DNA of 52,858 nt, from the NCBI GenBank assembly GCA_020249045.1, contig JADCGK010000046.1, forward strand, positions 1-52,858, read 5' to 3'. The DNA comes from Azospirillum sp. Its GTDB lineage: Bacteria; Pseudomonadota; Alphaproteobacteria; CACIAM-22H2. Of this stretch, positions 1-52,858 are shown piece by piece; positions within the stretch are counted from its first letter, which is position 1; the number at the start of each line of letters is the position of its first letter. Under the pieces are notes generated by a model. The model was not told where the DNA came from. It ran no database searches and saw only the letters and a program-made list of their open reading frames with translations. The translations under genes were made by a program, and so were the position numbers.

Positions 1-64
1 CGGGCTTGAACAGGAAGTCCTCGAGATAGATGGGACGGCCCGTATAGGCCAGCCAACGGCACAT
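1..64 (-). CDS. Class II glutamine amidotransferase, N-terminal fragment (runs off left edge)
   Basis: Only the first 21 residues lie in the window. They read MCRWLAYTGRPIYLEDFLF, the typical start of YafJ/EgtC-type class II glutamine amidotransferases, in which Cys2 becomes the N-terminal nucleophile after removal of Met1 and releases ammonia from glutamine. The start is fixed by the Met-Cys pair. The acceptor substrate cannot be told from this fragment. The gene is transcribed away from the cytochrome P460-like gene, with 166 bases between them in which I see no clear operator. Family identity is a match from memory to a well-conserved N-terminus. Confidence 0.75.
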   Translation of the reverse strand, partial: MCRWLAYTGRPIYLEDFLFKP

Positions 65-230
65 GGCGCTTCGCTCCCCCCAGGGTCACGGCACGCTCGC
101 CGAAAGACGACGAGTCGACCGCTACGTTAGGCCAAAAGCCCCCGCGGTTCGAGGGACTTCCGGCGGCGTGCGGGTATACGATAAGCATGGGGTTGGAAAC
201 CTTCGCCGATCTCGGCGCGAACGGAGTGGC

Positions 231-887
231 ATGCGGATCGCAAGATATTGGGCGCTGTTGGGCGCGATGGCGGCGTTGGCGGGGTGCGCGCGCGCGCCCG
301 TCGATCCTGCGACCTGCCGGGTCGCGCGGTTGGCCGCAGCGCCCGTCGAGGCCTCGGCACTCGGCGGCTTGGGCATGCCGCCCGCCCATCTTTCCGCGGC
401 CGAGATCGATGCCGTCGCGGCGTGTCTCGCACCCGGGCTCGACGCCGCCTTCGCCGCCGTCGGCGATCGCGCGCTCGTCGGCAAACGTTTCGCTCCGATG
501 TCCCTTGGGTATCGCGCGTCCGAACATGGAATGTTCTTGCAGGTCTATGCGGATCCGGCGGCGGCGGACTCCTATCGCCGCTACGAGGCGGGCGCGCGGA
601 TCGCCCAAGGCGGGACGATCGTCAAGCGCAGCTTCCGCGTGGCCGCCGACGGCAAGGTCGAGGCGTATCGTGTTTTCGCGATGGAGCGGATGGCGCCCGG
701 TTACGCGCCGGACGCGAACGATTGGCGCTTTGCGTTATACGCGCCGGACGGCGCGCTCGTCGGCGAAACCGGCGGGCGCGGGGATGCGGGCGTGCGTTTC
801 TGCGTCGAATGCCATGCGGCCGCGCGGACCCAGGATTTCCTGTTGTTCGTGCCGCCCGCCTACAGAATGCCGCCGACCGTCAGATAG
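231..887 (+). CDS. Cytochrome P460-like haem lipoprotein
   Basis: The product is 218 residues. It starts with a lipoprotein signal (hydrophobic ALLGAMAALAGC, lipid-attachment Cys19), so it should be anchored on the periplasmic side of a membrane. The C-terminal half has the P460 layout: a GGTIVKRSF strand, an acidic APDANDW segment, and a single haem c motif CVECH (Cys191, Cys194, His195) followed by QDFLLF. Known P460 proteins oxidise hydroxylamine or detoxify nitrogen oxides; many relatives are uncharacterised. ATG at 231 was chosen because it starts the signal peptide; upstream in-frame sequence looks non-coding. It converges on the TauE-like gene with a 28-base overlap of the two 3' ends. 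Substrate is unknown. Confidence 0.78.
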   Translation: MRIARYWALLGAMAALAGCARAPVDPATCRVARLAAAPVEASALGGLGMPPAHLSAAEIDAVAACLAPGLDAAFAAVGDRALVGKRFAPMSLGYRASEHGMFLQVYADPAAADSYRRYEAGARIAQGGTIVKRSFRVAADGKVEAYRVFAMERMAPGYAPDANDWRFALYAPDGALVGETGGRGDAGVRFCVECHAAARTQDFLLFVPPAYRMPPTVR

Positions 888-1603
888 GCACCCAGCGCCA
901 GGATGAACGCGAAGAACGCGCGTTTGAATGCGGCAAGCGACAGCCGCGCGCGCAGGCGCTGGCCCAGCCACATGCCCGCCAGCGCCGGTCCCACGGCGGC
1001 GAGCGAGACGAATGCCGCATCCGCATCGAACACGCCCGCGCGGCCCAGGCCAATCGCCAGCGCGAGCGTCGAGATCATGAACGAAATACCCAGCGCCTGG
1101 ACGAGTTCATCTTTCTCCAATCCGATGGCCGCGAGATAAGGCACAGCCGGCATGACGAACACGCCGGTTACGCCGGTGACCGCGCCGGTCGCCACCCCGC
1201 ATGCGGCGCCCGCCCCGCCCGCGTGTCGGGGCGCCAGTCGCCATTGCCGGCCCGACAGCGTCAGGGCCGCATAGCCGAGCAACACGAGCCCCAGCGCCAA
1301 ACCCGCGCGTTCGCCCAGCGGCCCCGCAAGCGCGCCTGCGGCCAGCGCGGTCGAAGGCGCCAGCGTCACCAAGAACGGCCACAGGCGCGCGCATAACGCG
1401 ACGAAGCGCCCGCCCGCGAGCATCTGCCAGAAATTGGTGACGAGCGAAGGCACGATCAGAAAGGCCGCCGCTTCGGTCGGCGCCATGGCGAGGGCGAGCA
1501 GCCCGAGCGTGATCGTCGGCAAGCCCATGCCGAGGACGCCTTTGGAGAGGCCGCCGAGGAAAAAGACGAGGCCGGCGAACGCGGCGAGAGCGGGGTCGGT
1601 CAT
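860..1603 (-). CDS. TauE/SafE family sulfite/anion exporter
   Basis: A 247-residue membrane protein with about seven to eight hydrophobic helices. The N-terminus FAGLVFFLGGLSKGVLGMGLPT is typical of TauE/SafE permeases, which export sulfite, sulfoacetate or related organic anions. The family repeat recurs in the second half (ACGVATGAVTGVTGVFVMP). It is divergent from a LysR-type regulator 71 bases away, an arrangement that usually means the regulator controls the exporter. The substrate cannot be read from sequence. Confidence 0.85.
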   Translation of the reverse strand: MTDPALAAFAGLVFFLGGLSKGVLGMGLPTITLGLLALAMAPTEAAAFLIVPSLVTNFWQMLAGGRFVALCARLWPFLVTLAPSTALAAGALAGPLGERAGLALGLVLLGYAALTLSGRQWRLAPRHAGGAGAACGVATGAVTGVTGVFVMPAVPYLAAIGLEKDELVQALGISFMISTLALAIGLGRAGVFDADAAFVSLAAVGPALAGMWLGQRLRARLSLAAFKRAFFAFILALGAYLTVGGIL

Positions 1604-1642
1604 GCCCCGAACTTGACGCCGCGCATCCGATATTCACAATAC

Positions 1643-1657
1643 GGTTATTCCATAACC
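1643..1657. promoter_or_regulatory. Palindrome GGTTATTCCATAACC, candidate LysR operator
   Basis: A perfect inverted repeat with 6-base arms around a 3-base centre lies in the 71-base space between the divergent exporter and LysR genes. It is 17 bases before the regulator's start codon. Its position and symmetry suit a LysR-type autoregulatory site. The operator role is inference. Confidence 0.5.
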
Positions 1658-1674
1658 ATCATTCGGAAAATCAG

Positions 1675-2559
1675 ATGCGCTTCGATCCGCTCGATCTCGA
1701 GCTGGCGCTTGCGGTCGCCGAAACCGGCAGTCTTGCGGGCGCCGCCAAACGATTGGGCCGGGCGCTCGCCTCGGTCAGCGGCCGGATGAAGGCCATCGAA
1801 GCGGCGTGCGGGGTCGCGCTGTTCGCGCGCCATCGGCGGGGCCTGGCGCCGACCCAAGCCGGCATCACCTTCCTCGAACACGCGCGTGCGCTGTCCTTCG
1901 CGCATGCGCGCTTGCGCGCGGATATGGCCGAATTCGCGGCCGGCGCGCGACGCACGGTTCGGGTGGCGGCGAATACCGGGGCGGCCGACGAGCATTTGCC
2001 CGCCGATCTCGCCGCGTTTCTCGCCGCCCATCCCGACATCGACGTCGAGTTGGTCGAACGGCCGAGCCCGGAAATCGCCCGGGCGGTGGCGATCGGCGAG
2101 GCGGATGTCGGCGTCGCCGCCGATACGGCGGAACTCGCCGGCGTGCGCGTATATCCCTATCGCGCCGATCCGTTGGTGGCGTTGCTGCCGCGTGGACACG
2201 CGCTCGCCCGTCGCAAGGCGATCACGCTCGCGCGGCTCGCCGCCATCCCGATGGTGGCGCTCGATGCGGAGTCCGCGCAAGCGCGCCTGGTCGAAGGGCA
2301 GGCGGCCAAACTCGGCTTTCGCCCGCGCATCCGCGCGCGTGCGGGCGGGTTCGACGCGCTGGCGCGCTTCGTCGCGGCGCGGGCGGGCGTGGCCGTTATG
2401 TCGCGCGTGGCGGCCGAGCGCGCGTGCCGGTCGCTGCCGGTCGCATGGGTTCCGCTCGCCGACCGTTTCGCGCGGCGGCGCTTGGTTCTGTGCGTGCGCC
2501 GGATGGGCGGATTGTCCAAGCCCGCGCGGGCGTTGGTCGAGGCGTTGCGCGCCGGTTAG
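1675..2559 (+). CDS. LysR family transcriptional regulator
   Basis: The product is 294 residues. Residues 1-60 form the winged helix-turn-helix typical of the family (ELALAVAETGSLAGAAKRLG, then FARHRRGLAPTQAG). From about residue 90 follows the periplasmic-binding-protein-like effector domain. It is divergent from the TauE/SafE exporter, which is its likely target, with a palindrome between them. Its last 4 bases overlap the 3' end of parE on the other strand. The inducer is unknown. Confidence 0.9.
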   Translation: MRFDPLDLELALAVAETGSLAGAAKRLGRALASVSGRMKAIEAACGVALFARHRRGLAPTQAGITFLEHARALSFAHARLRADMAEFAAGARRTVRVAANTGAADEHLPADLAAFLAAHPDIDVELVERPSPEIARAVAIGEADVGVAADTAELAGVRVYPYRADPLVALLPRGHALARRKAITLARLAAIPMVALDAESAQARLVEGQAAKLGFRPRIRARAGGFDALARFVAARAGVAVMSRVAAERACRSLPVAWVPLADRFARRRLVLCVRRMGGLSKPARALVEALRAG

Positions 2560-4532
2560 ACGTCGAGTTCGGCGGCGAACTTCGCGTTTTCCTGGATGAA
2601 GGCGAGGCGCAGCTCGGGCTTGCGGCCCATCAGGCTTTCCACGCGCCGCTCGGTGACTTCCTTTTCGGCCGTCTCGTGGGCGTGGGGCACGGTCACCCGC
2701 AGCAGCGTGCGCCGCTTGGGGTCCATCGTCGTTTCCTTCAACTGCGCGGGCGGCATTTCGCCCAGGCCCTTGAAGCGGCTGACTTCGACCTTGCGGTTCT
2801 TGAACTTGGTCTTCATCAGCTCGTCCTTGTGCGCGTCGTCGCGCGCATAGACGACGTCCCCGCCCGCGCCCAGGCGGTAAAGCGGCGGCATGGCGAGGTA
2901 AAGATGCCCGCTTTCGATCAGCTTGGGCATTTCGCGGTAGAAGAACGTGATCAGCAGCGAGGCGATATGCGCGCCGTCCACGTCCGCGTCGGTCATCACG
3001 ATGACGCGGTCGTAGCGCAGCTTTTCGAGATCGAAATTCTCGCCCGTGCCGCACCCCAGCGCCTGGACCAGATCCGCGAGTTCCTGGTTCTGGCGCAGCT
3101 TGTCGGCCGACGCGCTGGCCACGTTCAGGATTTTGCCGCGCAAGGGCAGGATCGCCTGGAATTCGCGGTTGCGCGCTTGCTTCGCCGAACCGCCGGCGGA
3201 ATCGCCCTCGACCAGGAAAATCTCCGTGTCGGCGGTCGTGTTGGCCGCGCAATCGGCGAGCTTGCCGGGCAGGCGCAACCGGCGCGTGGCGGACTTGCGG
3301 TCCATTTCCTTCTGCTGGCGGCGGCGCGCGCGATCCTCGGCGCGCTCGATCGCGCGTTCGAGCAATTGCTTGGCCGCGGCCGGATCGTCGGCCAGCCAAT
3401 GGTCGAATTGATCCTTGAGCGCGTTGTCCACCGCCTTTTGCGCGTCGGGCATGCCCAGGCGGTCTTTGGTCTGGCCTTGGAATTGCGGATCGCGGATGAA
3501 CAGCGACAGGAATACGACGGCCCCGTCGCACACGTCTTCCGAGGCGATCTGTTCGGCCTTCTTGTTGTTCACGAGCGCGCCGTAGCCGCGCAGCGCGCGC
3601 GTCAGCGCGCCGCGAAGCCCGAGTTCGTGGCTGCCGCCTTGCGGCGTGGGCACGGTGTTGACATAGGAGTGGACCTCGCCGTCCTCGTCGCCGGGCCAAG
3701 CGACGGCCCATTCCAGGCGCCCGCCCGCGTTGTCGAGTTTGACGTCGCCGGCGAAGGGCTTGGGCGTGAAGCACGGACGCTTGCCGATGACCTCGGCCAG
3801 CGAGTCGGCAAGGCCGCCGGGAAAGTGCAGCGTTGCCTCGGGGGCGATGCCCCATTCGGCCTTCAGCAACGCGGGCGCGCATTTCCAGCGGATCTCGACG
3901 CCCTTGAACAGGAACGCCTTGGCCCGCGCCATTTTGAAGGCGATCTGCGGCTTCAGATGGGCGCTCTTGCCGAAGATTTCCGGATCGGGATGGAAGCGGA
4001 CCGTCGTGCCGCGCCGGTTGTTGGTCGTACCGACCTTCTTGAGCGGGCCTTTGGGCACCCCGCGCGAATAGCTTTGCGCCCAGATGGTCTTGTCGCGCGC
4101 CACCTCGACCTCGAAGCCGTCGGACAGCGCGTTGACGACCGATACGCCCACGCCGTGCAGACCGCCCGAGGTCGAATACGCCTTGTTCGAGAACTTACCC
4201 CCCGAGTGCAGCGTGGTCAGAATGACCTCCAGCGCCGATTTCTTGGGGAATCGCGGGTGCGGATCGACCGGAATGCCGCGCCCGTTGTCGCGGATGGTCA
4301 TCCAATCGCCTTCCTCGAGCTCGACCTCGATCCAATCGGCGTGGCCCGCAACCGCTTCGTCCATCGCGTTGTCGAGCACTTCGGCGATCAGGTGATGCAA
4401 GGCGCGCTCGTCGGTGCCGCCGATATACATGCCCGGGCGGCGCCGGACGGGCTCCAAGCCCTCCAGAACCTCGATATCCTTGGCGGTGTAGCTGTCGGTC
4501 TTCTTCGCGGCGCTGGAAAACAAATCGGCCAT
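2556..4532 (-). CDS. parE: DNA topoisomerase IV subunit B
   Basis: The 658-residue ATPase subunit of topoisomerase IV, which decatenates daughter chromosomes together with ParC. Order of domains: GHKL ATPase (DNAMDEAVAGH, DNGRGIPVD, GGLHGVGVSVVNALS), transducer, then TOPRIM (EGDSAGGSAKQARNREFQAI, MTDADVDGAHI) and the C-terminal RFKGLGEM segment. Length and the absence of the extra insert found in GyrB of some proteobacteria fit ParE rather than GyrB. parC is not in the window. The 3' end overlaps the LysR gene by 4 bases. Confidence 0.93.
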   Translation of the reverse strand: MADLFSSAAKKTDSYTAKDIEVLEGLEPVRRRPGMYIGGTDERALHHLIAEVLDNAMDEAVAGHADWIEVELEEGDWMTIRDNGRGIPVDPHPRFPKKSALEVILTTLHSGGKFSNKAYSTSGGLHGVGVSVVNALSDGFEVEVARDKTIWAQSYSRGVPKGPLKKVGTTNNRRGTTVRFHPDPEIFGKSAHLKPQIAFKMARAKAFLFKGVEIRWKCAPALLKAEWGIAPEATLHFPGGLADSLAEVIGKRPCFTPKPFAGDVKLDNAGGRLEWAVAWPGDEDGEVHSYVNTVPTPQGGSHELGLRGALTRALRGYGALVNNKKAEQIASEDVCDGAVVFLSLFIRDPQFQGQTKDRLGMPDAQKAVDNALKDQFDHWLADDPAAAKQLLERAIERAEDRARRRQQKEMDRKSATRRLRLPGKLADCAANTTADTEIFLVEGDSAGGSAKQARNREFQAILPLRGKILNVASASADKLRQNQELADLVQALGCGTGENFDLEKLRYDRVIVMTDADVDGAHIASLLITFFYREMPKLIESGHLYLAMPPLYRLGAGGDVVYARDDAHKDELMKTKFKNRKVEVSRFKGLGEMPPAQLKETTMDPKRRTLLRVTVPHAHETAEKEVTERRVESLMGRKPELRLAFIQENAKFAAELDV

Positions 4533-4583
4533 CGGGAATAACAGTCGCTGGATGTGACGGGAAACGGGCGGAGACTACCGGCC

Positions 4584-5012
4584 ATGGTCGATTCGAAGCA
4601 AACATCGCGTGAACGGGGCGCCCACGGTGCCGGGCCGCGGCCCGAAATGGGCGAGCCCGCCTTGCGCGCGATCGCGATGCCCGGCGACACCAACCCCAAC
4701 GGGGACATCTTCGGCGGCTGGCTTCTGGCGCAGATGGACCTTGCCGGCGGCAGCCGGGCGAGCCATCGCGCCCAGGGCCGTGTGGCGACCGTGGCGATCG
4801 AGGCGATGACCTTCCATCGGCCGGTTCATGTCGGCGACGAGGTCTCGTGCTATTGCGAGGTGCTGAAGGTCGGCCGCACGTCCATCACGATCAAGGTCGA
4901 AACGTGGACGCGGCCGCGCCAGGGCGGGGACCAAACCAAAGTCACCGAAGGCGTGTTCACCTATGTGGCGATCGGCGAGGATCGCCGCCCGCGCGCCGTG
5001 GAGGGAGTTTGA
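4584..5012 (+). CDS. Acyl-CoA thioesterase, YciA-type hotdog fold
   Basis: A 142-residue single-hotdog protein. The region LRAIAMPGDTNPNGDIFGGW is the YciA/BFIT-type thioesterase motif, with the Asn-Pro-Asn-Gly-Asp loop that carries the catalytic acidic residue; FHRPVHVGDEVSCYCEV follows. Such enzymes hydrolyse acyl-CoA to free acid and CoA in the cytoplasm. ATG 4584 is preferred over an in-frame site 30 bases upstream because the extra residues look non-coding. The gene is divergent from parE and ends 7 bases before the next start, so it is probably cotranscribed with the TPR-like gene. Confidence 0.85.
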   Translation: MVDSKQTSRERGAHGAGPRPEMGEPALRAIAMPGDTNPNGDIFGGWLLAQMDLAGGSRASHRAQGRVATVAIEAMTFHRPVHVGDEVSCYCEVLKVGRTSITIKVETWTRPRQGGDQTKVTEGVFTYVAIGEDRRPRAVEGV

Positions 5013-5019
5013 TCGCGAC

Positions 5020-5835
5020 ATGCTGACCGACGCCGATTTCGATCTGTTGACCGCGCTCGACCTGATTCCGAAGGACGCCGACCGCGCGGGCATGTTGGCC
5101 GCGCAGGCGCTCGACGATGCCGACCTGCTGGCGACCGCCGCCTGGGAGCAACCGCACGCGCGCGGCGGGCTGCAAGGGGCCGCCGCCGCGTTGGCCAAAA
5201 GCGCTTATTGCGCGTCGGCGCTGACGCTGGTCTCTCTGCTCGCGGCGCGCGATCTGGACGAACGCATCCGCCTGCTCGACGTCGCCGTTCGCGCGGGCGC
5301 GGGCGCGTTGGGCCCGGCGCTCGACGCCGAGGCGGGCAAGCTGGGCGCAAGCCCGCGCGGTCTTGCCTATCTCGAAGCACGCCAGCATTTGGCCTCGGCC
5401 GTCAGCGTCAAGGGCGAGCGCGAAGCGGGTTTCGCGCATTGGCGCGAGGTGTTGCGGCTCGATCCCGCGGACCCGGCCAAATGCCGGTTCGATTTCGCCG
5501 ATGCGTTGATCGACGACGGCAAGCTCGACGAGGCCGCGGGCGTCCTCGCCCAAGCCGAGACCGGCCCTGCGCGGGGGGAATACGCGCGCGCGTTGTTGGC
5601 CTTCGCCGCCAAAGCGCCCGACGCCGACGCGAAGCTCAACGCGGCGCTGAAGGCCAACGGCTTCGTTCCGGCCTATCTGGTGGGCGACCGCAAGGCGCCG
5701 AAAACCTCGCCGTTGGAAGTGCCGCCCGGCGGGCGCGAGGAAGCGGCCGTGATCGCGGTCAACGCGGCCCGCGCCTGGGCGCGCATCGACGGCGCGCTCG
5801 CCTGGCTGCGCGCGGCGAAAGGCAAAGCGCGCTAA
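5020..5835 (+). CDS. TPR-like (ST7-related?) hypothetical protein
   Basis: A soluble, Ala-rich, helical protein of 271 residues. A tetratricopeptide-like repeat stands out in the middle (HWREVLRLDPADPAKCRFDF, then ADALIDDGKLDEAAGVL). The C-terminus, with NGFVPAYLVGDRKAP, then an Arg-Glu-Glu-Ala segment and a final IDGALAWLR, resembles bacterial TPR proteins related to ST7. That family has no established function in bacteria. ATG 5020 has GGAGG about ten bases upstream (GTGGAGGGAG). It follows the thioesterase closely and its end overlaps the transporter ATPase gene on the other strand by 4 bases. Confidence 0.7.
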   Translation: MLTDADFDLLTALDLIPKDADRAGMLAAQALDDADLLATAAWEQPHARGGLQGAAAALAKSAYCASALTLVSLLAARDLDERIRLLDVAVRAGAGALGPALDAEAGKLGASPRGLAYLEARQHLASAVSVKGEREAGFAHWREVLRLDPADPAKCRFDFADALIDDGKLDEAAGVLAQAETGPARGEYARALLAFAAKAPDADAKLNAALKANGFVPAYLVGDRKAPKTSPLEVPPGGREEAAVIAVNAARAWARIDGALAWLRAAKGKAR

Positions 5836-6455
5836 AGCCGGACGATCGGGCCGCCGGCGGCGCGCGCGTCCTCGGGATCGTGCGTGACCAGCAGGCACGG
5901 GATGTTCCGGGCGCCGATATGGGCGAACACGAAATCGCGCATCCGCCCGCGCAGTTCGGCGTCGAGTTTGGCGAAGGGTTCGTCGAGCAGGATCGCGCGC
6001 GGGCGGGCCAGCAGCGCACGCATCAGCGCCACGCGCGCGCGCTGGCCACCCGAGAGCGTCGCGGGATCGCGGTTTTCGTAGCCGGGCAATTCCGCCTCGG
6101 CCAGCGCTGCGGCCACGGCCCCGGCGCGGTCCTTGACCTCGCGCGGCAAGGCGAAGGCGAGATTGCCGCCGACCGACAGATGCGGAAACAACAGATCGTC
6201 CTGGAACAGGATGCCCACGCGGCGCTTTTCGGGGGGCAGGCCCGTCAATGCCACGCCGTCGAGTGCGGCGGTGCCTTCGGCCGCGAAGGCGGGATCCAGC
6301 GTGCCGCACAGGAACGCGAGCAGCGTCGATTTGCCGCCACCCGACGGCCCCATGACGGTCGCGATCTCCCCTGGCGCCACGCGCAAATCGAGCGGCCCGA
6401 GCAGCGTGCGCCCGGCCAACCGCAACGTCACGCCCGACAGCGTCAATCCGCTCAT
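5832..6455 (-). CDS. ynjD: ABC transporter ATP-binding protein, YnjD-like
   Basis: A 207-residue nucleotide-binding subunit. It has Walker A GPSGGGKST (residues 36-44), Q-loop LFQDD, signature LSGGQRARVA and Walker B AILLDEPFAKLD, and the switch His in LLVTHDPEDA. It is last in the minus-strand cluster and its start overlaps the end of the permease gene by 4 bases (ATGA), so translation is coupled. The gene order binding protein, fused permease, short ATPase matches ynjBCD of enterics, whose substrate is not established. A thiamine (ThiQ) or Fe3+/molybdate role is an alternative for the ATPase alone. Confidence 0.88.
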   Translation of the reverse strand: MSGLTLSGVTLRLAGRTLLGPLDLRVAPGEIATVMGPSGGGKSTLLAFLCGTLDPAFAAEGTAALDGVALTGLPPEKRRVGILFQDDLLFPHLSVGGNLAFALPREVKDRAGAVAAALAEAELPGYENRDPATLSGGQRARVALMRALLARPRAILLDEPFAKLDAELRGRMRDFVFAHIGARNIPCLLVTHDPEDARAAGGPIVRL

Positions 6456-8122
6456 CGCATCCCCCGCCGGTTGCGATGCAGCCACGCGGGCAGCGCCAAT
6501 GCCGCACCGTAGACGAGCAACGGCAGCGCGGCTTGGGCGAAGGCGTAGACCGCGAGCACGCGGCGATCGCCGCCCGAGGCGAGCGCGACGGCTTCCGTCG
6601 TCAGCGTCGTCCAGCGCCCCGCGCCGGCGAACAACGTGGGCAGATAAAGCGCCGTCGACACGGCGAAGCCGATCGCCGCGGCGGCCAGCAGCGGGCGGAG
6701 CAACATCGGCAGTTTGATCGCGAAGAAGACGCGCGTCGGGCCGGCCCCCAGGCATGCGGCCGCGCGCGCGTAACGCGGGTCGAAATCGCGCCACGGTTCG
6801 GCCAAGGCCAAAAAGACGTATGGCAGCACGAAGATCAGATGCGCCCATACCAGGGCAGCGAACGCGCCGTCGGCGCCCAGCGCCACGAGCAGCGCTTGGG
6901 CGCCGATCAGAAAGGCGACTTGCGGCACGAGCAGCGGCACGTAAAGCGCCCATAGCGCGCGCCGCCCGTCGACGCCGCGGCGGCTTTCGTTCTCGAGACA
7001 CGCGACGGCGAGCGCCATGGCCAGCAGCGTGGCGAGGGCCGCGAGTGCAAGCGTCGTGCCCGCGGGCGCGGCGAGGCGCGGGCCCTCGCGCGTCCAGTTG
7101 GCGAGGGTCCAGGCCGAGGGAAGATCGTCGGGGAAGCGCCATGCGGCGGCGAGGGACCACAGCGCGAGCACGAGCAGCGCCGCCGCCGCGACCGCGAAAT
7201 TGATCGCAAGCGCGCCGCGCGCCAGCCCGGCCCAGGGCGATGGCGAGCGTCCGCGCGCGCCCGCGATCCGCCACCTTGCGGCCGCGCGCGCCAATACGAT
7301 TTCGCCCGCGCGCCACGCGCCGATGGCGCCCAGGACAAGTGCCAATTGCAGCAACGCCGCCGCCGCCGCCGGAAAGAACAGGTCGAGATGCGGGTCGGCC
7401 GCCCAGCGTACGATTGTGACCGCCAGGGTCGGCGGATTGGTCGGTCCCAAGATCAGCGCCAATTCGACGTTCGACAGCCCGAAAGCCAACACCGCGTAGA
7501 CCGGCAAGCGGATCGACGGATAGAGGCGCGGCAGGCCGATCTTCGCCCACGCCATGAACGGCCCGTAGCCGAGCGTGCGCGCCAGCGTCACGGCGCGGCC
7601 GACATCCGATCGTCCCAACGCCGCCGTCAGGCACAGCAGCAGATAGGGCGTTTCCTTCAGCGCCAAGCCCGCCACCAGCGCAAGGCCCCAAGGATCGTTG
7701 ACGCTGGCGAGGTCGGGCGGCCGGGCCCAGCCCGAGATCTCGGGCGAGATCAATCGCGCGATCCAGCCCGAAGGCGCCACCAGGAACGCAAAGCCGATGG
7801 CCAATGCGGCGTGCGGCGTGGCGAGCAACGGGGCGAGGAAGCTTTGCGCCCGTGCGAAGCTCCGCGTGCCGTACGCGGCCGCGCAAAACCCGGCGGCGAC
7901 CGCAAGGGACAGCAGCGTCGCCGCAAACCCGCTGAGAATCGTCAGTGCCACACCGCGCCCAAGGCCGGGCTGCTCGAACAGGCGGACGAAGGGATCGAGA
8001 CTTGGGGCGTGGCCGCCCAAGGCGGGCAGATAGCCGAAGGCCGGCAGGGCCGTGCCCGCCAGTCCCGCGACGATCGGACCGAGAAACAGGGCGAGCGTCA
8101 GTGCCGGCGCCGAACGCAACAT
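6452..8122 (-). CDS. ynjC: ABC transporter permease, two fused halves, YnjC-like
   Basis: A 556-residue inner-membrane protein with about twelve hydrophobic segments. It carries two permease modules in one chain, each with an EAA-type coupling loop (around ARTLGYGPFMAWAKIGLPRL in the first and AAACLGAGPTRVFFAIKLPM in the second). One protein can therefore form the whole channel. ATG 8122 begins the first transmembrane helix; longer in-frame upstream sequence belongs to the preceding gene's frame. It lies 5 bases after the binding-protein stop and overlaps the ATPase start. Confidence 0.87.
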   Translation of the reverse strand: MLRSAPALTLALFLGPIVAGLAGTALPAFGYLPALGGHAPSLDPFVRLFEQPGLGRGVALTILSGFAATLLSLAVAAGFCAAAYGTRSFARAQSFLAPLLATPHAALAIGFAFLVAPSGWIARLISPEISGWARPPDLASVNDPWGLALVAGLALKETPYLLLCLTAALGRSDVGRAVTLARTLGYGPFMAWAKIGLPRLYPSIRLPVYAVLAFGLSNVELALILGPTNPPTLAVTIVRWAADPHLDLFFPAAAAALLQLALVLGAIGAWRAGEIVLARAAARWRIAGARGRSPSPWAGLARGALAINFAVAAAALLVLALWSLAAAWRFPDDLPSAWTLANWTREGPRLAAPAGTTLALAALATLLAMALAVACLENESRRGVDGRRALWALYVPLLVPQVAFLIGAQALLVALGADGAFAALVWAHLIFVLPYVFLALAEPWRDFDPRYARAAACLGAGPTRVFFAIKLPMLLRPLLAAAAIGFAVSTALYLPTLFAGAGRWTTLTTEAVALASGGDRRVLAVYAFAQAALPLLVYGAALALPAWLHRNRRGMR

Positions 8123-8127
8123 GCCCG

Positions 8128-9330
8128 TCAGCGTAGCACGCGGCGTTCCCAATCGGCGGCGAGACGCGTCATCCAGGACGGGTGCGGCTCGGGCAACGCG
8201 CGGCCAAGCTCGCCCGGGCTCGGCATTCCCGGGACGGCGGGAATGTCGCGGAAATGCCGGCTTTCCTCGGGCGGCAAGCGCGCCAGGTCGAGCACGCTGG
8301 GATTGCCGAGATGGCGCGGGTCGCTCATCCGCGCTTGGGCCTCCGCGGACAGCAGGAAATCGGCCACCAGCATCGCGCCGTCGGGATTGGCGGCGTTGTA
8401 GGGGATCGCCACGAAGCTCGCGTTGGCGATCGATCCGTCCGCGAAGCCGACGGCGCGCGCTGTGCGCGGCAGCAGATCGTTGGCGATGGACACGGCCGCT
8501 TCGGCCGGATTGAAGGAGATCATCAGATCGAGTTCGCCGTCGTTCATCAACGCGCGCACGGCCGGGCCGCCGTCGGGAAACTGTGCGCCGCGTCGCCACA
8601 GATGCGGACGCAACGCCTCGTACCAAACCCACAAAGGTGCGACGGCCGCGTCGTATGCGGCGTCGGTCGCGGGGCGGCCGAGCGGGGCGGCGTCCGGCGC
8701 CAGTTCGAACAGCGCTTGCTTGAGAAACGTGGCGCCCAGGAAGTTGCGTGCGGCCGGATGCGCGAGACGTCCGGGATTGTCGCGCGCCCAATCGAGCATC
8801 GCGCGCATCGTGCGCGGCGGCCGGGGTACGCGCGCGGAATCGTAGACGATGACGATCTGCGCCATGCGCCAAGGCGCCGCGAAGCCTTCGACCGGCACGG
8901 TGAAATCGACCACCGTCGCGGGCTTGCCTTCGACATCGACGAAACGGAAGTTGGGCAGGCGCTCGGCGAAGGGACCGAACAGAAGGCGCTGGTCCTTCAT
9001 GGCCAGGAAGTTCGGCCCGTTGAGCCAGATCAGATCGACAGACCCGCCGCTCTCCCGTCCGGCGGCCTTCTCGGCGATCACGCGCTGCACCGCTTCGGCC
9101 GTGTCGCGCAAGCGCACGTGGCGAAGATCGACCCCGTGGACCGCGCGTACGCGTTCGGCCGCCCACGCGACGAAGGCGTTGGTGCGTTCGTCGCCGCCCC
9201 AGGCGTTGAAGAACACGGGCTTGCCGCGCGCGCGCTCGCGGACGGCCGGCCATGCGGGCGCTTGCGCATGGGCGCGCGCGGCGAGGGCGGCACCGGCGGC
9301 GGCGCCGAGAAAGATCCGGCGGCCGATCAT
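8128..9330 (-). CDS. ynjB: ABC transporter substrate-binding protein, YnjB-like
   Basis: A 400-residue periplasmic binding protein. The signal peptide has a twin-Arg-like start (MIGRRIFLGAAAGAALAARA, processing near HAQA), so Tat export is possible. The segment VDLIWLNGPNFLAMKD resembles the YnjB family. Its start overlaps the stop of the radical SAM gene by 4 bases (ATGA), so the transporter is translationally coupled to that enzyme. Substrate unknown; extracellular solute-binding proteins of this group include those for iron, thiamine and polyamines. Confidence 0.85.
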   Translation of the reverse strand: MIGRRIFLGAAAGAALAARAHAQAPAWPAVRERARGKPVFFNAWGGDERTNAFVAWAAERVRAVHGVDLRHVRLRDTAEAVQRVIAEKAAGRESGGSVDLIWLNGPNFLAMKDQRLLFGPFAERLPNFRFVDVEGKPATVVDFTVPVEGFAAPWRMAQIVIVYDSARVPRPPRTMRAMLDWARDNPGRLAHPAARNFLGATFLKQALFELAPDAAPLGRPATDAAYDAAVAPLWVWYEALRPHLWRRGAQFPDGGPAVRALMNDGELDLMISFNPAEAAVSIANDLLPRTARAVGFADGSIANASFVAIPYNAANPDGAMLVADFLLSAEAQARMSDPRHLGNPSVLDLARLPPEESRHFRDIPAVPGMPSPGELGRALPEPHPSWMTRLAADWERRVLR

Positions 9331-10364
9331 GGCGCGGTCTCGCGCATTGCCCGGCGCCGCGCTTTCGCCGCTTCGATCCGCGCCGCCATTTTCGTTTCGA
9401 AGAAGCGGTCGCAACCGATGCAAAGATTCTGGTAATCGCGGCCCGAGGGCGTCTTCGTCCGCGACGCGGCCTCGAAATCCGCGACCGACCAGCCGTCGGC
9501 GAGGCCCATCCGCCGCGGGTCGCCCGCCGAAATCGCTTCGAACGCCGGATCGCCCTTCAGGCTGTCGAGGATGTCGATCAGCTTGTCTTCGAGCAGGTTG
9601 CCGATCGGCATTTTGGTCTTGAGGCAGCAAGGATAGACCGCGCCGTCCGGCTCGACCGAAACCTCCGCGCCGGACTCGCCGTGGCGCAGGAAGTCGAGTC
9701 CACCCGACCATCGCGCGCAAAAATCGTCGGCCAACGTGGCGTGCGACAAATCATTCTCCCACGCCCGGCCGCGCGGCCAGATCTTGCCGATCCAGGTGTC
9801 GGGCGTGGCGCCGAAGAAGGAGAATACCGGGCCGTCCTCGTCGAGCCATTTGCGGTCCTGCGTGCCGAGGCCGCTTTGCGTCATGCCGCGGCTTTCGAAC
9901 GTTCGGGTCAACTCGGCCTTCAGTTTTTCGGCCTTGATGTTGACGTGGAAATCGTCGAGGCCGGCGCACGAGATCATCCACACGCCGCGCGCGAGCAGAT
10001 CGTCGACGATGGCGGGCGTGACGAGATCGCCGGTGGTCTGCACGACGATTTTGACCCCGCCGCGATCGGCGTATTTGTCGCGCAGGCGCTCGATCACCTT
10101 GTAGGTCACGTTTTCGCGGATCGGATCGAGCAGCGATTCGCCGCCCGACAGGATGACCCGGCCTCTCTTGACGCGGCCCCCGTCCGCGCGGTCGCGGTAG
10201 AGCATCGTTTCGGGGAACGCATCCACGATGCGCGGGAAATTCGCGACCGCCTCGGCCAGCACGCCCTTCATTTCGGCGGCGTCGTAGGGGCGGAAGCGCG
10301 TTTCGTAGCAATGCTTGCAGCGCCGATGGCACGCCCAGCTCATCACGTAATAGATCGATTCCAC
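9327..10364 (-). CDS. Radical SAM protein with extra C-terminal cysteines, coupled to YnjBCD-type transporter
   Basis: A 345-residue enzyme. The radical SAM cluster motif CxxxCxxC is at Cys12, Cys16 and Cys19, followed by ILSGGES (residues 71-77), which binds SAM. Cys216, the pair Cys246-Cys247, and CIGC (Cys315, Cys318) near the C-terminus look like ligands for an auxiliary SPASM/twitch-type cluster, often used on peptides or unusual small molecules. It is the first coupled gene of the ynjBCD-like run (4-base overlap). There is no room on this strand for a separate RiPP precursor between it and the editing-protein gene (61 bases). Reaction unknown. Confidence 0.85.
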   Translation of the reverse strand: MESIYYVMSWACHRRCKHCYETRFRPYDAAEMKGVLAEAVANFPRIVDAFPETMLYRDRADGGRVKRGRVILSGGESLLDPIRENVTYKVIERLRDKYADRGGVKIVVQTTGDLVTPAIVDDLLARGVWMISCAGLDDFHVNIKAEKLKAELTRTFESRGMTQSGLGTQDRKWLDEDGPVFSFFGATPDTWIGKIWPRGRAWENDLSHATLADDFCARWSGGLDFLRHGESGAEVSVEPDGAVYPCCLKTKMPIGNLLEDKLIDILDSLKGDPAFEAISAGDPRRMGLADGWSVADFEAASRTKTPSGRDYQNLCIGCDRFFETKMAARIEAAKARRRAMRETAP

Positions 10365-10425
10365 CAGACACCTTCCGCCGACGGTTCGCGCGCCCGGTCG
10401 GGCAAGTTACATCCTAACGATGGCT

Positions 10426-10923
10426 TCAAGAACCCAGTTCGACAAGGGCCGGTTCGCCATGGACGCGCCGTAGAAACGCGAGCAAATCGCCCGCGGCGAT
10501 GTTGGTGGTCGCGGTGTTGACCAGCGGATGGGCGTTGAGCGTGTCTTGGCGCATCATCCACGCGTCGAGCACGACGCCGACGCGTTTGGCTTCGTCGTTG
10601 ACCGGCGCGAATGGCGTTACGGCGCCGGGCATGACGCCCAGCGTTTCCATCAACAGCGGTGCCGATCCGAACGACAGCCGTTTGGCGCCGATCCGCGCGG
10701 GCAGGGATTTGAGGTCGATCCGCCGCTCCCACGGCGCGCAGACCAGCCAAAGCTTGTCCTTCGCGTCCTTCAAGAACAGGTTTTTGACGTTGACGCCGGG
10801 CAGCAACGCACCGTGCAGGCGCTTGCCGTCCTCGACCGTGTAGGCGGCCTCGTGTTCGACCGTTTCGGTGCGGAACCCGAAATCCGCGAGCAGGGCCAGC
10901 AGGCTTTCTTTGGTGTGCGGCAT
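10426..10923 (-). CDS. Prolyl-tRNA editing protein, ProXp-ala/YbaK family
   Basis: The 165-residue free-standing trans-editing domain. Recognisable are VNVKNLFLKDAKDKLWLVCA (with the conserved Lys), RLSFGS, LGVMPGAVTPFA and the C-terminal HPLVNTATTNI. These enzymes hydrolyse mischarged Ala-tRNA(Pro) or related species. The ATG at 10923 starts the conserved N-terminal helix; a longer in-frame reading upstream runs into the divergent gene's promoter. It precedes the radical SAM gene on the same strand with a 61-base gap, so it may share a transcript with it, but functional linkage is not evident. Confidence 0.88.
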   Translation of the reverse strand: MPHTKESLLALLADFGFRTETVEHEAAYTVEDGKRLHGALLPGVNVKNLFLKDAKDKLWLVCAPWERRIDLKSLPARIGAKRLSFGSAPLLMETLGVMPGAVTPFAPVNDEAKRVGVVLDAWMMRQDTLNAHPLVNTATTNIAAGDLLAFLRRVHGEPALVELGS

Positions 10924-11005
10924 GGTTGCGCCTTCTATCGCGATCCTGCCGCCGGCGCCAACCGTCGCGGTGCGCGCGCGGCGTCGGTCGTGTAGATTCG
11001 CGCGG

Positions 11006-13183
11006 ATGGTAAGACGCGATTTTCGATTCGAGTTCGCCGGCGTGTCGCTCGGCTGCGCGCGCTTCGAGGGCGTACCCGGGCGTCCGCCGTTGGTGTTCGT
11101 GCCCGGCACGATGGGCCATGTGGCCGAATCGCTGCCGTTTTTGTCCGCGCTTGCCGGGCATTTCTCGGTTCTATCCTTCGATTATCCCGGCCTCGGTGCG
11201 AGCCCCGCTTCGCCGGATACGACGCCCGAGCGGCTCTCGCGCGTGCTCGGCGCACTTTGCGCCACGGCGTTCGACGACGCGCCGTTCGCGATCTACGGCG
11301 TCTCTCTGGGCGCCGTCGTCGCGGCGTTGATGGCGCGCGCGCGGCCTTCGCGCGTGCGCGCGTTGATGCTCGACGACCCGGTCTTCGAACCTGGGGCGTT
11401 CGCGGAAATCGGGCGTTATGCCCGGAACCTCGCGCGCGAGACGCCGCCGGGCCACCCCGTGCTGGCCGCCTTCGCCGCGTTCACGGGCTGGGATCCGGCG
11501 ACCGGCGGACATGACGGGCGCGGCTACGCCCATCTTTGGCCCGAGCTCGCCGTGCCGACGACGATTCTGGCGGGCGACGCCTTCGACGCCGCCGCCGCGC
11601 GCGCCGCCGCCGCGTGCCCGGGCCTGCGCGGCATCGAACAACTGGCCGGCCATCCGGTGTGGGCGCGCGATCCTGCGGATCGGGCCGCGCGGATGGCGGC
11701 CTTCGCGACGGCGACGCCGCCCCCGCCCGCCGAGGATCCCGTGCGCGCGGACGAGTACGCGCTGCGTCTGTCCGGCGGGGTCAGTGCGATCTGCGCGCGC
11801 GACACGGGTTCGACTTCGACCGTCGTTTTGCTGGAGCGCGAGACTTGGTTCGAGGACGAGTTCGCGTTCGTCGGCCGATTGGTCGGGCCCGGATGGCGGG
11901 CCGCCGATGGCGGGACGAATATCGGCGTCTATACGTTGACGCTGGCGCGGGGCGGCGCCGACGTGCTTGCTTTCGAACCCAATCCGCCGATCGCCGATCG
12001 CGCCCGGCGCGCGATCGCGCTCAACGGGCTGGATGCGCGCGTGCGTTTGCGCATCGCCGCGCTTGGGGAACGGCCCGGCGTCGCGCGGTTCGAGACCGCC
12101 GCCCAGCCGGAGAACGCGCATTTGGCCGCGTCGGGTGGGATCGAGGTGCCGGTGACGACGCTCGACGACGAGATCGCGGCCCTCGGCTGGACCGCCCTCG
12201 ATTTCATCAAACTCGATCTCGAAGGCGGCGAAGCGGATGCGCTGCGAGGTGCGCGCCGCACGCTCGCGCGCACCTCGCCGCTGGTGATGAGCGAGATCGT
12301 CCGCGCCGACGGGACGGCCAACCCGGCCCCGTTGGAGGAATTGCGCGCCCAAGGCTATTCGCTTTTCGCGCTGGTGCCGGGGCTCGACGCGCTCGTGCCC
12401 ACGGATTTCGCCGATGCCGACCCGTTCCGCGCCTATGGTTTCGGGGCGAAGGCCGATCGCATCGATGCGATGGTCGCCGCCGGACGATTGGTCCGTGCGC
12501 TGCCGGATCCCGAACCGATCGACGATCCGGCCCCGTTTCTCGCGGCCGCGGCGGCGCGCCTCGCGGCGATCGTTGGCAATCCCGCGCTGGCCCGGCGCCT
12601 GGCGGCACCCCAAGGGCCGGCTGCGGAGACCTATGCCGAGGCGATCGCACGCTTCGAACGCGCGCGGATGGCCGGCCGGGCCTTGCCCGCGCGCGCGGCC
12701 GATTTGGCGGCCGCGGCGGCGGCGGCGGGGGTGGCCTATGCCGCCCGGCCGGGCCTCGCCCGCGCATTGACCTACGCGCGGATCGCACGCGCCGCCGGCC
12801 GGCGCAAAGCGGCCGTGGACGCCCTTTCGCGCACGCTCTCATCGATCTACGCGGGCGCGCGCCTGGACCCCGACGAGCCGCTTTTGCCGCCGCTCGCGCG
12901 CTACGAGGGACTTCCGGCCACGAATGCCGGGGACTGGTTGATGGCCGCACTGGCCGAAGGCTTTACGGCGATTTCGAGTTTCGCAGCCGGGTTCAGCATC
13001 CAGGGGCATTTGGGAGGGTTCTGGACGTTCCTCGAGGAACGCGGCTTCGCGACCCCCGAGGTCGAACGCGGCCGGCAGATCCAAGCGATCGTCGCAGGCG
13101 CGCAGGCCGAGCCCGTCGCCCATCCGCGCTTGGCGCGCTTCGCCCCGGACAATCGCAACCCCGAGATTTGGCGCGGCCTGTAG
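11006..13183 (+). CDS. Alpha/beta hydrolase-FkbM methyltransferase fusion protein
   Basis: A 725-residue protein with three parts. Residues 1-235 are an alpha/beta hydrolase with nucleophile elbow GVSLG (Ser100) and a plausible Asp/His pair in LAGDAFD and LAGHPVW. Residues about 285-475 are an FkbM-type SAM methyltransferase with SAM loop DGGTNIG (near 301) and FIKLDLEGGEADAL (near 402). The rest, to 725, is an Ala-rich helical region ending in a GHLGGFWTFLEERGF segment that I cannot assign. FkbM domains O-methylate glycans and secondary metabolites. The fusion suggests one substrate handled by both catalytic parts. It stands alone between divergent and codirectional housekeeping genes. Confidence 0.8.
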   Translation: MVRRDFRFEFAGVSLGCARFEGVPGRPPLVFVPGTMGHVAESLPFLSALAGHFSVLSFDYPGLGASPASPDTTPERLSRVLGALCATAFDDAPFAIYGVSLGAVVAALMARARPSRVRALMLDDPVFEPGAFAEIGRYARNLARETPPGHPVLAAFAAFTGWDPATGGHDGRGYAHLWPELAVPTTILAGDAFDAAAARAAAACPGLRGIEQLAGHPVWARDPADRAARMAAFATATPPPPAEDPVRADEYALRLSGGVSAICARDTGSTSTVVLLERETWFEDEFAFVGRLVGPGWRAADGGTNIGVYTLTLARGGADVLAFEPNPPIADRARRAIALNGLDARVRLRIAALGERPGVARFETAAQPENAHLAASGGIEVPVTTLDDEIAALGWTALDFIKLDLEGGEADALRGARRTLARTSPLVMSEIVRADGTANPAPLEELRAQGYSLFALVPGLDALVPTDFADADPFRAYGFGAKADRIDAMVAAGRLVRALPDPEPIDDPAPFLAAAAARLAAIVGNPALARRLAAPQGPAAETYAEAIARFERARMAGRALPARAADLAAAAAAAGVAYAARPGLARALTYARIARAAGRRKAAVDALSRTLSSIYAGARLDPDEPLLPPLARYEGLPATNAGDWLMAALAEGFTAISSFAAGFSIQGHLGGFWTFLEERGFATPEVERGRQIQAIVAGAQAEPVAHPRLARFAPDNRNPEIWRGL

Positions 13184-13263
13184 CGGCTCGCCGAAAAACG
13201 CTCCTATCGCAAAGGCTTGTCGGGGGATATGGCGCCGCGCGGGTTCGGCGTATAACCCTGCCC

Positions 13264-15693
13264 ATGCGCCGGTCGCTGATCGTCTTGTCTTTGCTTTTGT
13301 TCGTCGGCATCGTCGGCGGCACGAGCGCCGTGCTGGCCGGCCTTTGGTATTTCGGCCGCGGCTTGCCCGACCACAATCAGCTCGTCGAATACCAGCCGTC
13401 GATCACCACGCGCGTTCACGCCGCCGACGGCCGGATCCTGGCCGAATTCGCGATCGAACGGCGCGTCTTCGTTCCCTACGAGAAAATCCCGCGCCAGGTC
13501 ATCAATGCCTTCCTCGCGGCCGAAGACAAGACTTTCTACACCCATCCCGGCGTCAGCCTGCCCGACATCGCGCGCGCGGCCGTCCAGAACCTGATGAATC
13601 TCGGCTCGCGCCGGCCGGTGGGCGCTTCGACGATCACCCAGCAGGTCGCCAAAAACATGCTGCTGACCAACGAGGTGTCGATCGAACGCAAGGTCAAGGA
13701 GGCGATGCTGGCCTTGCGGATCGAGGAAGCCTTGTCCAAGCAGCGCATCCTCGAACTCTACCTCAACGAAATCTATCTCGGCTTCGGGGCCTATGGCGTC
13801 GCGTCGGCGGCCTTGAACTATTTCGACCGCTCCTTGGACGAACTCACCTTGGCCGAAGCCGCGTTCCTGGCCGTGCTGCCGAAGGCGCCGAACAACTACC
13901 ATCCCACGCGGTTCCCGGACCGCGCGCGCGAGCGGCGCGATTGGGTGCTGGGTCGGATGCTGGAGGACGGACACATCACGGCCGCGCAATTCGACGCCGC
14001 ACGCGCCGAGCGCATCGCCGTGCGCGCGCGCGGACCCGAGGATACGGTCCGCGCCGATTATTTCGCCGAGGAGGTCCGCCGCGAGCTGTTCGCCCGCTAC
14101 GGCGAGCGCGAATTGTTCCGCGGCGGTCTGGTCGTGCGCACGACGATGGACCCGAAACTGCAGGACATCGCCGAGCGCGCGCTGCGCAAGGGGCTTCTCG
14201 CCTACGACCGCCGCCACGGCTGGCGCGGGCCGGTCGCGCGCGTGGAAGGCAATCCGGCCGATTTCCGTCGCGCCTTGGGAACCGTGGCCCGGCCGCCGGG
14301 CGCGCCGCCCGAATGGACGCTCGCATTGGTGCGCGGGCTCACCAACGATACGGTCGATCTCGGTTTGGCGGACGGCACGCGCGGGATCATCGCGTTCGAG
14401 GACATGCGCTGGGCCCGCCAGCCCGAACGCGAACAACGACTGGGTCCGCCGCTGCGCAACCCGGGCGAGGCTCTCAAGATCGGCGACGTCGTTCTGGTCG
14501 AACCGGCGGGCGGCGAAGCCGGCGCGGGACAGCCGCGCCGCCACGCGCTGCGACAGGTCCCGAACGTCGGCGGGGCGATCGTTGCCCTCGATCCACATTC
14601 GGGACGCGTACGCGCCATGGTCGGCGGGTGGAGCTTCGAGCAAAGCCAGTTCAATCGCGCCACGCAAGCCCAGCGTCAGCCGGGTTCCTCGTTCAAGCCT
14701 TTCGTCTATCTGCCCGCGCTCGACAGCGGCTTCACGCCCGCGAGCCTCGTTCTCGACGCGCCCATCGTGATCGATCAGGGGCCCGGTCTGCCGCCGTGGC
14801 GGCCTGCGAACTACTCGCGGAATTTCTACGGGCCGTCGCCGCTGCGCGTGGGCATGGAGCAGTCGCGCAATCTGATGACCATCCGGCTCGCCCAGGCGGT
14901 CGGGATGGACAAGATCGCGCAGACGGCCGAAACGCTCGGCGTGGTCGAGAAATTGCCGCCCACGCTGGCGATGGCGCTGGGGGCGGGCGAGACGACCTTG
15001 ATGCGCATGACCGCGGCCTACGCGATGTTCGTCAACGGCGGGCGGCGGATCGAACCGTCGCTGATCGACCGCGTGCAGGATCGCGAAGGGCGCACGGTGT
15101 GGCGCCACGATCGGCGCGATTGCGAAACCTGCGGCGTGCTGTGGACCGGTGAGGATCCGCCCGCGCTGGAAGAGGCGCGCGCGCAAGTGATCGATCCCGC
15201 GACGGCCTACCAGATGGTTTCTCTGCTGCAGGGCGTGGTGCAACGCGGCACGGGCCGGCGGTTGCTCGAACTCAACCGGCCGCTCGCGGGCAAGACGGGC
15301 ACCACCAACGAGTCCTTCGACACTTGGTTCGTCGGATTTTCGCCCGATCTTGCGGTCGGCGTTTGGATCGGCTTCGACAACCCGCGCACCTTGGGTCCGA
15401 ACGAGACCGGTTCGTCGGTCGCCGTGCCGATCTTCCGCGACGTGATGGCCGAGGCGCTGGCGGGGGCGCCGGTCGTTCCGTTCCGCACGCCGGCCGGCAT
15501 CCGTCTGGTGCGCGTCAATCCGCAGACCGGCGCTCCCGCCCGACCGGGCGAGCGCGACGCGATTTGGGAGGCGTTCAAACCCGGCAGCGAAGCGCGCGAG
15601 GACGGCGCCGTGCTCGACGCGGGCGGGGCTTTCGCGGCCCCCGTACCCGGCATCGCCGCGCCGGCCGGCCAGGACGCCGACGGAATCTACTGA
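13264..15693 (+). CDS. mrcA: Penicillin-binding protein 1A
   Basis: An 809-residue bifunctional class A PBP that polymerises and crosslinks peptidoglycan. The N-terminal membrane anchor (residues 4-31) is followed by the GT51 glycosyltransferase with catalytic Glu87 in AAEDKTFYTHPG and STITQQVAKNMLL. An OB-like insert comes next, then the transpeptidase with SSFK (Ser475, Lys478), SRN (Ser534) and KTGTTNE (Lys677). ATG 13264 begins the anchor; the same frame is open far upstream but that part overlaps the preceding gene. It converges on the oxidoreductase gene with a 7-base overlap. Confidence 0.94.
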   Translation: MRRSLIVLSLLLFVGIVGGTSAVLAGLWYFGRGLPDHNQLVEYQPSITTRVHAADGRILAEFAIERRVFVPYEKIPRQVINAFLAAEDKTFYTHPGVSLPDIARAAVQNLMNLGSRRPVGASTITQQVAKNMLLTNEVSIERKVKEAMLALRIEEALSKQRILELYLNEIYLGFGAYGVASAALNYFDRSLDELTLAEAAFLAVLPKAPNNYHPTRFPDRARERRDWVLGRMLEDGHITAAQFDAARAERIAVRARGPEDTVRADYFAEEVRRELFARYGERELFRGGLVVRTTMDPKLQDIAERALRKGLLAYDRRHGWRGPVARVEGNPADFRRALGTVARPPGAPPEWTLALVRGLTNDTVDLGLADGTRGIIAFEDMRWARQPEREQRLGPPLRNPGEALKIGDVVLVEPAGGEAGAGQPRRHALRQVPNVGGAIVALDPHSGRVRAMVGGWSFEQSQFNRATQAQRQPGSSFKPFVYLPALDSGFTPASLVLDAPIVIDQGPGLPPWRPANYSRNFYGPSPLRVGMEQSRNLMTIRLAQAVGMDKIAQTAETLGVVEKLPPTLAMALGAGETTLMRMTAAYAMFVNGGRRIEPSLIDRVQDREGRTVWRHDRRDCETCGVLWTGEDPPALEEARAQVIDPATAYQMVSLLQGVVQRGTGRRLLELNRPLAGKTGTTNESFDTWFVGFSPDLAVGVWIGFDNPRTLGPNETGSSVAVPIFRDVMAEALAGAPVVPFRTPAGIRLVRVNPQTGAPARPGERDAIWEAFKPGSEAREDGAVLDAGGAFAAPVPGIAAPAGQDADGIY

Positions 15694-17054
15694 ACCGTCG
15701 CGGCCGCTTCGTTCGGTCGGCCGAACGCGGCCTCCATTTCGCGCCGGAACTTCACGGCCGGGTCGTTCGCGTCGTAGGTCACGTCCGCCCAGCGCAGCAA
15801 GCCGCCCTCGGGGATGTCGCGCTTCAGCGTCACGTGGCTCGCCAGCCCCAGCGGCAGATAGCCTTGGTCGAGCGAGCGCGAGGCGGATACCTGCTTGCCC
15901 CAGACGCAATAGCCGCCTTCGCCGTCCAGAACCTCGCCCGCCTTGAGCGGCCGCTTGGCCGCCGCCGCGACGTCCGCATGGAAAGCGAGGGGAGCGCCGG
16001 TCGGTTCCCGGCGCAGCGCGGCCGAGGCGACCGACACGCCGATCTCGAGCCCGATCATGTGGATCGGCCGGTAGAGCGCCATATGCTCGAACGTATCGTC
16101 GGGCAGCATGCAGTACTCCTGCGCGCAATTGCGCACGTATGCGTGCTCCGCCGCGACGACGACGTAGACGCCCCATTGCAGATGGTTCGGAACGCTCGTG
16201 CCGTCTCGGTTGAGGGAAGATACGACCTCGACCGTGCCGGCACGGCCCAACACGCCGCCCTTTTCGCGCGGCTTGCAGATCTTGGCGAGATCGGGCGCCG
16301 GGCAGGGCGGAAACGCCAGACCGTCGTCCTGCGGCAGAAGACCCGTGGCGTTCGACACGGCCGTCATTTCGATGCCGGACTTGGTGCCATCGATGAAGCT
16401 GTTGAACATCTTCGGGTTCATGCCGCCGCGCGCGACCATCTCGCGCGAGAAGCCGAAATTGTCCCACACCGTGTCGGGCGTGGAGGCGTGATAGCGCGGC
16501 AGGTAGCGCGTGCCCTTGCCCGCGGCCACCACCTCGAAGCCGCACGCGCGCGCCCAGTCGACCTGTTCGCAAATGAGCGCGGGCTGGTCGCCGTAGGCCA
16601 GCGAGTAGACGACGCCCGCTTGGCGCGCCTTGCGCGCGAGCAGCGGGCCCGCGACCACGTCGGCCTCGACGTTGACCATGACGATGTGTTTGCCCGCGGC
16701 GATCGACGCGAGGCAAAACCGAATGCCTGCGCGCGGATCGCCTGTCGCCTCGACGACGACCTCCACCGCCGGATGCGCGATCAACGCGTCGGCGTCGTCG
16801 GTCACCCAGGTCGTGCGATTGTCCAGCGCTTCGCCGGGCGAGCGCGCGCCGATGCGTTCCTCGGTCCAGCCGCAGGCCGCAAGATTGGTCCGCGCGCGCC
16901 CTGGGGACAGATCGGCCACTCCTAGAATGTGCAGACCGACCGTTCGCCGGGCTTGGGCGAGGAACATTGTCCCGAATTTGCCGGCCCCGATCAGCGCCAC
17001 GGTCACGGGACGGCCTTGTTCCTGGCGGGCGGCCAGCATCGCGGCGAGATTCAT
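15687..17054 (-). CDS. NAD(P)-binding SAF-domain oxidoreductase (homoserine dehydrogenase-like)
   Basis: A 455-residue cytoplasmic enzyme. The N-terminus has a Rossmann fold ([20 protein letters not shown]), then [10 protein letters not shown] and [13 protein letters not shown] as in homoserine dehydrogenase and Gfo/Idh-like enzymes. The C-terminal third ([20 protein letters not shown], then [20 protein letters not shown]) is a SAF domain. Members of this group act in sugar-acid catabolism in some bacteria, but no specific substrate can be named here. It is divergent from prfB and has no operon partners in the window. Confidence 0.78.
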
Positions 17055-17158
17055 GGGCGTTCCTCCGGTTTTGCGGCAGGATGCCCCCGAAGCCGGGGGC
17101 TTGCCAAGCGGGCGCGCATTTCGTATCCGCTTCGCGACCCCGAAGTGGAGCCAACACC

Positions 17159-18290
17159 ATGCGCGCCGAGATCGCCGCCGTCGCCGCCGAAATCAAACAG
17201 TCCCTCGACCTCCTGCGGAGGTTTCTTTGACTGGGATAAGGCCCTCAAGAAACTCGACTCGTTGAACGAGGCGGCCGAGGATCCCGCCCTTTGGGACGAT
17301 CCCAAGCAGGCGCAAGCGACGCTGCGCGAGCGCAAGCAGCTCGAAGCGTCGATCCAGTCGGTCAAAAAGCTGCAAGCCGATCTCGACGACGCGATCGGCA
17401 TGATCGAACTCGCCGAAGCGGAGAACGACGCCAACGTGCTCGCCGACGCCGAGAAGGCGCTTCTGGCGCTCAAAGCCGAAAGCGAAAAGCGCGGTCTTGC
17501 CGCCTTGCTGTCGGGCGAGGCGGACGGCAACGACGCCTTCGTCGAGATCCACGCGGGTGCCGGGGGCACCGAGGCGCAAGATTGGGGCGAAATGCTCAGC
17601 CGCATGTATCTGCGCTGGGCGGAAAAGCGCGGATTCAAGACCGAGTATCTCGAAGAGAGCCCGGGCGAAGAGGCGGGCATCAAATCGGCGACGATCAAGA
17701 TATCCGGCGAGAACGCCTATGGCTGGCTGAAGACCGAGAGCGGTGTGCACCGGCTCGTGCGCATCTCGCCGTTCGATTCGAACGCGAGGCGGCAAACGAG
17801 CTTCGCGTCGGCGTGGGTTTTCCCGGCGATCGACGACGACATCCAGATCGAGATCAACGAGGCGGACGTGCGCACCGACGTTTACCGCGCGTCGGGTGCG
17901 GGGGGGCAGCACGTCAACAAGACGGAAAGCGCCGTGCGTCTCACGCACGTTCCGACCAACATCGTGGTCGCGTGCCAGACCGAGCGTTCGCAGCACAAGA
18001 ACCGCGAAAAGGCATGGAAGATGCTCCGCGCGCGGCTTTACGAGGCCGAGTTGCAGAAGCGCGAAGCCGCCGCCCACGCCGAGCATCAGAACAAGAGCGA
18101 AATCGGCTGGGGCCACCAAATCCGGTCTTACGTTTTGCAGCCCTACCAGATGGTCAAGGATCTGCGCACGGGCGTGGAGACGTCCGACACCCAGGGCGTG
18201 CTCGACGGCGATATCGACCGTTTCCTGGAGGCTTCGTTGGCTTCGCGCCTCAAGGGTGGCAAAGCCGACTCCGACGCCAAAAACGCGTGA
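17159..18290 (+). CDS. prfB: Peptide chain release factor 2, expressed by programmed +1 frameshift
   Basis: RF2 recognises UAA and UGA stops and triggers peptide release. The first frame gives 23 codons ([20 protein letters not shown], then R-F-L) and meets TGA at 17228-17230. Slippage by one base at CTT lets reading resume at GAC 17229 (join 17159..17227, 17229..18290), giving 376 residues. The second part has the stop-recognition motif SPF (203-205) and the GGQ tripeptide (248-250) in [15 protein letters not shown]. Length fits RF2. This is not a pseudogene: the interruption is the conserved autoregulatory switch. It is divergent from the SAF-domain oxidoreductase. Confidence 0.95.
17216..17231 (+). 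promoter_or_regulatory. prfB programmed +1 frameshift site
   Basis: The bases CGGAGG TTT CTT TGA C contain an internal Shine-Dalgarno-like GGAGG, a 3-base spacer, the slippery Leu codon CTT and the in-frame stop TGA followed by C. The layout matches the E. coli prfB site. When RF2 is scarce the ribosome pauses at TGA and shifts +1; when plentiful, it terminates. Confidence 0.95.
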
Positions 18291-18354
18291 TCCTATTTCG
18301 CTTGGTCGATGGCGCGAATCACCTGATTTTAAGTGTGGTATTTCCGGTTCCGAC

Positions 18355-18373
18355 GATGTTATAAAGTAACATC
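18355..18373. promoter_or_regulatory. Zur-like palindrome before the His-rich outer-membrane gene
   Basis: GATGTTATAAAGTAACATC has 7-base inverted arms (GATGTTA/TAACATC) around five bases. Its core TGTTATA-A-AGTAACA shares the 7-1-7 spacing and 12 of 15 bases with the palindrome at 46853. It resembles Zur boxes (TGTTATAnTATAACA) and ends 13 bases before the start codon, where a repressor would block transcription. The Zur assignment is inference from the motif and from the His-rich product. Confidence 0.6.
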
Positions 18374-18386
18374 TGTGGGGGGGCTT

Positions 18387-19622
18387 ATGTTGAAAATCCT
18401 GAGTTTTTTAGCGGGTTTTGCTCTGCTTCTGGTTCCGGCCGCAGCGCAAGCTTCGGAAGGTCACGCGCACGGGGAAGGCGCGCATGTCGATACGGACGTC
18501 ACGCTGAAGCTTGGCGTGGATCGCAACTATCGTTCGACCAATGCCCGCACGCGCTACACCGACGCGTATGGCGAGGCCGAGGCCGTGGCCAAGTTCCATT
18601 TCAACGCGGCGTTCTTCGTCCAAGCGAAGCTGCATTGGGAACGCGTCAAGTTCGCGACAGAAAATCGCGCCTTCGGCGGGCACGGGCTTTATCTCGAAAA
18701 TCTGTTCGCCAGTCTCGCGTTCGACGGGAATTCGGTCGCGCTGGGCAAGTTCAATCCCAATTTCGGCATGGGGTGGGACGATGCGCGCATGCCGGGTTTC
18801 TACGCGAACGAGTTCGCGAAGGATTACCAGACGAAGGAGGCGATCGGCGCCGCCTACGGCCGGAAGGCCGATTTCGGCGCGCTCGGGACGCACAAATTCG
18901 ACGCGGCGTTCTTCTTCCTCGACAATACGTCGCTGTCCCGCTCGGCCTTCAACCGGCCTGCCTATGGCCCCGGCCAAGGTCCGTTGTCGACGACGCAACG
19001 CTTGGGCCAGAACCGCGCGATCTATGGCGGTCCGGGCAACACGACCGCGCCGGAATCGTTCGCTTTTCAATACGAAATCGCCGATCCCGCGGGCGTGGCG
19101 GGCCTCGTGTTCGCGGCCGGCTATCGCTACCTCGCGGCCGGAGACAAGCAGCCGGCTGGCCTTCAAGCCGGCAACGGTCCGGTCGCCTCCCGGGCCTCGC
19201 ACGGCACGGTCGCCGCGGCGCGCTACGAAATCGGATTGCCGGCCGGTTTCGTGGTCACGCCGTTCGTCGAGTGGGCGAAATTCACCGACGTATTCAATTC
19301 CGATCCCAATATCGGCGTGAATCAGTTCAAGGACCGCGCCTACCTGACCACCGCCGCGATCCTGACATGGCGCGATTGGACGCTGGTTGCCTCGCGGATG
19401 ACGCGCACCTTCGCCCGGCCGGACAACGAAGCCGTGGCCGGCGCCTTCTTCAATCAGGAAGACCGTCAGGTCGCCGCCAACCTTCTCTACAAGGTTTGGG
19501 ACGACCTGACGCTCGGGGCGGGCTACCGCAAGACGCGCGCAGTGCCGGTCTTCGGCAACGTCAACCGGCAGGCGGTGACGAACAGCTTCGGCGCACAAGC
19601 CGTGTACACGCTGGAATTCTGA
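18387..19622 (+). CDS. Outer-membrane porin-like protein with His-rich mature N-terminus
   Basis: A 411-residue exported protein. The signal peptide MLKILSFLAGFALLLVPAAA is cut near AQA-S. The mature N-terminus EGHAHGEGAHVD has three His and could bind Zn2+ or a similar metal. The body alternates short beta strands and ends in a Phe (VYTLEF), the usual outer-membrane barrel signature. ATG 18387 begins the signal peptide; in-frame upstream sequence covers the palindrome and is not coding. It is monocistronic and converges on bcp. A Zur-like site lies directly in front. A metal-uptake channel is a reasonable inference; a generic porin is the alternative. Confidence 0.75.
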   Translation: MLKILSFLAGFALLLVPAAAQASEGHAHGEGAHVDTDVTLKLGVDRNYRSTNARTRYTDAYGEAEAVAKFHFNAAFFVQAKLHWERVKFATENRAFGGHGLYLENLFASLAFDGNSVALGKFNPNFGMGWDDARMPGFYANEFAKDYQTKEAIGAAYGRKADFGALGTHKFDAAFFFLDNTSLSRSAFNRPAYGPGQGPLSTTQRLGQNRAIYGGPGNTTAPESFAFQYEIADPAGVAGLVFAAGYRYLAAGDKQPAGLQAGNGPVASRASHGTVAAARYEIGLPAGFVVTPFVEWAKFTDVFNSDPNIGVNQFKDRAYLTTAAILTWRDWTLVASRMTRTFARPDNEAVAGAFFNQEDRQVAANLLYKVWDDLTLGAGYRKTRAVPVFGNVNRQAVTNSFGAQAVYTLEF

Positions 19623-19632
19623 CGCCCGCGCG

Positions 19633-20181
19633 TTACAGCGCCTTCGCCGCTTCGAGCACGGCCTCGACATGGCCGGTGACCGAAACCGGGCGCCACACGC
19701 CGCGGATCGTACCGGACTTGTCGATCAGATAGGTGGCGCGCTCCATGCCCATATACTTGCGCCCATACATGCTTTTCTCGACCCACGTGTCGTAGGCGGT
19801 CGAGGCTTTTCCTTCCTCGTCCGACGCGAGGTGGAATTTGAGGCCGTACTTCGCCGCGAATTTGTCGTGGCTCTTCATCGAATCGCGGCTGATGCCGACG
19901 ATTTCCGCGTCGAGTTTCCGGAAGGCCATCAAAGCTTCGTTGAAGCCGCAGGCTTCCTTGGTGCAGCCGGGCGTATCGTCCTTGGGATAGAAATAGACGA
20001 CGACGGTCTTGCCTTTCAGGCCCGAGAGTTTGACCGTCCCTCCGCCCACGGCGGGCAGGGCGAAATCGGGGGCCTTCGCGCCGATCTTCGGGCCGCGCTG
20101 CGGCGCTTCGCCTGCGGCCTGCTTGGCGGCGGTCTGCTTGGGGGCGGCTTTCTTCGGCGCAGCTTTTTTCTTGGCGGCCAT
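19633..20181 (-). CDS. bcp: Thiol peroxidase Bcp (peroxiredoxin Q) with Lys/Ala-rich N-terminal tail
   Basis: A 182-residue thioredoxin-dependent peroxiredoxin that reduces H2O2 and organic peroxides. The active site is PKDDTPGCTKEAC with peroxidatic Cys73 and resolving Cys78. The conserved core starts near residue 31. The first 30 residues (MAAKKKAAPKKAAPKQTAAK onward) are a basic, histone-H1-like tail that is unusual for Bcp. The start codon overlaps the last base of the glnE stop (TAATG), and AGGAG lies just upstream within glnE, so the two are translationally coupled. Confidence 0.92.
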   Translation of the reverse strand: MAAKKKAAPKKAAPKQTAAKQAAGEAPQRGPKIGAKAPDFALPAVGGGTVKLSGLKGKTVVVYFYPKDDTPGCTKEACGFNEALMAFRKLDAEIVGISRDSMKSHDKFAAKYGLKFHLASDEEGKASTAYDTWVEKSMYGRKYMGMERATYLIDKSGTIRGVWRPVSVTGHVEAVLEAAKAL

Positions 20182-23135
20182 TACGGACTCCTTTGAGGGG
20201 CGGGGAACGATCCCGGCAGACGAGATTGGAACAGCGCGCGCACCCGCGCGCCGACGGCTTCGACATGGGCTTCCAAGCCGGCGAAGTCAACCGCGCCGGC
20301 CGCGCGCGCGAGCACGGTTTTGAGCGCTTCGGGCGCGGTCGCGGGTTCGAAGTCGTCGGTCCACGTCAAACGCAAGGTTGCTTGCAGGGCCGAAAACAAC
20401 GCGAAGGCTTCGCTCAACGTTGCGGCGGCGGTTTCAGGCAGGATCCGCTCGGCCGCGAGTGCCGCGATCGCATCGTGCGTGCCGGGGCGGATTAGGGCCG
20501 GTTTGCCCGCCGCAAGCAGCGCGTGCTGGACAAGAAATTCGACGTCGACCAAACCGCCGCGCCAATCCTTGATGCGCCAGGGTGTTTGCGCGCGGCGCTC
20601 GGCGGCCATGCGCGCGCGCATTTCCGCCACGTCTTCGGCAAGGGTGGCCGCGTCGCGCTTTTTGGCGAGCCCTTTGGCGATCGCGTCGAGCGCGGCGGCG
20701 CCGAGCGCGGGATCGCCGCACACGAAACGCGCCCGGGTCAGCGCCATGTGCTCCCACGTCCAGGCGTCGTCGCGGATGTATTTTGCGAAGCCCGCGATGT
20801 CCGAGGCGATCGGTCCCTTCTCGCCGTCGGGGCGCAGACGCAGATCGACCTCGTAGAGCCCGCCCTCGGCGGTCGCGGCACTCAATGCCGAAACGTAACG
20901 CTGCGCGAGCCGGTTGAAGTAAAGCGACGGCGGCAGCGGCCGGCCGCCATCGGACCGCTCGATGCCCTTGGGCGCCGAATAGACCGTGACGAGATCGAGA
21001 TCGGACGTGACCGTCAATTCGCGGCCGCCGAGTTTGCCCAAAGCAAGCACCGCGTAGGCCCCGCCCGGGACCGCCCCGTGCGCGCGGGCGAACTCGGCTT
21101 GCGTGTCGTCGAGAAGGCTCGCCAGCACGCTATCGGCGATATCGGCGAGGGCGGCGCCCGCCGCGCGTGCGTCGAGTTTGCCTTTGAGAAGCTGCACCGC
21201 GACGCGGAACTCGCGTTCGTGCTTCCAGCGCCGCGCGATATCGAGCCGGTCTTGGTAGTCGCGCGCTTGGGCGTTCGCACGGGCGAGTTCGGCGCGCAGC
21301 GCGGGCTTTTCCCCCGGTACGGCGAAAAAATCCCCGGCGAGCACGGCGTCGAGCAGATGCGTGCGCACGGCGATGGCTTCGGCGAGCTTGGGCGCGGTTC
21401 CCATGATCTCGGCCACCAACTCGACGAGGGCCGGTTGCGCCTTGAACAGCGAAAACAGCTGCACGCCCGCGGGCAGCGCCTCGAGGAAGCGGGCGAAGCG
21501 CACGAAGCCCAGATCGGGCTGCGGCGTGCGCGCGAAGGCGTCGACGATCCGCGGCGCGAGTTCGGCAAGCAGCTCGCGCGCCCGCGTCGAGCGCGCGCAG
21601 CGATACCGGCCCTGATGCCAGGCGCGGATTTCGGCCGATATCCGCGCGGGTTCGGCGAAACCGCGCTCGCCGAGGCTCGCGAGGGTCTGCGGGTCGTCCT
21701 CCATCCCGCCGAAGATCAGCGCAGGTCCGGTCTCGGGTTTCGCCGTTTCCTCGAACAGGCGGCCGTAGCGCTCGGCCACGGTCGTGAAATGACCCAGCAA
21801 GTCGCGCTCGAACGTCGCATCGTCGGCGTAGCCCATGAACGCCGCGATGCGCGACCATTCCGGGCCCGCGTCGGGAAGGGTCTGGGTTTGCTCGTCGGCG
21901 ACCATCTGCAGACGGTGTTCGAGCGTGCGCAAGAATGCATAGGCGGGTTCGAGCGCGGCCACGTCCGCCGCCGGCGTGTGACCCTTGGCCGCGAGCGCGT
22001 GCAGGGCCGCGATCGTGCCTTTGACGCGCAGATCGGGGTCGCGTCCGCCCCAGATCAGCTGCTGCGTTTGGGCGTAGAACTCGATCTCGCGGATGCCGCC
22101 TTTGCCGGTCTTCACGTTGTGGCCGTGCAGGGCGATTTCCCCGCCGCCGCGATGGGCTTGGATCTGGCGTTTGATCGCGTGGATATCCTCGATCGCGGCG
22201 AAGTCGAGATGCTTGCGCCAAACGTAAGGTCGCAGACGCGCAAGGAAGGCTTCGCCCGCTTCGCGATCGCCGGCTACGGGACGGGCCTTGATCATCGCCG
22301 CGCGCTCCCAATTCTGGCCGACGCTCTCGTAATAGGTTTCGGCCGCGAGGGTTGAGATCGCCATGGGCGTGGAGGCCGGATCGGGCCGCAAACGCAAATC
22401 CGTGCGGAAGACGTACCCTTCGTCGGTGCGGAATTCCATGATCCGCACCGCGAGACGCGCGAGTTTCACGAACGCGGCTTGCGCGTCGTCCGGATCGACG
22501 CCGCGCACGCGATCGAGATCGTAGAGCACGATCAGATCGACGTCCGAGGAATAGTTGAGTTCGCGCGCGCCCAGTTTGCCCATCCCGAGCACGACGAGGC
22601 CCGAGCCTAGCGCCGGATGTTTGGGATCCGCGAGTTCGAGGCCATCGCGGCGCGCGGCTTCGCGCAAGCCGTGGGCGAAGGCGAGTTCGAGCGCGGCCTC
22701 GGCGGTATCCGAGATCGCTTCGACGACGCGCGCCAGCGGCCATACCCCGCCGATGTCCGCGAGTGCGATGGTCAAACCCGCCCGGCGCTTGAATATCCGC
22801 AAAGCGGCCATCAGCGCCTCGGTCGTCGGCGGGGTTTTGGGTGGCTTGCGGACGCCGGCGAGCAAGGCCGCGAAGGTTTTGTCCGGCCCTTTGGCCAGCA
22901 GGTCGAGCGCGAATTCGGTGTCCCGGCGGATCGAAGCGCTCAAATGCGGCGAGTTGCCGAAAACCGCCGCCAAAGCGGGGTTGCCGCCGGCCAGAGTCCG
23001 GGCGAAGGCGGCTTTGGCCTTCGGGGCGAGGTCGCCGGCGGCCTCCGCCAGGGCTTCGAATTCCCGGGCGGCGGCGTCCGGGTCGAACGGCCGGGGCCAT
23101 TGGGCCTTGGCGAAACCGGGGTACAATGCGGTCAT
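20181..23135 (-). CDS. glnE: Bifunctional glutamine synthetase adenylyltransferase/adenylyl-removing enzyme
   Basis: A 984-residue cytoplasmic enzyme that adenylylates glutamine synthetase at its regulatory Tyr and removes the group, under control of GlnB. The two nucleotidyltransferase domains are clear: LVVLGMGKLGARELNYSSDV followed by DL in the N-terminal half (deadenylase) and VLALGKLGGRELTVTSDLDL in the C-terminal half (adenylylase). ATG 23135 is preferred over a TTG 18 bases upstream because GGAGCGG lies at a suitable distance. Its target glnA and signal protein glnB lie about 7 kb away in the window. It is divergent from the AsmA-like gene. Confidence 0.95.
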   Translation of the reverse strand: MTALYPGFAKAQWPRPFDPDAAAREFEALAEAAGDLAPKAKAAFARTLAGGNPALAAVFGNSPHLSASIRRDTEFALDLLAKGPDKTFAALLAGVRKPPKTPPTTEALMAALRIFKRRAGLTIALADIGGVWPLARVVEAISDTAEAALELAFAHGLREAARRDGLELADPKHPALGSGLVVLGMGKLGARELNYSSDVDLIVLYDLDRVRGVDPDDAQAAFVKLARLAVRIMEFRTDEGYVFRTDLRLRPDPASTPMAISTLAAETYYESVGQNWERAAMIKARPVAGDREAGEAFLARLRPYVWRKHLDFAAIEDIHAIKRQIQAHRGGGEIALHGHNVKTGKGGIREIEFYAQTQQLIWGGRDPDLRVKGTIAALHALAAKGHTPAADVAALEPAYAFLRTLEHRLQMVADEQTQTLPDAGPEWSRIAAFMGYADDATFERDLLGHFTTVAERYGRLFEETAKPETGPALIFGGMEDDPQTLASLGERGFAEPARISAEIRAWHQGRYRCARSTRARELLAELAPRIVDAFARTPQPDLGFVRFARFLEALPAGVQLFSLFKAQPALVELVAEIMGTAPKLAEAIAVRTHLLDAVLAGDFFAVPGEKPALRAELARANAQARDYQDRLDIARRWKHEREFRVAVQLLKGKLDARAAGAALADIADSVLASLLDDTQAEFARAHGAVPGGAYAVLALGKLGGRELTVTSDLDLVTVYSAPKGIERSDGGRPLPPSLYFNRLAQRYVSALSAATAEGGLYEVDLRLRPDGEKGPIASDIAGFAKYIRDDAWTWEHMALTRARFVCGDPALGAAALDAIAKGLAKKRDAATLAEDVAEMRARMAAERRAQTPWRIKDWRGGLVDVEFLVQHALLAAGKPALIRPGTHDAIAALAAERILPETAAATLSEAFALFSALQATLRLTWTDDFEPATAPEALKTVLARAAGAVDFAGLEAHVEAVGARVRALFQSRLPGSFPAPQRSP

Positions 23136-23198
23136 GCGTCGAATCCGCTCCAAGCCGGGCAGGGTGACCGCCGCCGGGCCTCAGGGTCAAGGCGGGCG

Positions 23199-26100
23199 AT
23201 GAGCCATCCGATCCGATTGTTCTTCGAGGTGCTGGGCACGCTCGTCGCCCTGGCGCTCGTGGGGGTGGCGCTGCTGCTGTGGCGGCTGTCGGCGGGGCCG
23301 ATCGCCGTCCCGTTCGTGACGCCGCTGCTCGAAGCGGCGCTGGCCGCCGAGGAAAGCCCGTTCGAGATCGACGTCGGGGAAACTTGGCTGGATTGGTCGG
23401 GTCTCAGCCGGTCGATGGAGTTGCGGATTTCCGGCACGAGCGTCCGCGACCGCCAGGGCCGCGCGGTGGCGACGATCCCGGAGGCGTGGCTGTCGATATC
23501 CGCGCGCCGTCTGTGGCGCATGGAGTTGCAGCCCGAGAGCCTGCGCGTCGCGGGGCTTCATCTGCGCCTGACGCGCGACGCCAACGGCGACATCCGCCTC
23601 TTCGAAACCGACGATTCCGGCGCGCAAACCGGCACAGGCGGCGCGCTCGCGTTCCTGGTCGAGGAATTGTCCGGTCCGCCGGATACGGACAAACCGTTGG
23701 GATTGCTCGCGCGCGTCGAACTCGAGAATCTGATCGTCGACGTGGACGACGCGCTGACCGGACTTTCGCTGTCGCTGGTCGAAGCCCGCGCGGCGGCGAC
23801 GCGCGACAACGCCGGGATCGCGTTGACCGCACGCTTGCCGATCCGTCTCGGCGATCAGACCGTGGCGATCGACCTGCGCGCGCTTTACGCGGCGCAGAAT
23901 GAGGAGATCCGTTTGCTCGCCTCGACGCGCGGGGTGTGGCTGCCCGGCTTCGCGGGGCTCGATCCGCGGCTCGCCCATTTGGCGGGCGTGCGCGCGCGGC
24001 CCGATCTGGACGTCGAGGCCGTCGTGCGTGCGGGCAAACTCGAGGCGGGGCGCGTCGCGTTGCGCGCGCGCGCGGCGACGATCGCCGAACGCGCGTGGTT
24101 CGCGGGCGAGATCGCGGTCGACGAGGCCGTGCTCGACGCCCGCGTTTCCGCCGACTTCAAGCGGATCGACGTCGAGCGGTTGGAACTCGATCTCTCGGGC
24201 ACGAAGCTGCGCGCCAGCGCGGCGATCGAAGAATTGCTCGCCCGGCCGAAACTGACCGCGCGCGTGGAATTGGCCGAATTGCCGACCGGCCGGCTCGTGG
24301 AGCTTTGGCCGGTCTTCGCGCCCGAAAATCCGAGGATTTGGATCGCGGACAACATCGCCGGCGGTCGCGTGCCGCAGGCAAGGGCGGAAATCGAACTGAC
24401 GGCGCGCGACGCCGAGTGGTCGGGGACGACGCTGGGCCGTTTCCGTTTGGATTTCGCGGTGCGCGGCGCATCGGTCACCTACGTGCACGGACTGCCGCCG
24501 ATCCGCGGGGCGGACGCGAACGCGACCATGGACGCGCGCCGCCTCGATTTCCGCGTCACGGCAGGTTCCGTCGGCGGCATCCGGTTGGAGGAGGGAACGG
24601 TCGCGCTGACCGGTCTCGACCAGTACCAGCAATACGCCCAAGTCGATGCGCGGCTGGCGGCCCCGGTCGGGGAGGCGATGCGCCTGATCGACCGCGAGCC
24701 GCTGGGGTTCCTCCAACGCATCGGCGAGACGCCCGACAATTTCGCGGGCGAGGCGAGCGTGCGGTTGAACGCGCGGTTTCCGCTGCTCGCGGACCTCAAA
24801 CTCGACGCGCTGCAGATCCGCGTCGATGCCCAAACGCGCGGCTTCACGATGCGCAATGCGGTTCTGGGCCAGCCGCTCGAGGACGGCGAGATCGCCGTGC
24901 GCGTGGACAACGACGGGCTCGACGCGCGCGGGCGCGGCACGCTCGCGGGCTCGCCCGCGGAGATCGTCTATCGGCGCGAGTTTTCGGCGACCGCCAATCC
25001 GATCGAGCGGGCGACCGCGCGAGGCCGCGCGAGCGCCGAGACCCAACGCCGGCTCAACCTCGATTTTCCGCCCTATATCGATGGGCCGGTCGGCGTCGAA
25101 CTCGCCACGACCGCTGCGCGCGACGGCCGGCGCACGATCGATCTCGCCCTGGACTTGGAGGCGACGACGCTGCGCCTGCCGGAGTTCGATTTCGAGCGCA
25201 AAGCCGGCACGCCTTTGCGCGCGCGCATGCAGGTGGCACTGCTCGGCGATACGGTCGTCGAGATCCGGAACATCGACGCGAGCGGTCCCGGCTTGGCCCT
25301 GCGCGGCCGCATCGGCTTCGCGCCCGACGGGCGCACGATGGCCGACATCGATCTTTCGCGTGCGTTGATCGAGGGGCGGGCCGATCTGTCCGCGCTGCGG
25401 GTCCGCCGGGACAGAGCGGCCGCAGGCGGGCGCGGGCGCAACGTCTTCGAGGCGCGCGGCGCTTTCCTGGACGTCGAATTCTTCCTCAAGGACAAATCGC
25501 CGCCCGATCCGGCGCGGCCCGATCTCGCGCTGCAAGGCCGCTTCGAACGCATGCGCTTGGGCGAGGATCGCGAACTGAAGGCGGTGTCGCTCGACGGGCG
25601 GCGCGGCCAACGGCTTTGGGAGCAATTGCGTCTCGAGGCGCGCATGGATCCTTCCACGCCGGGAGCAACGGCGCGCGTGCCGTTCGTCTTCGCCCTCGAG
25701 CCCGGGGCGGAGGGCCTGCAACGCCTGTCCGCGCGCTCCGCAGACGCCGGGGCGGTTCTGAAGGCGCTTGACGTGTCGCCCAACGTCGTCGGCGGCACGT
25801 TGACGATCGAAGGCCGAACCGATCCCGCGCGCCCCGATCAGGCGATCGCCGGCACCGCCAACATCCGGGATTTCCGGCTTAAGAACGCGCCGGCCATGGC
25901 GAAGCTTCTGTCGGTGGCGTTGCTGACCGGCGTGCTCGACTCGCTGCGCGGGGACGGGATCGGCTTCAGCCGCCTCGACGCCGAGTTCCTTTGGGCCGAT
26001 CCGCAGATCGAGATCAAGGACGGGCGGATGTACGGCGCGGCGATCGGCATAACGGCCGGCGGCAAGGTCGATCTTCAGGCCGAAACCCTCGATCTCGCCG

Positions 26101-26366
26101 GCACGATCGTGCCCGCCTACGCGGTCAATTCGATCCTGGGCAATATTCCGATCTTGGGCGATCTGCTCGCGGGCGAACGCGGCGGCGGGATTTTCGCGGC
26201 CAATTACGTCGCGCGCGGCGGCACGGCCGAACCCGACATCCGGATCAATCCGCTTTCCACGCTCGCGCCGGGGTTCCTGCGCCGCCTGTTCGGCGGCTTG
26301 GGCGGCGGCGGGGCGGGGTCGGCGCAGACCCCGGCGCCCGACGGCCCCGTCAACCCGGATCGTTGA
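23199..26366 (+). CDS. Large AsmA/YhdP-like envelope protein
   Basis: A 1055-residue protein with one N-terminal transmembrane helix (FEVLGTLVALALVGVALLLW) and a long, repetitive beta-rich periplasmic part. The C-terminal region (FRLKNAPAMAKLLSVALLTG through LDLAGTIVPAYAVNSILGNI, then PILGDLLAGERGGGIFA) is the AsmA-like/DUF3971 C-terminal signature. Family members such as YhdP, TamB and AsmA are thought to bridge the periplasm and move phospholipids to the outer membrane. The start is fixed by the anchor helix. It converges on the TRAP permease gene with the stop codons directly adjacent. Confidence 0.87.
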   Translation: MSHPIRLFFEVLGTLVALALVGVALLLWRLSAGPIAVPFVTPLLEAALAAEESPFEIDVGETWLDWSGLSRSMELRISGTSVRDRQGRAVATIPEAWLSISARRLWRMELQPESLRVAGLHLRLTRDANGDIRLFETDDSGAQTGTGGALAFLVEELSGPPDTDKPLGLLARVELENLIVDVDDALTGLSLSLVEARAAATRDNAGIALTARLPIRLGDQTVAIDLRALYAAQNEEIRLLASTRGVWLPGFAGLDPRLAHLAGVRARPDLDVEAVVRAGKLEAGRVALRARAATIAERAWFAGEIAVDEAVLDARVSADFKRIDVERLELDLSGTKLRASAAIEELLARPKLTARVELAELPTGRLVELWPVFAPENPRIWIADNIAGGRVPQARAEIELTARDAEWSGTTLGRFRLDFAVRGASVTYVHGLPPIRGADANATMDARRLDFRVTAGSVGGIRLEEGTVALTGLDQYQQYAQVDARLAAPVGEAMRLIDREPLGFLQRIGETPDNFAGEASVRLNARFPLLADLKLDALQIRVDAQTRGFTMRNAVLGQPLEDGEIAVRVDNDGLDARGRGTLAGSPAEIVYRREFSATANPIERATARGRASAETQRRLNLDFPPYIDGPVGVELATTAARDGRRTIDLALDLEATTLRLPEFDFERKAGTPLRARMQVALLGDTVVEIRNIDASGPGLALRGRIGFAPDGRTMADIDLSRALIEGRADLSALRVRRDRAAAGGRGRNVFEARGAFLDVEFFLKDKSPPDPARPDLALQGRFERMRLGEDRELKAVSLDGRRGQRLWEQLRLEARMDPSTPGATARVPFVFALEPGAEGLQRLSARSADAGAVLKALDVSPNVVGGTLTIEGRTDPARPDQAIAGTANIRDFRLKNAPAMAKLLSVALLTGVLDSLRGDGIGFSRLDAEFLWADPQIEIKDGRMYGAAIGITAGGKVDLQAETLDLAGTIVPAYAVNSILGNIPILGDLLAGERGGGIFAANYVARGGTAEPDIRINPLSTLAPGFLRRLFGGLGGGGAGSAQTPAPDGPVNPDR

Positions 26367-27644
26367 TCAACCGTACACCAGATCGCGCAGGAACAGCGTG
26401 ATCCAAGGCACGTAGGTGATCACCATCAGGCACGAGAAGACGACCGCGATGAACACCACGAGGTAGGGGATCATCTTGTCGATCCCCACTTTGGCGACTT
26501 GGGCGGCCGCGAACAGGTTGACGCCGAAGGGCGGCGTGATCATCCCCAGCGCCAGATTGACGACCATGATCGTGCCGAAATGCACGGGGTCGATGCCGAA
26601 CTTCGCCGCGACAGGCGCCAGGATCGGCGCCAGCACGATGATCGACGCCGAGGTTTCGACGAACATCCCGACCACGAACAGGAACAGGTTCACGCCCAGG
26701 AGGTAAAGATCGGGCGTATCGAAAAGTTCCACCAGCCACTCCGCGATCCGGTCTGGCACGCCCTGGCGGTTCAGCAGCCACGAGAACAGCCCCGCGACGG
26801 CGATGATGAACATGATCGCCGCCGCCGCGCGCACCGATTTCACGAACACGGGGTAAAGGTCGGCGGGCTTGATTTCGCGGTACACGAACAGGCCCACGAC
26901 CAGCGCGTAAACGACCGCGACGACCGACGCTTCGGTCGGCGTGAACACGCCGCCGTAGATGCCGCCCAAAATCACCACCGGCATGGTCAGCGCCCAGAAC
27001 GCCTGACGCGTGGCGGCGAGGAAGCCCAATCGTCCGTCGCCGTCGTTCTTGCCCCACCCCATGATCCGGCACCAGATCAGCACCGTGACCATCAAGCCGC
27101 CGCCGATCAATATGCCGGGGCCGAAGCCGGAGATGAACAGTTCCGGGATCGAGGTTTGCGTGGCGACACCGTAAAGGATCATCGGGATCGACGGCGGGAT
27201 GATGACGCCGAGTTCGGCCGACGTCGCCTGCAGCGCCGCGGCGAAGGCGACCGGATAGCCGTGCTTGACGAGTGCCGGGATGAGGATCGCGCCGATGGCG
27301 AAGGTCGTAGCGACCGAGGAACCCGAAATCGCGGCGAAGATCATGCAAGTCAGCACGCAAGTGCAGGCGAGTCCGCCTTGCACGCCGCCGACGATCGACT
27401 TGGCGAATTCGACCAGACGCTTCGAAATTCCGCCGACGTCCATCAGGTTGCCGGCCAGGATGAAGAACGGGATCGCCGCCAGCGGGAACGAATCCAGGCG
27501 CACGAACATCTGCTGGGCGGCGACCAGCAGCGGGAAATTGGTGTGGAAATGGATGCCCGCGATGGCCGCGATACCGATGGCGATCGCGATGGGGACCGAC
27601 AGCACGAACAGCACGAGCATGACGGTCATCATGGTGCCCGTCAT
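26367..27644 (-). CDS. TRAP transporter large permease, DctM family
   Basis: A 425-residue inner-membrane protein with about twelve transmembrane helices. IPFFILAGNLMDVGGISKRL and the repeated counterpart after residue 300 (ASIIVLAPILAPVAAKFGID, then PVHFGTIMVVNLALGMITPP) are DctM hallmarks. It is the Na+-driven translocation subunit. Its start overlaps the end of the DctQ gene by 4 bases. With DctQ and DctP it forms a complete transporter for an organic acid. Confidence 0.93.
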   Translation of the reverse strand: MTGTMMTVMLVLFVLSVPIAIAIGIAAIAGIHFHTNFPLLVAAQQMFVRLDSFPLAAIPFFILAGNLMDVGGISKRLVEFAKSIVGGVQGGLACTCVLTCMIFAAISGSSVATTFAIGAILIPALVKHGYPVAFAAALQATSAELGVIIPPSIPMILYGVATQTSIPELFISGFGPGILIGGGLMVTVLIWCRIMGWGKNDGDGRLGFLAATRQAFWALTMPVVILGGIYGGVFTPTEASVVAVVYALVVGLFVYREIKPADLYPVFVKSVRAAAAIMFIIAVAGLFSWLLNRQGVPDRIAEWLVELFDTPDLYLLGVNLFLFVVGMFVETSASIIVLAPILAPVAAKFGIDPVHFGTIMVVNLALGMITPPFGVNLFAAAQVAKVGIDKMIPYLVVFIAVVFSCLMVITYVPWITLFLRDLVYG

Positions 27645-28147
27645 ACCGCGTTCTCCAATTCCTCGTTCAGGCGCGCGGGATCGAAATAATGCGCGAGGGC
27701 GGCGATCGCGCAAAACGCGGCACCGATGGGGATCGCCGCGTAGCCCCAGGCGATCGACACGTCGAGCCCGGCGAGATTCTGGAATTTGACTCGCTCGGCC
27801 ATCGCCCAGCCGAACCAGAACAGCACGGCCAGCACGGTCAGCGAACTCGCCAGTGCCAGCGTCTCCAGAAACCGGCGCATCAGTCCGGTCGAAACTTTGT
27901 GCGCAAGGTCGATCGACACAAGCGCACCGGTACGAAAGCAGCCGGCGAGGCCGACATAGCACATCCAGATCAGCGCCACGCGCACCAGCGCCTCGGACCA
28001 CGTCGCCGGGTCTTGGAACACGAAACGCGTGAGCACTTGCCAGAATCCGGCGGCGACCGCGACCGCGAGAGCCGCGACGGCCGTGGCCGTCGCGACTTGC
28101 GTGGTCAAGCGGTCGATCGCCAGAAGCAGGGCGGCGAGCGTCTTCAA
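27641..28147 (-). CDS. TRAP transporter small permease, DctQ family
   Basis: A 168-residue protein with four transmembrane helices. FWQVLTRFVFQDPATWSEAL and the following WMCYVGLAGCFRTGALVSID are the conserved DctQ segments. It forms the membrane complex with DctM, to which it is coupled by a 4-base overlap. It begins 13 bases after the stop of the DctP gene. Confidence 0.92.
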   Translation of the reverse strand: MKTLAALLLAIDRLTTQVATATAVAALAVAVAAGFWQVLTRFVFQDPATWSEALVRVALIWMCYVGLAGCFRTGALVSIDLAHKVSTGLMRRFLETLALASSLTVLAVLFWFGWAMAERVKFQNLAGLDVSIAWGYAAIPIGAAFCAIAALAHYFDPARLNEELENAV

Positions 28148-28160
28148 CGCCGCGCCGTCC

Positions 28161-29123
28161 TTACGGACGCCAAGCGCGGATGCGCTCGATGTTGGCGGCG
28201 CCGAACTCGCGGCCCCAGCCTTCCATCGCCGGGTTCATCGCCGACTGGAAGCCGGCCATGTCGACGGTGGTGGTGACGGTCATGCCGCGGCGGCGCAGCT
28301 CGTCGACGCCCGATTCCTCGTCCGCCGACACGCGCGCGCGGTTGGCGGCCTGGGCGGCCTTGGCGGCTTCGCGGAAGGCGGCCTTGTCCGCGTCGTTGAG
28401 GCGGTTCCACGCCGCGGGGCTCATCAGCAGCATCGCGGGCGAATAGACGTGGCGCGTCAGCGAGAGGTAGCGCTGCACCTGGTTCAGGTTGTTCGCCACG
28501 ATCACCGGGATGGGGTTTTCCTGACCGTCGACCGTGCCTTGCTGCAGGGCGGGCACGAGTTCGGAGAACGCCATTGGCGTGGGCAGGGCGCCCATCGTGC
28601 GGAAGGCCTGCATGTGGACTTGGTTTTCCATCGTGCGGACCTTGAGGCCGCGCACGTCGTCCGGCTTGGACACTTCGCGGCGCGAATTGGTCATGTTGCG
28701 GAAGCCGTTCTCCAGCCACGCCAGCGCGATGATGTTGCGCGCGGGGAAGCGGGCGAGCACGTCCTGGCCGATCTGGCTGTCGAGCACGCCGCGCGCGTGC
28801 GCGTAGTCGCGGAACAGGAACGGGATGTCGAAGATTCGCGTCTCGGGCACGAAGTTGCCCACCGGGCCGGTCGAGGTGATCGTCAGATCGCCCGTGCCGA
28901 TCTGCAGCGCTTCGATGTTCTCGCGCTCGTTGTCGTTGCGCTGGATGTTGACGCGGATGCGGTTGTTGGTGCGCCGCTCGATGTCTTCCTTGAACGCGAC
29001 GGCGCCGGCACCGTAATGGCTGTTGATCGGCAACGGATGGTTCATCGTCAGCGTGGTCTGCGCCGCGACGGGTGCGGCGAACGCCGCGACCAGCCCGACG
29101 AGGGCGAATTTGGCGAGCTTCAT
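28161..29123 (-). CDS. TRAP transporter substrate-binding protein, DctP family
   Basis: A 320-residue periplasmic protein. The signal peptide ends near PVAAQ. GLKVRTMENQVHMQAFRTMG contains the conserved Arg that grips the substrate carboxylate; MAFSELVPALQQGTVDGQEN follows. The start at 29123 begins the signal peptide and has GGGAGAGG just upstream. It lies 89 bases after the dioxygenase gene on the same strand, so all four may form one operon. The ligand is presumably an organic acid, identity unknown. Confidence 0.92.
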   Translation of the reverse strand: MKLAKFALVGLVAAFAAPVAAQTTLTMNHPLPINSHYGAGAVAFKEDIERRTNNRIRVNIQRNDNERENIEALQIGTGDLTITSTGPVGNFVPETRIFDIPFLFRDYAHARGVLDSQIGQDVLARFPARNIIALAWLENGFRNMTNSRREVSKPDDVRGLKVRTMENQVHMQAFRTMGALPTPMAFSELVPALQQGTVDGQENPIPVIVANNLNQVQRYLSLTRHVYSPAMLLMSPAAWNRLNDADKAAFREAAKAAQAANRARVSADEESGVDELRRRGMTVTTTVDMAGFQSAMNPAMEGWGREFGAANIERIRAWRP

Positions 29124-29212
29124 GGGGGTCCTCTCCCTGATCTTTTTTGCCGCGCGCCCGAGCTTGCGCACGCGGTTGCGGAATGGACCCTAGCGCGGAC
29201 GCGCGGGACCGC

Positions 29213-30055
29213 TCAAGCGGTGGTTTTCGCCGCCGCCAGTCCCGGCGGGCGGAACGAACGGTCGCGGAAGGCCGCGGCATCGCCGGTCGCGAATTTGACC
29301 CCGGCCGCCTTGATCGCGTCGTCCGATACCTTGTCGAGTTTCGTGTAACCGGGATGGTGATGGGGCACGAACGGGTCGTTGGCGGCCGCGTTGTAGCAGA
29401 ACAGCACCGTCCAGCGCCGGTCGGCGCTGCGGTTCTGGTCGCTGCGATGCATCACGTTGCAATGGAAAAACAGCGCATCGCCGGGATCGAGTTCGACGTG
29501 GACGCGCTCGTAGCGCTTGAGCATCCACTCGACGCGCTCGGCGTTGGCGCCGACCTGATCGCCGGGCAGCACGCCATGTTCGACGCGCCCCGCCTTGTGC
29601 GAACCGCGCAAGACCTGCAGGCAGCCATTGGCCTTGGTGGCCTTGTCGAGGGCGACCATCACGCTGGCCATGTCCGGCGCTAGACAGCCGTTGTGATACC
29701 AATAGCCGTAATCCTGATGCCATTCCCACGCGCCGCCCTCGTAGGGTTCCTTGGCCGTGAGTTTGGAATGGTAGTGATAGACCTCGCCGCCGATCATCTC
29801 CTCGACCGTGTCGACCACCCGCGCCGAGCGCGCGGCGAGGCCGTAGACGCTGTCGCCCGGGTGATTCCACAGCGCCATTTTCGTGGCTTTGCCCTCGGCG
29901 TCGCGCCGGTCGTAGAAATGCGCCGCGATCTGCGGATCGCGTTCGATCGCCTCGCGCAGAATGTCCGTTTCGGTCGGATCGAAAAGCCCGCGCACGATCA
30001 CGTAGCCGTCGCGTTCGTAGGCCGCGCGCTGCGCGGGCGTGAAGATCGAAGCCAT
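29213..30055 (-). CDS. Phytanoyl-CoA dioxygenase (PhyH) family Fe(II)/2-oxoglutarate oxygenase
   Basis: A 280-residue cytoplasmic oxygenase. The iron ligands are His113 and Asp115 in EWHQDYGYWYHNG and probably His203 in CNVMHRSDQNRS; Arg209 is placed to bind 2-oxoglutarate. These motifs are typical of PhyH and ectoine-hydroxylase-like enzymes. GGGGGAA precedes the ATG at a normal distance. It lies upstream of dctPQM on the same strand, which suggests that the imported compound is its substrate, but this is inference. Confidence 0.87.
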   Translation of the reverse strand: MASIFTPAQRAAYERDGYVIVRGLFDPTETDILREAIERDPQIAAHFYDRRDAEGKATKMALWNHPGDSVYGLAARSARVVDTVEEMIGGEVYHYHSKLTAKEPYEGGAWEWHQDYGYWYHNGCLAPDMASVMVALDKATKANGCLQVLRGSHKAGRVEHGVLPGDQVGANAERVEWMLKRYERVHVELDPGDALFFHCNVMHRSDQNRSADRRWTVLFCYNAAANDPFVPHHHPGYTKLDKVSDDAIKAAGVKFATGDAAAFRDRSFRPPGLAAAKTTA

Positions 30056-30126
30056 GGACGGTTCCCCCGATGCGGTTTTCCGCAGTGTGGAACGATCGCC
30101 GGGGCGCACGCAAGACGCCTGCAACG

Positions 30127-30157
30127 CAAAACGGCCCCGGATCGCTCCGGGGCCGTT
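30127..30157 (-). terminator. Rho-independent terminator of glnA
   Basis: A perfect 12-base stem with a 4-base loop (AACGGCCCCGGA, loop, TCCGGGGCCGTT) lies downstream of glnA. Read on the minus strand it ends in TTTT. It separates glnA from the dioxygenase-TRAP cluster. Confidence 0.8.
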
Positions 30158-30185
30158 CGCGTGACGCGAGACCGGAAGAGGGGTC

Positions 30186-31595
30186 TCAGACCGAGTAGTA
30201 CATCTGGAACTCGATCGGGTGCGGGGTGTGCTCGAAGGCGTACACCTCCTCCATCTTCAGCTCGATGTAGCTGTCGATGAAGTCGTCGGTGAACACGCCG
30301 CCGGCCTTGAGGAACCCGCGGTTCTTGTCGAGGTTCTGCAGCGCTTCGCGCAAGCTGCCGCACACCGTCGGAACCTTCTTCAGTTCGGCCGGCGGCAGGT
30401 CGTACAGGTTCTTGTCCATGGCTTCGCCCGGATGGATCTTGTTCTTGATCCCGTCGAGGCCGGCCATGAGCATCGCCGAGAAGCCCAGATACGGGTTCGC
30501 GGTCGGGTCGGGGAAGCGCACTTCCACGCGCTTGGCCTTCGGGCCCATGCCGAACGGAATGCGGCACGACGCCGAGCGGTTGCGCGCCGAGTAGGCGAGC
30601 AGCACCGGCGCTTCGAAGCCCGGGATCAGGCGCTTGTAGGAGTTCGTCGACGCGTTGGTGAACGCGTTGATCGCCTTGGCGTGCTTGATGATGCCGCCGA
30701 TGTAGTAAAGCGCGGTTTCCGACAGGTCCGCGTAGCCGTTGCCCGCGAAGAGCGGCTTGCCCTTCTTCCAGATCGACTGGTGCACGTGCATGCCCGAACC
30801 GTTGTCGCCCTTGATGGGCTTGGGCATGAACGTCGCGGTCTTGCCGTACTGGGCGGCGACGTTGTGGACGACGTACTTGTAGATCTGGCAGCCGTCGGCG
30901 GCCTTGACCATCGTCGAGAACTTGTTGCCGAGCTCGTGCTGCGAGGGCGCCACTTCATGGTGGTGCTTCTCGATATCGAGGCCCATGTCCTTCATGACGG
31001 TGAGCATTTCGGCGCGCAGGTCCGCACCGCTGTCCACCGGCGGAACCGGGAAGTAGCCGCCCTTGATCGGCGGACGGTGGCCGAGGTTGCCGTCGGGATA
31101 CTTCTTGTCGGTGACGTAGGGGCCTTCCTCGGAATCGATCTCGACCGAGGTCTTGTTCATCGACACCTTGAAGCGGACGTCGTCGAACACGAAGAACTCG
31201 ATTTCCGGACCGAAGAACGCCGTGTCGCCGATGCCCGTTTCCTTGACGTAGGCTTCGGCCTTCTTGGCGATGCCGCGCGGATCGCGGTTGTAGGGCTGGC
31301 CCGTGCCCGGCTCGTAGACGTCGCACATGATCGTCATCGAGGGTTGGGCGGCGAACGGATCCATGACGGCCGTCGTCGGGTCGGGGATCAGCGTCATGTC
31401 GGATTCGTTGATCGCCTTCCAGCCGGCGATCGACGAGCCGTCGAACATGATGCCTTCCTCGAACGTCTCCTCGGTGATGGTCTCCACCGCGTGGGCGAGG
31501 TGCTGCAACTTGCCGCGCGGATCGGTGAAGCGCAGGTCGACGTACTTGCAGCCGTTGTCCTTGATCTTTTTCAGGACGGTCTTGGGATCCGACAT
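30186..31595 (-). CDS. glnA: Glutamine synthetase, type I
   Basis: The 469-residue enzyme that makes glutamine from glutamate, ammonia and ATP. The N-terminal beta-grasp ([11 protein letters not shown]-like [16 protein letters not shown]) is followed by the catalytic domain with [24 protein letters not shown] and NRSASCRIP. Tyr398 in NLYDLPPAE is the adenylylation site used by GlnE, so activity is covalently controlled. AGGAAAGAGG precedes the ATG. It lies 57 bases after glnB on the same strand, probably sharing the sigma-54-type promoter in front of glnB. Confidence 0.97.
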
Positions 31596-31652
31596 AGCCT
31601 CTTTCCTGTGTTGGGCCCGCCGATGAACGGTCGGGCGGGTTGAAACGGTGAA

Positions 31653-32066
<414 letters not shown>

Positions 32067-32071
32067 TCAGC

Positions 32072-32091
32072 AAAGCACGCCCCATGCCAAG
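32072..32091 (-). promoter_or_regulatory. Sigma-54-type promoter of glnB-glnA
   Basis: On the minus strand the sequence reads CTTGGCATGGGGCGTGCTTT. GG and GC are separated by 10 bases as required for -24/-12 elements (consensus TGGCAC-N5-TTGCW). It lies about 80 bases before the glnB start. NtrC-type sites are not obvious upstream. Nitrogen-limited transcription is inferred. Confidence 0.6.
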
Positions 32092-32186
32092 CCCCCTCCG
32101 ACCGGCCGGGCGGAGAGTCAGTGATTCGCCATGACCCGCCCGAAAAACCGGCGCGATTTCGCCCAATTTTTGATCTAAATGCCCTT

Positions 32187-33380
32187 TCATTGGGCGTTTC
32201 GGATCGAGTTCTTGGCCAAGCTCGTCCGGATCCGGCGCATCGCTTCGCGGATGTTTTCGGTCGAATTGGCGTAGGAAAAACGGAGATATCCCTCGCCATG
32301 GGCGCCGAAGGCGGTGCCGGACAGAACCGCGACGCCCGAATCCTCGAGCAGCAGCGTTTCCATTTGCCGGCTGGTCAGGCCGGTGCCGGTGATGTTTGGG
32401 AAGGCGTAGAACGCCCCGCCGGGTTCGACGCATTTGAAACCCGGCACGGCGTTGAGTTCGTCGACGATCACCCGCCGGCGCTCGGCGAAGGCTTTGACCA
32501 TATCGCGTACCGCATCTTGCGGCCCGTCGAGCGCGGCCATGCCCGCGTATTGCGCGGCGGCGTTGACGCACGAATGGCAGTTGATCGCCAGCCGTTCGGC
32601 CTGCCCGACGATCGCTTTGGGCCACACCGAATAGCCCATGCGCCAGCCGGTCATCGCGTAGGTCTTCGACCAGCCGTCGAGCAGGATCAACCGGTCCCGG
32701 ATTTCCGGGTAGGACAGCAGCGAAACATGCGGCCGCCCGTCATAGGTCATCTGGCCGTAGATTTCGTCCGACATGATCGCGCAGTTCGGGAAGTTCGCGA
32801 GGCCTGCGACCAGCTTGTCGATCTCGGCCTTGGGCGTCACGCCGCCGGTCGGATTGGCCGGCGAATTGACGATCAGCAAGCGCGTTTTGGGGGTCAGTCG
32901 CGCGAGCACGTCCTCGGCGGCGAAGGCGAAGCCGTTCTTTTCGAGCAGCGGCAACGGCACCGGCGTGGCGCCCGAGAATTTGATGACGCTCTCGTAGATG
33001 GGGAAACCCGGGTTGGGGTAGACGATCTCCGCCCCGGGCTCACCGAACATCACGATCGCGAAGAACATCGTGACCTTGCCGCCCGGCACGATCAGCACGT
33101 TGCCCGGATCGATCTCGACCGCCAAGCGCTTGTGCAGATCGCGCGCGACCGCCTCGCGCAGCGGCAGTATCCCGTTGGCCGGGGTATAGCCGTGATGGCC
33201 ATCGCGCAGGGCCTTGATCGCGGCCTCGACGATATGCGGCGGGGTCAGGAAATCGGGCTGCCCGATCCCCAGATTGACGATGGATTTGCCCTTGGCTTCG
33301 AGCGCTTTGGCGCGTGCCAGCACCTCGAAAGCGGTTTCGGTACCCAGGCGCGACATGCGCTCGGCCAATTGCAGGGACAT
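32187..33380 (-). CDS. PLP-dependent aminotransferase, class I (aspartate aminotransferase-like)
   Basis: A 397-residue fold-type I aminotransferase. Lys239 in DGWSKTYAMTGWRMGY forms the Schiff base with PLP; NSPANPTGG and the Asp of IMSDEIYG are the usual cofactor contacts, and the C-terminal LRFSYANSTENI carries the carboxylate-binding Arg. The best match is the AspC/alanine-type subgroup; substrate specificity is not certain. GGAGAA lies upstream of the start. It is on the same strand as glnB-glnA, separated by the sigma-54-type promoter. Confidence 0.9.
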   Translation of the reverse strand: MSLQLAERMSRLGTETAFEVLARAKALEAKGKSIVNLGIGQPDFLTPPHIVEAAIKALRDGHHGYTPANGILPLREAVARDLHKRLAVEIDPGNVLIVPGGKVTMFFAIVMFGEPGAEIVYPNPGFPIYESVIKFSGATPVPLPLLEKNGFAFAAEDVLARLTPKTRLLIVNSPANPTGGVTPKAEIDKLVAGLANFPNCAIMSDEIYGQMTYDGRPHVSLLSYPEIRDRLILLDGWSKTYAMTGWRMGYSVWPKAIVGQAERLAINCHSCVNAAAQYAGMAALDGPQDAVRDMVKAFAERRRVIVDELNAVPGFKCVEPGGAFYAFPNITGTGLTSRQMETLLLEDSGVAVLSGTAFGAHGEGYLRFSYANSTENIREAMRRIRTSLAKNSIRNAQ

Positions 33381-33453
33381 GGGGCGTGTTCTCCGGTCGA
33401 GGGGCGGTTCTTGGGCCAGGGGCGTAGCACGAGGACGGTCCCGCCGGTAAGCC

Positions 33454-33482
33454 TTGCGTTGGGGGGCGGGACGGCGCTACAA
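33454..33482 (+). promoter_or_regulatory. Candidate promoter of tRNA-His
   Basis: TTGCGT and CTACAA are separated by 17 bases and end 14 bases before the tRNA 5' end. Position and spacing are right for a sigma-70-type promoter; the -10 match is modest. Confidence 0.4.
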
Positions 33483-33495
33483 ACCGCTCCGCTGT

Positions 33496-33572
33496 GGCGG
33501 GCGTAGCTCAGTTGGTAGAGCACCTGGTTGTGGTCCTGGTTGTCGCGGGTTCGAGCCCCGTCGCTCGCCCCA
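33496..33572 (+). tRNA. tRNA-His (anticodon GTG)
   Basis: A full cloverleaf with acceptor stem GCGGGCG/CGCTCGC (33497-33503 and 33562-33568), D arm, anticodon GTG at 33530-33532, T arm with TTCGAGC, and encoded CCA (33570-33572). G at 33496 (position -1) and C73 at 33569 are the identity pair of bacterial tRNA-His. The anticodon stem CCTGG/CCTGG has a T-T mismatch (33525 and 33537) in its centre, which is unusual. Confidence 0.92.
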
Positions 33573-33615
33573 GCCCTTTCTCAAGTCCTTCGCGAAATTG
33601 ACGGTTCGGCGCCGG

Positions 33616-33631
33616 CGGGGGTGTACCCCCG
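33616..33631 (+). terminator. Possible hairpin downstream of tRNA-His
   Basis: CGGGGG, loop TGTA, CCCCCG forms a 6-base GC stem 44 bases after the tRNA. There is no T-run after it, so it is a weak terminator candidate or an RNA-processing structure. Confidence 0.3.
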
Positions 33632-33672
33632 GTTGCCGTATCGCGCGGTGACCGTTAATACTGCGCCCCATC

Positions 33673-35001
33673 ATGCCGCCGCGCGCGCCGAAATACGCCA
33701 AAGTCGCCCAGGCCGATCTCGACGCGGCGATCAAGCTGCACGAAAAACTGCTGGCCAAGCAGACCGGCGGCAAGCGGTTGGTGTTGCCCTTCCATACGCT
33801 CGAGCGGCTGGTGTTCGCGGGCAAGGTGCTCAACGAGGCCGAATTCGTCGGCAGCCGCATGTCCGAGGCCGATTTCCAAGGCGCCAAACTCGAGCGCGCG
33901 AATTTCTTCGGCGCGGTTCTGACGCGCGCCAATCTGCGCAACGCGGACCTGCAGCGCGCGGACTTGCGCGGCGCGAGTCTGAAAGGGGCCAATCTGGAGA
34001 GCGCCAATCTGCGTCAGGCCGACATCCGCGACGGCTTCATCATCGTGCCCGACGACAACGGCAATTTCGACTTCGCCAGCGCGGAGCGCAAATCGGCGGA
34101 AATCGACGAGGCCTCGTTCAGCCGCGCCAATCTGACCGAAGCGAAGGTCGCGCGCGCCTTCGGCCGGCGCACCGACCTCACCAATTGCATCATGCGCAAC
34201 GCCAACCTTGCGGGTGCGGATCTCTCCAATTCCGATCTCACCGGCGTCGTGTTGACCGGTGCCGACCTGACCGAAACCAATCTTTCGAACTGCATCCTGC
34301 AAGGCGCCGTGCTGGCGGGTGCTTTCCTCAACAACACCAAGCTCGACGGCGCCGATCTGACCGCCGCGCAGTTCAGCAAAAAGGATTTCGAGAAGTCCGA
34401 CACCCGCAAGGCGATCCTGCCCAAATCCCTCGACGAAATGGGCCTGCAGCTTGGCCAGATCGTGCTTGCGCATTTCGACTGGTTGCAGAGCGCGGGCGCC
34501 GCGGGCGCGCAAGCCGTGCTCGACGCGATCGACATGACCGGCCTGGACGCCAACGGCCTCAATCTGTCCGCCGGCCGGATCAAGCGCGCCACGTTGATCG
34601 ACGCCCAGCTTCAGAGCGGCAAGTTCCAGATGACCGATCTGTCGGGCACGAACCTCGCGGGCGCCAATCTCGCCTCGGCCGATCTGCGCGGCGCGACGCT
34701 CGACAAATGCATCCTCAACGGCGCCGACCTGTCCAACGCCGACCTCACCAGCATGCCGCTGCCCACGACGGCGACGGGCCGCTGGCCCACGCGCGTTCGC
34801 GGCGCGCAGTTGCACAGGGCCGATCTGCGCGGCGCCAAGCTCGCCGAGTGCGACTTTTCGGAGTCGATCTTCCGGCAGGCGGATCTGCGCGGCGCCGATT
34901 TGACCGATTGCAAGCTCGTCGATTGCGATTTGAGCGGCGCCGATCTGCGCGACGCGATCGTCGACGGCGTGGATTTCCGCGGCGCGATCGGCCGCCTTTA
35001 G
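33673..35001 (+). CDS. Pentapeptide-repeat protein
   Basis: A 442-residue protein made largely of A(D/N)Lxx repeats in three blocks: about residues 55-115, 150-240 and 300-440. These fold into right-handed quadrilateral beta helices. Between the blocks are a spacer (VPDDNGNFDFASAERK) and a helical insert around residues 240-290 with LDEMGLQLGQIVLAHFDWLQ, which resembles neither repeat nor known catalytic motif. There is no signal peptide. Some pentapeptide proteins mimic DNA and protect gyrase; nothing here shows that function. It is followed 9 bases later by a flavin reductase gene. Confidence 0.85.
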   Translation: MPPRAPKYAKVAQADLDAAIKLHEKLLAKQTGGKRLVLPFHTLERLVFAGKVLNEAEFVGSRMSEADFQGAKLERANFFGAVLTRANLRNADLQRADLRGASLKGANLESANLRQADIRDGFIIVPDDNGNFDFASAERKSAEIDEASFSRANLTEAKVARAFGRRTDLTNCIMRNANLAGADLSNSDLTGVVLTGADLTETNLSNCILQGAVLAGAFLNNTKLDGADLTAAQFSKKDFEKSDTRKAILPKSLDEMGLQLGQIVLAHFDWLQSAGAAGAQAVLDAIDMTGLDANGLNLSAGRIKRATLIDAQLQSGKFQMTDLSGTNLAGANLASADLRGATLDKCILNGADLSNADLTSMPLPTTATGRWPTRVRGAQLHRADLRGAKLAECDFSESIFRQADLRGADLTDCKLVDCDLSGADLRDAIVDGVDFRGAIGRL

Positions 35002-35009
35002 GAGCGAAC

Positions 35010-35567
35010 ATGACAAAAATCTTGGGGATTGCCGGGTCGCTGCGGGCGAAGTCGTACAACAAGGCTCTGCTGGCCCACGCCGCAAAGGCCGCGCCCGAGG
35101 GCGTGACGGTCGAGATTTTCGACCTGCGCCCGATCCCCTTTTTCGACGAGGACTTGGAGGCGCAAGGCTATCCCGAACCGGTCGCGCGCCTGCACGCGGC
35201 GGTGGCCGCCGCCGACGGCGTTCTGATCGCCACACCCGAGTACAATTCGGGCATTCCCGGCGTGCTCAAGAACGCGCTCGATTGGATGTCGCGTCCGCCG
35301 GGCAGCGCGAGTGCCGCGGGCAAACCGGTCGCCCTGATGGGCGCGTCGCCCGGGTCGATGGCGACGGGGCGCGCGCAAGCCTCGGTCGCGCCCGTGCTGT
35401 TGGGCATGGGCATGCTGCCGCTGACCGGTGCCGGCGTGGCGATCCCCAACGCGGGGACGGCGTTCGACGCATCGGGCGCGCTGACCGACGCGCGCGCCCA
35501 AGCGGCCGTGGCCAAATGCCTGACCGCCTTCGCCGCGTGGATCGCGCGGCTCAAGCCACGTACCTGA
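35010..35567 (+). CDS. NADPH-dependent FMN reductase (flavodoxin-like quinone/chromate reductase)
   Basis: A 185-residue flavodoxin-fold protein. ILGIAGSLRAKSYNKALLAH is the FMN-phosphate loop and ATPEYNSGIPGVLKNALDWM with SRP is the family signature shared with YieF/ChrR and ArsH-like enzymes. It transfers two electrons from NAD(P)H to quinones or flavins. The start has GGAGCG at a good distance and follows the pentapeptide-repeat gene by 8 bases, so they are probably cotranscribed. The last 17 bases overlap the DUF1194 gene on the other strand. Confidence 0.9.
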   Translation: MTKILGIAGSLRAKSYNKALLAHAAKAAPEGVTVEIFDLRPIPFFDEDLEAQGYPEPVARLHAAVAAADGVLIATPEYNSGIPGVLKNALDWMSRPPGSASAAGKPVALMGASPGSMATGRAQASVAPVLLGMGMLPLTGAGVAIPNAGTAFDASGALTDARAQAAVAKCLTAFAAWIARLKPRT

Positions 35568-36240
35568 TTTCGCGCACCAGCTTGTCGCGGATCGCTTCGC
35601 GGAAATCGGCATAGTCGCGCGCCGGGATGACGAAGGCGCCCGGCCCGCCGACGACGAACAGCCGGTAATAGGCGTCGAGCGCCGGTTCTTCGTTGAGGAT
35701 CGGCAGCCCGTTGATGGCGATGCCGGCGGCCAGTGCGTCCGCGCGAGCGGCCAGGACCGAGCGTCCTTGGTTGGACGCGCCGTCGCCCGAAACGTCGATG
35801 ACCCGGCGTGCGGCCGGGAAGGGGCATGCGTCCAGCGCTTCGTGGGCGAAGTCGATCGCATCGCCGATCGCGGTGGCCCCGCCCACGACCAGCCGCGGGG
35901 CGATCTCGCATTCCTTGGCGTAGGCTTCGAGGTCGGCCGCGGCGCCGATGCGGCGCCACTCGAGATTCATCGTGTGGGTCTTGGCGTCGGCGAATTCGAA
36001 CATCGCGACGGCGATGGCGCCCACGCGGCCCGAGCCGATCGCCTCGGCCACGGCCGGATGGCGGAAAGCGGCCGCGTAGCCTTCCATCTGCAGATAGAAC
36101 TCGTCCATCGACACCGAACTCGAGGAATCGATGGCCAGCGCCACGGCCACGTCGACGCCCGATGCGGCCTCGGTCGCGCGCGCGGGACGGACGGCCGCCG
36201 CAAGGCCGGCGGCGAGGAAGCTGCGACGTTTCATGCGCAT
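35551..36240 (-). CDS. DUF1194 (von Willebrand factor A-like) secreted protein
   Basis: A 229-residue exported protein. The N-terminus MRMKRRSFLAAGLAAAVRPA has a twin-Arg-like charge cluster and a hydrophobic stretch, with cleavage near ARA. VDVAVALAIDSSSSVSMDEF carries the DxSxS metal-ion-dependent adhesion motif of VWA domains, and RRVIDVSGDGASNQG the second part. DUF1194 proteins have no known role. It is convergent with the flavin reductase and divergent from nnr. Confidence 0.85.
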   Translation of the reverse strand: MRMKRRSFLAAGLAAAVRPARATEAASGVDVAVALAIDSSSSVSMDEFYLQMEGYAAAFRHPAVAEAIGSGRVGAIAVAMFEFADAKTHTMNLEWRRIGAAADLEAYAKECEIAPRLVVGGATAIGDAIDFAHEALDACPFPAARRVIDVSGDGASNQGRSVLAARADALAAGIAINGLPILNEEPALDAYYRLFVVGGPGAFVIPARDYADFREAIRDKLVREIRYVA

Positions 36241-36273
36241 CGTCTAGGCACGCATTATGGCATGATCGCGGCG

Positions 36274-37731
36274 ATGGACCCTGGTCTTCCGACCTGCGCC
36301 GAGATGGCCGCGATCGACCGCGCCGCGATCGCCGCGGGCGTGCCCGGTTTGCGTTTGATGGAGAACGCCGGGGCCGCCGTCGCGCGCCATCTCGGCGCTC
36401 GGTTCGCGCGCCGGCGCGTGGCGGTGCTGTGTGGACCGGGCAACAACGGCGGCGACGGCTTCGTGGTCGCGCGCCATCTGCACAGCGCCGGATGGCCGGT
36501 CCGGGTGGGGCTTTTGGGCACGCGCGAAGCTTTGCGCGCCGACGCCGCCAAAATGGCGGCACTGTGTCCGGTGGAAATCGAGACCATCGCGCCCGACATG
36601 TTGGCGCCGGCCGAACTGGTCGTCGACGCTTTGTTCGGCGCGGGCTTGTCGCGCCCATTGGACGGTGTCGCCTTGGCGCTGGTCCAAGCGCTCGCCCGAA
36701 GACGGGTGCCGGTCGTTGCGATCGACGTGCCGAGCGGCGTTGCGGGCGATACGGGCGCCGTTCTGGGTGCCGCACCGCAAGCCGCGTTGACGGTCACGTT
36801 CCATCGCCGCAAGCCCGGGCATCTGCTTTTGCCTGGCCGCGCGTTGTGCGGCGAGATCGTCGTCGCCGATATCGGCATTCCCGACGACGCGGGGCCCGCG
36901 CGCGCGACCTTCGCCAATTCGCCCGTGTTGTGGGACGCCGTTTTGCCGCGACCGGCGCTCGACGGGCACAAATACGATCGCGGCCACGCGCTGATCGTCG
37001 GCGGCGGGGATTTGACCGGTGCCGCGCGGTTGGCGGCCGAGGCGGCGTTGCGCGCGGGCGCGGGCTTGGTCACGCTCGCGGCGCCCGGCGACGCCTTGCC
37101 CCTTTATCGCATCGCCTGTCCGGCCGCGGTGATGGCGCGCGACCTCGCCGACTTCGCCGGACTGCTCGCCGACCGGCGCCGCAACGCGCTGTTGCTCGGC
37201 CCCGGCAACGGCGCCGACGCCGCGTGCCGCGCGCGTATCGAACTGGCGCGCAAAGCCGGCCGCGCTTGCGTGCTCGACGCCGATGCGTTGGGCGTGCTGT
37301 CGCCGTTCGACGTCCGGCTCACGGCGGATTTCGTCCTGACGCCGCATGACGGCGAGTTCGCGCGGATGTTCCCGGATCTCGCCGCGGGCGACCGTCTTTC
37401 CCGCGCGCGCGCGGCCGCCGCGCGTTCGGGGGCGATCGTGTTGCTCAAGGGCGCCGATACGGTCGTGGCGCATCCCGACGGGCGCGCGGCGATCGCCGAC
37501 AACGCCCCGCCTTGGCTTGCGACCGCCGGTTCGGGCGACGTATTGGCGGGGGCGATCGTGGGTTTGCTCGCGCAAGGCATGCCCGCATTCCTCGCGGCCT
37601 GTGCGGCCGTGTGGTTGCACGGGGCGGCCGCACGCGCACGCGGTCCGGGTCTGATCGCCGACGATCTTCCGCGCGCCATCGGCGAGGCCGTCGCGGTGTT
37701 TGTGGGCGGTGCACAAGGCGCCACGAAATAA
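36274..37731 (+). CDS. nnr: Bifunctional NAD(P)H-hydrate epimerase/ADP-dependent dehydratase
   Basis: A 485-residue repair enzyme that epimerises and dehydrates damaged NAD(P)HX. The N-terminal YjeF epimerase domain shows LMENAGAAVARH and CGPGNNGGDGFVVARHL; the C-terminal ribokinase-like dehydratase shows KYDRGHALIVGGGD, LTPHDGEFARMF and LATAGSGDVLAGAIVGLLAQ. Both halves look intact. The start at 36274 gives the usual short N-terminus; an in-frame ATG 12 bases upstream is possible, and neither has a clear ribosome-binding site. It is divergent from the DUF1194 gene. Confidence 0.93.
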   Translation: MDPGLPTCAEMAAIDRAAIAAGVPGLRLMENAGAAVARHLGARFARRRVAVLCGPGNNGGDGFVVARHLHSAGWPVRVGLLGTREALRADAAKMAALCPVEIETIAPDMLAPAELVVDALFGAGLSRPLDGVALALVQALARRRVPVVAIDVPSGVAGDTGAVLGAAPQAALTVTFHRRKPGHLLLPGRALCGEIVVADIGIPDDAGPARATFANSPVLWDAVLPRPALDGHKYDRGHALIVGGGDLTGAARLAAEAALRAGAGLVTLAAPGDALPLYRIACPAAVMARDLADFAGLLADRRRNALLLGPGNGADAACRARIELARKAGRACVLDADALGVLSPFDVRLTADFVLTPHDGEFARMFPDLAAGDRLSRARAAAARSGAIVLLKGADTVVAHPDGRAAIADNAPPWLATAGSGDVLAGAIVGLLAQGMPAFLAACAAVWLHGAAARARGPGLIADDLPRAIGEAVAVFVGGAQGATK

Positions 37732-37923
37732 TTCGGCGCATTTACCGCGAAACGGTATCCGATGGCCGCGAAATCCGGCATCCCGTCTTTGGCAATGTAG
37801 AATAGACCTTGTGTGGCGGCCGGGTTGGGCACATTTACCCGGGTGGGAGCCACCGGATCGCCGCGTCCCCGTTACCCCCTTGGCCGCACACCGGCCAGCG
37901 CGTCGGTCGGAAGGTCGAACATC

Positions 37924-38142
37924 GTGGAACACCCTCTGTTTAGGGCCGCTTGCTCGGTTTTGGGCGTCGACCACGCCGTGGCGCGCGCGCTCGCGCGCGC
38001 GGTCGAGTCCGACGACCACGACGATTGGCGCGAGGCGAAGGAATTGCTGTCCAATCTGCCTGAGGCGGAGTGGGTGGCGATCAAGGGGCGGCTCAAGGAA
38101 TACACGATCGACGAAGAGGACGAGGCGCCGCAACTCCACTAG
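37924..38142 (+). CDS. Small acidic hypothetical protein (GTG start)
   Basis: A 72-residue soluble protein with no recognised family. It begins at GTG with GGAAGG nine bases upstream. The reading can be extended to an ATG 111 bases further up, but the extra residues look translated from non-coding DNA. A central DDHDDWREAKELLSNLPEAE and an acidic tail (TIDEEDEAPQLH) are the main features. It lies 9 bases before the malonyl-CoA decarboxylase gene and may be cotranscribed with it. The 192 bases before it hold no feature I can name. Confidence 0.6.
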   Translation: MEHPLFRAACSVLGVDHAVARALARAVESDDHDDWREAKELLSNLPEAEWVAIKGRLKEYTIDEEDEAPQLH

Positions 38143-38151
38143 ACTGGGCGC

Positions 38152-39588
38152 ATGACCGATACGCGCGCCGGTTCGAAATTCGTCGCTCGCCTCAAGGAGG
38201 CTTGGCGCGACCTCTCGACGAGCGCGCGCGCGGCCGTCGGCGCCGCGAAACCGCCGCATCCCGATTTGCCCGACGCCGACCTGCCCGCCTTGCGCGCGCG
38301 GATGCGCGATTGTTTGGAGGGCAAAGGCGGCGAGGCCAGCGCGCGTCAGCGCGCGGTCGAACTCGGCAGTCTTTACCTCGGCTTGTCGACGGTCGGGCGC
38401 AAACGCTTCCTGGGCGCGCTCGCGCGGGATTTCGACATCGACCGGGCCGCGGCGGCGCGCGCCGCGGAAGCCGCGCTCGGCGCGTGGAAAAGCGACGACG
38501 CGAAAAAGCGCGTGGCGGCCGAGGCTGCTTTGAAATCCGCACTCGACGCGCCGCGCGCCAAATTGCTGCAGCAATTCACGGCGCTGCCCGAGGGCGTGAA
38601 GTTCCTCGTTGATCGGCGCGCCGAATTGCTGGAATGGTCGCGCGAGGATGCGGCGCTCGCCGCGCTGGAGGCGGATCTGAAGGATCTGCTCGTCGCCTGG
38701 TTCGATCTGGGGTTTCTCGAACTTCGGCGGATCACGTGGGAAAGCCCCGCTGCCCTGCTCGAGAAACTCGCCGCCTACGAAGCCGTGCATGCGGTGCGCG
38801 ATTGGGCCGATCTGAAGAACCGCCTGGACAGCGACCGGCGCTATTTCGCGTTCTTCCATCCGCGCATGAAGCTGGAGCCGTTGATCTTCGTCGAGGTGGC
38901 GCTCGTCTCGGGACTGGCGGGCGATGTGCAGTCGCTGCTCGACGACAAGGCGCCCGTGGGCGATCCGGGCGCCGCCGATACGGCCATCTTCTATTCGATC
39001 TCCAACGCGCAGAAGGGACTCGCGGGCATTTCCTTCGGCGGCTTCCTGATCAAGCGGGTTGTCGCCACGCTCCAGTCCGAGTTTCCGAACCTCAAGACGT
39101 TCGCCACGCTTTCGCCCGTGCCGGGGTTCCGCGCGTGGCTCGATCGGCGCTTCGCGGAGGGCGCGCGCGGCCTGCTGACGCGCGAGGAACGCGCGACCCT
39201 TGCCGCCGCCATCAAGGGCGAGGCGGGCTGGCTTGCGGGCAAGGGCGATCTCAAGCGCTGCCTCGCCGACGATGCGTGGGCCGCGAACCCCGCGCTCGCC
39301 GCCGCGCTCGAAGCGCCGCTCACGCGGCTTTGCGCGTCCTATCTGATGGGCGCCAAACGCGCGGACGGGCGCGCCGCCGACCCGGTCGCGCATTTCCATC
39401 TCTCCAACGGCGCGCGTCTGGAACGGATCAATTGGCGCGCCGACATGTCCGGCAAGGGCTTGCGGCAGTCGGCGGGCATGATGGTGAACTATCTCTATCG
39501 CCTCGCGGACATCGAGGCGAACCACGAGGCCTACGCGGCCGACGGGGCGGTGACGGCCGCCTCGGCCGTCCGGGCGCTGGCCAAGTAA
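38152..39588 (+). CDS. Malonyl-CoA decarboxylase
   Basis: A 478-residue cytoplasmic enzyme that converts malonyl-CoA to acetyl-CoA and CO2. The N-terminal four-helix part is followed by the acetyltransferase-like catalytic domain with FHPRMKLEPLIFVEVAL, FYSISNAQKGLAGISFGGFL (catalytic Ser) and HFHLSNGARLERINWRAD (catalytic His). This corresponds to the MCD family of animals and alphaproteobacteria. No malonyl-CoA synthetase or malonate transporter lies next to it. It follows a small acidic gene by 9 bases. Confidence 0.93.
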   Translation: MTDTRAGSKFVARLKEAWRDLSTSARAAVGAAKPPHPDLPDADLPALRARMRDCLEGKGGEASARQRAVELGSLYLGLSTVGRKRFLGALARDFDIDRAAAARAAEAALGAWKSDDAKKRVAAEAALKSALDAPRAKLLQQFTALPEGVKFLVDRRAELLEWSREDAALAALEADLKDLLVAWFDLGFLELRRITWESPAALLEKLAAYEAVHAVRDWADLKNRLDSDRRYFAFFHPRMKLEPLIFVEVALVSGLAGDVQSLLDDKAPVGDPGAADTAIFYSISNAQKGLAGISFGGFLIKRVVATLQSEFPNLKTFATLSPVPGFRAWLDRRFAEGARGLLTREERATLAAAIKGEAGWLAGKGDLKRCLADDAWAANPALAAALEAPLTRLCASYLMGAKRADGRAADPVAHFHLSNGARLERINWRADMSGKGLRQSAGMMVNYLYRLADIEANHEAYAADGAVTAASAVRALAK

Positions 39589-39657
39589 CCGACGTCGCTT
39601 GGAATTCGGCGGCGCGCGCGCTTACATTCTCCGTCGGACGGCAGACGCGGGGTCGCA

Positions 39658-42600
39658 ATGGAGTGGGGTATCGTCGCGGCGCTCGCGGCGGCGGCGGGCG
39701 CGGGATACGCGCTGGGCCGTCTTGGCCGGCAGTCCGGCGGCGTCCCGTCGGTGCTGCGGGATCGCCATGGCGTCGAGGCGGCGATCGCCGAGGGCGAACG
39801 GCGCTTGCTCGACACGATCAATGCGGTCGAGATCGGGTTCCTGGTCTGGGATCGCGACGATCGCCTCATGCTGTGGAACGAGCATTACTTCGAGATCTTT
39901 CCGCATATGCGCGGCGCGTTGCAGCGCGGCATGTCGTTCGAGGCCTATATCGAGGCGACGGCTGCGGTCGTCATCGCGCTGGGCCGGCCAGAGCGCGCCG
40001 CGTGGGTGCGCGGCGAACGCCGCGCGCGCCACCGGCGTTTCGGCGAGGTCTTCCTTCAGCGCGCCGCGCGCGGGCGGGAGATCGAGACGGCCGAATACGC
40101 GATGGGCGACGGCGGCGCCGTCGCGATTTATCGCGACGTCACGGCGTTGCACCGCGCCGAGCGCGCGGCGGCGGAAAACCGCCAGCGGCTGATCGACTCG
40201 CTGGAGGCGCTCGGCGAGGGAATCCTGATCCTCGACCGGGAGGATCGCGTCGTGTTCTGGAACCGACGCTACGTCGAGATCCTGCCCTATATGGACGGCA
40301 TCGTGCGCCGGGGCGCGACGTTCGCGGAACTGGCCGAGGACGTGCGCGCGAAGCTGCGCGCCGATCCCGATCCGGACGCGTCGTTGCGTCGGCACGAGGA
40401 GCGCATACGTCGCGCGCGCGAGTTCGGCAAACCTTACGTCGCCAACCCTGCGGGCGGCCGATCGGTCGAGATCACCCAATACGCGGCGGCCGATGGCGGC
40501 GTCGTCGCGGTCTATCGCGATCTGAGCGAGACGCTCGAAGCGGAGAAGGCGCGTCGGGCCAGCGAGGCGCGGTTCCGGGACGCGATCGCGGGCATGGCCG
40601 ATGGGTTCGTGCTCTACGACAAGGACGACCGCGTCGCCGCGTGGAACGAACCGTTCGTCGAACTCTATCCCGCCTTGCGCGGGGTCTTGCGCGAAGGCCT
40701 GTATTTCAAGGACGTGGTCCGCGCGATCGCGACCGCCCATCGCCCCGAAATCGCGGGGCGGGATCTCGACGCCTATATCGAAGCCCGCTACGCGCGGATG
40801 CGGCCCGTCCCGACGGCGCGCGACGAGGTGACGATCCGCGGACGCCGGCTGGAGATCGCGCGACGCGCGACCAGCGACGGCGGGGTCGTCGCCGTCCTTC
40901 GCGACGTGACCGAAGCGCGGATGGCCGAAGTCGCGGTCCGCGAATCCGAGGCGCGGTTCCGCGACGCGATCGCGAACATGGCCGACGGCTTCGCGCAGTT
41001 CGATTCCGGGAACCGCTTCGTCGCGTGGAACGAACGCTATCTCGACATCTTTCCGGCCTTGCGCGGCGTGATCAGGCCCGGCCTGCCGGTGGTCGAGGCG
41101 ATGCGCTTGGCCGCGCCCGCCGCCATCGGCTCGTCCGATCCGGACGCGGTCGAACGATGGATCGCCTCGCGTCTCGCCGCGCTCAACGTCGCCGGGGCCG
41201 AGGACGAGCAGACCGCGATCGGTGCGCGCACCCTGCGGATCACCCGATCGCGCACGTCCGAAGGCGGTGTGGTGGCGATTTTGCGCGACGTGACGGCGGA
41301 TGCCGAGGCTGCGCGGGAACTCGAGCGCGCCAAACAGGCGGCGGAGGCGGCGAGCAGCGCCAAGTCGGAGTTCCTCGCCAATATGAGTCACGAGTTGCGG
41401 ACGCCGCTCAACGGCGTCGTCGGCATGCTTGACGTGATGCTTGCGGGCGCCCTGGGCGACGAGACGCGCCGGCAGGCGGAGATGGCGCGTTTCTCGGCCG
41501 AGCGCCTCCTCAAGGTGATCGGCGACATCCTCGACATCTCCAAGCTCGAAGCGGGCGCCCTGCAGATCGACCGCACGGTCTTCGCGCCGGCCGACGCGGT
41601 ACGCGACGCTTCGGCCACCTTTGCCGCCTCCGCCGCCGCCAAGCGGCTGTCGCTCGAAACCGACGTGGCTGCGGATTTCGAGGGGCCCGCCGTGGGCGAT
41701 CCGATGCGCTTGGGGCAGATCCTGCTCAATCTGGTTGGCAACGCGGTCAAGTTCACCGAACGCGGCTACGTGCGCGTGCGCGCCTTCCGCGCCGACGGCG
41801 ACGAAGCGGTCGTCGAAGTCGCCGACAGCGGGCCGGGGATCGAGCCCGCCGCCCAGCGCCGGTTGTTCACCAAGTTCTTCCAGGCCGATGCGTCGGTCAC
41901 GCGCCGCTACGGCGGCACGGGGCTGGGCCTCGCCATCAGCGGTGAGTTGGTCGCGGCGATGGGCGGATCGATTTCGGTCGAATCGCGGCCGGGCGAGGGA
42001 GCGGTTTTCCGTCTGCGTCTGCCGTTGCCGCGTGCCACGCCGACATTGCCGGCTTTGGCGCGCGCGGCGGGCGACGGACCGGCGGTGGCGTTGCGGGCCG
42101 AAGGCAAGCGCTTGCTGCTGGTCGAGGACAACGAGGTCAATCGCTACGCGGCGGCCAAGATGCTGGAGCCGACGCGCGCGATCCTCGACATCGCCCATGA
42201 CGGGGTCGAGGCCGTGGAACTCGCGGGCTTGCGCGCCTACGACGCGATCCTGATGGACGTGCAAATGCCGCGCATGGACGGATTGGAGGCGACGCGCCGC
42301 ATCCGCGCCTCCGACGGGCCGAGCGCGACGGCGCCGATCCTGGCGTTGACCGCCAACGCTTTCGTCGAGGACGTCGAACGCTGCCGCGCGGCGGGCATGG
42401 ACGGGCATTTGGCGAAACCCGTGCGCGCCGCCGATCTGATCGCGGCCGTGGGCCGGGCGCTGGCGCACGGGCGGCACGGGGCGGCGCAGATTTCCGATCC
42501 GCGCCCGCGCCCCGCGCCGGCCCGCGCCGTCCCGGGCGCGCCGCTCGACGAGGCGACGTTGATCGCGCTGGAGAGCGACGTCGGGGCGGCGACGGCCGCC

Positions 42601-42879
42601 TCGCTCGCCGTTTCGTTCCGCCGCGAACAAGGGCGGCAGTTGCGCGGGCTGGAGAACGCGCTCGCGCGCCGCGATCTTGCGCTGCTTTCGCGCGACGCGC
42701 ATTCGATCAAGGGGGCCGCGCGGATGTTCGGCGCGCGCGAATTGGCGCATCTCGCCTTCGAAATCGAACGCGCGGCGAAGTCCGGCGCCGTCGACGGACT
42801 CGATGCCACGCTCGAGGCCGCCGCGCATGCGTTCCGGCGCGTCGACGACGCACTGGGCAAACGCTACGCCGCGAACTAG
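39658..42879 (+). CDS. Hybrid sensor histidine kinase, four PAS domains, REC and Hpt
   Basis: A 1073-residue phosphorelay protein. After a short N-terminal hydrophobic stretch come four similar PAS domains (about residues 50-160, 180-295, 310-425 and 435-550), each with a D(R/K)xDRxxxWN(E/R)xY-like core. Then HisKA with His578 in [12 protein letters not shown], HATPase ([30 protein letters not shown]), a receiver with Asp867 in [11 protein letters not shown], and Hpt with His1015 in [11 protein letters not shown]. It thus contains all relay steps except an output regulator. The signal is unknown. It lies 12 bases before SCO1. Confidence 0.92.
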
Positions 42880-42891
42880 TTTGCCGGGATC

Positions 42892-43494
42892 ATGAGCGTA
42901 CTGAAGACGATTCGGTGGTTGGCGGTGGGCGCGATACTCGGCCTCGTCGCCGCGTGGGGCTTCCACTTCTGGCGCGAAGGCCACGCGCCCGATCCCGCTT
43001 CCCTCGCCGGTTCGTCGATCGGTGGGCCGTTCGAACTGGTCGATCAGACCGGTGCGACGCGACGCGACGCGGAGTTCCGCGGCCGGTACATGCTGATCTA
43101 TTTCGGCTTCACGTTCTGCCCCGACGCCTGCCCGACGGCGTTGCTCGCGATGGCCGATGCGCTCGATCGGATCGGCCCTTTGGCCGACCGCATCCAGCCG
43201 ATCTTCATTTCGGTCGACCCCGAGCGCGACACGCCCGAGCAACTCGCCGGCTACGTCGATGCCGTGGATCCGCGGCTCGTCGGGTTGACCGGTTCGCCGG
43301 CCCAGGTTGCCGCCGCCGCGCGCGCTTATCGCGTGTTCTACCGCAAGGCGACGCCCACGAGTGCCACCGAATACCTCGTGGATCATACGTCGCTGGTCTA
43401 TCTGATGGGGCCCGACGGAAAGTTTCTCGCGCATTTCAGCCACGAAACGGCGCCGGAGCGGATGGCGGAAACTTTGCGGCGTATTGTACGCTAA
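42892..43494 (+). CDS. SCO1/SenC copper-binding assembly protein
   Basis: A 200-residue protein with one N-terminal membrane anchor (WLAVGAILGLVAAWGFHFW) and a periplasmic thioredoxin-like domain. Copper ligands are Cys76 and Cys80 in FCPDACPTAL and His165 in VDHTSLVYLMG. It delivers copper to the Cu-A site of cytochrome oxidase or acts as a thiol oxidoreductase. Its start follows the histidine kinase stop by 12 bases. No oxidase genes are in the window. Confidence 0.92.
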   Translation: MSVLKTIRWLAVGAILGLVAAWGFHFWREGHAPDPASLAGSSIGGPFELVDQTGATRRDAEFRGRYMLIYFGFTFCPDACPTALLAMADALDRIGPLADRIQPIFISVDPERDTPEQLAGYVDAVDPRLVGLTGSPAQVAAAARAYRVFYRKATPTSATEYLVDHTSLVYLMGPDGKFLAHFSHETAPERMAETLRRIVR

Positions 43495-43580
43495 AAATTC
43501 CGGATTGATTACGTTCGCTTAACCTATAGCGGCTAGGACTCTTCGGGTACCGCAACTTTCCCCCCCCGAGGTTGTCCCAG

Positions 43581-45296
43581 ATGAAATCCGTCCTCGTTTC
43601 GGCTTTGCGCGCGCCCGCGACCCTGTGGTCGCGGATTTCCATCGGCGGCCGCGTCGCGTGCGCGGCGATCGTGGGGGCGGGCCTCGCGCTCGGCGCCACG
43701 CTTTACGTGACCGTCGAGCGCGCCGACCGCGAACTGCATGCCCAAGGCATGACCCGGCTCGACGCGAACGTCCGGGTCTTGTGGGACATCATCCGCGCGC
43801 ACGGCACGGAATTCCGCATCGTCGACGACAAGCTTATGGCCGGCACGCACGTGCTGGACGGCGATTTCGCCGTCGTCGACCGGGTGAAGGCGAGCGTCGG
43901 CGGCGTGGCCACGGTCTTCCGCGGCGATCTTCGCGTGACGACCAACATCCAAAGGCCCGACGGGCAACGTGCGGTCGGCACGCGGCTGGCGCCCGGTGCG
44001 GTGCACGATTCCATCTTCAAGGACAACAAGCCCTATCGCGGTCCCAACATCATCCTGGGCCAGCCTTACTTCACCGCCTACGATCCGATCCGCGACCCCT
44101 CCGGGCGCACGATCGGTCTCGTGTTCGTCGGCATTCCCGAAGCCGAATTCACCGCGGCCGCGCAAGGCATCGCGCGCGACGCGGCGTTGGCGGGCGGGCT
44201 TGTGTTGGTGGTGGTGGCGATTTGCCTGTGGCTGGTCGTGCGGCGCACGTTGAAGCCGCTGGGCGCCATCGAAGCCGCGATGGACAAGATCGCGGCCGGC
44301 GATCTCGATTCCGCGATCCCGGGCCTCGCGCGTCGCGACGAGATCGGCCGCATGGCCAAAGCGTTGTCGGTGTTCCGCGATCGGACCGCCGAGAACAAGC
44401 GTTTGGCCGACGAGCGCGCGCGCGCGGAGGCCGCCGCCGTCGAGGATCGCCGCCGCCAGCGCCAGGCGCTGGCCGACGAACTCGACGCCGCCGTCAAGGA
44501 CGTGGTCCAAGGGTTGGGGCGTTCGGCGCACGAGCTTTCCGGCACGGCCAGCGCGCTGCGCGAAGCGGCCGACGGCACCAAGCGCCGCGCGGGCGACGTC
44601 GCCGCTGCGGCCGGGCAGACGACCGCCAACGTCCAAACCGTCGCCGCGGCGACCGAGCAATTGGCCGGGTCGGTGCGCGAAATCGCCCGTCAGGTCGCCG
44701 ACAGCGCCGCCGCCGCGAATTCGGCGGTCGCGCAAGCCGAAACGACGAACGCGACCGTTTCCACGCTCGCCGACGCCGCGGCCAAGATCGGCGATGTCGT
44801 CCAATTGATCTCCGACATCGCGGGTCAGACCAACCTGCTCGCGCTGAACGCCACGATCGAGGCGGCGCGCGCGGGCGACGCGGGCAAGGGCTTCGCCGTC
44901 GTCGCGTCGGAGGTGAAGAATCTCGCGACCCAGACTGCGCGCGCGACCGAGGACATCTCCCGCCAGATCGGCGAGATCCAAGCCGCCACGCAGAAAGCGG
45001 TCGGCGACATCAAGGGCATCGGCGACACGATCCGGCGCATCCACGAATCCGCGAGTTCGATCGCGAGCGCGGTCGAAGAACAAGGCGCCGCGACGAGCGA
45101 GATCGCACGCAACGTGCAGGAGGCCGCGCGCGGTAGCCAAGCTGTCGCCACGACCATCGAGGACGTGGATCGTGCGGCCGGCACGACCGGTTCGGCGGTC
45201 GGGCGCGTCAGCGAAGCGAGCGCGGTATTGGGTGCGCAATCCGACCGCTTGCGCGAGGAAGTCGAGAAGTTCTCGATGCGGATGCGCGCGGCCTAG
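43581..45296 (+). CDS. Methyl-accepting chemotaxis protein
   Basis: A 571-residue transducer. A membrane helix ([20 protein letters not shown]) precedes a periplasmic single-Cache-like sensor ([20 protein letters not shown] through [20 protein letters not shown]), a second helix ([18 protein letters not shown]), HAMP and the signalling domain with the hairpin [20 protein letters not shown] and [16 protein letters not shown] 43581 is chosen over an in-frame TTG 9 bases upstream, with GAGG at a fair distance. The ligand is unknown. The Cache fold suggests a small organic acid or similar. Confidence 0.92.
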
Positions 45297-45318
45297 CCCA
45301 CGCGCGGGCGCACCGCGG

Positions 45319-45651
45319 TCAGACCAGTACGTCGAGCTGCCGTCCGCGACCTTGGCGGGCGGCAGCCGACCGGCCGACGATGGCTTCCACGGCATTGGCG
45401 CCCGTATCGGTGGTGCGACCGGTTTCGGTCGTCGGGCGGCCTTCGCGGCTGGCTTCCGTTTGGCCTGCGGCTTGCGGGGCCTGGAAAGTCTGCGATTGCT
45501 GGACCACCGACACCGTGCGCTGGGCGGCAACGGCCGCGACCGCCTGAAGCGGGTTATTCGCGGTCAGCGTCTGGTTGGCGGCGGCTTGCTGGGCTTGCGC
45601 GTAGGGATTGCGCAGCGCAATTCCGCCGCCGGGGGTCGGCATCACATCCAT
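45319..45651 (-). CDS. Small Gln/Ala-rich hypothetical protein
   Basis: A 110-residue, low-complexity protein rich in Gln, Ala and Thr, with no signal peptide, membrane helix or recognised domain. The segment RNPYAQAQQAAANQTLTANN is followed by repeats of AVAAV and VVQQSQ. It lies between the chemoreceptor and the NUDIX gene. A good ribosome-binding site is not visible, so the start (45651 or 45642) is uncertain. It could be a structural or secreted protein; no function is proposed. Confidence 0.55.
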   Translation of the reverse strand: MDVMPTPGGGIALRNPYAQAQQAAANQTLTANNPLQAVAAVAAQRTVSVVQQSQTFQAPQAAGQTEASREGRPTTETGRTTDTGANAVEAIVGRSAAARQGRGRQLDVLV

Positions 45652-45678
45652 AGGAAGGATATAGCATCGCCGGGCCCC

Positions 45679-46098
45679 TCAAACCAAGGCCCGCCGCGCG
45701 AGGTCGGCCACACGCGGCAGGAACGGTTCCGGCCCGGTTTCGATGCGCGGCAGGTCGAACCAGTCCGCCTCGTGCACGTCGTCGGCGGCGATGGGCTCGC
45801 CGTCCAACCAGCGGCACAAAACGGCGACCAGCACGTAATGGAATTGCAGCGCCCCGTCGGGCGCGCGCACGATCGTATCGAGCGTATCGAGCGTGCGGAT
45901 GGCTTCGGCCCGCACGCCGGTTTCCTCCGCCGATTCACGGATCGCGGCATGGGCGACGGTTTCGCCCAATTCGATCTTCCCGCCGGGAAATCCCCAGCGA
46001 CCGGGGTCGGGCGGATTGGCGCGGCGCACGAGTAGAACTCGCCCGTCGCGGGGCACGATCGCGATGGCGGCGGGACGCGGGTGAAGAAGGACGCTCAC
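45679..46098 (-). CDS. NUDIX hydrolase
   Basis: A 139-residue pyrophosphohydrolase. The NUDIX box is complete: [20 protein letters not shown] then ETGV, with the metal-binding RExxEE core, preceded by RWGFP. MutT, ADP-sugar or other nucleoside-diphosphate-linked substrates are all possible. The likely start is GTG at 46098; a longer in-frame reading runs into the cobalamin riboswitch on the opposite strand and is rejected. It is divergent from the riboswitch-controlled metal locus. Confidence 0.85.
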
Positions 46099-46128
46099 CC
46101 GCAAGCGGTTAGCGCGATGGCGCGCGGG

Positions 46129-46157
46129 TTGACAAGGGGCGGGCGAAGGAACACGCT
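46129..46157 (+). promoter_or_regulatory. Candidate promoter of the riboswitch transcript
   Basis: A perfect -35 hexamer TTGACA (46129-46134) is followed after 17 bases by CACGCT, a poor -10. It lies just before the riboswitch, so it is the likely transcription start region, but the -10 is uncertain. Confidence 0.4.
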
Positions 46158-46161
46158 CCGT

Positions 46162-46332
46162 GCTGATGGTTCCCGCCAGGGATTGAATGGGAACGCGGTC
46201 GGGGTTCGCCCCAAGCCGCGGCTGCCCCCGCAACTGTAAGCGGCGAGCCGATCCGTCACACAGCCACTGGGCCGGAACCCCGGGAAGGCGACGGACCGGC
46301 GGTGACCCGCGAGCCAGGAGACCTGCCATCGC
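46162..46332 (+). ncRNA. Cobalamin (B12) riboswitch
   Basis: The aptamer contains all hallmarks: GGGAACGCGGT, GCTGCCCCCGCAACTGTAAG, the B12 box AGCCACTG (46262-46269), GGGAAGGCG (46282-46290) and GAGCCAGGAGACCTGCC (46311-46327). Adenosylcobalamin binding normally lowers expression of the gene downstream, here the DUF1636-type gene and possibly the whole transporter-GTPase run. It occupies most of the 331-base space between the NUDIX and DUF1636 genes. Confidence 0.95.
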
Positions 46333-46400
46333 AGTCGGTCACAGGCGGCCGTACCGGGCGGGGTGTCTCGGGACGTTGTTCGCGGGTGACGCACCGATCG

Positions 46401-46416
46401 CCAAGGTTCGCCTTGG
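46401..46416 (+). promoter_or_regulatory. UUCG tetraloop hairpin before the DUF1636 start
   Basis: CCAAGG-TTCG-CCTTGG is a perfect 6-base stem closed by a stable UUCG loop. It ends 13 bases before the GTG start and 85 bases after the aptamer starts closing. It may be part of the riboswitch expression platform or merely fix the spacing of the ribosome-binding site (GGGAAAG follows it directly). Confidence 0.45.
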
Positions 46417-46429
46417 GAAAGTTCCGCCC

Positions 46430-46846
46430 GTGACCGCATCGTCGCCTACACTCGACATCTGCAATCGTTGCCGCCCGCAAGGCTGGGAAGGCCCGCTCGA
46501 AGAACGTCCGGGCCGCAAACTTGCCCAAGCCGTCGACGCCGAACTCGCCCGGCGCGGGGTCGCCGACGTCGCGCGCCGCGACATCTACTGCCAAAGCCAG
46601 TGCAAACGCGCGTGCACCGTCGCATTCGCCGGCGGTGCCGCGCGTTTCACGTTCCTGTTCGGCGATTTGGATCCTCAGAAGCACGCGGGCGACGTGATCG
46701 ACGCGTTTTTGGCCTATCGCGAGCGGCCCGATGGGTTCCTGGCGCGTGCGGAACGTCCCGCACCTTTGCGCGAGGGCATTCTTGCGCGGATCGCCCCGCC
46801 CGGTTGGCGCGGCGAACTGGTCCTCGACGAAAAATCGGGTGTCTGA
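46430..46846 (+). CDS. DUF1636-type metal-binding/ferredoxin-like protein
   Basis: A 138-residue cytoplasmic protein with Cys11 and Cys14 in ICNRCRP and Cys54, Cys58 and Cys62 in YCQSQCKRACTVAF, a pattern of the DUF1636/COG5469 group. These have a thioredoxin-like [2Fe-2S] or metal-binding fold and often lie in cobalamin gene clusters. GTG 46430 is chosen because GGGAAAG lies upstream and all conserved residues follow. It is the first gene after the B12 riboswitch; a Zur-like palindrome starts 6 bases after its stop. Its biochemical role is unknown. Confidence 0.78.
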   Translation: MTASSPTLDICNRCRPQGWEGPLEERPGRKLAQAVDAELARRGVADVARRDIYCQSQCKRACTVAFAGGAARFTFLFGDLDPQKHAGDVIDAFLAYRERPDGFLARAERPAPLREGILARIAPPGWRGELVLDEKSGV

Positions 46847-46852
46847 TCGTTT

Positions 46853-46867
46853 TGTTATAGTATAACA
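46853..46867. promoter_or_regulatory. Zur-type palindrome TGTTATAGTATAACA
   Basis: A perfect 7-1-7 inverted repeat in the 47-base gap between the DUF1636-type and binding-protein genes. It matches the bacterial Zur consensus (TGTTATAnTATAACA) and the palindrome at 18355. It ends 26 bases before the ATG of the transporter gene. It should control a second, zinc-responsive promoter inside the run. Binding by Zur is inference. Confidence 0.72.
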
Positions 46868-46893
46868 CATCCATCTCTTTGAGGAGACTGGAT

Positions 46894-48366
46894 ATGGACA
46901 TGCGTTGGTTTTTCGCCGTTTTGCTGGCGCTGTCGCCGATTGCCGCCGACGCGCAGACGCGTCCGCTCGTCGTCGGGCAAAGCTTTCTCACCGACTCGCT
47001 GGACCCCGTACAGGGTGTCGCGGGTTGGGCGTTGCAGTCGCACGGCGTCGCGGAGACCTTATTCACCGTTGATCGGCAGGGCCGCGTCGTGCCGCATTTG
47101 GCCGAAAGCGTGCGCCGGGACGGCGAGGCTTTCGTGATCCGCCTGAAGCCGGACCTGAAATTCGCGGACGGGTCGCCGCTGGACGCTGCGGCGCTCAAAG
47201 CCTCGCTCGAACGCGCGACGCGCGAGAATCCGCGCGCGCGGGCGCAGACCGGCGCGTTGGCGTTGATGGCGTTGGACGCGCGCGAAGTGCGTATGCGGCC
47301 CGAACGGCCCGTCGCGGCGATCGAAAGCGTCCTCGCCGAATTTCCATTGGCTGTCCACAAAGCCGACGGGACCAACGTGCACATGACGGGTCCGTTCCGG
47401 CCGGTCGAATTCCGGCGCGGGGAAACCTTGCGGCTCGAACCCAACCCGCATTACCGCGACGCGGGCGCACGGCCGAACGTGACGATCCGGCGCGTGGGCG
47501 ACGCGCAGACGCTGGCGCTGGCGCTGGAAAGCGGCGAGGTCGATATCGCGTTCAATCTGGCGCCCGAAACGCTGGCGCGCGTGCGCGCCCGGCCGGGGAT
47601 CGGCGTCAAATCCACGCCGGTCGCCTACCAGTACATGATGCTGTTCAACACCGCCAAAGCGCCGTTCGACGATCCGCGCGTGCGCCGTGCGGCGGACCTT
47701 GCGATCGATCGTGCGACGTTGACGGCGGCGGTGAACGGCGGCGAACCCGCGAGCGGCATGTTCCCGCGCGTCTTCCCCTTCGCGGCCGAAACGCCGCGCC
47801 CGACCGACACGCGCGAAGCGGCGGCGTTGCTCGATGCGGCCGGATGGCGTGCCGGCCCCGACGGTCGGCGCTCGAAAGACGGTCGACCGCTCGAATTCAC
47901 GCTGACGACCTATCCCCAGCGGCCCGATCTGGTCGCGATCGCCCCGGTGGTCCGCGCCGAATTGGAGCGCGTCGGGTTCCGCGTGCGGATCGAGATCGTC
48001 GAGGCGATCACGCCGCAGTTGCAGGCCAAGCGGTTCGACGCGTCGCTGTGGGCCATGCATGCCGCCCCCGGCGGGGACGGCGCGTTCGTGTTCGAGCAGT
48101 ATCTGCGCTCGACCGGTCCGTCGAACTTCATGTCTTTCGCCGATCCGGCGCTCGACGCGGCGCTCGACAGCTTGCGCGAGATCGACGCGGCGCCCGCGCG
48201 TGCGGCCGCGCTGCGCGAGATCGAGCGACGGACGTTCGTTTCGGCGCCGATCGCCTATCTGATGACCCCGGTCTGGCATGTCGGCCTATCCGCCCGGGCG
48301 GCGGATTACGTGCCCTATCCGTCGGACTATTACGTCGTCCGCGCCGACCTGCGCGCGCGGCCCTGA
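46894..48366 (+). CDS. Nickel/peptide-type ABC transporter substrate-binding protein (SBP family 5)
   Basis: A 490-residue periplasmic protein of the DppA/NikA/OppA family. The signal peptide (WFFAVLLALSPIAADA) is cut before QTRPLVVG. VVPHLAESVRRDGEAFVIRL and FADGSPLDAAALKASLERAT are the conserved N-lobe segments; RRAADLAIDRATLTAAVNGG marks the C-lobe hinge. GAGGAG lies 7 bases before ATG 46894. The ligand may be a metal chelate, metallophore or peptide; in this setting a zinc or cobalt complex is suspected. Its stop overlaps the next start by one base. Confidence 0.88.
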   Translation: MDMRWFFAVLLALSPIAADAQTRPLVVGQSFLTDSLDPVQGVAGWALQSHGVAETLFTVDRQGRVVPHLAESVRRDGEAFVIRLKPDLKFADGSPLDAAALKASLERATRENPRARAQTGALALMALDAREVRMRPERPVAAIESVLAEFPLAVHKADGTNVHMTGPFRPVEFRRGETLRLEPNPHYRDAGARPNVTIRRVGDAQTLALALESGEVDIAFNLAPETLARVRARPGIGVKSTPVAYQYMMLFNTAKAPFDDPRVRRAADLAIDRATLTAAVNGGEPASGMFPRVFPFAAETPRPTDTREAAALLDAAGWRAGPDGRRSKDGRPLEFTLTTYPQRPDLVAIAPVVRAELERVGFRVRIEIVEAITPQLQAKRFDASLWAMHAAPGGDGAFVFEQYLRSTGPSNFMSFADPALDAALDSLREIDAAPARAAALREIERRTFVSAPIAYLMTPVWHVGLSARAADYVPYPSDYYVVRADLRARP

Positions 48367-49283
48367 TGCGCGCGTTGGCGGCCGAACTTGCGCGGGCGAC
48401 CTTGTTGCTGTGGCTTGCGAGCCTCGCCGCGTTCGCGGTCGTCCGCGCAATGCCGGCCGATCCGGCGGCCCTTGGTTTGATCGCCTTCGGCCAAGCGGCC
48501 GATCCCGAAACCGTCGCCGCCTTGCGCGCGCAATGGGGCTTGGATCGGCCGATGGCGGTCCAGTATTTCGGCTGGCTTGCGGATTTCCTGTCCGGCGACT
48601 GGCGGCGGTCCTTCCGGACCGGAGAGCCGATCTTCGAGGAATTCGCCCGGCGTCTGCCGGTCAGTTTGACCGTCGGGTTCGGCGGCTTGTTCGTGGCGCT
48701 GGCGATCGCGGGGCCGCTCGCGACGGCGGCGGCGAAACGACCGGCGGGCGGCGCGGCCCGGTTGCTCGACGCCGCGACCCTGGGTGCGCAGGCGATACCG
48801 GCCTTCTTCGCCGGTTGCGTGCTGGTATGGCTGTTCGCGGTCGAGTTCCGCGTCGTGACCGTGCTGGGGGAGGGGCCGGGGCGCTACGTCCTGCCGATTT
48901 TGATCGTGGCGTTCACCGGGCTTGGTCCGCTCGCGCAAGTCTATCGCGCCGGCTTGGCGGAGGCCGGCCGCGCGGATTACATGCGCACGGCGTTGGCCAA
49001 AGGGGCCGATCCCGAACGGGCGTTGGCCGGCCACGGCGGGCGCTACGCGCGCTTGGGCTTGAGTGCGGCGTTGACCGCCGAGGCCGGCTGGATCGTCGGC
49101 GGATCGGCGGTGGTCGAGGTCGTCTTCGGGTTGCCGGGGATCGGGGCGTTCCTGGTCGATGCGGTCGCAATGCGCGACTATTTCGTGCTGCAAGCCTACA
49201 TCGTCGTCGCGGCGGCGTGGATGTTGATCGTCGCGGCGATCGCCGCGGTCGCGCGCCGCGCGCTCGACCCGAGGGCGGGCTGA
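48366..49283 (+). CDS. ABC transporter permease, DppB/NikB type
   Basis: A 305-residue inner-membrane protein with six hydrophobic helices. RAMPADPAALGLIAFGQAAD, then ETVAALRAQWGLDRPMAVQY and FGWLADFLSGDW(R)RSFRTG, are the N-terminal signature of the dipeptide/nickel permeases. EAGRADYMRTALAKGADPER contains the ATPase-coupling loop. It overlaps the genes on both sides by one base (TGATG), so the three transporter genes are coupled. Confidence 0.92.
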   Translation: MRALAAELARATLLLWLASLAAFAVVRAMPADPAALGLIAFGQAADPETVAALRAQWGLDRPMAVQYFGWLADFLSGDWRRSFRTGEPIFEEFARRLPVSLTVGFGGLFVALAIAGPLATAAAKRPAGGAARLLDAATLGAQAIPAFFAGCVLVWLFAVEFRVVTVLGEGPGRYVLPILIVAFTGLGPLAQVYRAGLAEAGRADYMRTALAKGADPERALAGHGGRYARLGLSAALTAEAGWIVGGSAVVEVVFGLPGIGAFLVDAVAMRDYFVLQAYIVVAAAWMLIVAAIAAVARRALDPRAG

Positions 49284-50191
49284 TGTCCCACCACGCGCCC
49301 GCCGCCATCGAGCGCAAGCTTTGGCTCATCCCGGCGCTGGCCGTCGCGGCGGCCGTATGCGCCTTCTGGCAGCCTTATCCGCCCGATGCCGTCGATGTGT
49401 TCAACCGCCACGCGCCACCGTCGGCCGCGCATTGGCTGGGAACCGACCAACTCGGCCGCGACCTCGCTTCGCGCGTCATGGCCGGCATGGCGCGGACGTT
49501 CCTCGCCGTCGGCATCGTCGCGGCCATGTGCGTGGCGCTCGGCCTTGCGGTCGGACTGGCGGCGGCGGGTGCGCGGGGGATCGTCCGTGCGGGCTTGCTG
49601 CGGCTGGCCGAATTCGCGGCCGTGATGCCGTCCATGGTCGTGGCGATCGCCGTCGTGGCGGTGGCGGGGTTCGACGTCGTGACCGCCGGGGTGGCGCTCG
49701 GCTTGGGCGCTTGGGGCCCCTATGCGCTGCTCGCCGACGGGCTCGCGCGCCGCGCGCTCGCCGAACCTTACGTCCGCGCGGCCGCCGCATTGGGCGCCTC
49801 GCGTCCGCGCGTGCTCGTTCGGCACGTCTTGCCCGCGATCCTCGACACCCAATTCGCCTATCTGGGCGCAAAGCTGGGCCGCGTGGCGATCGCCTATGCC
49901 GCACTCGCCTTTCTCGGTCTGGGGGCGGATCCCGGCCGGCCCGATTGGGGCGCCATGCTCCACGAATACCGGCTGCTCGCTTTCGACCATCCGGGGCTGA
50001 TGCTGTGGCCCGGCTTCGCGCTGGTGACGATGTGCGTGGTTTTGCGCGCGGCGTTGGGCAAGGATGCGGGCGCGCGGGTGCCGGCAAGCTCGGCCGATAC
50101 GCCCGCAGCGCTGGCGTGCGCCGACCTGCACGCGCCCGAAGCCGATAACCCCGTCGCGGTTGGGGTGGAAACCGCGCCCCGAACCGGCTAA
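49283..50191 (+). CDS. ABC transporter permease, DppC/NikC type
   Basis: A 302-residue partner of the preceding permease. HWLGTDQLGRDLASRVMAGM is the DppC/NikC signature, and RAAAALGASRPRVLVRHVLP is the coupling loop. The final 40 residues are a soluble tail (KDAGARVPASSADTPAALAC...) without a known counterpart. No ATPase gene of the NikD/NikE type follows; the next gene, 29 bases on, is a GTPase. The transporter must use an ATPase encoded elsewhere. Confidence 0.92.
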   Translation: MSHHAPAAIERKLWLIPALAVAAAVCAFWQPYPPDAVDVFNRHAPPSAAHWLGTDQLGRDLASRVMAGMARTFLAVGIVAAMCVALGLAVGLAAAGARGIVRAGLLRLAEFAAVMPSMVVAIAVVAVAGFDVVTAGVALGLGAWGPYALLADGLARRALAEPYVRAAAALGASRPRVLVRHVLPAILDTQFAYLGAKLGRVAIAYAALAFLGLGADPGRPDWGAMLHEYRLLAFDHPGLMLWPGFALVTMCVVLRAALGKDAGARVPASSADTPAALACADLHAPEADNPVAVGVETAPRTG

Positions 50192-50220
50192 ATCCACCGG
50201 CGACCTCCGACGGAGAACCC

Positions 50221-51294
50221 ATGTCCCAGCCGATTCCCGTTACCGTCCTGACCGGCTATCTCGGCGCCGGCAAGACCACCCTGCTGAACCGCATCCTGAC
50301 CGAATCGCACGGCAAGAAGTACGCCGTCATCATCAACGAGTTCGGCGAGGTCGGCATCGACAACGACATCGTCGTCGGCACCGACGAAGAAATCTTCGAG
50401 ATGAACAACGGGTGCATCTGCTGCACCGTGCGCGGCGATCTGATCCGCACGATCGGCGGCTTGATGAAGCGCGCCGACGCGCTGGACGGCATCATCGTCG
50501 AAACGACCGGACTCGCGGACCCGGCCCCGGTGGCGCAAACCTTCTTCACCGACGACGAGGTGAAGGCCAAGACCCAACTCGACGCCGTCGTGACGGTGGT
50601 GGACGCCAAGCACTTCCCCTTGCGGCTGGAGGACAGTCGCGAGGCCGAAGACCAGGTGGCCTTCGCCGACGTCGTACTGCTCAACAAGACCGATTTGGTG
50701 TCGCCCGCCGATCTCGCCGCCGTCGAACGGCGCATCCGCGAGATCAATCCCTACGCGCGCATCCACCGCACGCAGAAAAGCGCCATCGAACTCGACAAGA
50801 TCCTCGACAAGGGCGCGTTCGACTTGCAGCGCATTCTCGCGCTCGATCCGCATTTCCTGCACGATCACGGCCATCATCACGACCATGATGATGGCCACGA
50901 TCACGATCCGGCGACGTGCGACGATCCGACCCACGATCACAGCCACGACCATCACCATCACCACCATCACGACGCGCCCAATCCCAAGCACGCCGACGAC
51001 GTGTTCTCGGTCGCCGCGGTCGTGGACGGGCCGGTCGATCCCGAGAAGTTCCGCGTTTGGATTTCGGGCATCTTGCAAAGCCAGGGACAGAACATCCTTC
51101 GTTCGAAGGGCGTGCTGGCGGTCGAGGGGGCTGAGCAGCGCTTCGTCTTCCAAGCCGTTCACATGATCGCCGATTCGACGTGGGGCCAGCCCTGGCGCGC
51201 GGGCGAGAAGCGTGGCTCGAAGCTCGTCTTCATCGGCCGCAAGCTCGACGCGGAGGCGCTCAAGGCCGGGTTCGAGGCCTGCAAAGCGGCATGA
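50221..51294 (+). CDS. COG0523 GTPase (CobW/YciC/ZigA-like) with His-rich loop
   Basis: A 357-residue P-loop GTPase metallochaperone. Walker A is GYLGAGKTT (residues 12-20), the metal-binding motif is C65-I-C67-C68, and base recognition is NKTD. Residues about 211-257 are dominated by His and Asp and should bind several metal ions; the CobW C-terminal domain follows. Zinc-regulated members deliver zinc to proteins under zinc starvation; others act in cobalamin synthesis (CobW) or nitrile hydratase. Here a Zur-like site upstream favours zinc, a B12 riboswitch leaves cobalt open. Its stop overlaps the WD40 gene start by 4 bases. Confidence 0.9.
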   Translation: MSQPIPVTVLTGYLGAGKTTLLNRILTESHGKKYAVIINEFGEVGIDNDIVVGTDEEIFEMNNGCICCTVRGDLIRTIGGLMKRADALDGIIVETTGLADPAPVAQTFFTDDEVKAKTQLDAVVTVVDAKHFPLRLEDSREAEDQVAFADVVLLNKTDLVSPADLAAVERRIREINPYARIHRTQKSAIELDKILDKGAFDLQRILALDPHFLHDHGHHHDHDDGHDHDPATCDDPTHDHSHDHHHHHHHDAPNPKHADDVFSVAAVVDGPVDPEKFRVWISGILQSQGQNILRSKGVLAVEGAEQRFVFQAVHMIADSTWGQPWRAGEKRGSKLVFIGRKLDAEALKAGFEACKAA

Positions 51295-52316
51295 GCGAGG
51301 CCAAGTTACCGGCGCGGCGCGAGTTCGCGTTCGGCGCCTATGTATCCGGTGCGGCTTTCACGGCCGACGGCGAAACGGCCGGCTTCGCACTCGGTTCGGG
51401 TGCGATCAAGCTCGTGACCGTCGCGGATTCGAGCGTGCGCGAGATAGCGGCGCACAAGGGCGCGTCGCTGAGTTTCGCCGCACACCCGGACGGCAACTCC
51501 TTCCTGTCGGGCGGGGACGACGGGCGCCTCGTGCGCGTCGCGCGCGACGGGGAAACTTCCGAGGTCGCGAAATTCCAAGGCAAGTGGCTCGACGTTCTCG
51601 CCACGCACAAATCGGGCGGCTTCGCCTGCGCGTTCGGCAAGGAAATCCGCTATTGGGCACCCGGCGCGACCGAGCCCAAAACGCTGGGGCCGCACCCGAG
51701 TTCGGTCGCCGCCCTCGATTTCAGCCCCGACGGCAGCCGTCTGGCCGCCGCCCATTACGGCGGCGCGTCGATCTGGCAAATCCGAAATCCCGCCAGCGCC
51801 CCGCGCAAGCTGGATTGGAAGGGCAGTCACATCGTCGTCAGATACGCACCCAACGGCAAATTTCTGGCGACGACCACGCAAGACAACGCGATCCATGTTT
51901 GGCGTCTGGCCAATGGCCAGGACATGCAGATGGCCGGCTATCGGACCAAGGTGAAGGCGCTCGCCTGGACGGCCGACGCGCGCTACCTGCTGTCCGACGC
52001 GGCCGATTGCTTCGTGTGCTGGGATTTCTCGGGCAAGGGGCCGGAAGGCCAACCGCCCGTCGAGTACGGCTTCGGCGACGGCCGGGCGATGACCGCGGCG
52101 ATCGCCCACCCCGATAGCCCGTTCGTTTGCGGCGGGTTCGAGAACGGCGCCTTGCGCCTGGGCGATATGGATTCCAAGCGCGATCTCGAATTGCGGCCCG
52201 GCGCCGACGACCGCAAGCCGATCCGCGCGATGGCGTGGTCCCCCGACGGCTGGCGCATCGCCGCGGGTGCGGAAGACGGCTATGCGACCGTCTTCGATTT
52301 GAAGGCCAAGTCGTAG
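51291..52316 (+). CDS. WD40-repeat protein coupled to the COG0523 GTPase
   Basis: A 341-residue soluble beta-propeller with about seven WD40-like repeats (for example VAALDFSPDGSRLAAAHYGG, YAPNGKFLATTTQDNAIHVW, MAWSPDGWRIAAGAEDGYAT). It has no signal peptide. The start overlaps the GTPase stop (ATGA), so the two are made together and probably interact. WD40 proteins commonly accompany COG0523 GTPases in alphaproteobacteria, but their role is not established. A scaffold presenting client proteins to the metallochaperone is a hypothesis. Confidence 0.85.
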   Translation: MSEAKLPARREFAFGAYVSGAAFTADGETAGFALGSGAIKLVTVADSSVREIAAHKGASLSFAAHPDGNSFLSGGDDGRLVRVARDGETSEVAKFQGKWLDVLATHKSGGFACAFGKEIRYWAPGATEPKTLGPHPSSVAALDFSPDGSRLAAAHYGGASIWQIRNPASAPRKLDWKGSHIVVRYAPNGKFLATTTQDNAIHVWRLANGQDMQMAGYRTKVKALAWTADARYLLSDAADCFVCWDFSGKGPEGQPPVEYGFGDGRAMTAAIAHPDSPFVCGGFENGALRLGDMDSKRDLELRPGADDRKPIRAMAWSPDGWRIAAGAEDGYATVFDLKAKS

Positions 52317-52376
52317 CCGGGTTGCGATCGTGCGCCGTGGCGGCGGGTCGGATCCCGCGCTAAGCTTGCGCGCGCC

Positions 52377-52858
52377 ATGTCGAACAACCTGCCCAAGCCC
52401 TTCGCAACGCCGGTGCCGGACCGGCATCGGCCCACGCCCACGCCGTCCGCGCGCAAGCCCGACGCCGCGACGCTTGCGATCCTGCGCGCCATCGAACGCA
52501 AGGTCGTCTGGTTGTCGTCGTGGACGATCCATAACGCCAATCAGATCCGGCCCAAGCGCGACGGGCTGAAGGTCGGCGGACACCAGGCATCCTCGGCGTC
52601 GATGGCCACGCTGATGACCGCGCTTTACTTGCGCGTGCTGCGCCCGCAGGACCGCGTGGCGGTCAAGCCGCACGCAAGTCCGGTCTTCCACGCGCTGCAG
52701 TATCTGTTGGGCCACCAGACGCGCGAAAAGCTGGAGCGATTCCGCGCGCTGGGCGGGGCGCAAGCCTATCCTTCGCGCACGAAGGACATCGACGACGTCG
52801 ATTTTTCGACGGGATCGGTCGGTTTGGGCGTGGCGGAAACCCTGTTCGCGTCGATCGC
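52377..52858 (+). CDS. Transketolase/pyruvate dehydrogenase E1 (AceE-like), N-terminal part (runs off right edge)
   Basis: The first 160 residues of a thiamine-diphosphate enzyme. LKVGGHQASSASMATLMTAL and DRVAVKPHASPVFHALQYLL, then DVDFSTGSVGLGVAETLFAS, are typical of the homodimeric AceE/transketolase-like E1 group. ATG 52377 begins the product after the WD40 stop by 60 bases. Pyruvate dehydrogenase or a related 2-oxoacid/transketolase activity is possible; the C-terminal part needed to decide is missing. Confidence 0.82.
   Translation, partial: MSNNLPKPFATPVPDRHRPTPTPSARKPDAATLAILRAIERKVVWLSSWTIHNANQIRPKRDGLKVGGHQASSASMATLMTALYLRVLRPQDRVAVKPHASPVFHALQYLLGHQTREKLERFRALGGAQAYPSRTKDIDDVDFSTGSVGLGVAETLFASI

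Follow-up and report, generated by a model that had tools for sequence, protein, structure and literature searches.

The window, by which we mean the whole 52,858-nucleotide stretch of Azospirillum sp. DNA analyzed here (contig JADCGK010000046.1), encodes a porin-like outer-membrane protein on its forward strand at positions 18387 to 19622. The reading frame is intact and comprises 411 codons and a stop codon. Upstream lies what we take, by eye, to be a prfB-like release-factor gene, and the downstream neighbor on the opposite strand is presumably a peroxiredoxin-like gene, likewise assigned by eye. The encoded protein begins with a predicted signal peptide, MLKILSFLAGFALLLVPAAAQA (residues 1-22, 18387-18452, forward strand), followed by the histidine-rich segment SEGHAHGEGAHVDTD. 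Alignment of relatives defines a histidine-rich mature tail, SEGHAHGEGAHVD (residues 23-35, 18453-18491, forward strand), which contains three histidines and leads into a beta-barrel of 16 strands with a terminal phenylalanine (residues 33-411, 18483-19619, forward strand), predicted from structure modeling and fold comparison. A first-pass annotation of this DNA had described a porin-like protein with a histidine-rich mature N-terminus, and the open reading frame, signal peptide and tail bear this out. It had placed the mature start at EGHAHGEGAH (Glu24); the histidine-rich start holds, but the AxA cleavage rule, judged by eye, puts the first residue one position earlier, at Ser23, giving the mature end (S)EGHAHGEGAHVDTD. 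Signal peptide ends of the AxA type are also found in most relatives of the protein.

By sequence, the protein belongs to no cataloged family: it gave no Pfam or NCBIfam match at E values up to 1 and no relative in a PDB sequence search. A profile of the porin family found two weak matches in the PDB (a phosphoporin PhoE entry at 0.019 and OmpK35 at 0.029), and seven of 26 family members matched Porin_4 at E values up to 1, the best at 8e-7. Nine distant matches were found in a plasmid collection (28-32% identity), which are called porin or hypothetical protein where annotated. An AlphaFold2 model of the window protein has 16 strands at a mean pLDDT of 80, no plug, and a mostly disordered tail, in keeping with the first-pass suggestion of a beta-barrel and supplying the strand number that it had asked for. 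The first Foldseek match of this model was the Vibrio chitoporin VhChiP, and pairwise fold comparison gave Z scores of 25.7 for OprO (rmsd 3.4, 309 residues aligned), 25.4 for Omp35 (rmsd 3.2, 310 aligned) and about 25 for OmpC. Sixteen strands, the absence of a plug and a final phenylalanine (F411) are all features of general porins, and because the strand number is even, both termini are likely to be periplasmic. The predicted strand number and fold are therefore like those of OmpF/OmpC/Omp35 and OprP/OprO, but identity to these proteins is only 7-14%, and the window porin differs from them in its histidine tail, its zinc-type regulation and its lack of a Pfam match. Outside the tail the barrel is not histidine-rich (1.3% in its own clade versus 1.1% in paralogues). 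Given this low histidine content and the near-neutral mean charge of its clade (-1, versus -37 in a second tailed clade described below and -30 and -44 in two untailed groups), it is not apparently tuned for divalent cations.

The gene is preceded by a perfect 19-bp palindrome, GATGTTATAAAGTAACATC (18355-18373), with 7-bp arms and a 5-bp spacer. The first-pass annotation had reported such a palindrome at 14 bases before the ATG; the palindrome itself is there, but by our count 13 bp separate its end from the start codon. No sigma-70 promoter was found upstream of the gene. The core of the palindrome fits GTTA-N5-TAAC, which is described as conserved in the Zur sites of many proteobacteria (PMC4176598). 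The window contains two copies of the 15-bp core TGTTA-N5-TAACA, at 18357 and 46853, against 0.00 expected from 100 shuffles, and the 3.87-Mb genome contains three without mismatch and none of a backwards control pattern; on these counts a chance palindrome was rejected. When one mismatch was allowed, motif and control each occurred five times, so that only perfect sites carry weight.

Zinc-type genes follow each of the three perfect sites in the genome. One is that of the porin. The second (46853-46867) lies before a presumed co-regulated, zinc-type operon on the forward strand (46894-51294) in which Pfam searches identified an SBP_bac_5 gene (46894-48366), two BPD_transp_1 permeases (48366-49283 and 49283-50191) and a histidine-rich COG0523/CobW GTPase (50221-51294); a WD40-repeat protein gene (51291-52316, forward strand, Pfam) overlaps the last of these. 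No ABC ATPase gene was seen within this SBP5/two-permease/COG0523/WD40 operon. A cobalamin riboswitch (46150-46344), followed by a gene that we take by eye to encode a DUF1636 protein, lies upstream of the 46853 site. The third site (L002, G000:C18:5571) is flanked on one side by a DUF1826 gene, which is divergent, and on the other by the gene for a COG0523 GTPase with a long histidine stretch.

The same association was apparent among relatives. Across the 11 genomes of the genus we found 17 perfect sites and four of the control pattern; seven of the 17 precede this porin, five precede SBP5 transporters, two lie beside DUF1826 genes, one lies between znuA and zur-znuCB (G394), and two are unrelated. 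The sole perfect site in each of G389 and G390, which represent two other genera of the family, also falls between znuA and zur-znuCB, a gap that thus carries the perfect motif in three sister genomes. In the genome under study a FUR-family gene immediately precedes znuC and znuB, znuA runs divergently, and the zur/znuA intergenic region has the motif only in the degenerate form GGTATAATATATC. In G128 and G400 a common perfect site, TGTTAGCGAATAACA, lies beside what appears by eye to be a sugar-type operon (L159 1501 and L161 1501) and is apparently unrelated to zinc. The palindrome at 18355-18373 is very probably a Zur box, as predicted from its sequence and setting, and the Zur-like site of the first-pass annotation stands, since the motif precedes zinc-type genes and occurs in the zur/znu promoters of sister genomes.

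The neighboring transporter operon brings up an alternative in which the channel passes a zinc-metallophore complex on to the co-regulated SBP5-type ABC importer and the histidine tail serves as a minor docking element. The SBP5 class includes nickel and opine-metallophore importers, the window has its second Zur-like site in front of an SBP_bac_5 transporter, and five of the 17 genus sites are of this kind. We nevertheless consider this alternative unlikely, because two distantly related genomes (G133 and G168) have a tailed porin gene beside znu genes and not beside SBP5, and because a conserved histidine tail suggests the bare ion as substrate.

Within the genus, the porin gene is present in nine of 11 genomes, and the two that lack it are 74% and 84% complete. 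The histidine tail is found in all nine copies, with H26, H28, G31, H33 and D35 invariant in the six members that were aligned; untailed homologues in the same setting, which the first-pass annotation had named as evidence against its proposal, were not encountered in the genus. A box matching at 9 or more of 10 positions precedes eight of the nine copies: seven have the perfect core, G399 has 9 of 10, and the G128 homologue (L045, G128:C42; 71% identical) retains the tail but lacks a box in the 700 bp upstream. In eight genus genomes conservation is 91% in the core and 48% in the flanks, which is the pattern of a predicted footprint and not of general similarity. The porin gene of G401 (L162, G401:C64:9644-10739) is interrupted by a frame change and a stop codon, and its box and histidine tail are intact. 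The missing box in G128, along with the equal motif and control counts at one mismatch, could be taken to mean that palindrome and histidines coincide by accident in a gene with no link to zinc. This we regard as very improbable in view of the shuffles, the genome and genus site counts, the conservation of the core, and the pairing of tail and box across the family described next.

A second tailed group, of distant homologues with 23-25% identity, was found in 15 genomes of one genus, out of 25 genomes searched in that order, and in G133. The tail is present in all 16 of these proteins (4-14 histidines in the tail region) and is longer than that of the genus under study. All 16 genes also have a box, again matching at 9 or more of 10 positions, about 20-38 bp before the start; in 15 of 16 a TTGACA lies immediately 5' of it, which places the box over the expected -10 region. 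The three proteins of this clade that were aligned have a second histidine-rich loop (GHDHGGG or similar), whose two histidines are present in 16 of 16, and several further histidine positions in the clade were seen in no paralogue. The AlphaFold2 model of the distant G342 protein again has 16 strands (pLDDT 83), with tail and histidine loop disordered. In G133 the tailed porin gene follows znuB-znuC-zur, with znuA divergent, and in G168 it is divergent from znuA. In both genomes (G133, L080 9869-12243; G168, L084 1992-4344) znuA is followed by genes for an ABC ATPase, an FtsX/MacB-type permease and a DUF3299 protein, the first two assigned by eye in G168, a set that we take to resemble the zrg genes of Vibrio Zur regulons.

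Paralogues in the genomes of this distant clade have neither a tail nor a proximal box. Over the 69 rows scored, a box lies within 120 bp of 23 of the 24 genes for tailed proteins and of none of the 45 for untailed ones (Fisher p 2e-17, which is descriptive and not an independent probability, because the rows are related). This count omits L102 (from G401; gene broken, wrong frame picked), L046 (interrupted) and L140 (a duplicate of L075), and the set itself leaves aside the truncated L068 and L071, the paralogue L066, three paralogues without a locus (G765, G773 and G782) and six weak matches in the class (G064, G087, G118, G181, G196 and G232). Among the untailed genes, a perfect site (5720) lies 212 bp upstream in L063, and a near site (6482), matching 8 of 10, lies at 91 bp in L082; these may be Zur-regulated porins that lack the tail. 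No third tailed clade with a Zur box emerged from the rest of the phylum: when 398 genomes were compared with alignment A3, six matched, including the one under study, and a tail or box was found in none of the five new matches.

On the phylogenetic tree the tailed genes form two clades parted by starred branches, which calls for two changes of the tail label. A tree in which the tailed clades were held together was not rejected (AU p = 0.325), and both clades sit on long branches, so convergence is a possibility and no more; tail and Zur box may have arisen twice in the family.

The resemblance to general porins, and a barrel in the window clade that is not histidine-rich, would also fit an ordinary porin placed under Zur for envelope remodeling, with a tail that buffers periplasmic zinc and a pore that is no route for it. 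We think this quite unlikely: tail and box are paired in two clades, a box within 120 bp is absent from the 45 untailed relatives, and a buffer made in response to zinc starvation would have little point without a coupling to uptake.

TonB-dependent receptors are the usual explanation for how scarce zinc crosses the outer membrane. A search of the assembly under study (98% complete) for the TonB-receptor plug, PF07715, found none. This absence is not general in the genus, because eight of its 11 genomes have at least one plug (G393 has two). No Zur box was seen around the nine plug stretches of the genus, and cobalamin control of these loci was set aside, as they had no Rfam match. The window protein itself is not a TonB receptor, having no plug match and 16 strands, and since the plug domain is absent, coupling to TonB is not expected. 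The earlier proposal that the channel works without TonB thus withstands a search for the plug in both protein and assembly. With no plug in this assembly and no Zur box at the plug loci of the genus, the porin is the only outer-membrane candidate found under a Zur-like site.

Together, these observations suggest that the window porin is probably a zinc-repressed, TonB-independent outer-membrane zinc porin of the Zur regulon, one that supplies ZnuABC and uses its tail as a zinc-capturing element. When zinc is plentiful, Zn-Zur would occupy the palindrome close upstream of the start codon, turning the gene off; when zinc is scarce, release of Zur would allow the porin to be made together with ZnuABC and the COG0523 proteins. 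Diffusion through the plug-free, 16-stranded pore would then bring Zn2+, or zinc in a small complex, to the periplasm with no need for TonB. The tail, HxHGxGxHxD, is short, flexible and conserved; lying on the periplasmic side or folded into the pore mouth, it may capture the incoming ion and hand it over to ZnuA, and this capture would pull diffusion inward despite low zinc outside. The parts of this model differ in strength. Predicted regulation by Zur is strongly supported by the site comparisons, and a role in uptake is argued from the function of Zur-repressed genes, which is to acquire the metal or to spare it. That the tail binds zinc is suggested by its conservation only, and we infer the binding of Zur, the direction and selectivity of transport, and the hand-over to ZnuA. 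The zinc-selective, TonB-independent channel of the first-pass annotation accordingly gains from the link to Zur, the conservation of the tail, the 16-stranded barrel and the absence of a plug, with its selectivity among the parts so inferred; counted against a zinc porin are the missing box in G128, the plugs in eight of 11 genus genomes, the untuned barrel, a tail of only three histidines, and L063 and L082.

Precedents exist for several of these elements. ZnuD and other TonB-dependent zinc receptors are Zur-regulated in many bacteria, including Caulobacter, according to published regulon accounts (PMC4176598, PMC6103462). They share with the proposed porin the step, zinc crossing the outer membrane, and the regulator, but the ZnuD type has a plug domain, a 22-stranded barrel and TonB, whereas the window porin has no plug, 16 predicted strands and no expected coupling to TonB. 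LbtU of Legionella and the FupA-type proteins of Francisella mediate TonB-independent uptake of iron across the outer membrane; they resemble the proposed porin in dispensing with TonB but differ in the metal, and the window porin has no NCBIfam match. The Msp fold is different from the 16-stranded porin fold, and a porin of the MspD type was ruled out here by the absence of a Pfam match and by the single-chain, 16-stranded model. MspD of Mycobacterium smegmatis is nonetheless a functional precedent as a zinc-starvation porin, being induced by zinc starvation and by deletion of zur, with a role in zinc homeostasis (abstract of PMC13098993); it differs in being of the mycobacterial Msp type, in another membrane, and that abstract mentions no histidine tail. 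VhChiP combines the porin fold with a mobile N-terminal segment, as the window porin does, and the account of its 19-residue N-plug describes gating of the pores (PMC10406626); its substrates are chitosugars, and that account does not present the N-plug as a metal site. By analogy, and tentatively, since we hold it possible but doubtful, the disordered tail might bind Zn2+ in or below the pore and so gate or ratchet the porin, with directional diffusion replacing TonB-driven uptake in an arrangement that may have arisen twice.

A literature search for porins described as zinc-responsive, Zur-regulated, zinc-regulated or zinc-specific returned no paper, and for alphaproteobacteria no porin of the kind proposed here was found in print; a wider search for outer-membrane zinc routes returned MspD and TonB receptors. 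Passages of the Zur-regulon table in a 2018 review list TonB receptors and no porin for alphaproteobacteria (PMC6103462). MspD has been reported (PMC13098993, 2026), so a porin made on zinc starvation is not a new idea; what appear to be new are the porin family, its histidine tail and its membership of alphaproteobacterial Zur regulons. The analysis also names a family of porins not cataloged before and enlarges these regulons by a predicted member. As a testable alternative to TonB-dependent receptors, the tailed porins offer a channel that lacks a plug, would be produced under zinc starvation and carries its own metal ligand, and the predicted Zur-regulon porin occurs in species that have few TonB receptors or none.

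Follow-up and report, generated by a model that had tools for sequence, protein, structure and literature searches.

Organization of the porin and transporter loci

The window (the whole 52,858-nt stretch of Azospirillum sp. DNA that was analyzed) contains two 15-bp palindromes, one shortly upstream of a porin-like gene and the other upstream of a set of ABC transporter genes. The features of the two loci are:

18357–18371, no strand assigned: predicted Zur box, TGTTATAAAGTAACA, two mismatches to the 7-1-7 palindrome consensus
18387–19622, plus strand: outer-membrane porin-like protein of 411 aa, with a signal peptide and a His-rich mature N-terminus (HAHGEGAH)
46430–46846, plus strand: DUF1636 protein (PF07845), upstream of the box here and within a putative Zur operon in three relatives
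46853–46867, no strand assigned: predicted Zur box, TGTTATAGTATAACA, a perfect 7-1-7 inverted repeat
46894–48366, plus strand: periplasmic substrate-binding protein (SBP, SBP_bac_5), nearest model of the NikA type
48366–49283, plus strand: ABC permease of the NikB type (domain and NCBIfam models)
49283–50191, plus strand: ABC permease of the NikC type (domain and NCBIfam models)
50221–51294, plus strand: COG0523 (CobW-type) GTPase carrying a long His-rich insert (PF02492, E 3e-61; PF07683, E 7e-26)
51291–52316, plus strand: WD40-repeat protein, overlapping the end of the COG0523 gene and a conserved neighbor of COG0523a in relatives

The first-pass annotation had placed palindromes of equal half-site spacing and 12/15 identity at 46853–46867 and 18357–18371, and all of this was confirmed; the mismatches between the two boxes are confined to positions 8–10. 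The 46853 box starts 6 nt downstream of the DUF1636 stop codon, and 26 nt lie between its end and the ATG of the SBP gene; for the 18357 box, the distance to the porin ATG (18387) is 15 nt. A scan for sigma-70-like promoters at the two boxes found none. It had also been claimed that both boxes lie directly before genes for proteins with His-rich metal-binding stretches. This holds for the 18357 box, which is followed by the porin with its His-rich N-terminus, but not for the 46853 box: the SBP lacks such a stretch, and it is the COG0523 GTPase, encoded fourth in the apparent operon, that is His-rich at that locus.

The five genes from SBP to WD40 share the plus strand, with hardly any gaps between them. 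Both the CobW nucleotide-binding and the CobW C-terminal domain are present in the COG0523 protein, whose His-rich stretches are HDHGHHHDHDDGHDHD and HDHSHDHHHHHHHD. For the SBP and the permeases, the best NCBIfam models were nickel types, all under cutoff. The set differs from NikABCDE-type importers, for which an SBP, two permeases and two ATPases are encoded together: no ATPase gene was found within this operon, nor downstream of the permeases in those orthologous operons that were read. Opp/Nik-type ATPases are encoded elsewhere in the same genome, so the simplest idea would be an ATPase shared with another transporter. Two ABC domains encoded behind a second COG0523 gene (contig C18, L057, 6912–8594) were considered as a lost NikDE pair and rejected, as they belong to one 560-aa protein, which on visual inspection we took for an EttA-type ABC-F protein. 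The window also encodes, at 39658–42879, a hybrid sensor kinase in which several PAS_7 domains are combined with response regulator and Hpt domains, an ordinary protein unrelated to the palindromes.

The porin-like protein (18387–19622) had neither a Pfam nor an NCBIfam match. Behind the signal peptide its N-terminus reads SEGHAHGEGAHVD, and this His motif recurs in the orthologs of the genus, mostly as H-x-H-G-x-G-x-H with small variations. An AlphaFold2 model based on 27 homologs was a 16-strand barrel (mean pLDDT 80), and the best Foldseek matches were general porins (E down to 4e-15). The predicted structure is thus that of a general (OmpF-like) porin, an assignment to a fold class and not to a family, since the TM-scores were only 0.5–0.6. 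Homologs at ~30% identity occur across the class, mostly with neither a Zur box nor the His motif.

Occurrence of the palindrome in the genome

We examined the occurrence of the palindrome using mismatch patterns for the whole genome and matrix scoring for the window and two further sites:

contig C18, 5571–5585: third strong Zur box (predicted), flanked by a divergent DUF1826 gene and by the gene for a second His-rich COG0523 GTPase
contig C113, 17675–17689: weak site CGGTATAATATATCG in the zur/znuA gap of the same genome, 4 mismatches, 13.8 bits

Within the window, the pattern TGTTATANNNTAACA with up to two mismatches matched the 46853 and 18357 boxes and nothing else, and the expected number of matches in 100 dinucleotide shuffles of the window was 0. 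With the same tolerance, the 3.87 Mb genome had only three matches to the TGTTATANTATAACA palindrome (the two boxes and the C18 site), all of which precede genes of the zinc-regulon kind (porin, SBP operon and DUF1826/COG0523). At three mismatches the genome gave 7 matches vs 5 in the control. Four of these (L007–L010) were rejected as Zur sites and regarded as background, because they had no zinc genes nearby and their number was close to that of the control.

A genome scan with a matrix from the two boxes had been proposed in the first-pass annotation. With a matrix built instead from 28 sites of relatives, none taken from the genome itself, the 46853 and 18357 boxes ranked first (37.3 bits) and second (20.3 bits) in the window; the C18 site scored 32.0 bits. 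Simulated sequence of 3.2 Mb contained no site that equaled any of these three scores. The scan also returned the weak site between zur and znuA. Sites like it are expected ~2.4 times per genome by chance, but only ~1e-4 times in the ~140-bp gap. From its weak matrix score, the zur/znuA box of this organism is probably a degraded or low-affinity one, unlike the corresponding boxes of relatives.

Another palindrome in the window, GGTTATTCCATAACC at 1643–1657, is located between a TauE-like gene (860–1603, minus strand) and an apparent LysR-type gene (1675–2559, plus strand). It was the third hit of the matrix scan, and with 13.6 bits, which is the chance level for the genome, it was rejected as a Zur box; it is perhaps a LysR operator.

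The regulator and conservation of the boxes in relatives

Three Fur-family proteins are encoded in the genome (98% complete). One of them, a 161-aa protein, is encoded in an operon with znuC and znuB, with znuA divergent, and its best NCBIfam model was PRK11639 Zur (E 4e-33; 114 bits, below the equivalog cutoff of 167). The best model together with the ZnuC and ZnuB neighbors identifies this protein as Zur. The best models for the remaining two were Irr (L002, above cutoff) and Fur (L001). The first-pass annotation had made its reading depend on a Zur protein in the genome and on further sites before zinc genes. The former is present, encoded with znuC and znuB, and the latter were found as the C18 site and as boxes before zur-znuCB in nine other genomes.

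Allowing no more than one mismatch, we detected 21 sites in 11 genomes of the genus, compared to 1 for the reversed control. They were located before zur-znuCB (6 sites), porin (5), the SBP operon (4), DUF1826/COG0523 (4) and another ABC transporter (2), and no recognized iron gene was seen behind any of the sites of these genomes. The box directly precedes zur-znuCB, often as a tandem pair, in six relatives of the genus and in three more distant genomes (G011, G015 and G023).

Orthologs of the SBP operon in three relatives (L037, L043 and L046) have the same site directly upstream. In three relatives the operon lacks such a site, and Zur would act on it from the box before DUF1826; gene order in three relatives is COG0523, box, DUF1826, DUF1636, SBP, permease, permease. 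Among the nine porin orthologs of the genus, that of the organism itself included, eight have a site (0–3 mismatches) shortly before the start codon, five of them perfect, and one (G002, L077) has none. Outside the genus, the site is absent in most porin homologs.

Two additional observations were made in relatives. Perfect or near-perfect boxes precede a different, complete-looking SBP-permease-ATPase set in three genomes (L045, G006:C8; L052, G004:C6; L060, G057:C47), possibly a second kind of peptide/nickel-type transporter under Zur control, judging from these boxes. In G005 (C64:9644–10730; L116, L119), the porin ortholog is split across two frames with a stop, which may be an assembly error, and a 2-mismatch Zur-like box is still located upstream.

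Comparison with known Zur regulons and the nature of the cargo

Several features of these loci have counterparts in characterized Zur systems. The Zur box of Sinorhizobium fredii, a 15-bp inverted repeat with the 7-1-7 design of our boxes, was bound by Zur in EMSA and is found before znuA and znuC-znuB-zur; the accessory targets differ (c06450 and COG5266), and the passages considered here do not mention a porin or an SBP_bac_5 operon (PMC7029138). Zur sites across many proteobacteria share a conserved GTTA-5N-TAAC motif, also in Caulobacter crescentus, where a COG0523 gene (zrpX) is among the Zur targets (PMC4176598). The 15-bp 7-1-7 boxes upstream of both our targets contain this motif. At the outer membrane, however, Caulobacter has TonB-dependent receptors (PMC4176598), in contrast to the predicted 16-strand porin-like barrel of the present organism.

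A close parallel for the operon involves Paracoccus denitrificans, in which both a COG0523 gene and a Ni/dipeptide-type ABC operon were reported to be preceded by Zur motifs, and Zur bound the DNA before pden1341 in EMSA (PMC5387054). The pden1338–1344 region likewise has a 15-bp palindrome before COG0523 and before SBP-permease-permease, with two hypothetical genes between (PMC5387054), and the gene order of three relatives described above, with DUF1826 and DUF1636 in these positions, resembles it. Equating the two unnamed Paracoccus genes with DUF1826 and DUF1636 is a guess. The box bases differ in detail (GTAATATAATAACAT in P. denitrificans), and pden1344, located behind the permeases there, encodes an ATPase (PMC5387054), whereas here COG0523 and WD40 genes occupy that position. 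COG0523 subfamily 5 was described beside WD40 genes, with several members predicted behind Zur sites, and DUF1826 was noted among Zur-regulated clusters (Haas et al. 2009, PMC2770081). Our COG0523 gene also adjoins a WD40-repeat gene, a neighborhood like that of subfamily 5, with the difference that it is joined here to NikABC-like genes. Thus, the box and the Zur control of COG0523 and of a nickel/peptide-type ABC operon are already known from S. fredii and P. denitrificans. Less ordinary here are the porin with its conserved His-rich N-terminus and the SBP-permease-permease set devoid of ATPase genes.

These parallels also bear on the solute of the transporter. The boxes could be Zur operators while the SBP-permease set carries nickel, peptides or another solute instead of zinc, a reading that concerns the solute alone and is compatible with Zur control. 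We consider a non-zinc cargo rather unlikely, though of some weight: it would fit the below-cutoff nickel-type models of the SBP and permeases and the Paracoccus counterpart, which has no assigned substrate either (PMC5387054), but the operon includes a His-rich COG0523 protein and a WD40 protein, an arrangement linked to zinc (PMC2770081), and the similar Paracoccus operon is Zur-controlled and induced by low zinc (PMC5387054).

Probable assignment of the boxes to Zur

It is very probable that both palindromes are Zur operators of one regulon. The common Zur-type regulator that the first-pass annotation had proposed to link both genes is supported by the regulator gene, the exclusiveness of the sites and the coupling of box and targets across species. 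A palindromic, AT-rich operator design is common to the Fur family, and Fur-like (L001) and Irr-like (L002) proteins are encoded in the genome, which would allow the boxes to be operators of one of these regulators and the genes to be iron-responsive. This is highly improbable given the box directly before zur-znuCB in nine other genomes, the agreement of the targets (COG0523, DUF1826 and Ni/peptide-type ABC genes) with published Zur regulons, and the genus sites, none of which was seen before a recognized iron gene. The least credible reading is that the palindromes arose by chance as AT-rich repeats or that one alone is functional: the 3-mismatch count near that of the control and the four extra matches with no metal genes nearby would agree with it, but it is opposed by the zero expectation in window shuffles, by the simulated sequence in which neither box was equaled, and by the conservation of both boxes before orthologs at ~67–79% protein identity.

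Proposed role in zinc acquisition

With both boxes read as Zur operators, a model for the two loci can be proposed. When zinc is sufficient, Zn-loaded Zur dimers would bind the 7-1-7 box in the short stretch before the start codon and block transcription. Under zinc shortage, repression would be lifted and the porin unit and the SBP-permease-permease-COG0523-WD40 operon transcribed, and the third strong box would control the DUF1826/COG0523 pair. The His-rich porin may help zinc or zinc complexes across the outer membrane; the SBP-permease operon may import zinc or a zinc-ligand complex, with COG0523 supplying a metallochaperone. By analogy with studied Zur proteins, we infer Zur binding, repression and the direction of the zinc response. 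With less certainty, zinc or zinc complexes would be the cargo of both the porin and the SBP-permease set. The full route, in which a Zur-controlled porin captures zinc by its His-rich N-terminus during zinc starvation and a NikABC-like SBP-permease set devoid of ATPase genes borrows its ATPases, is a tentative proposal to which we give somewhat less than even confidence.

The boxes suggest a regulation-based function for a porin and a transporter operon, neither of which is annotated as zinc-related. Where Caulobacter relies on TonB-dependent receptors, the zinc regulon of this genus would have an outer-membrane pore among its members, and the two loci would make the passage of zinc through this membrane accessible to tests.
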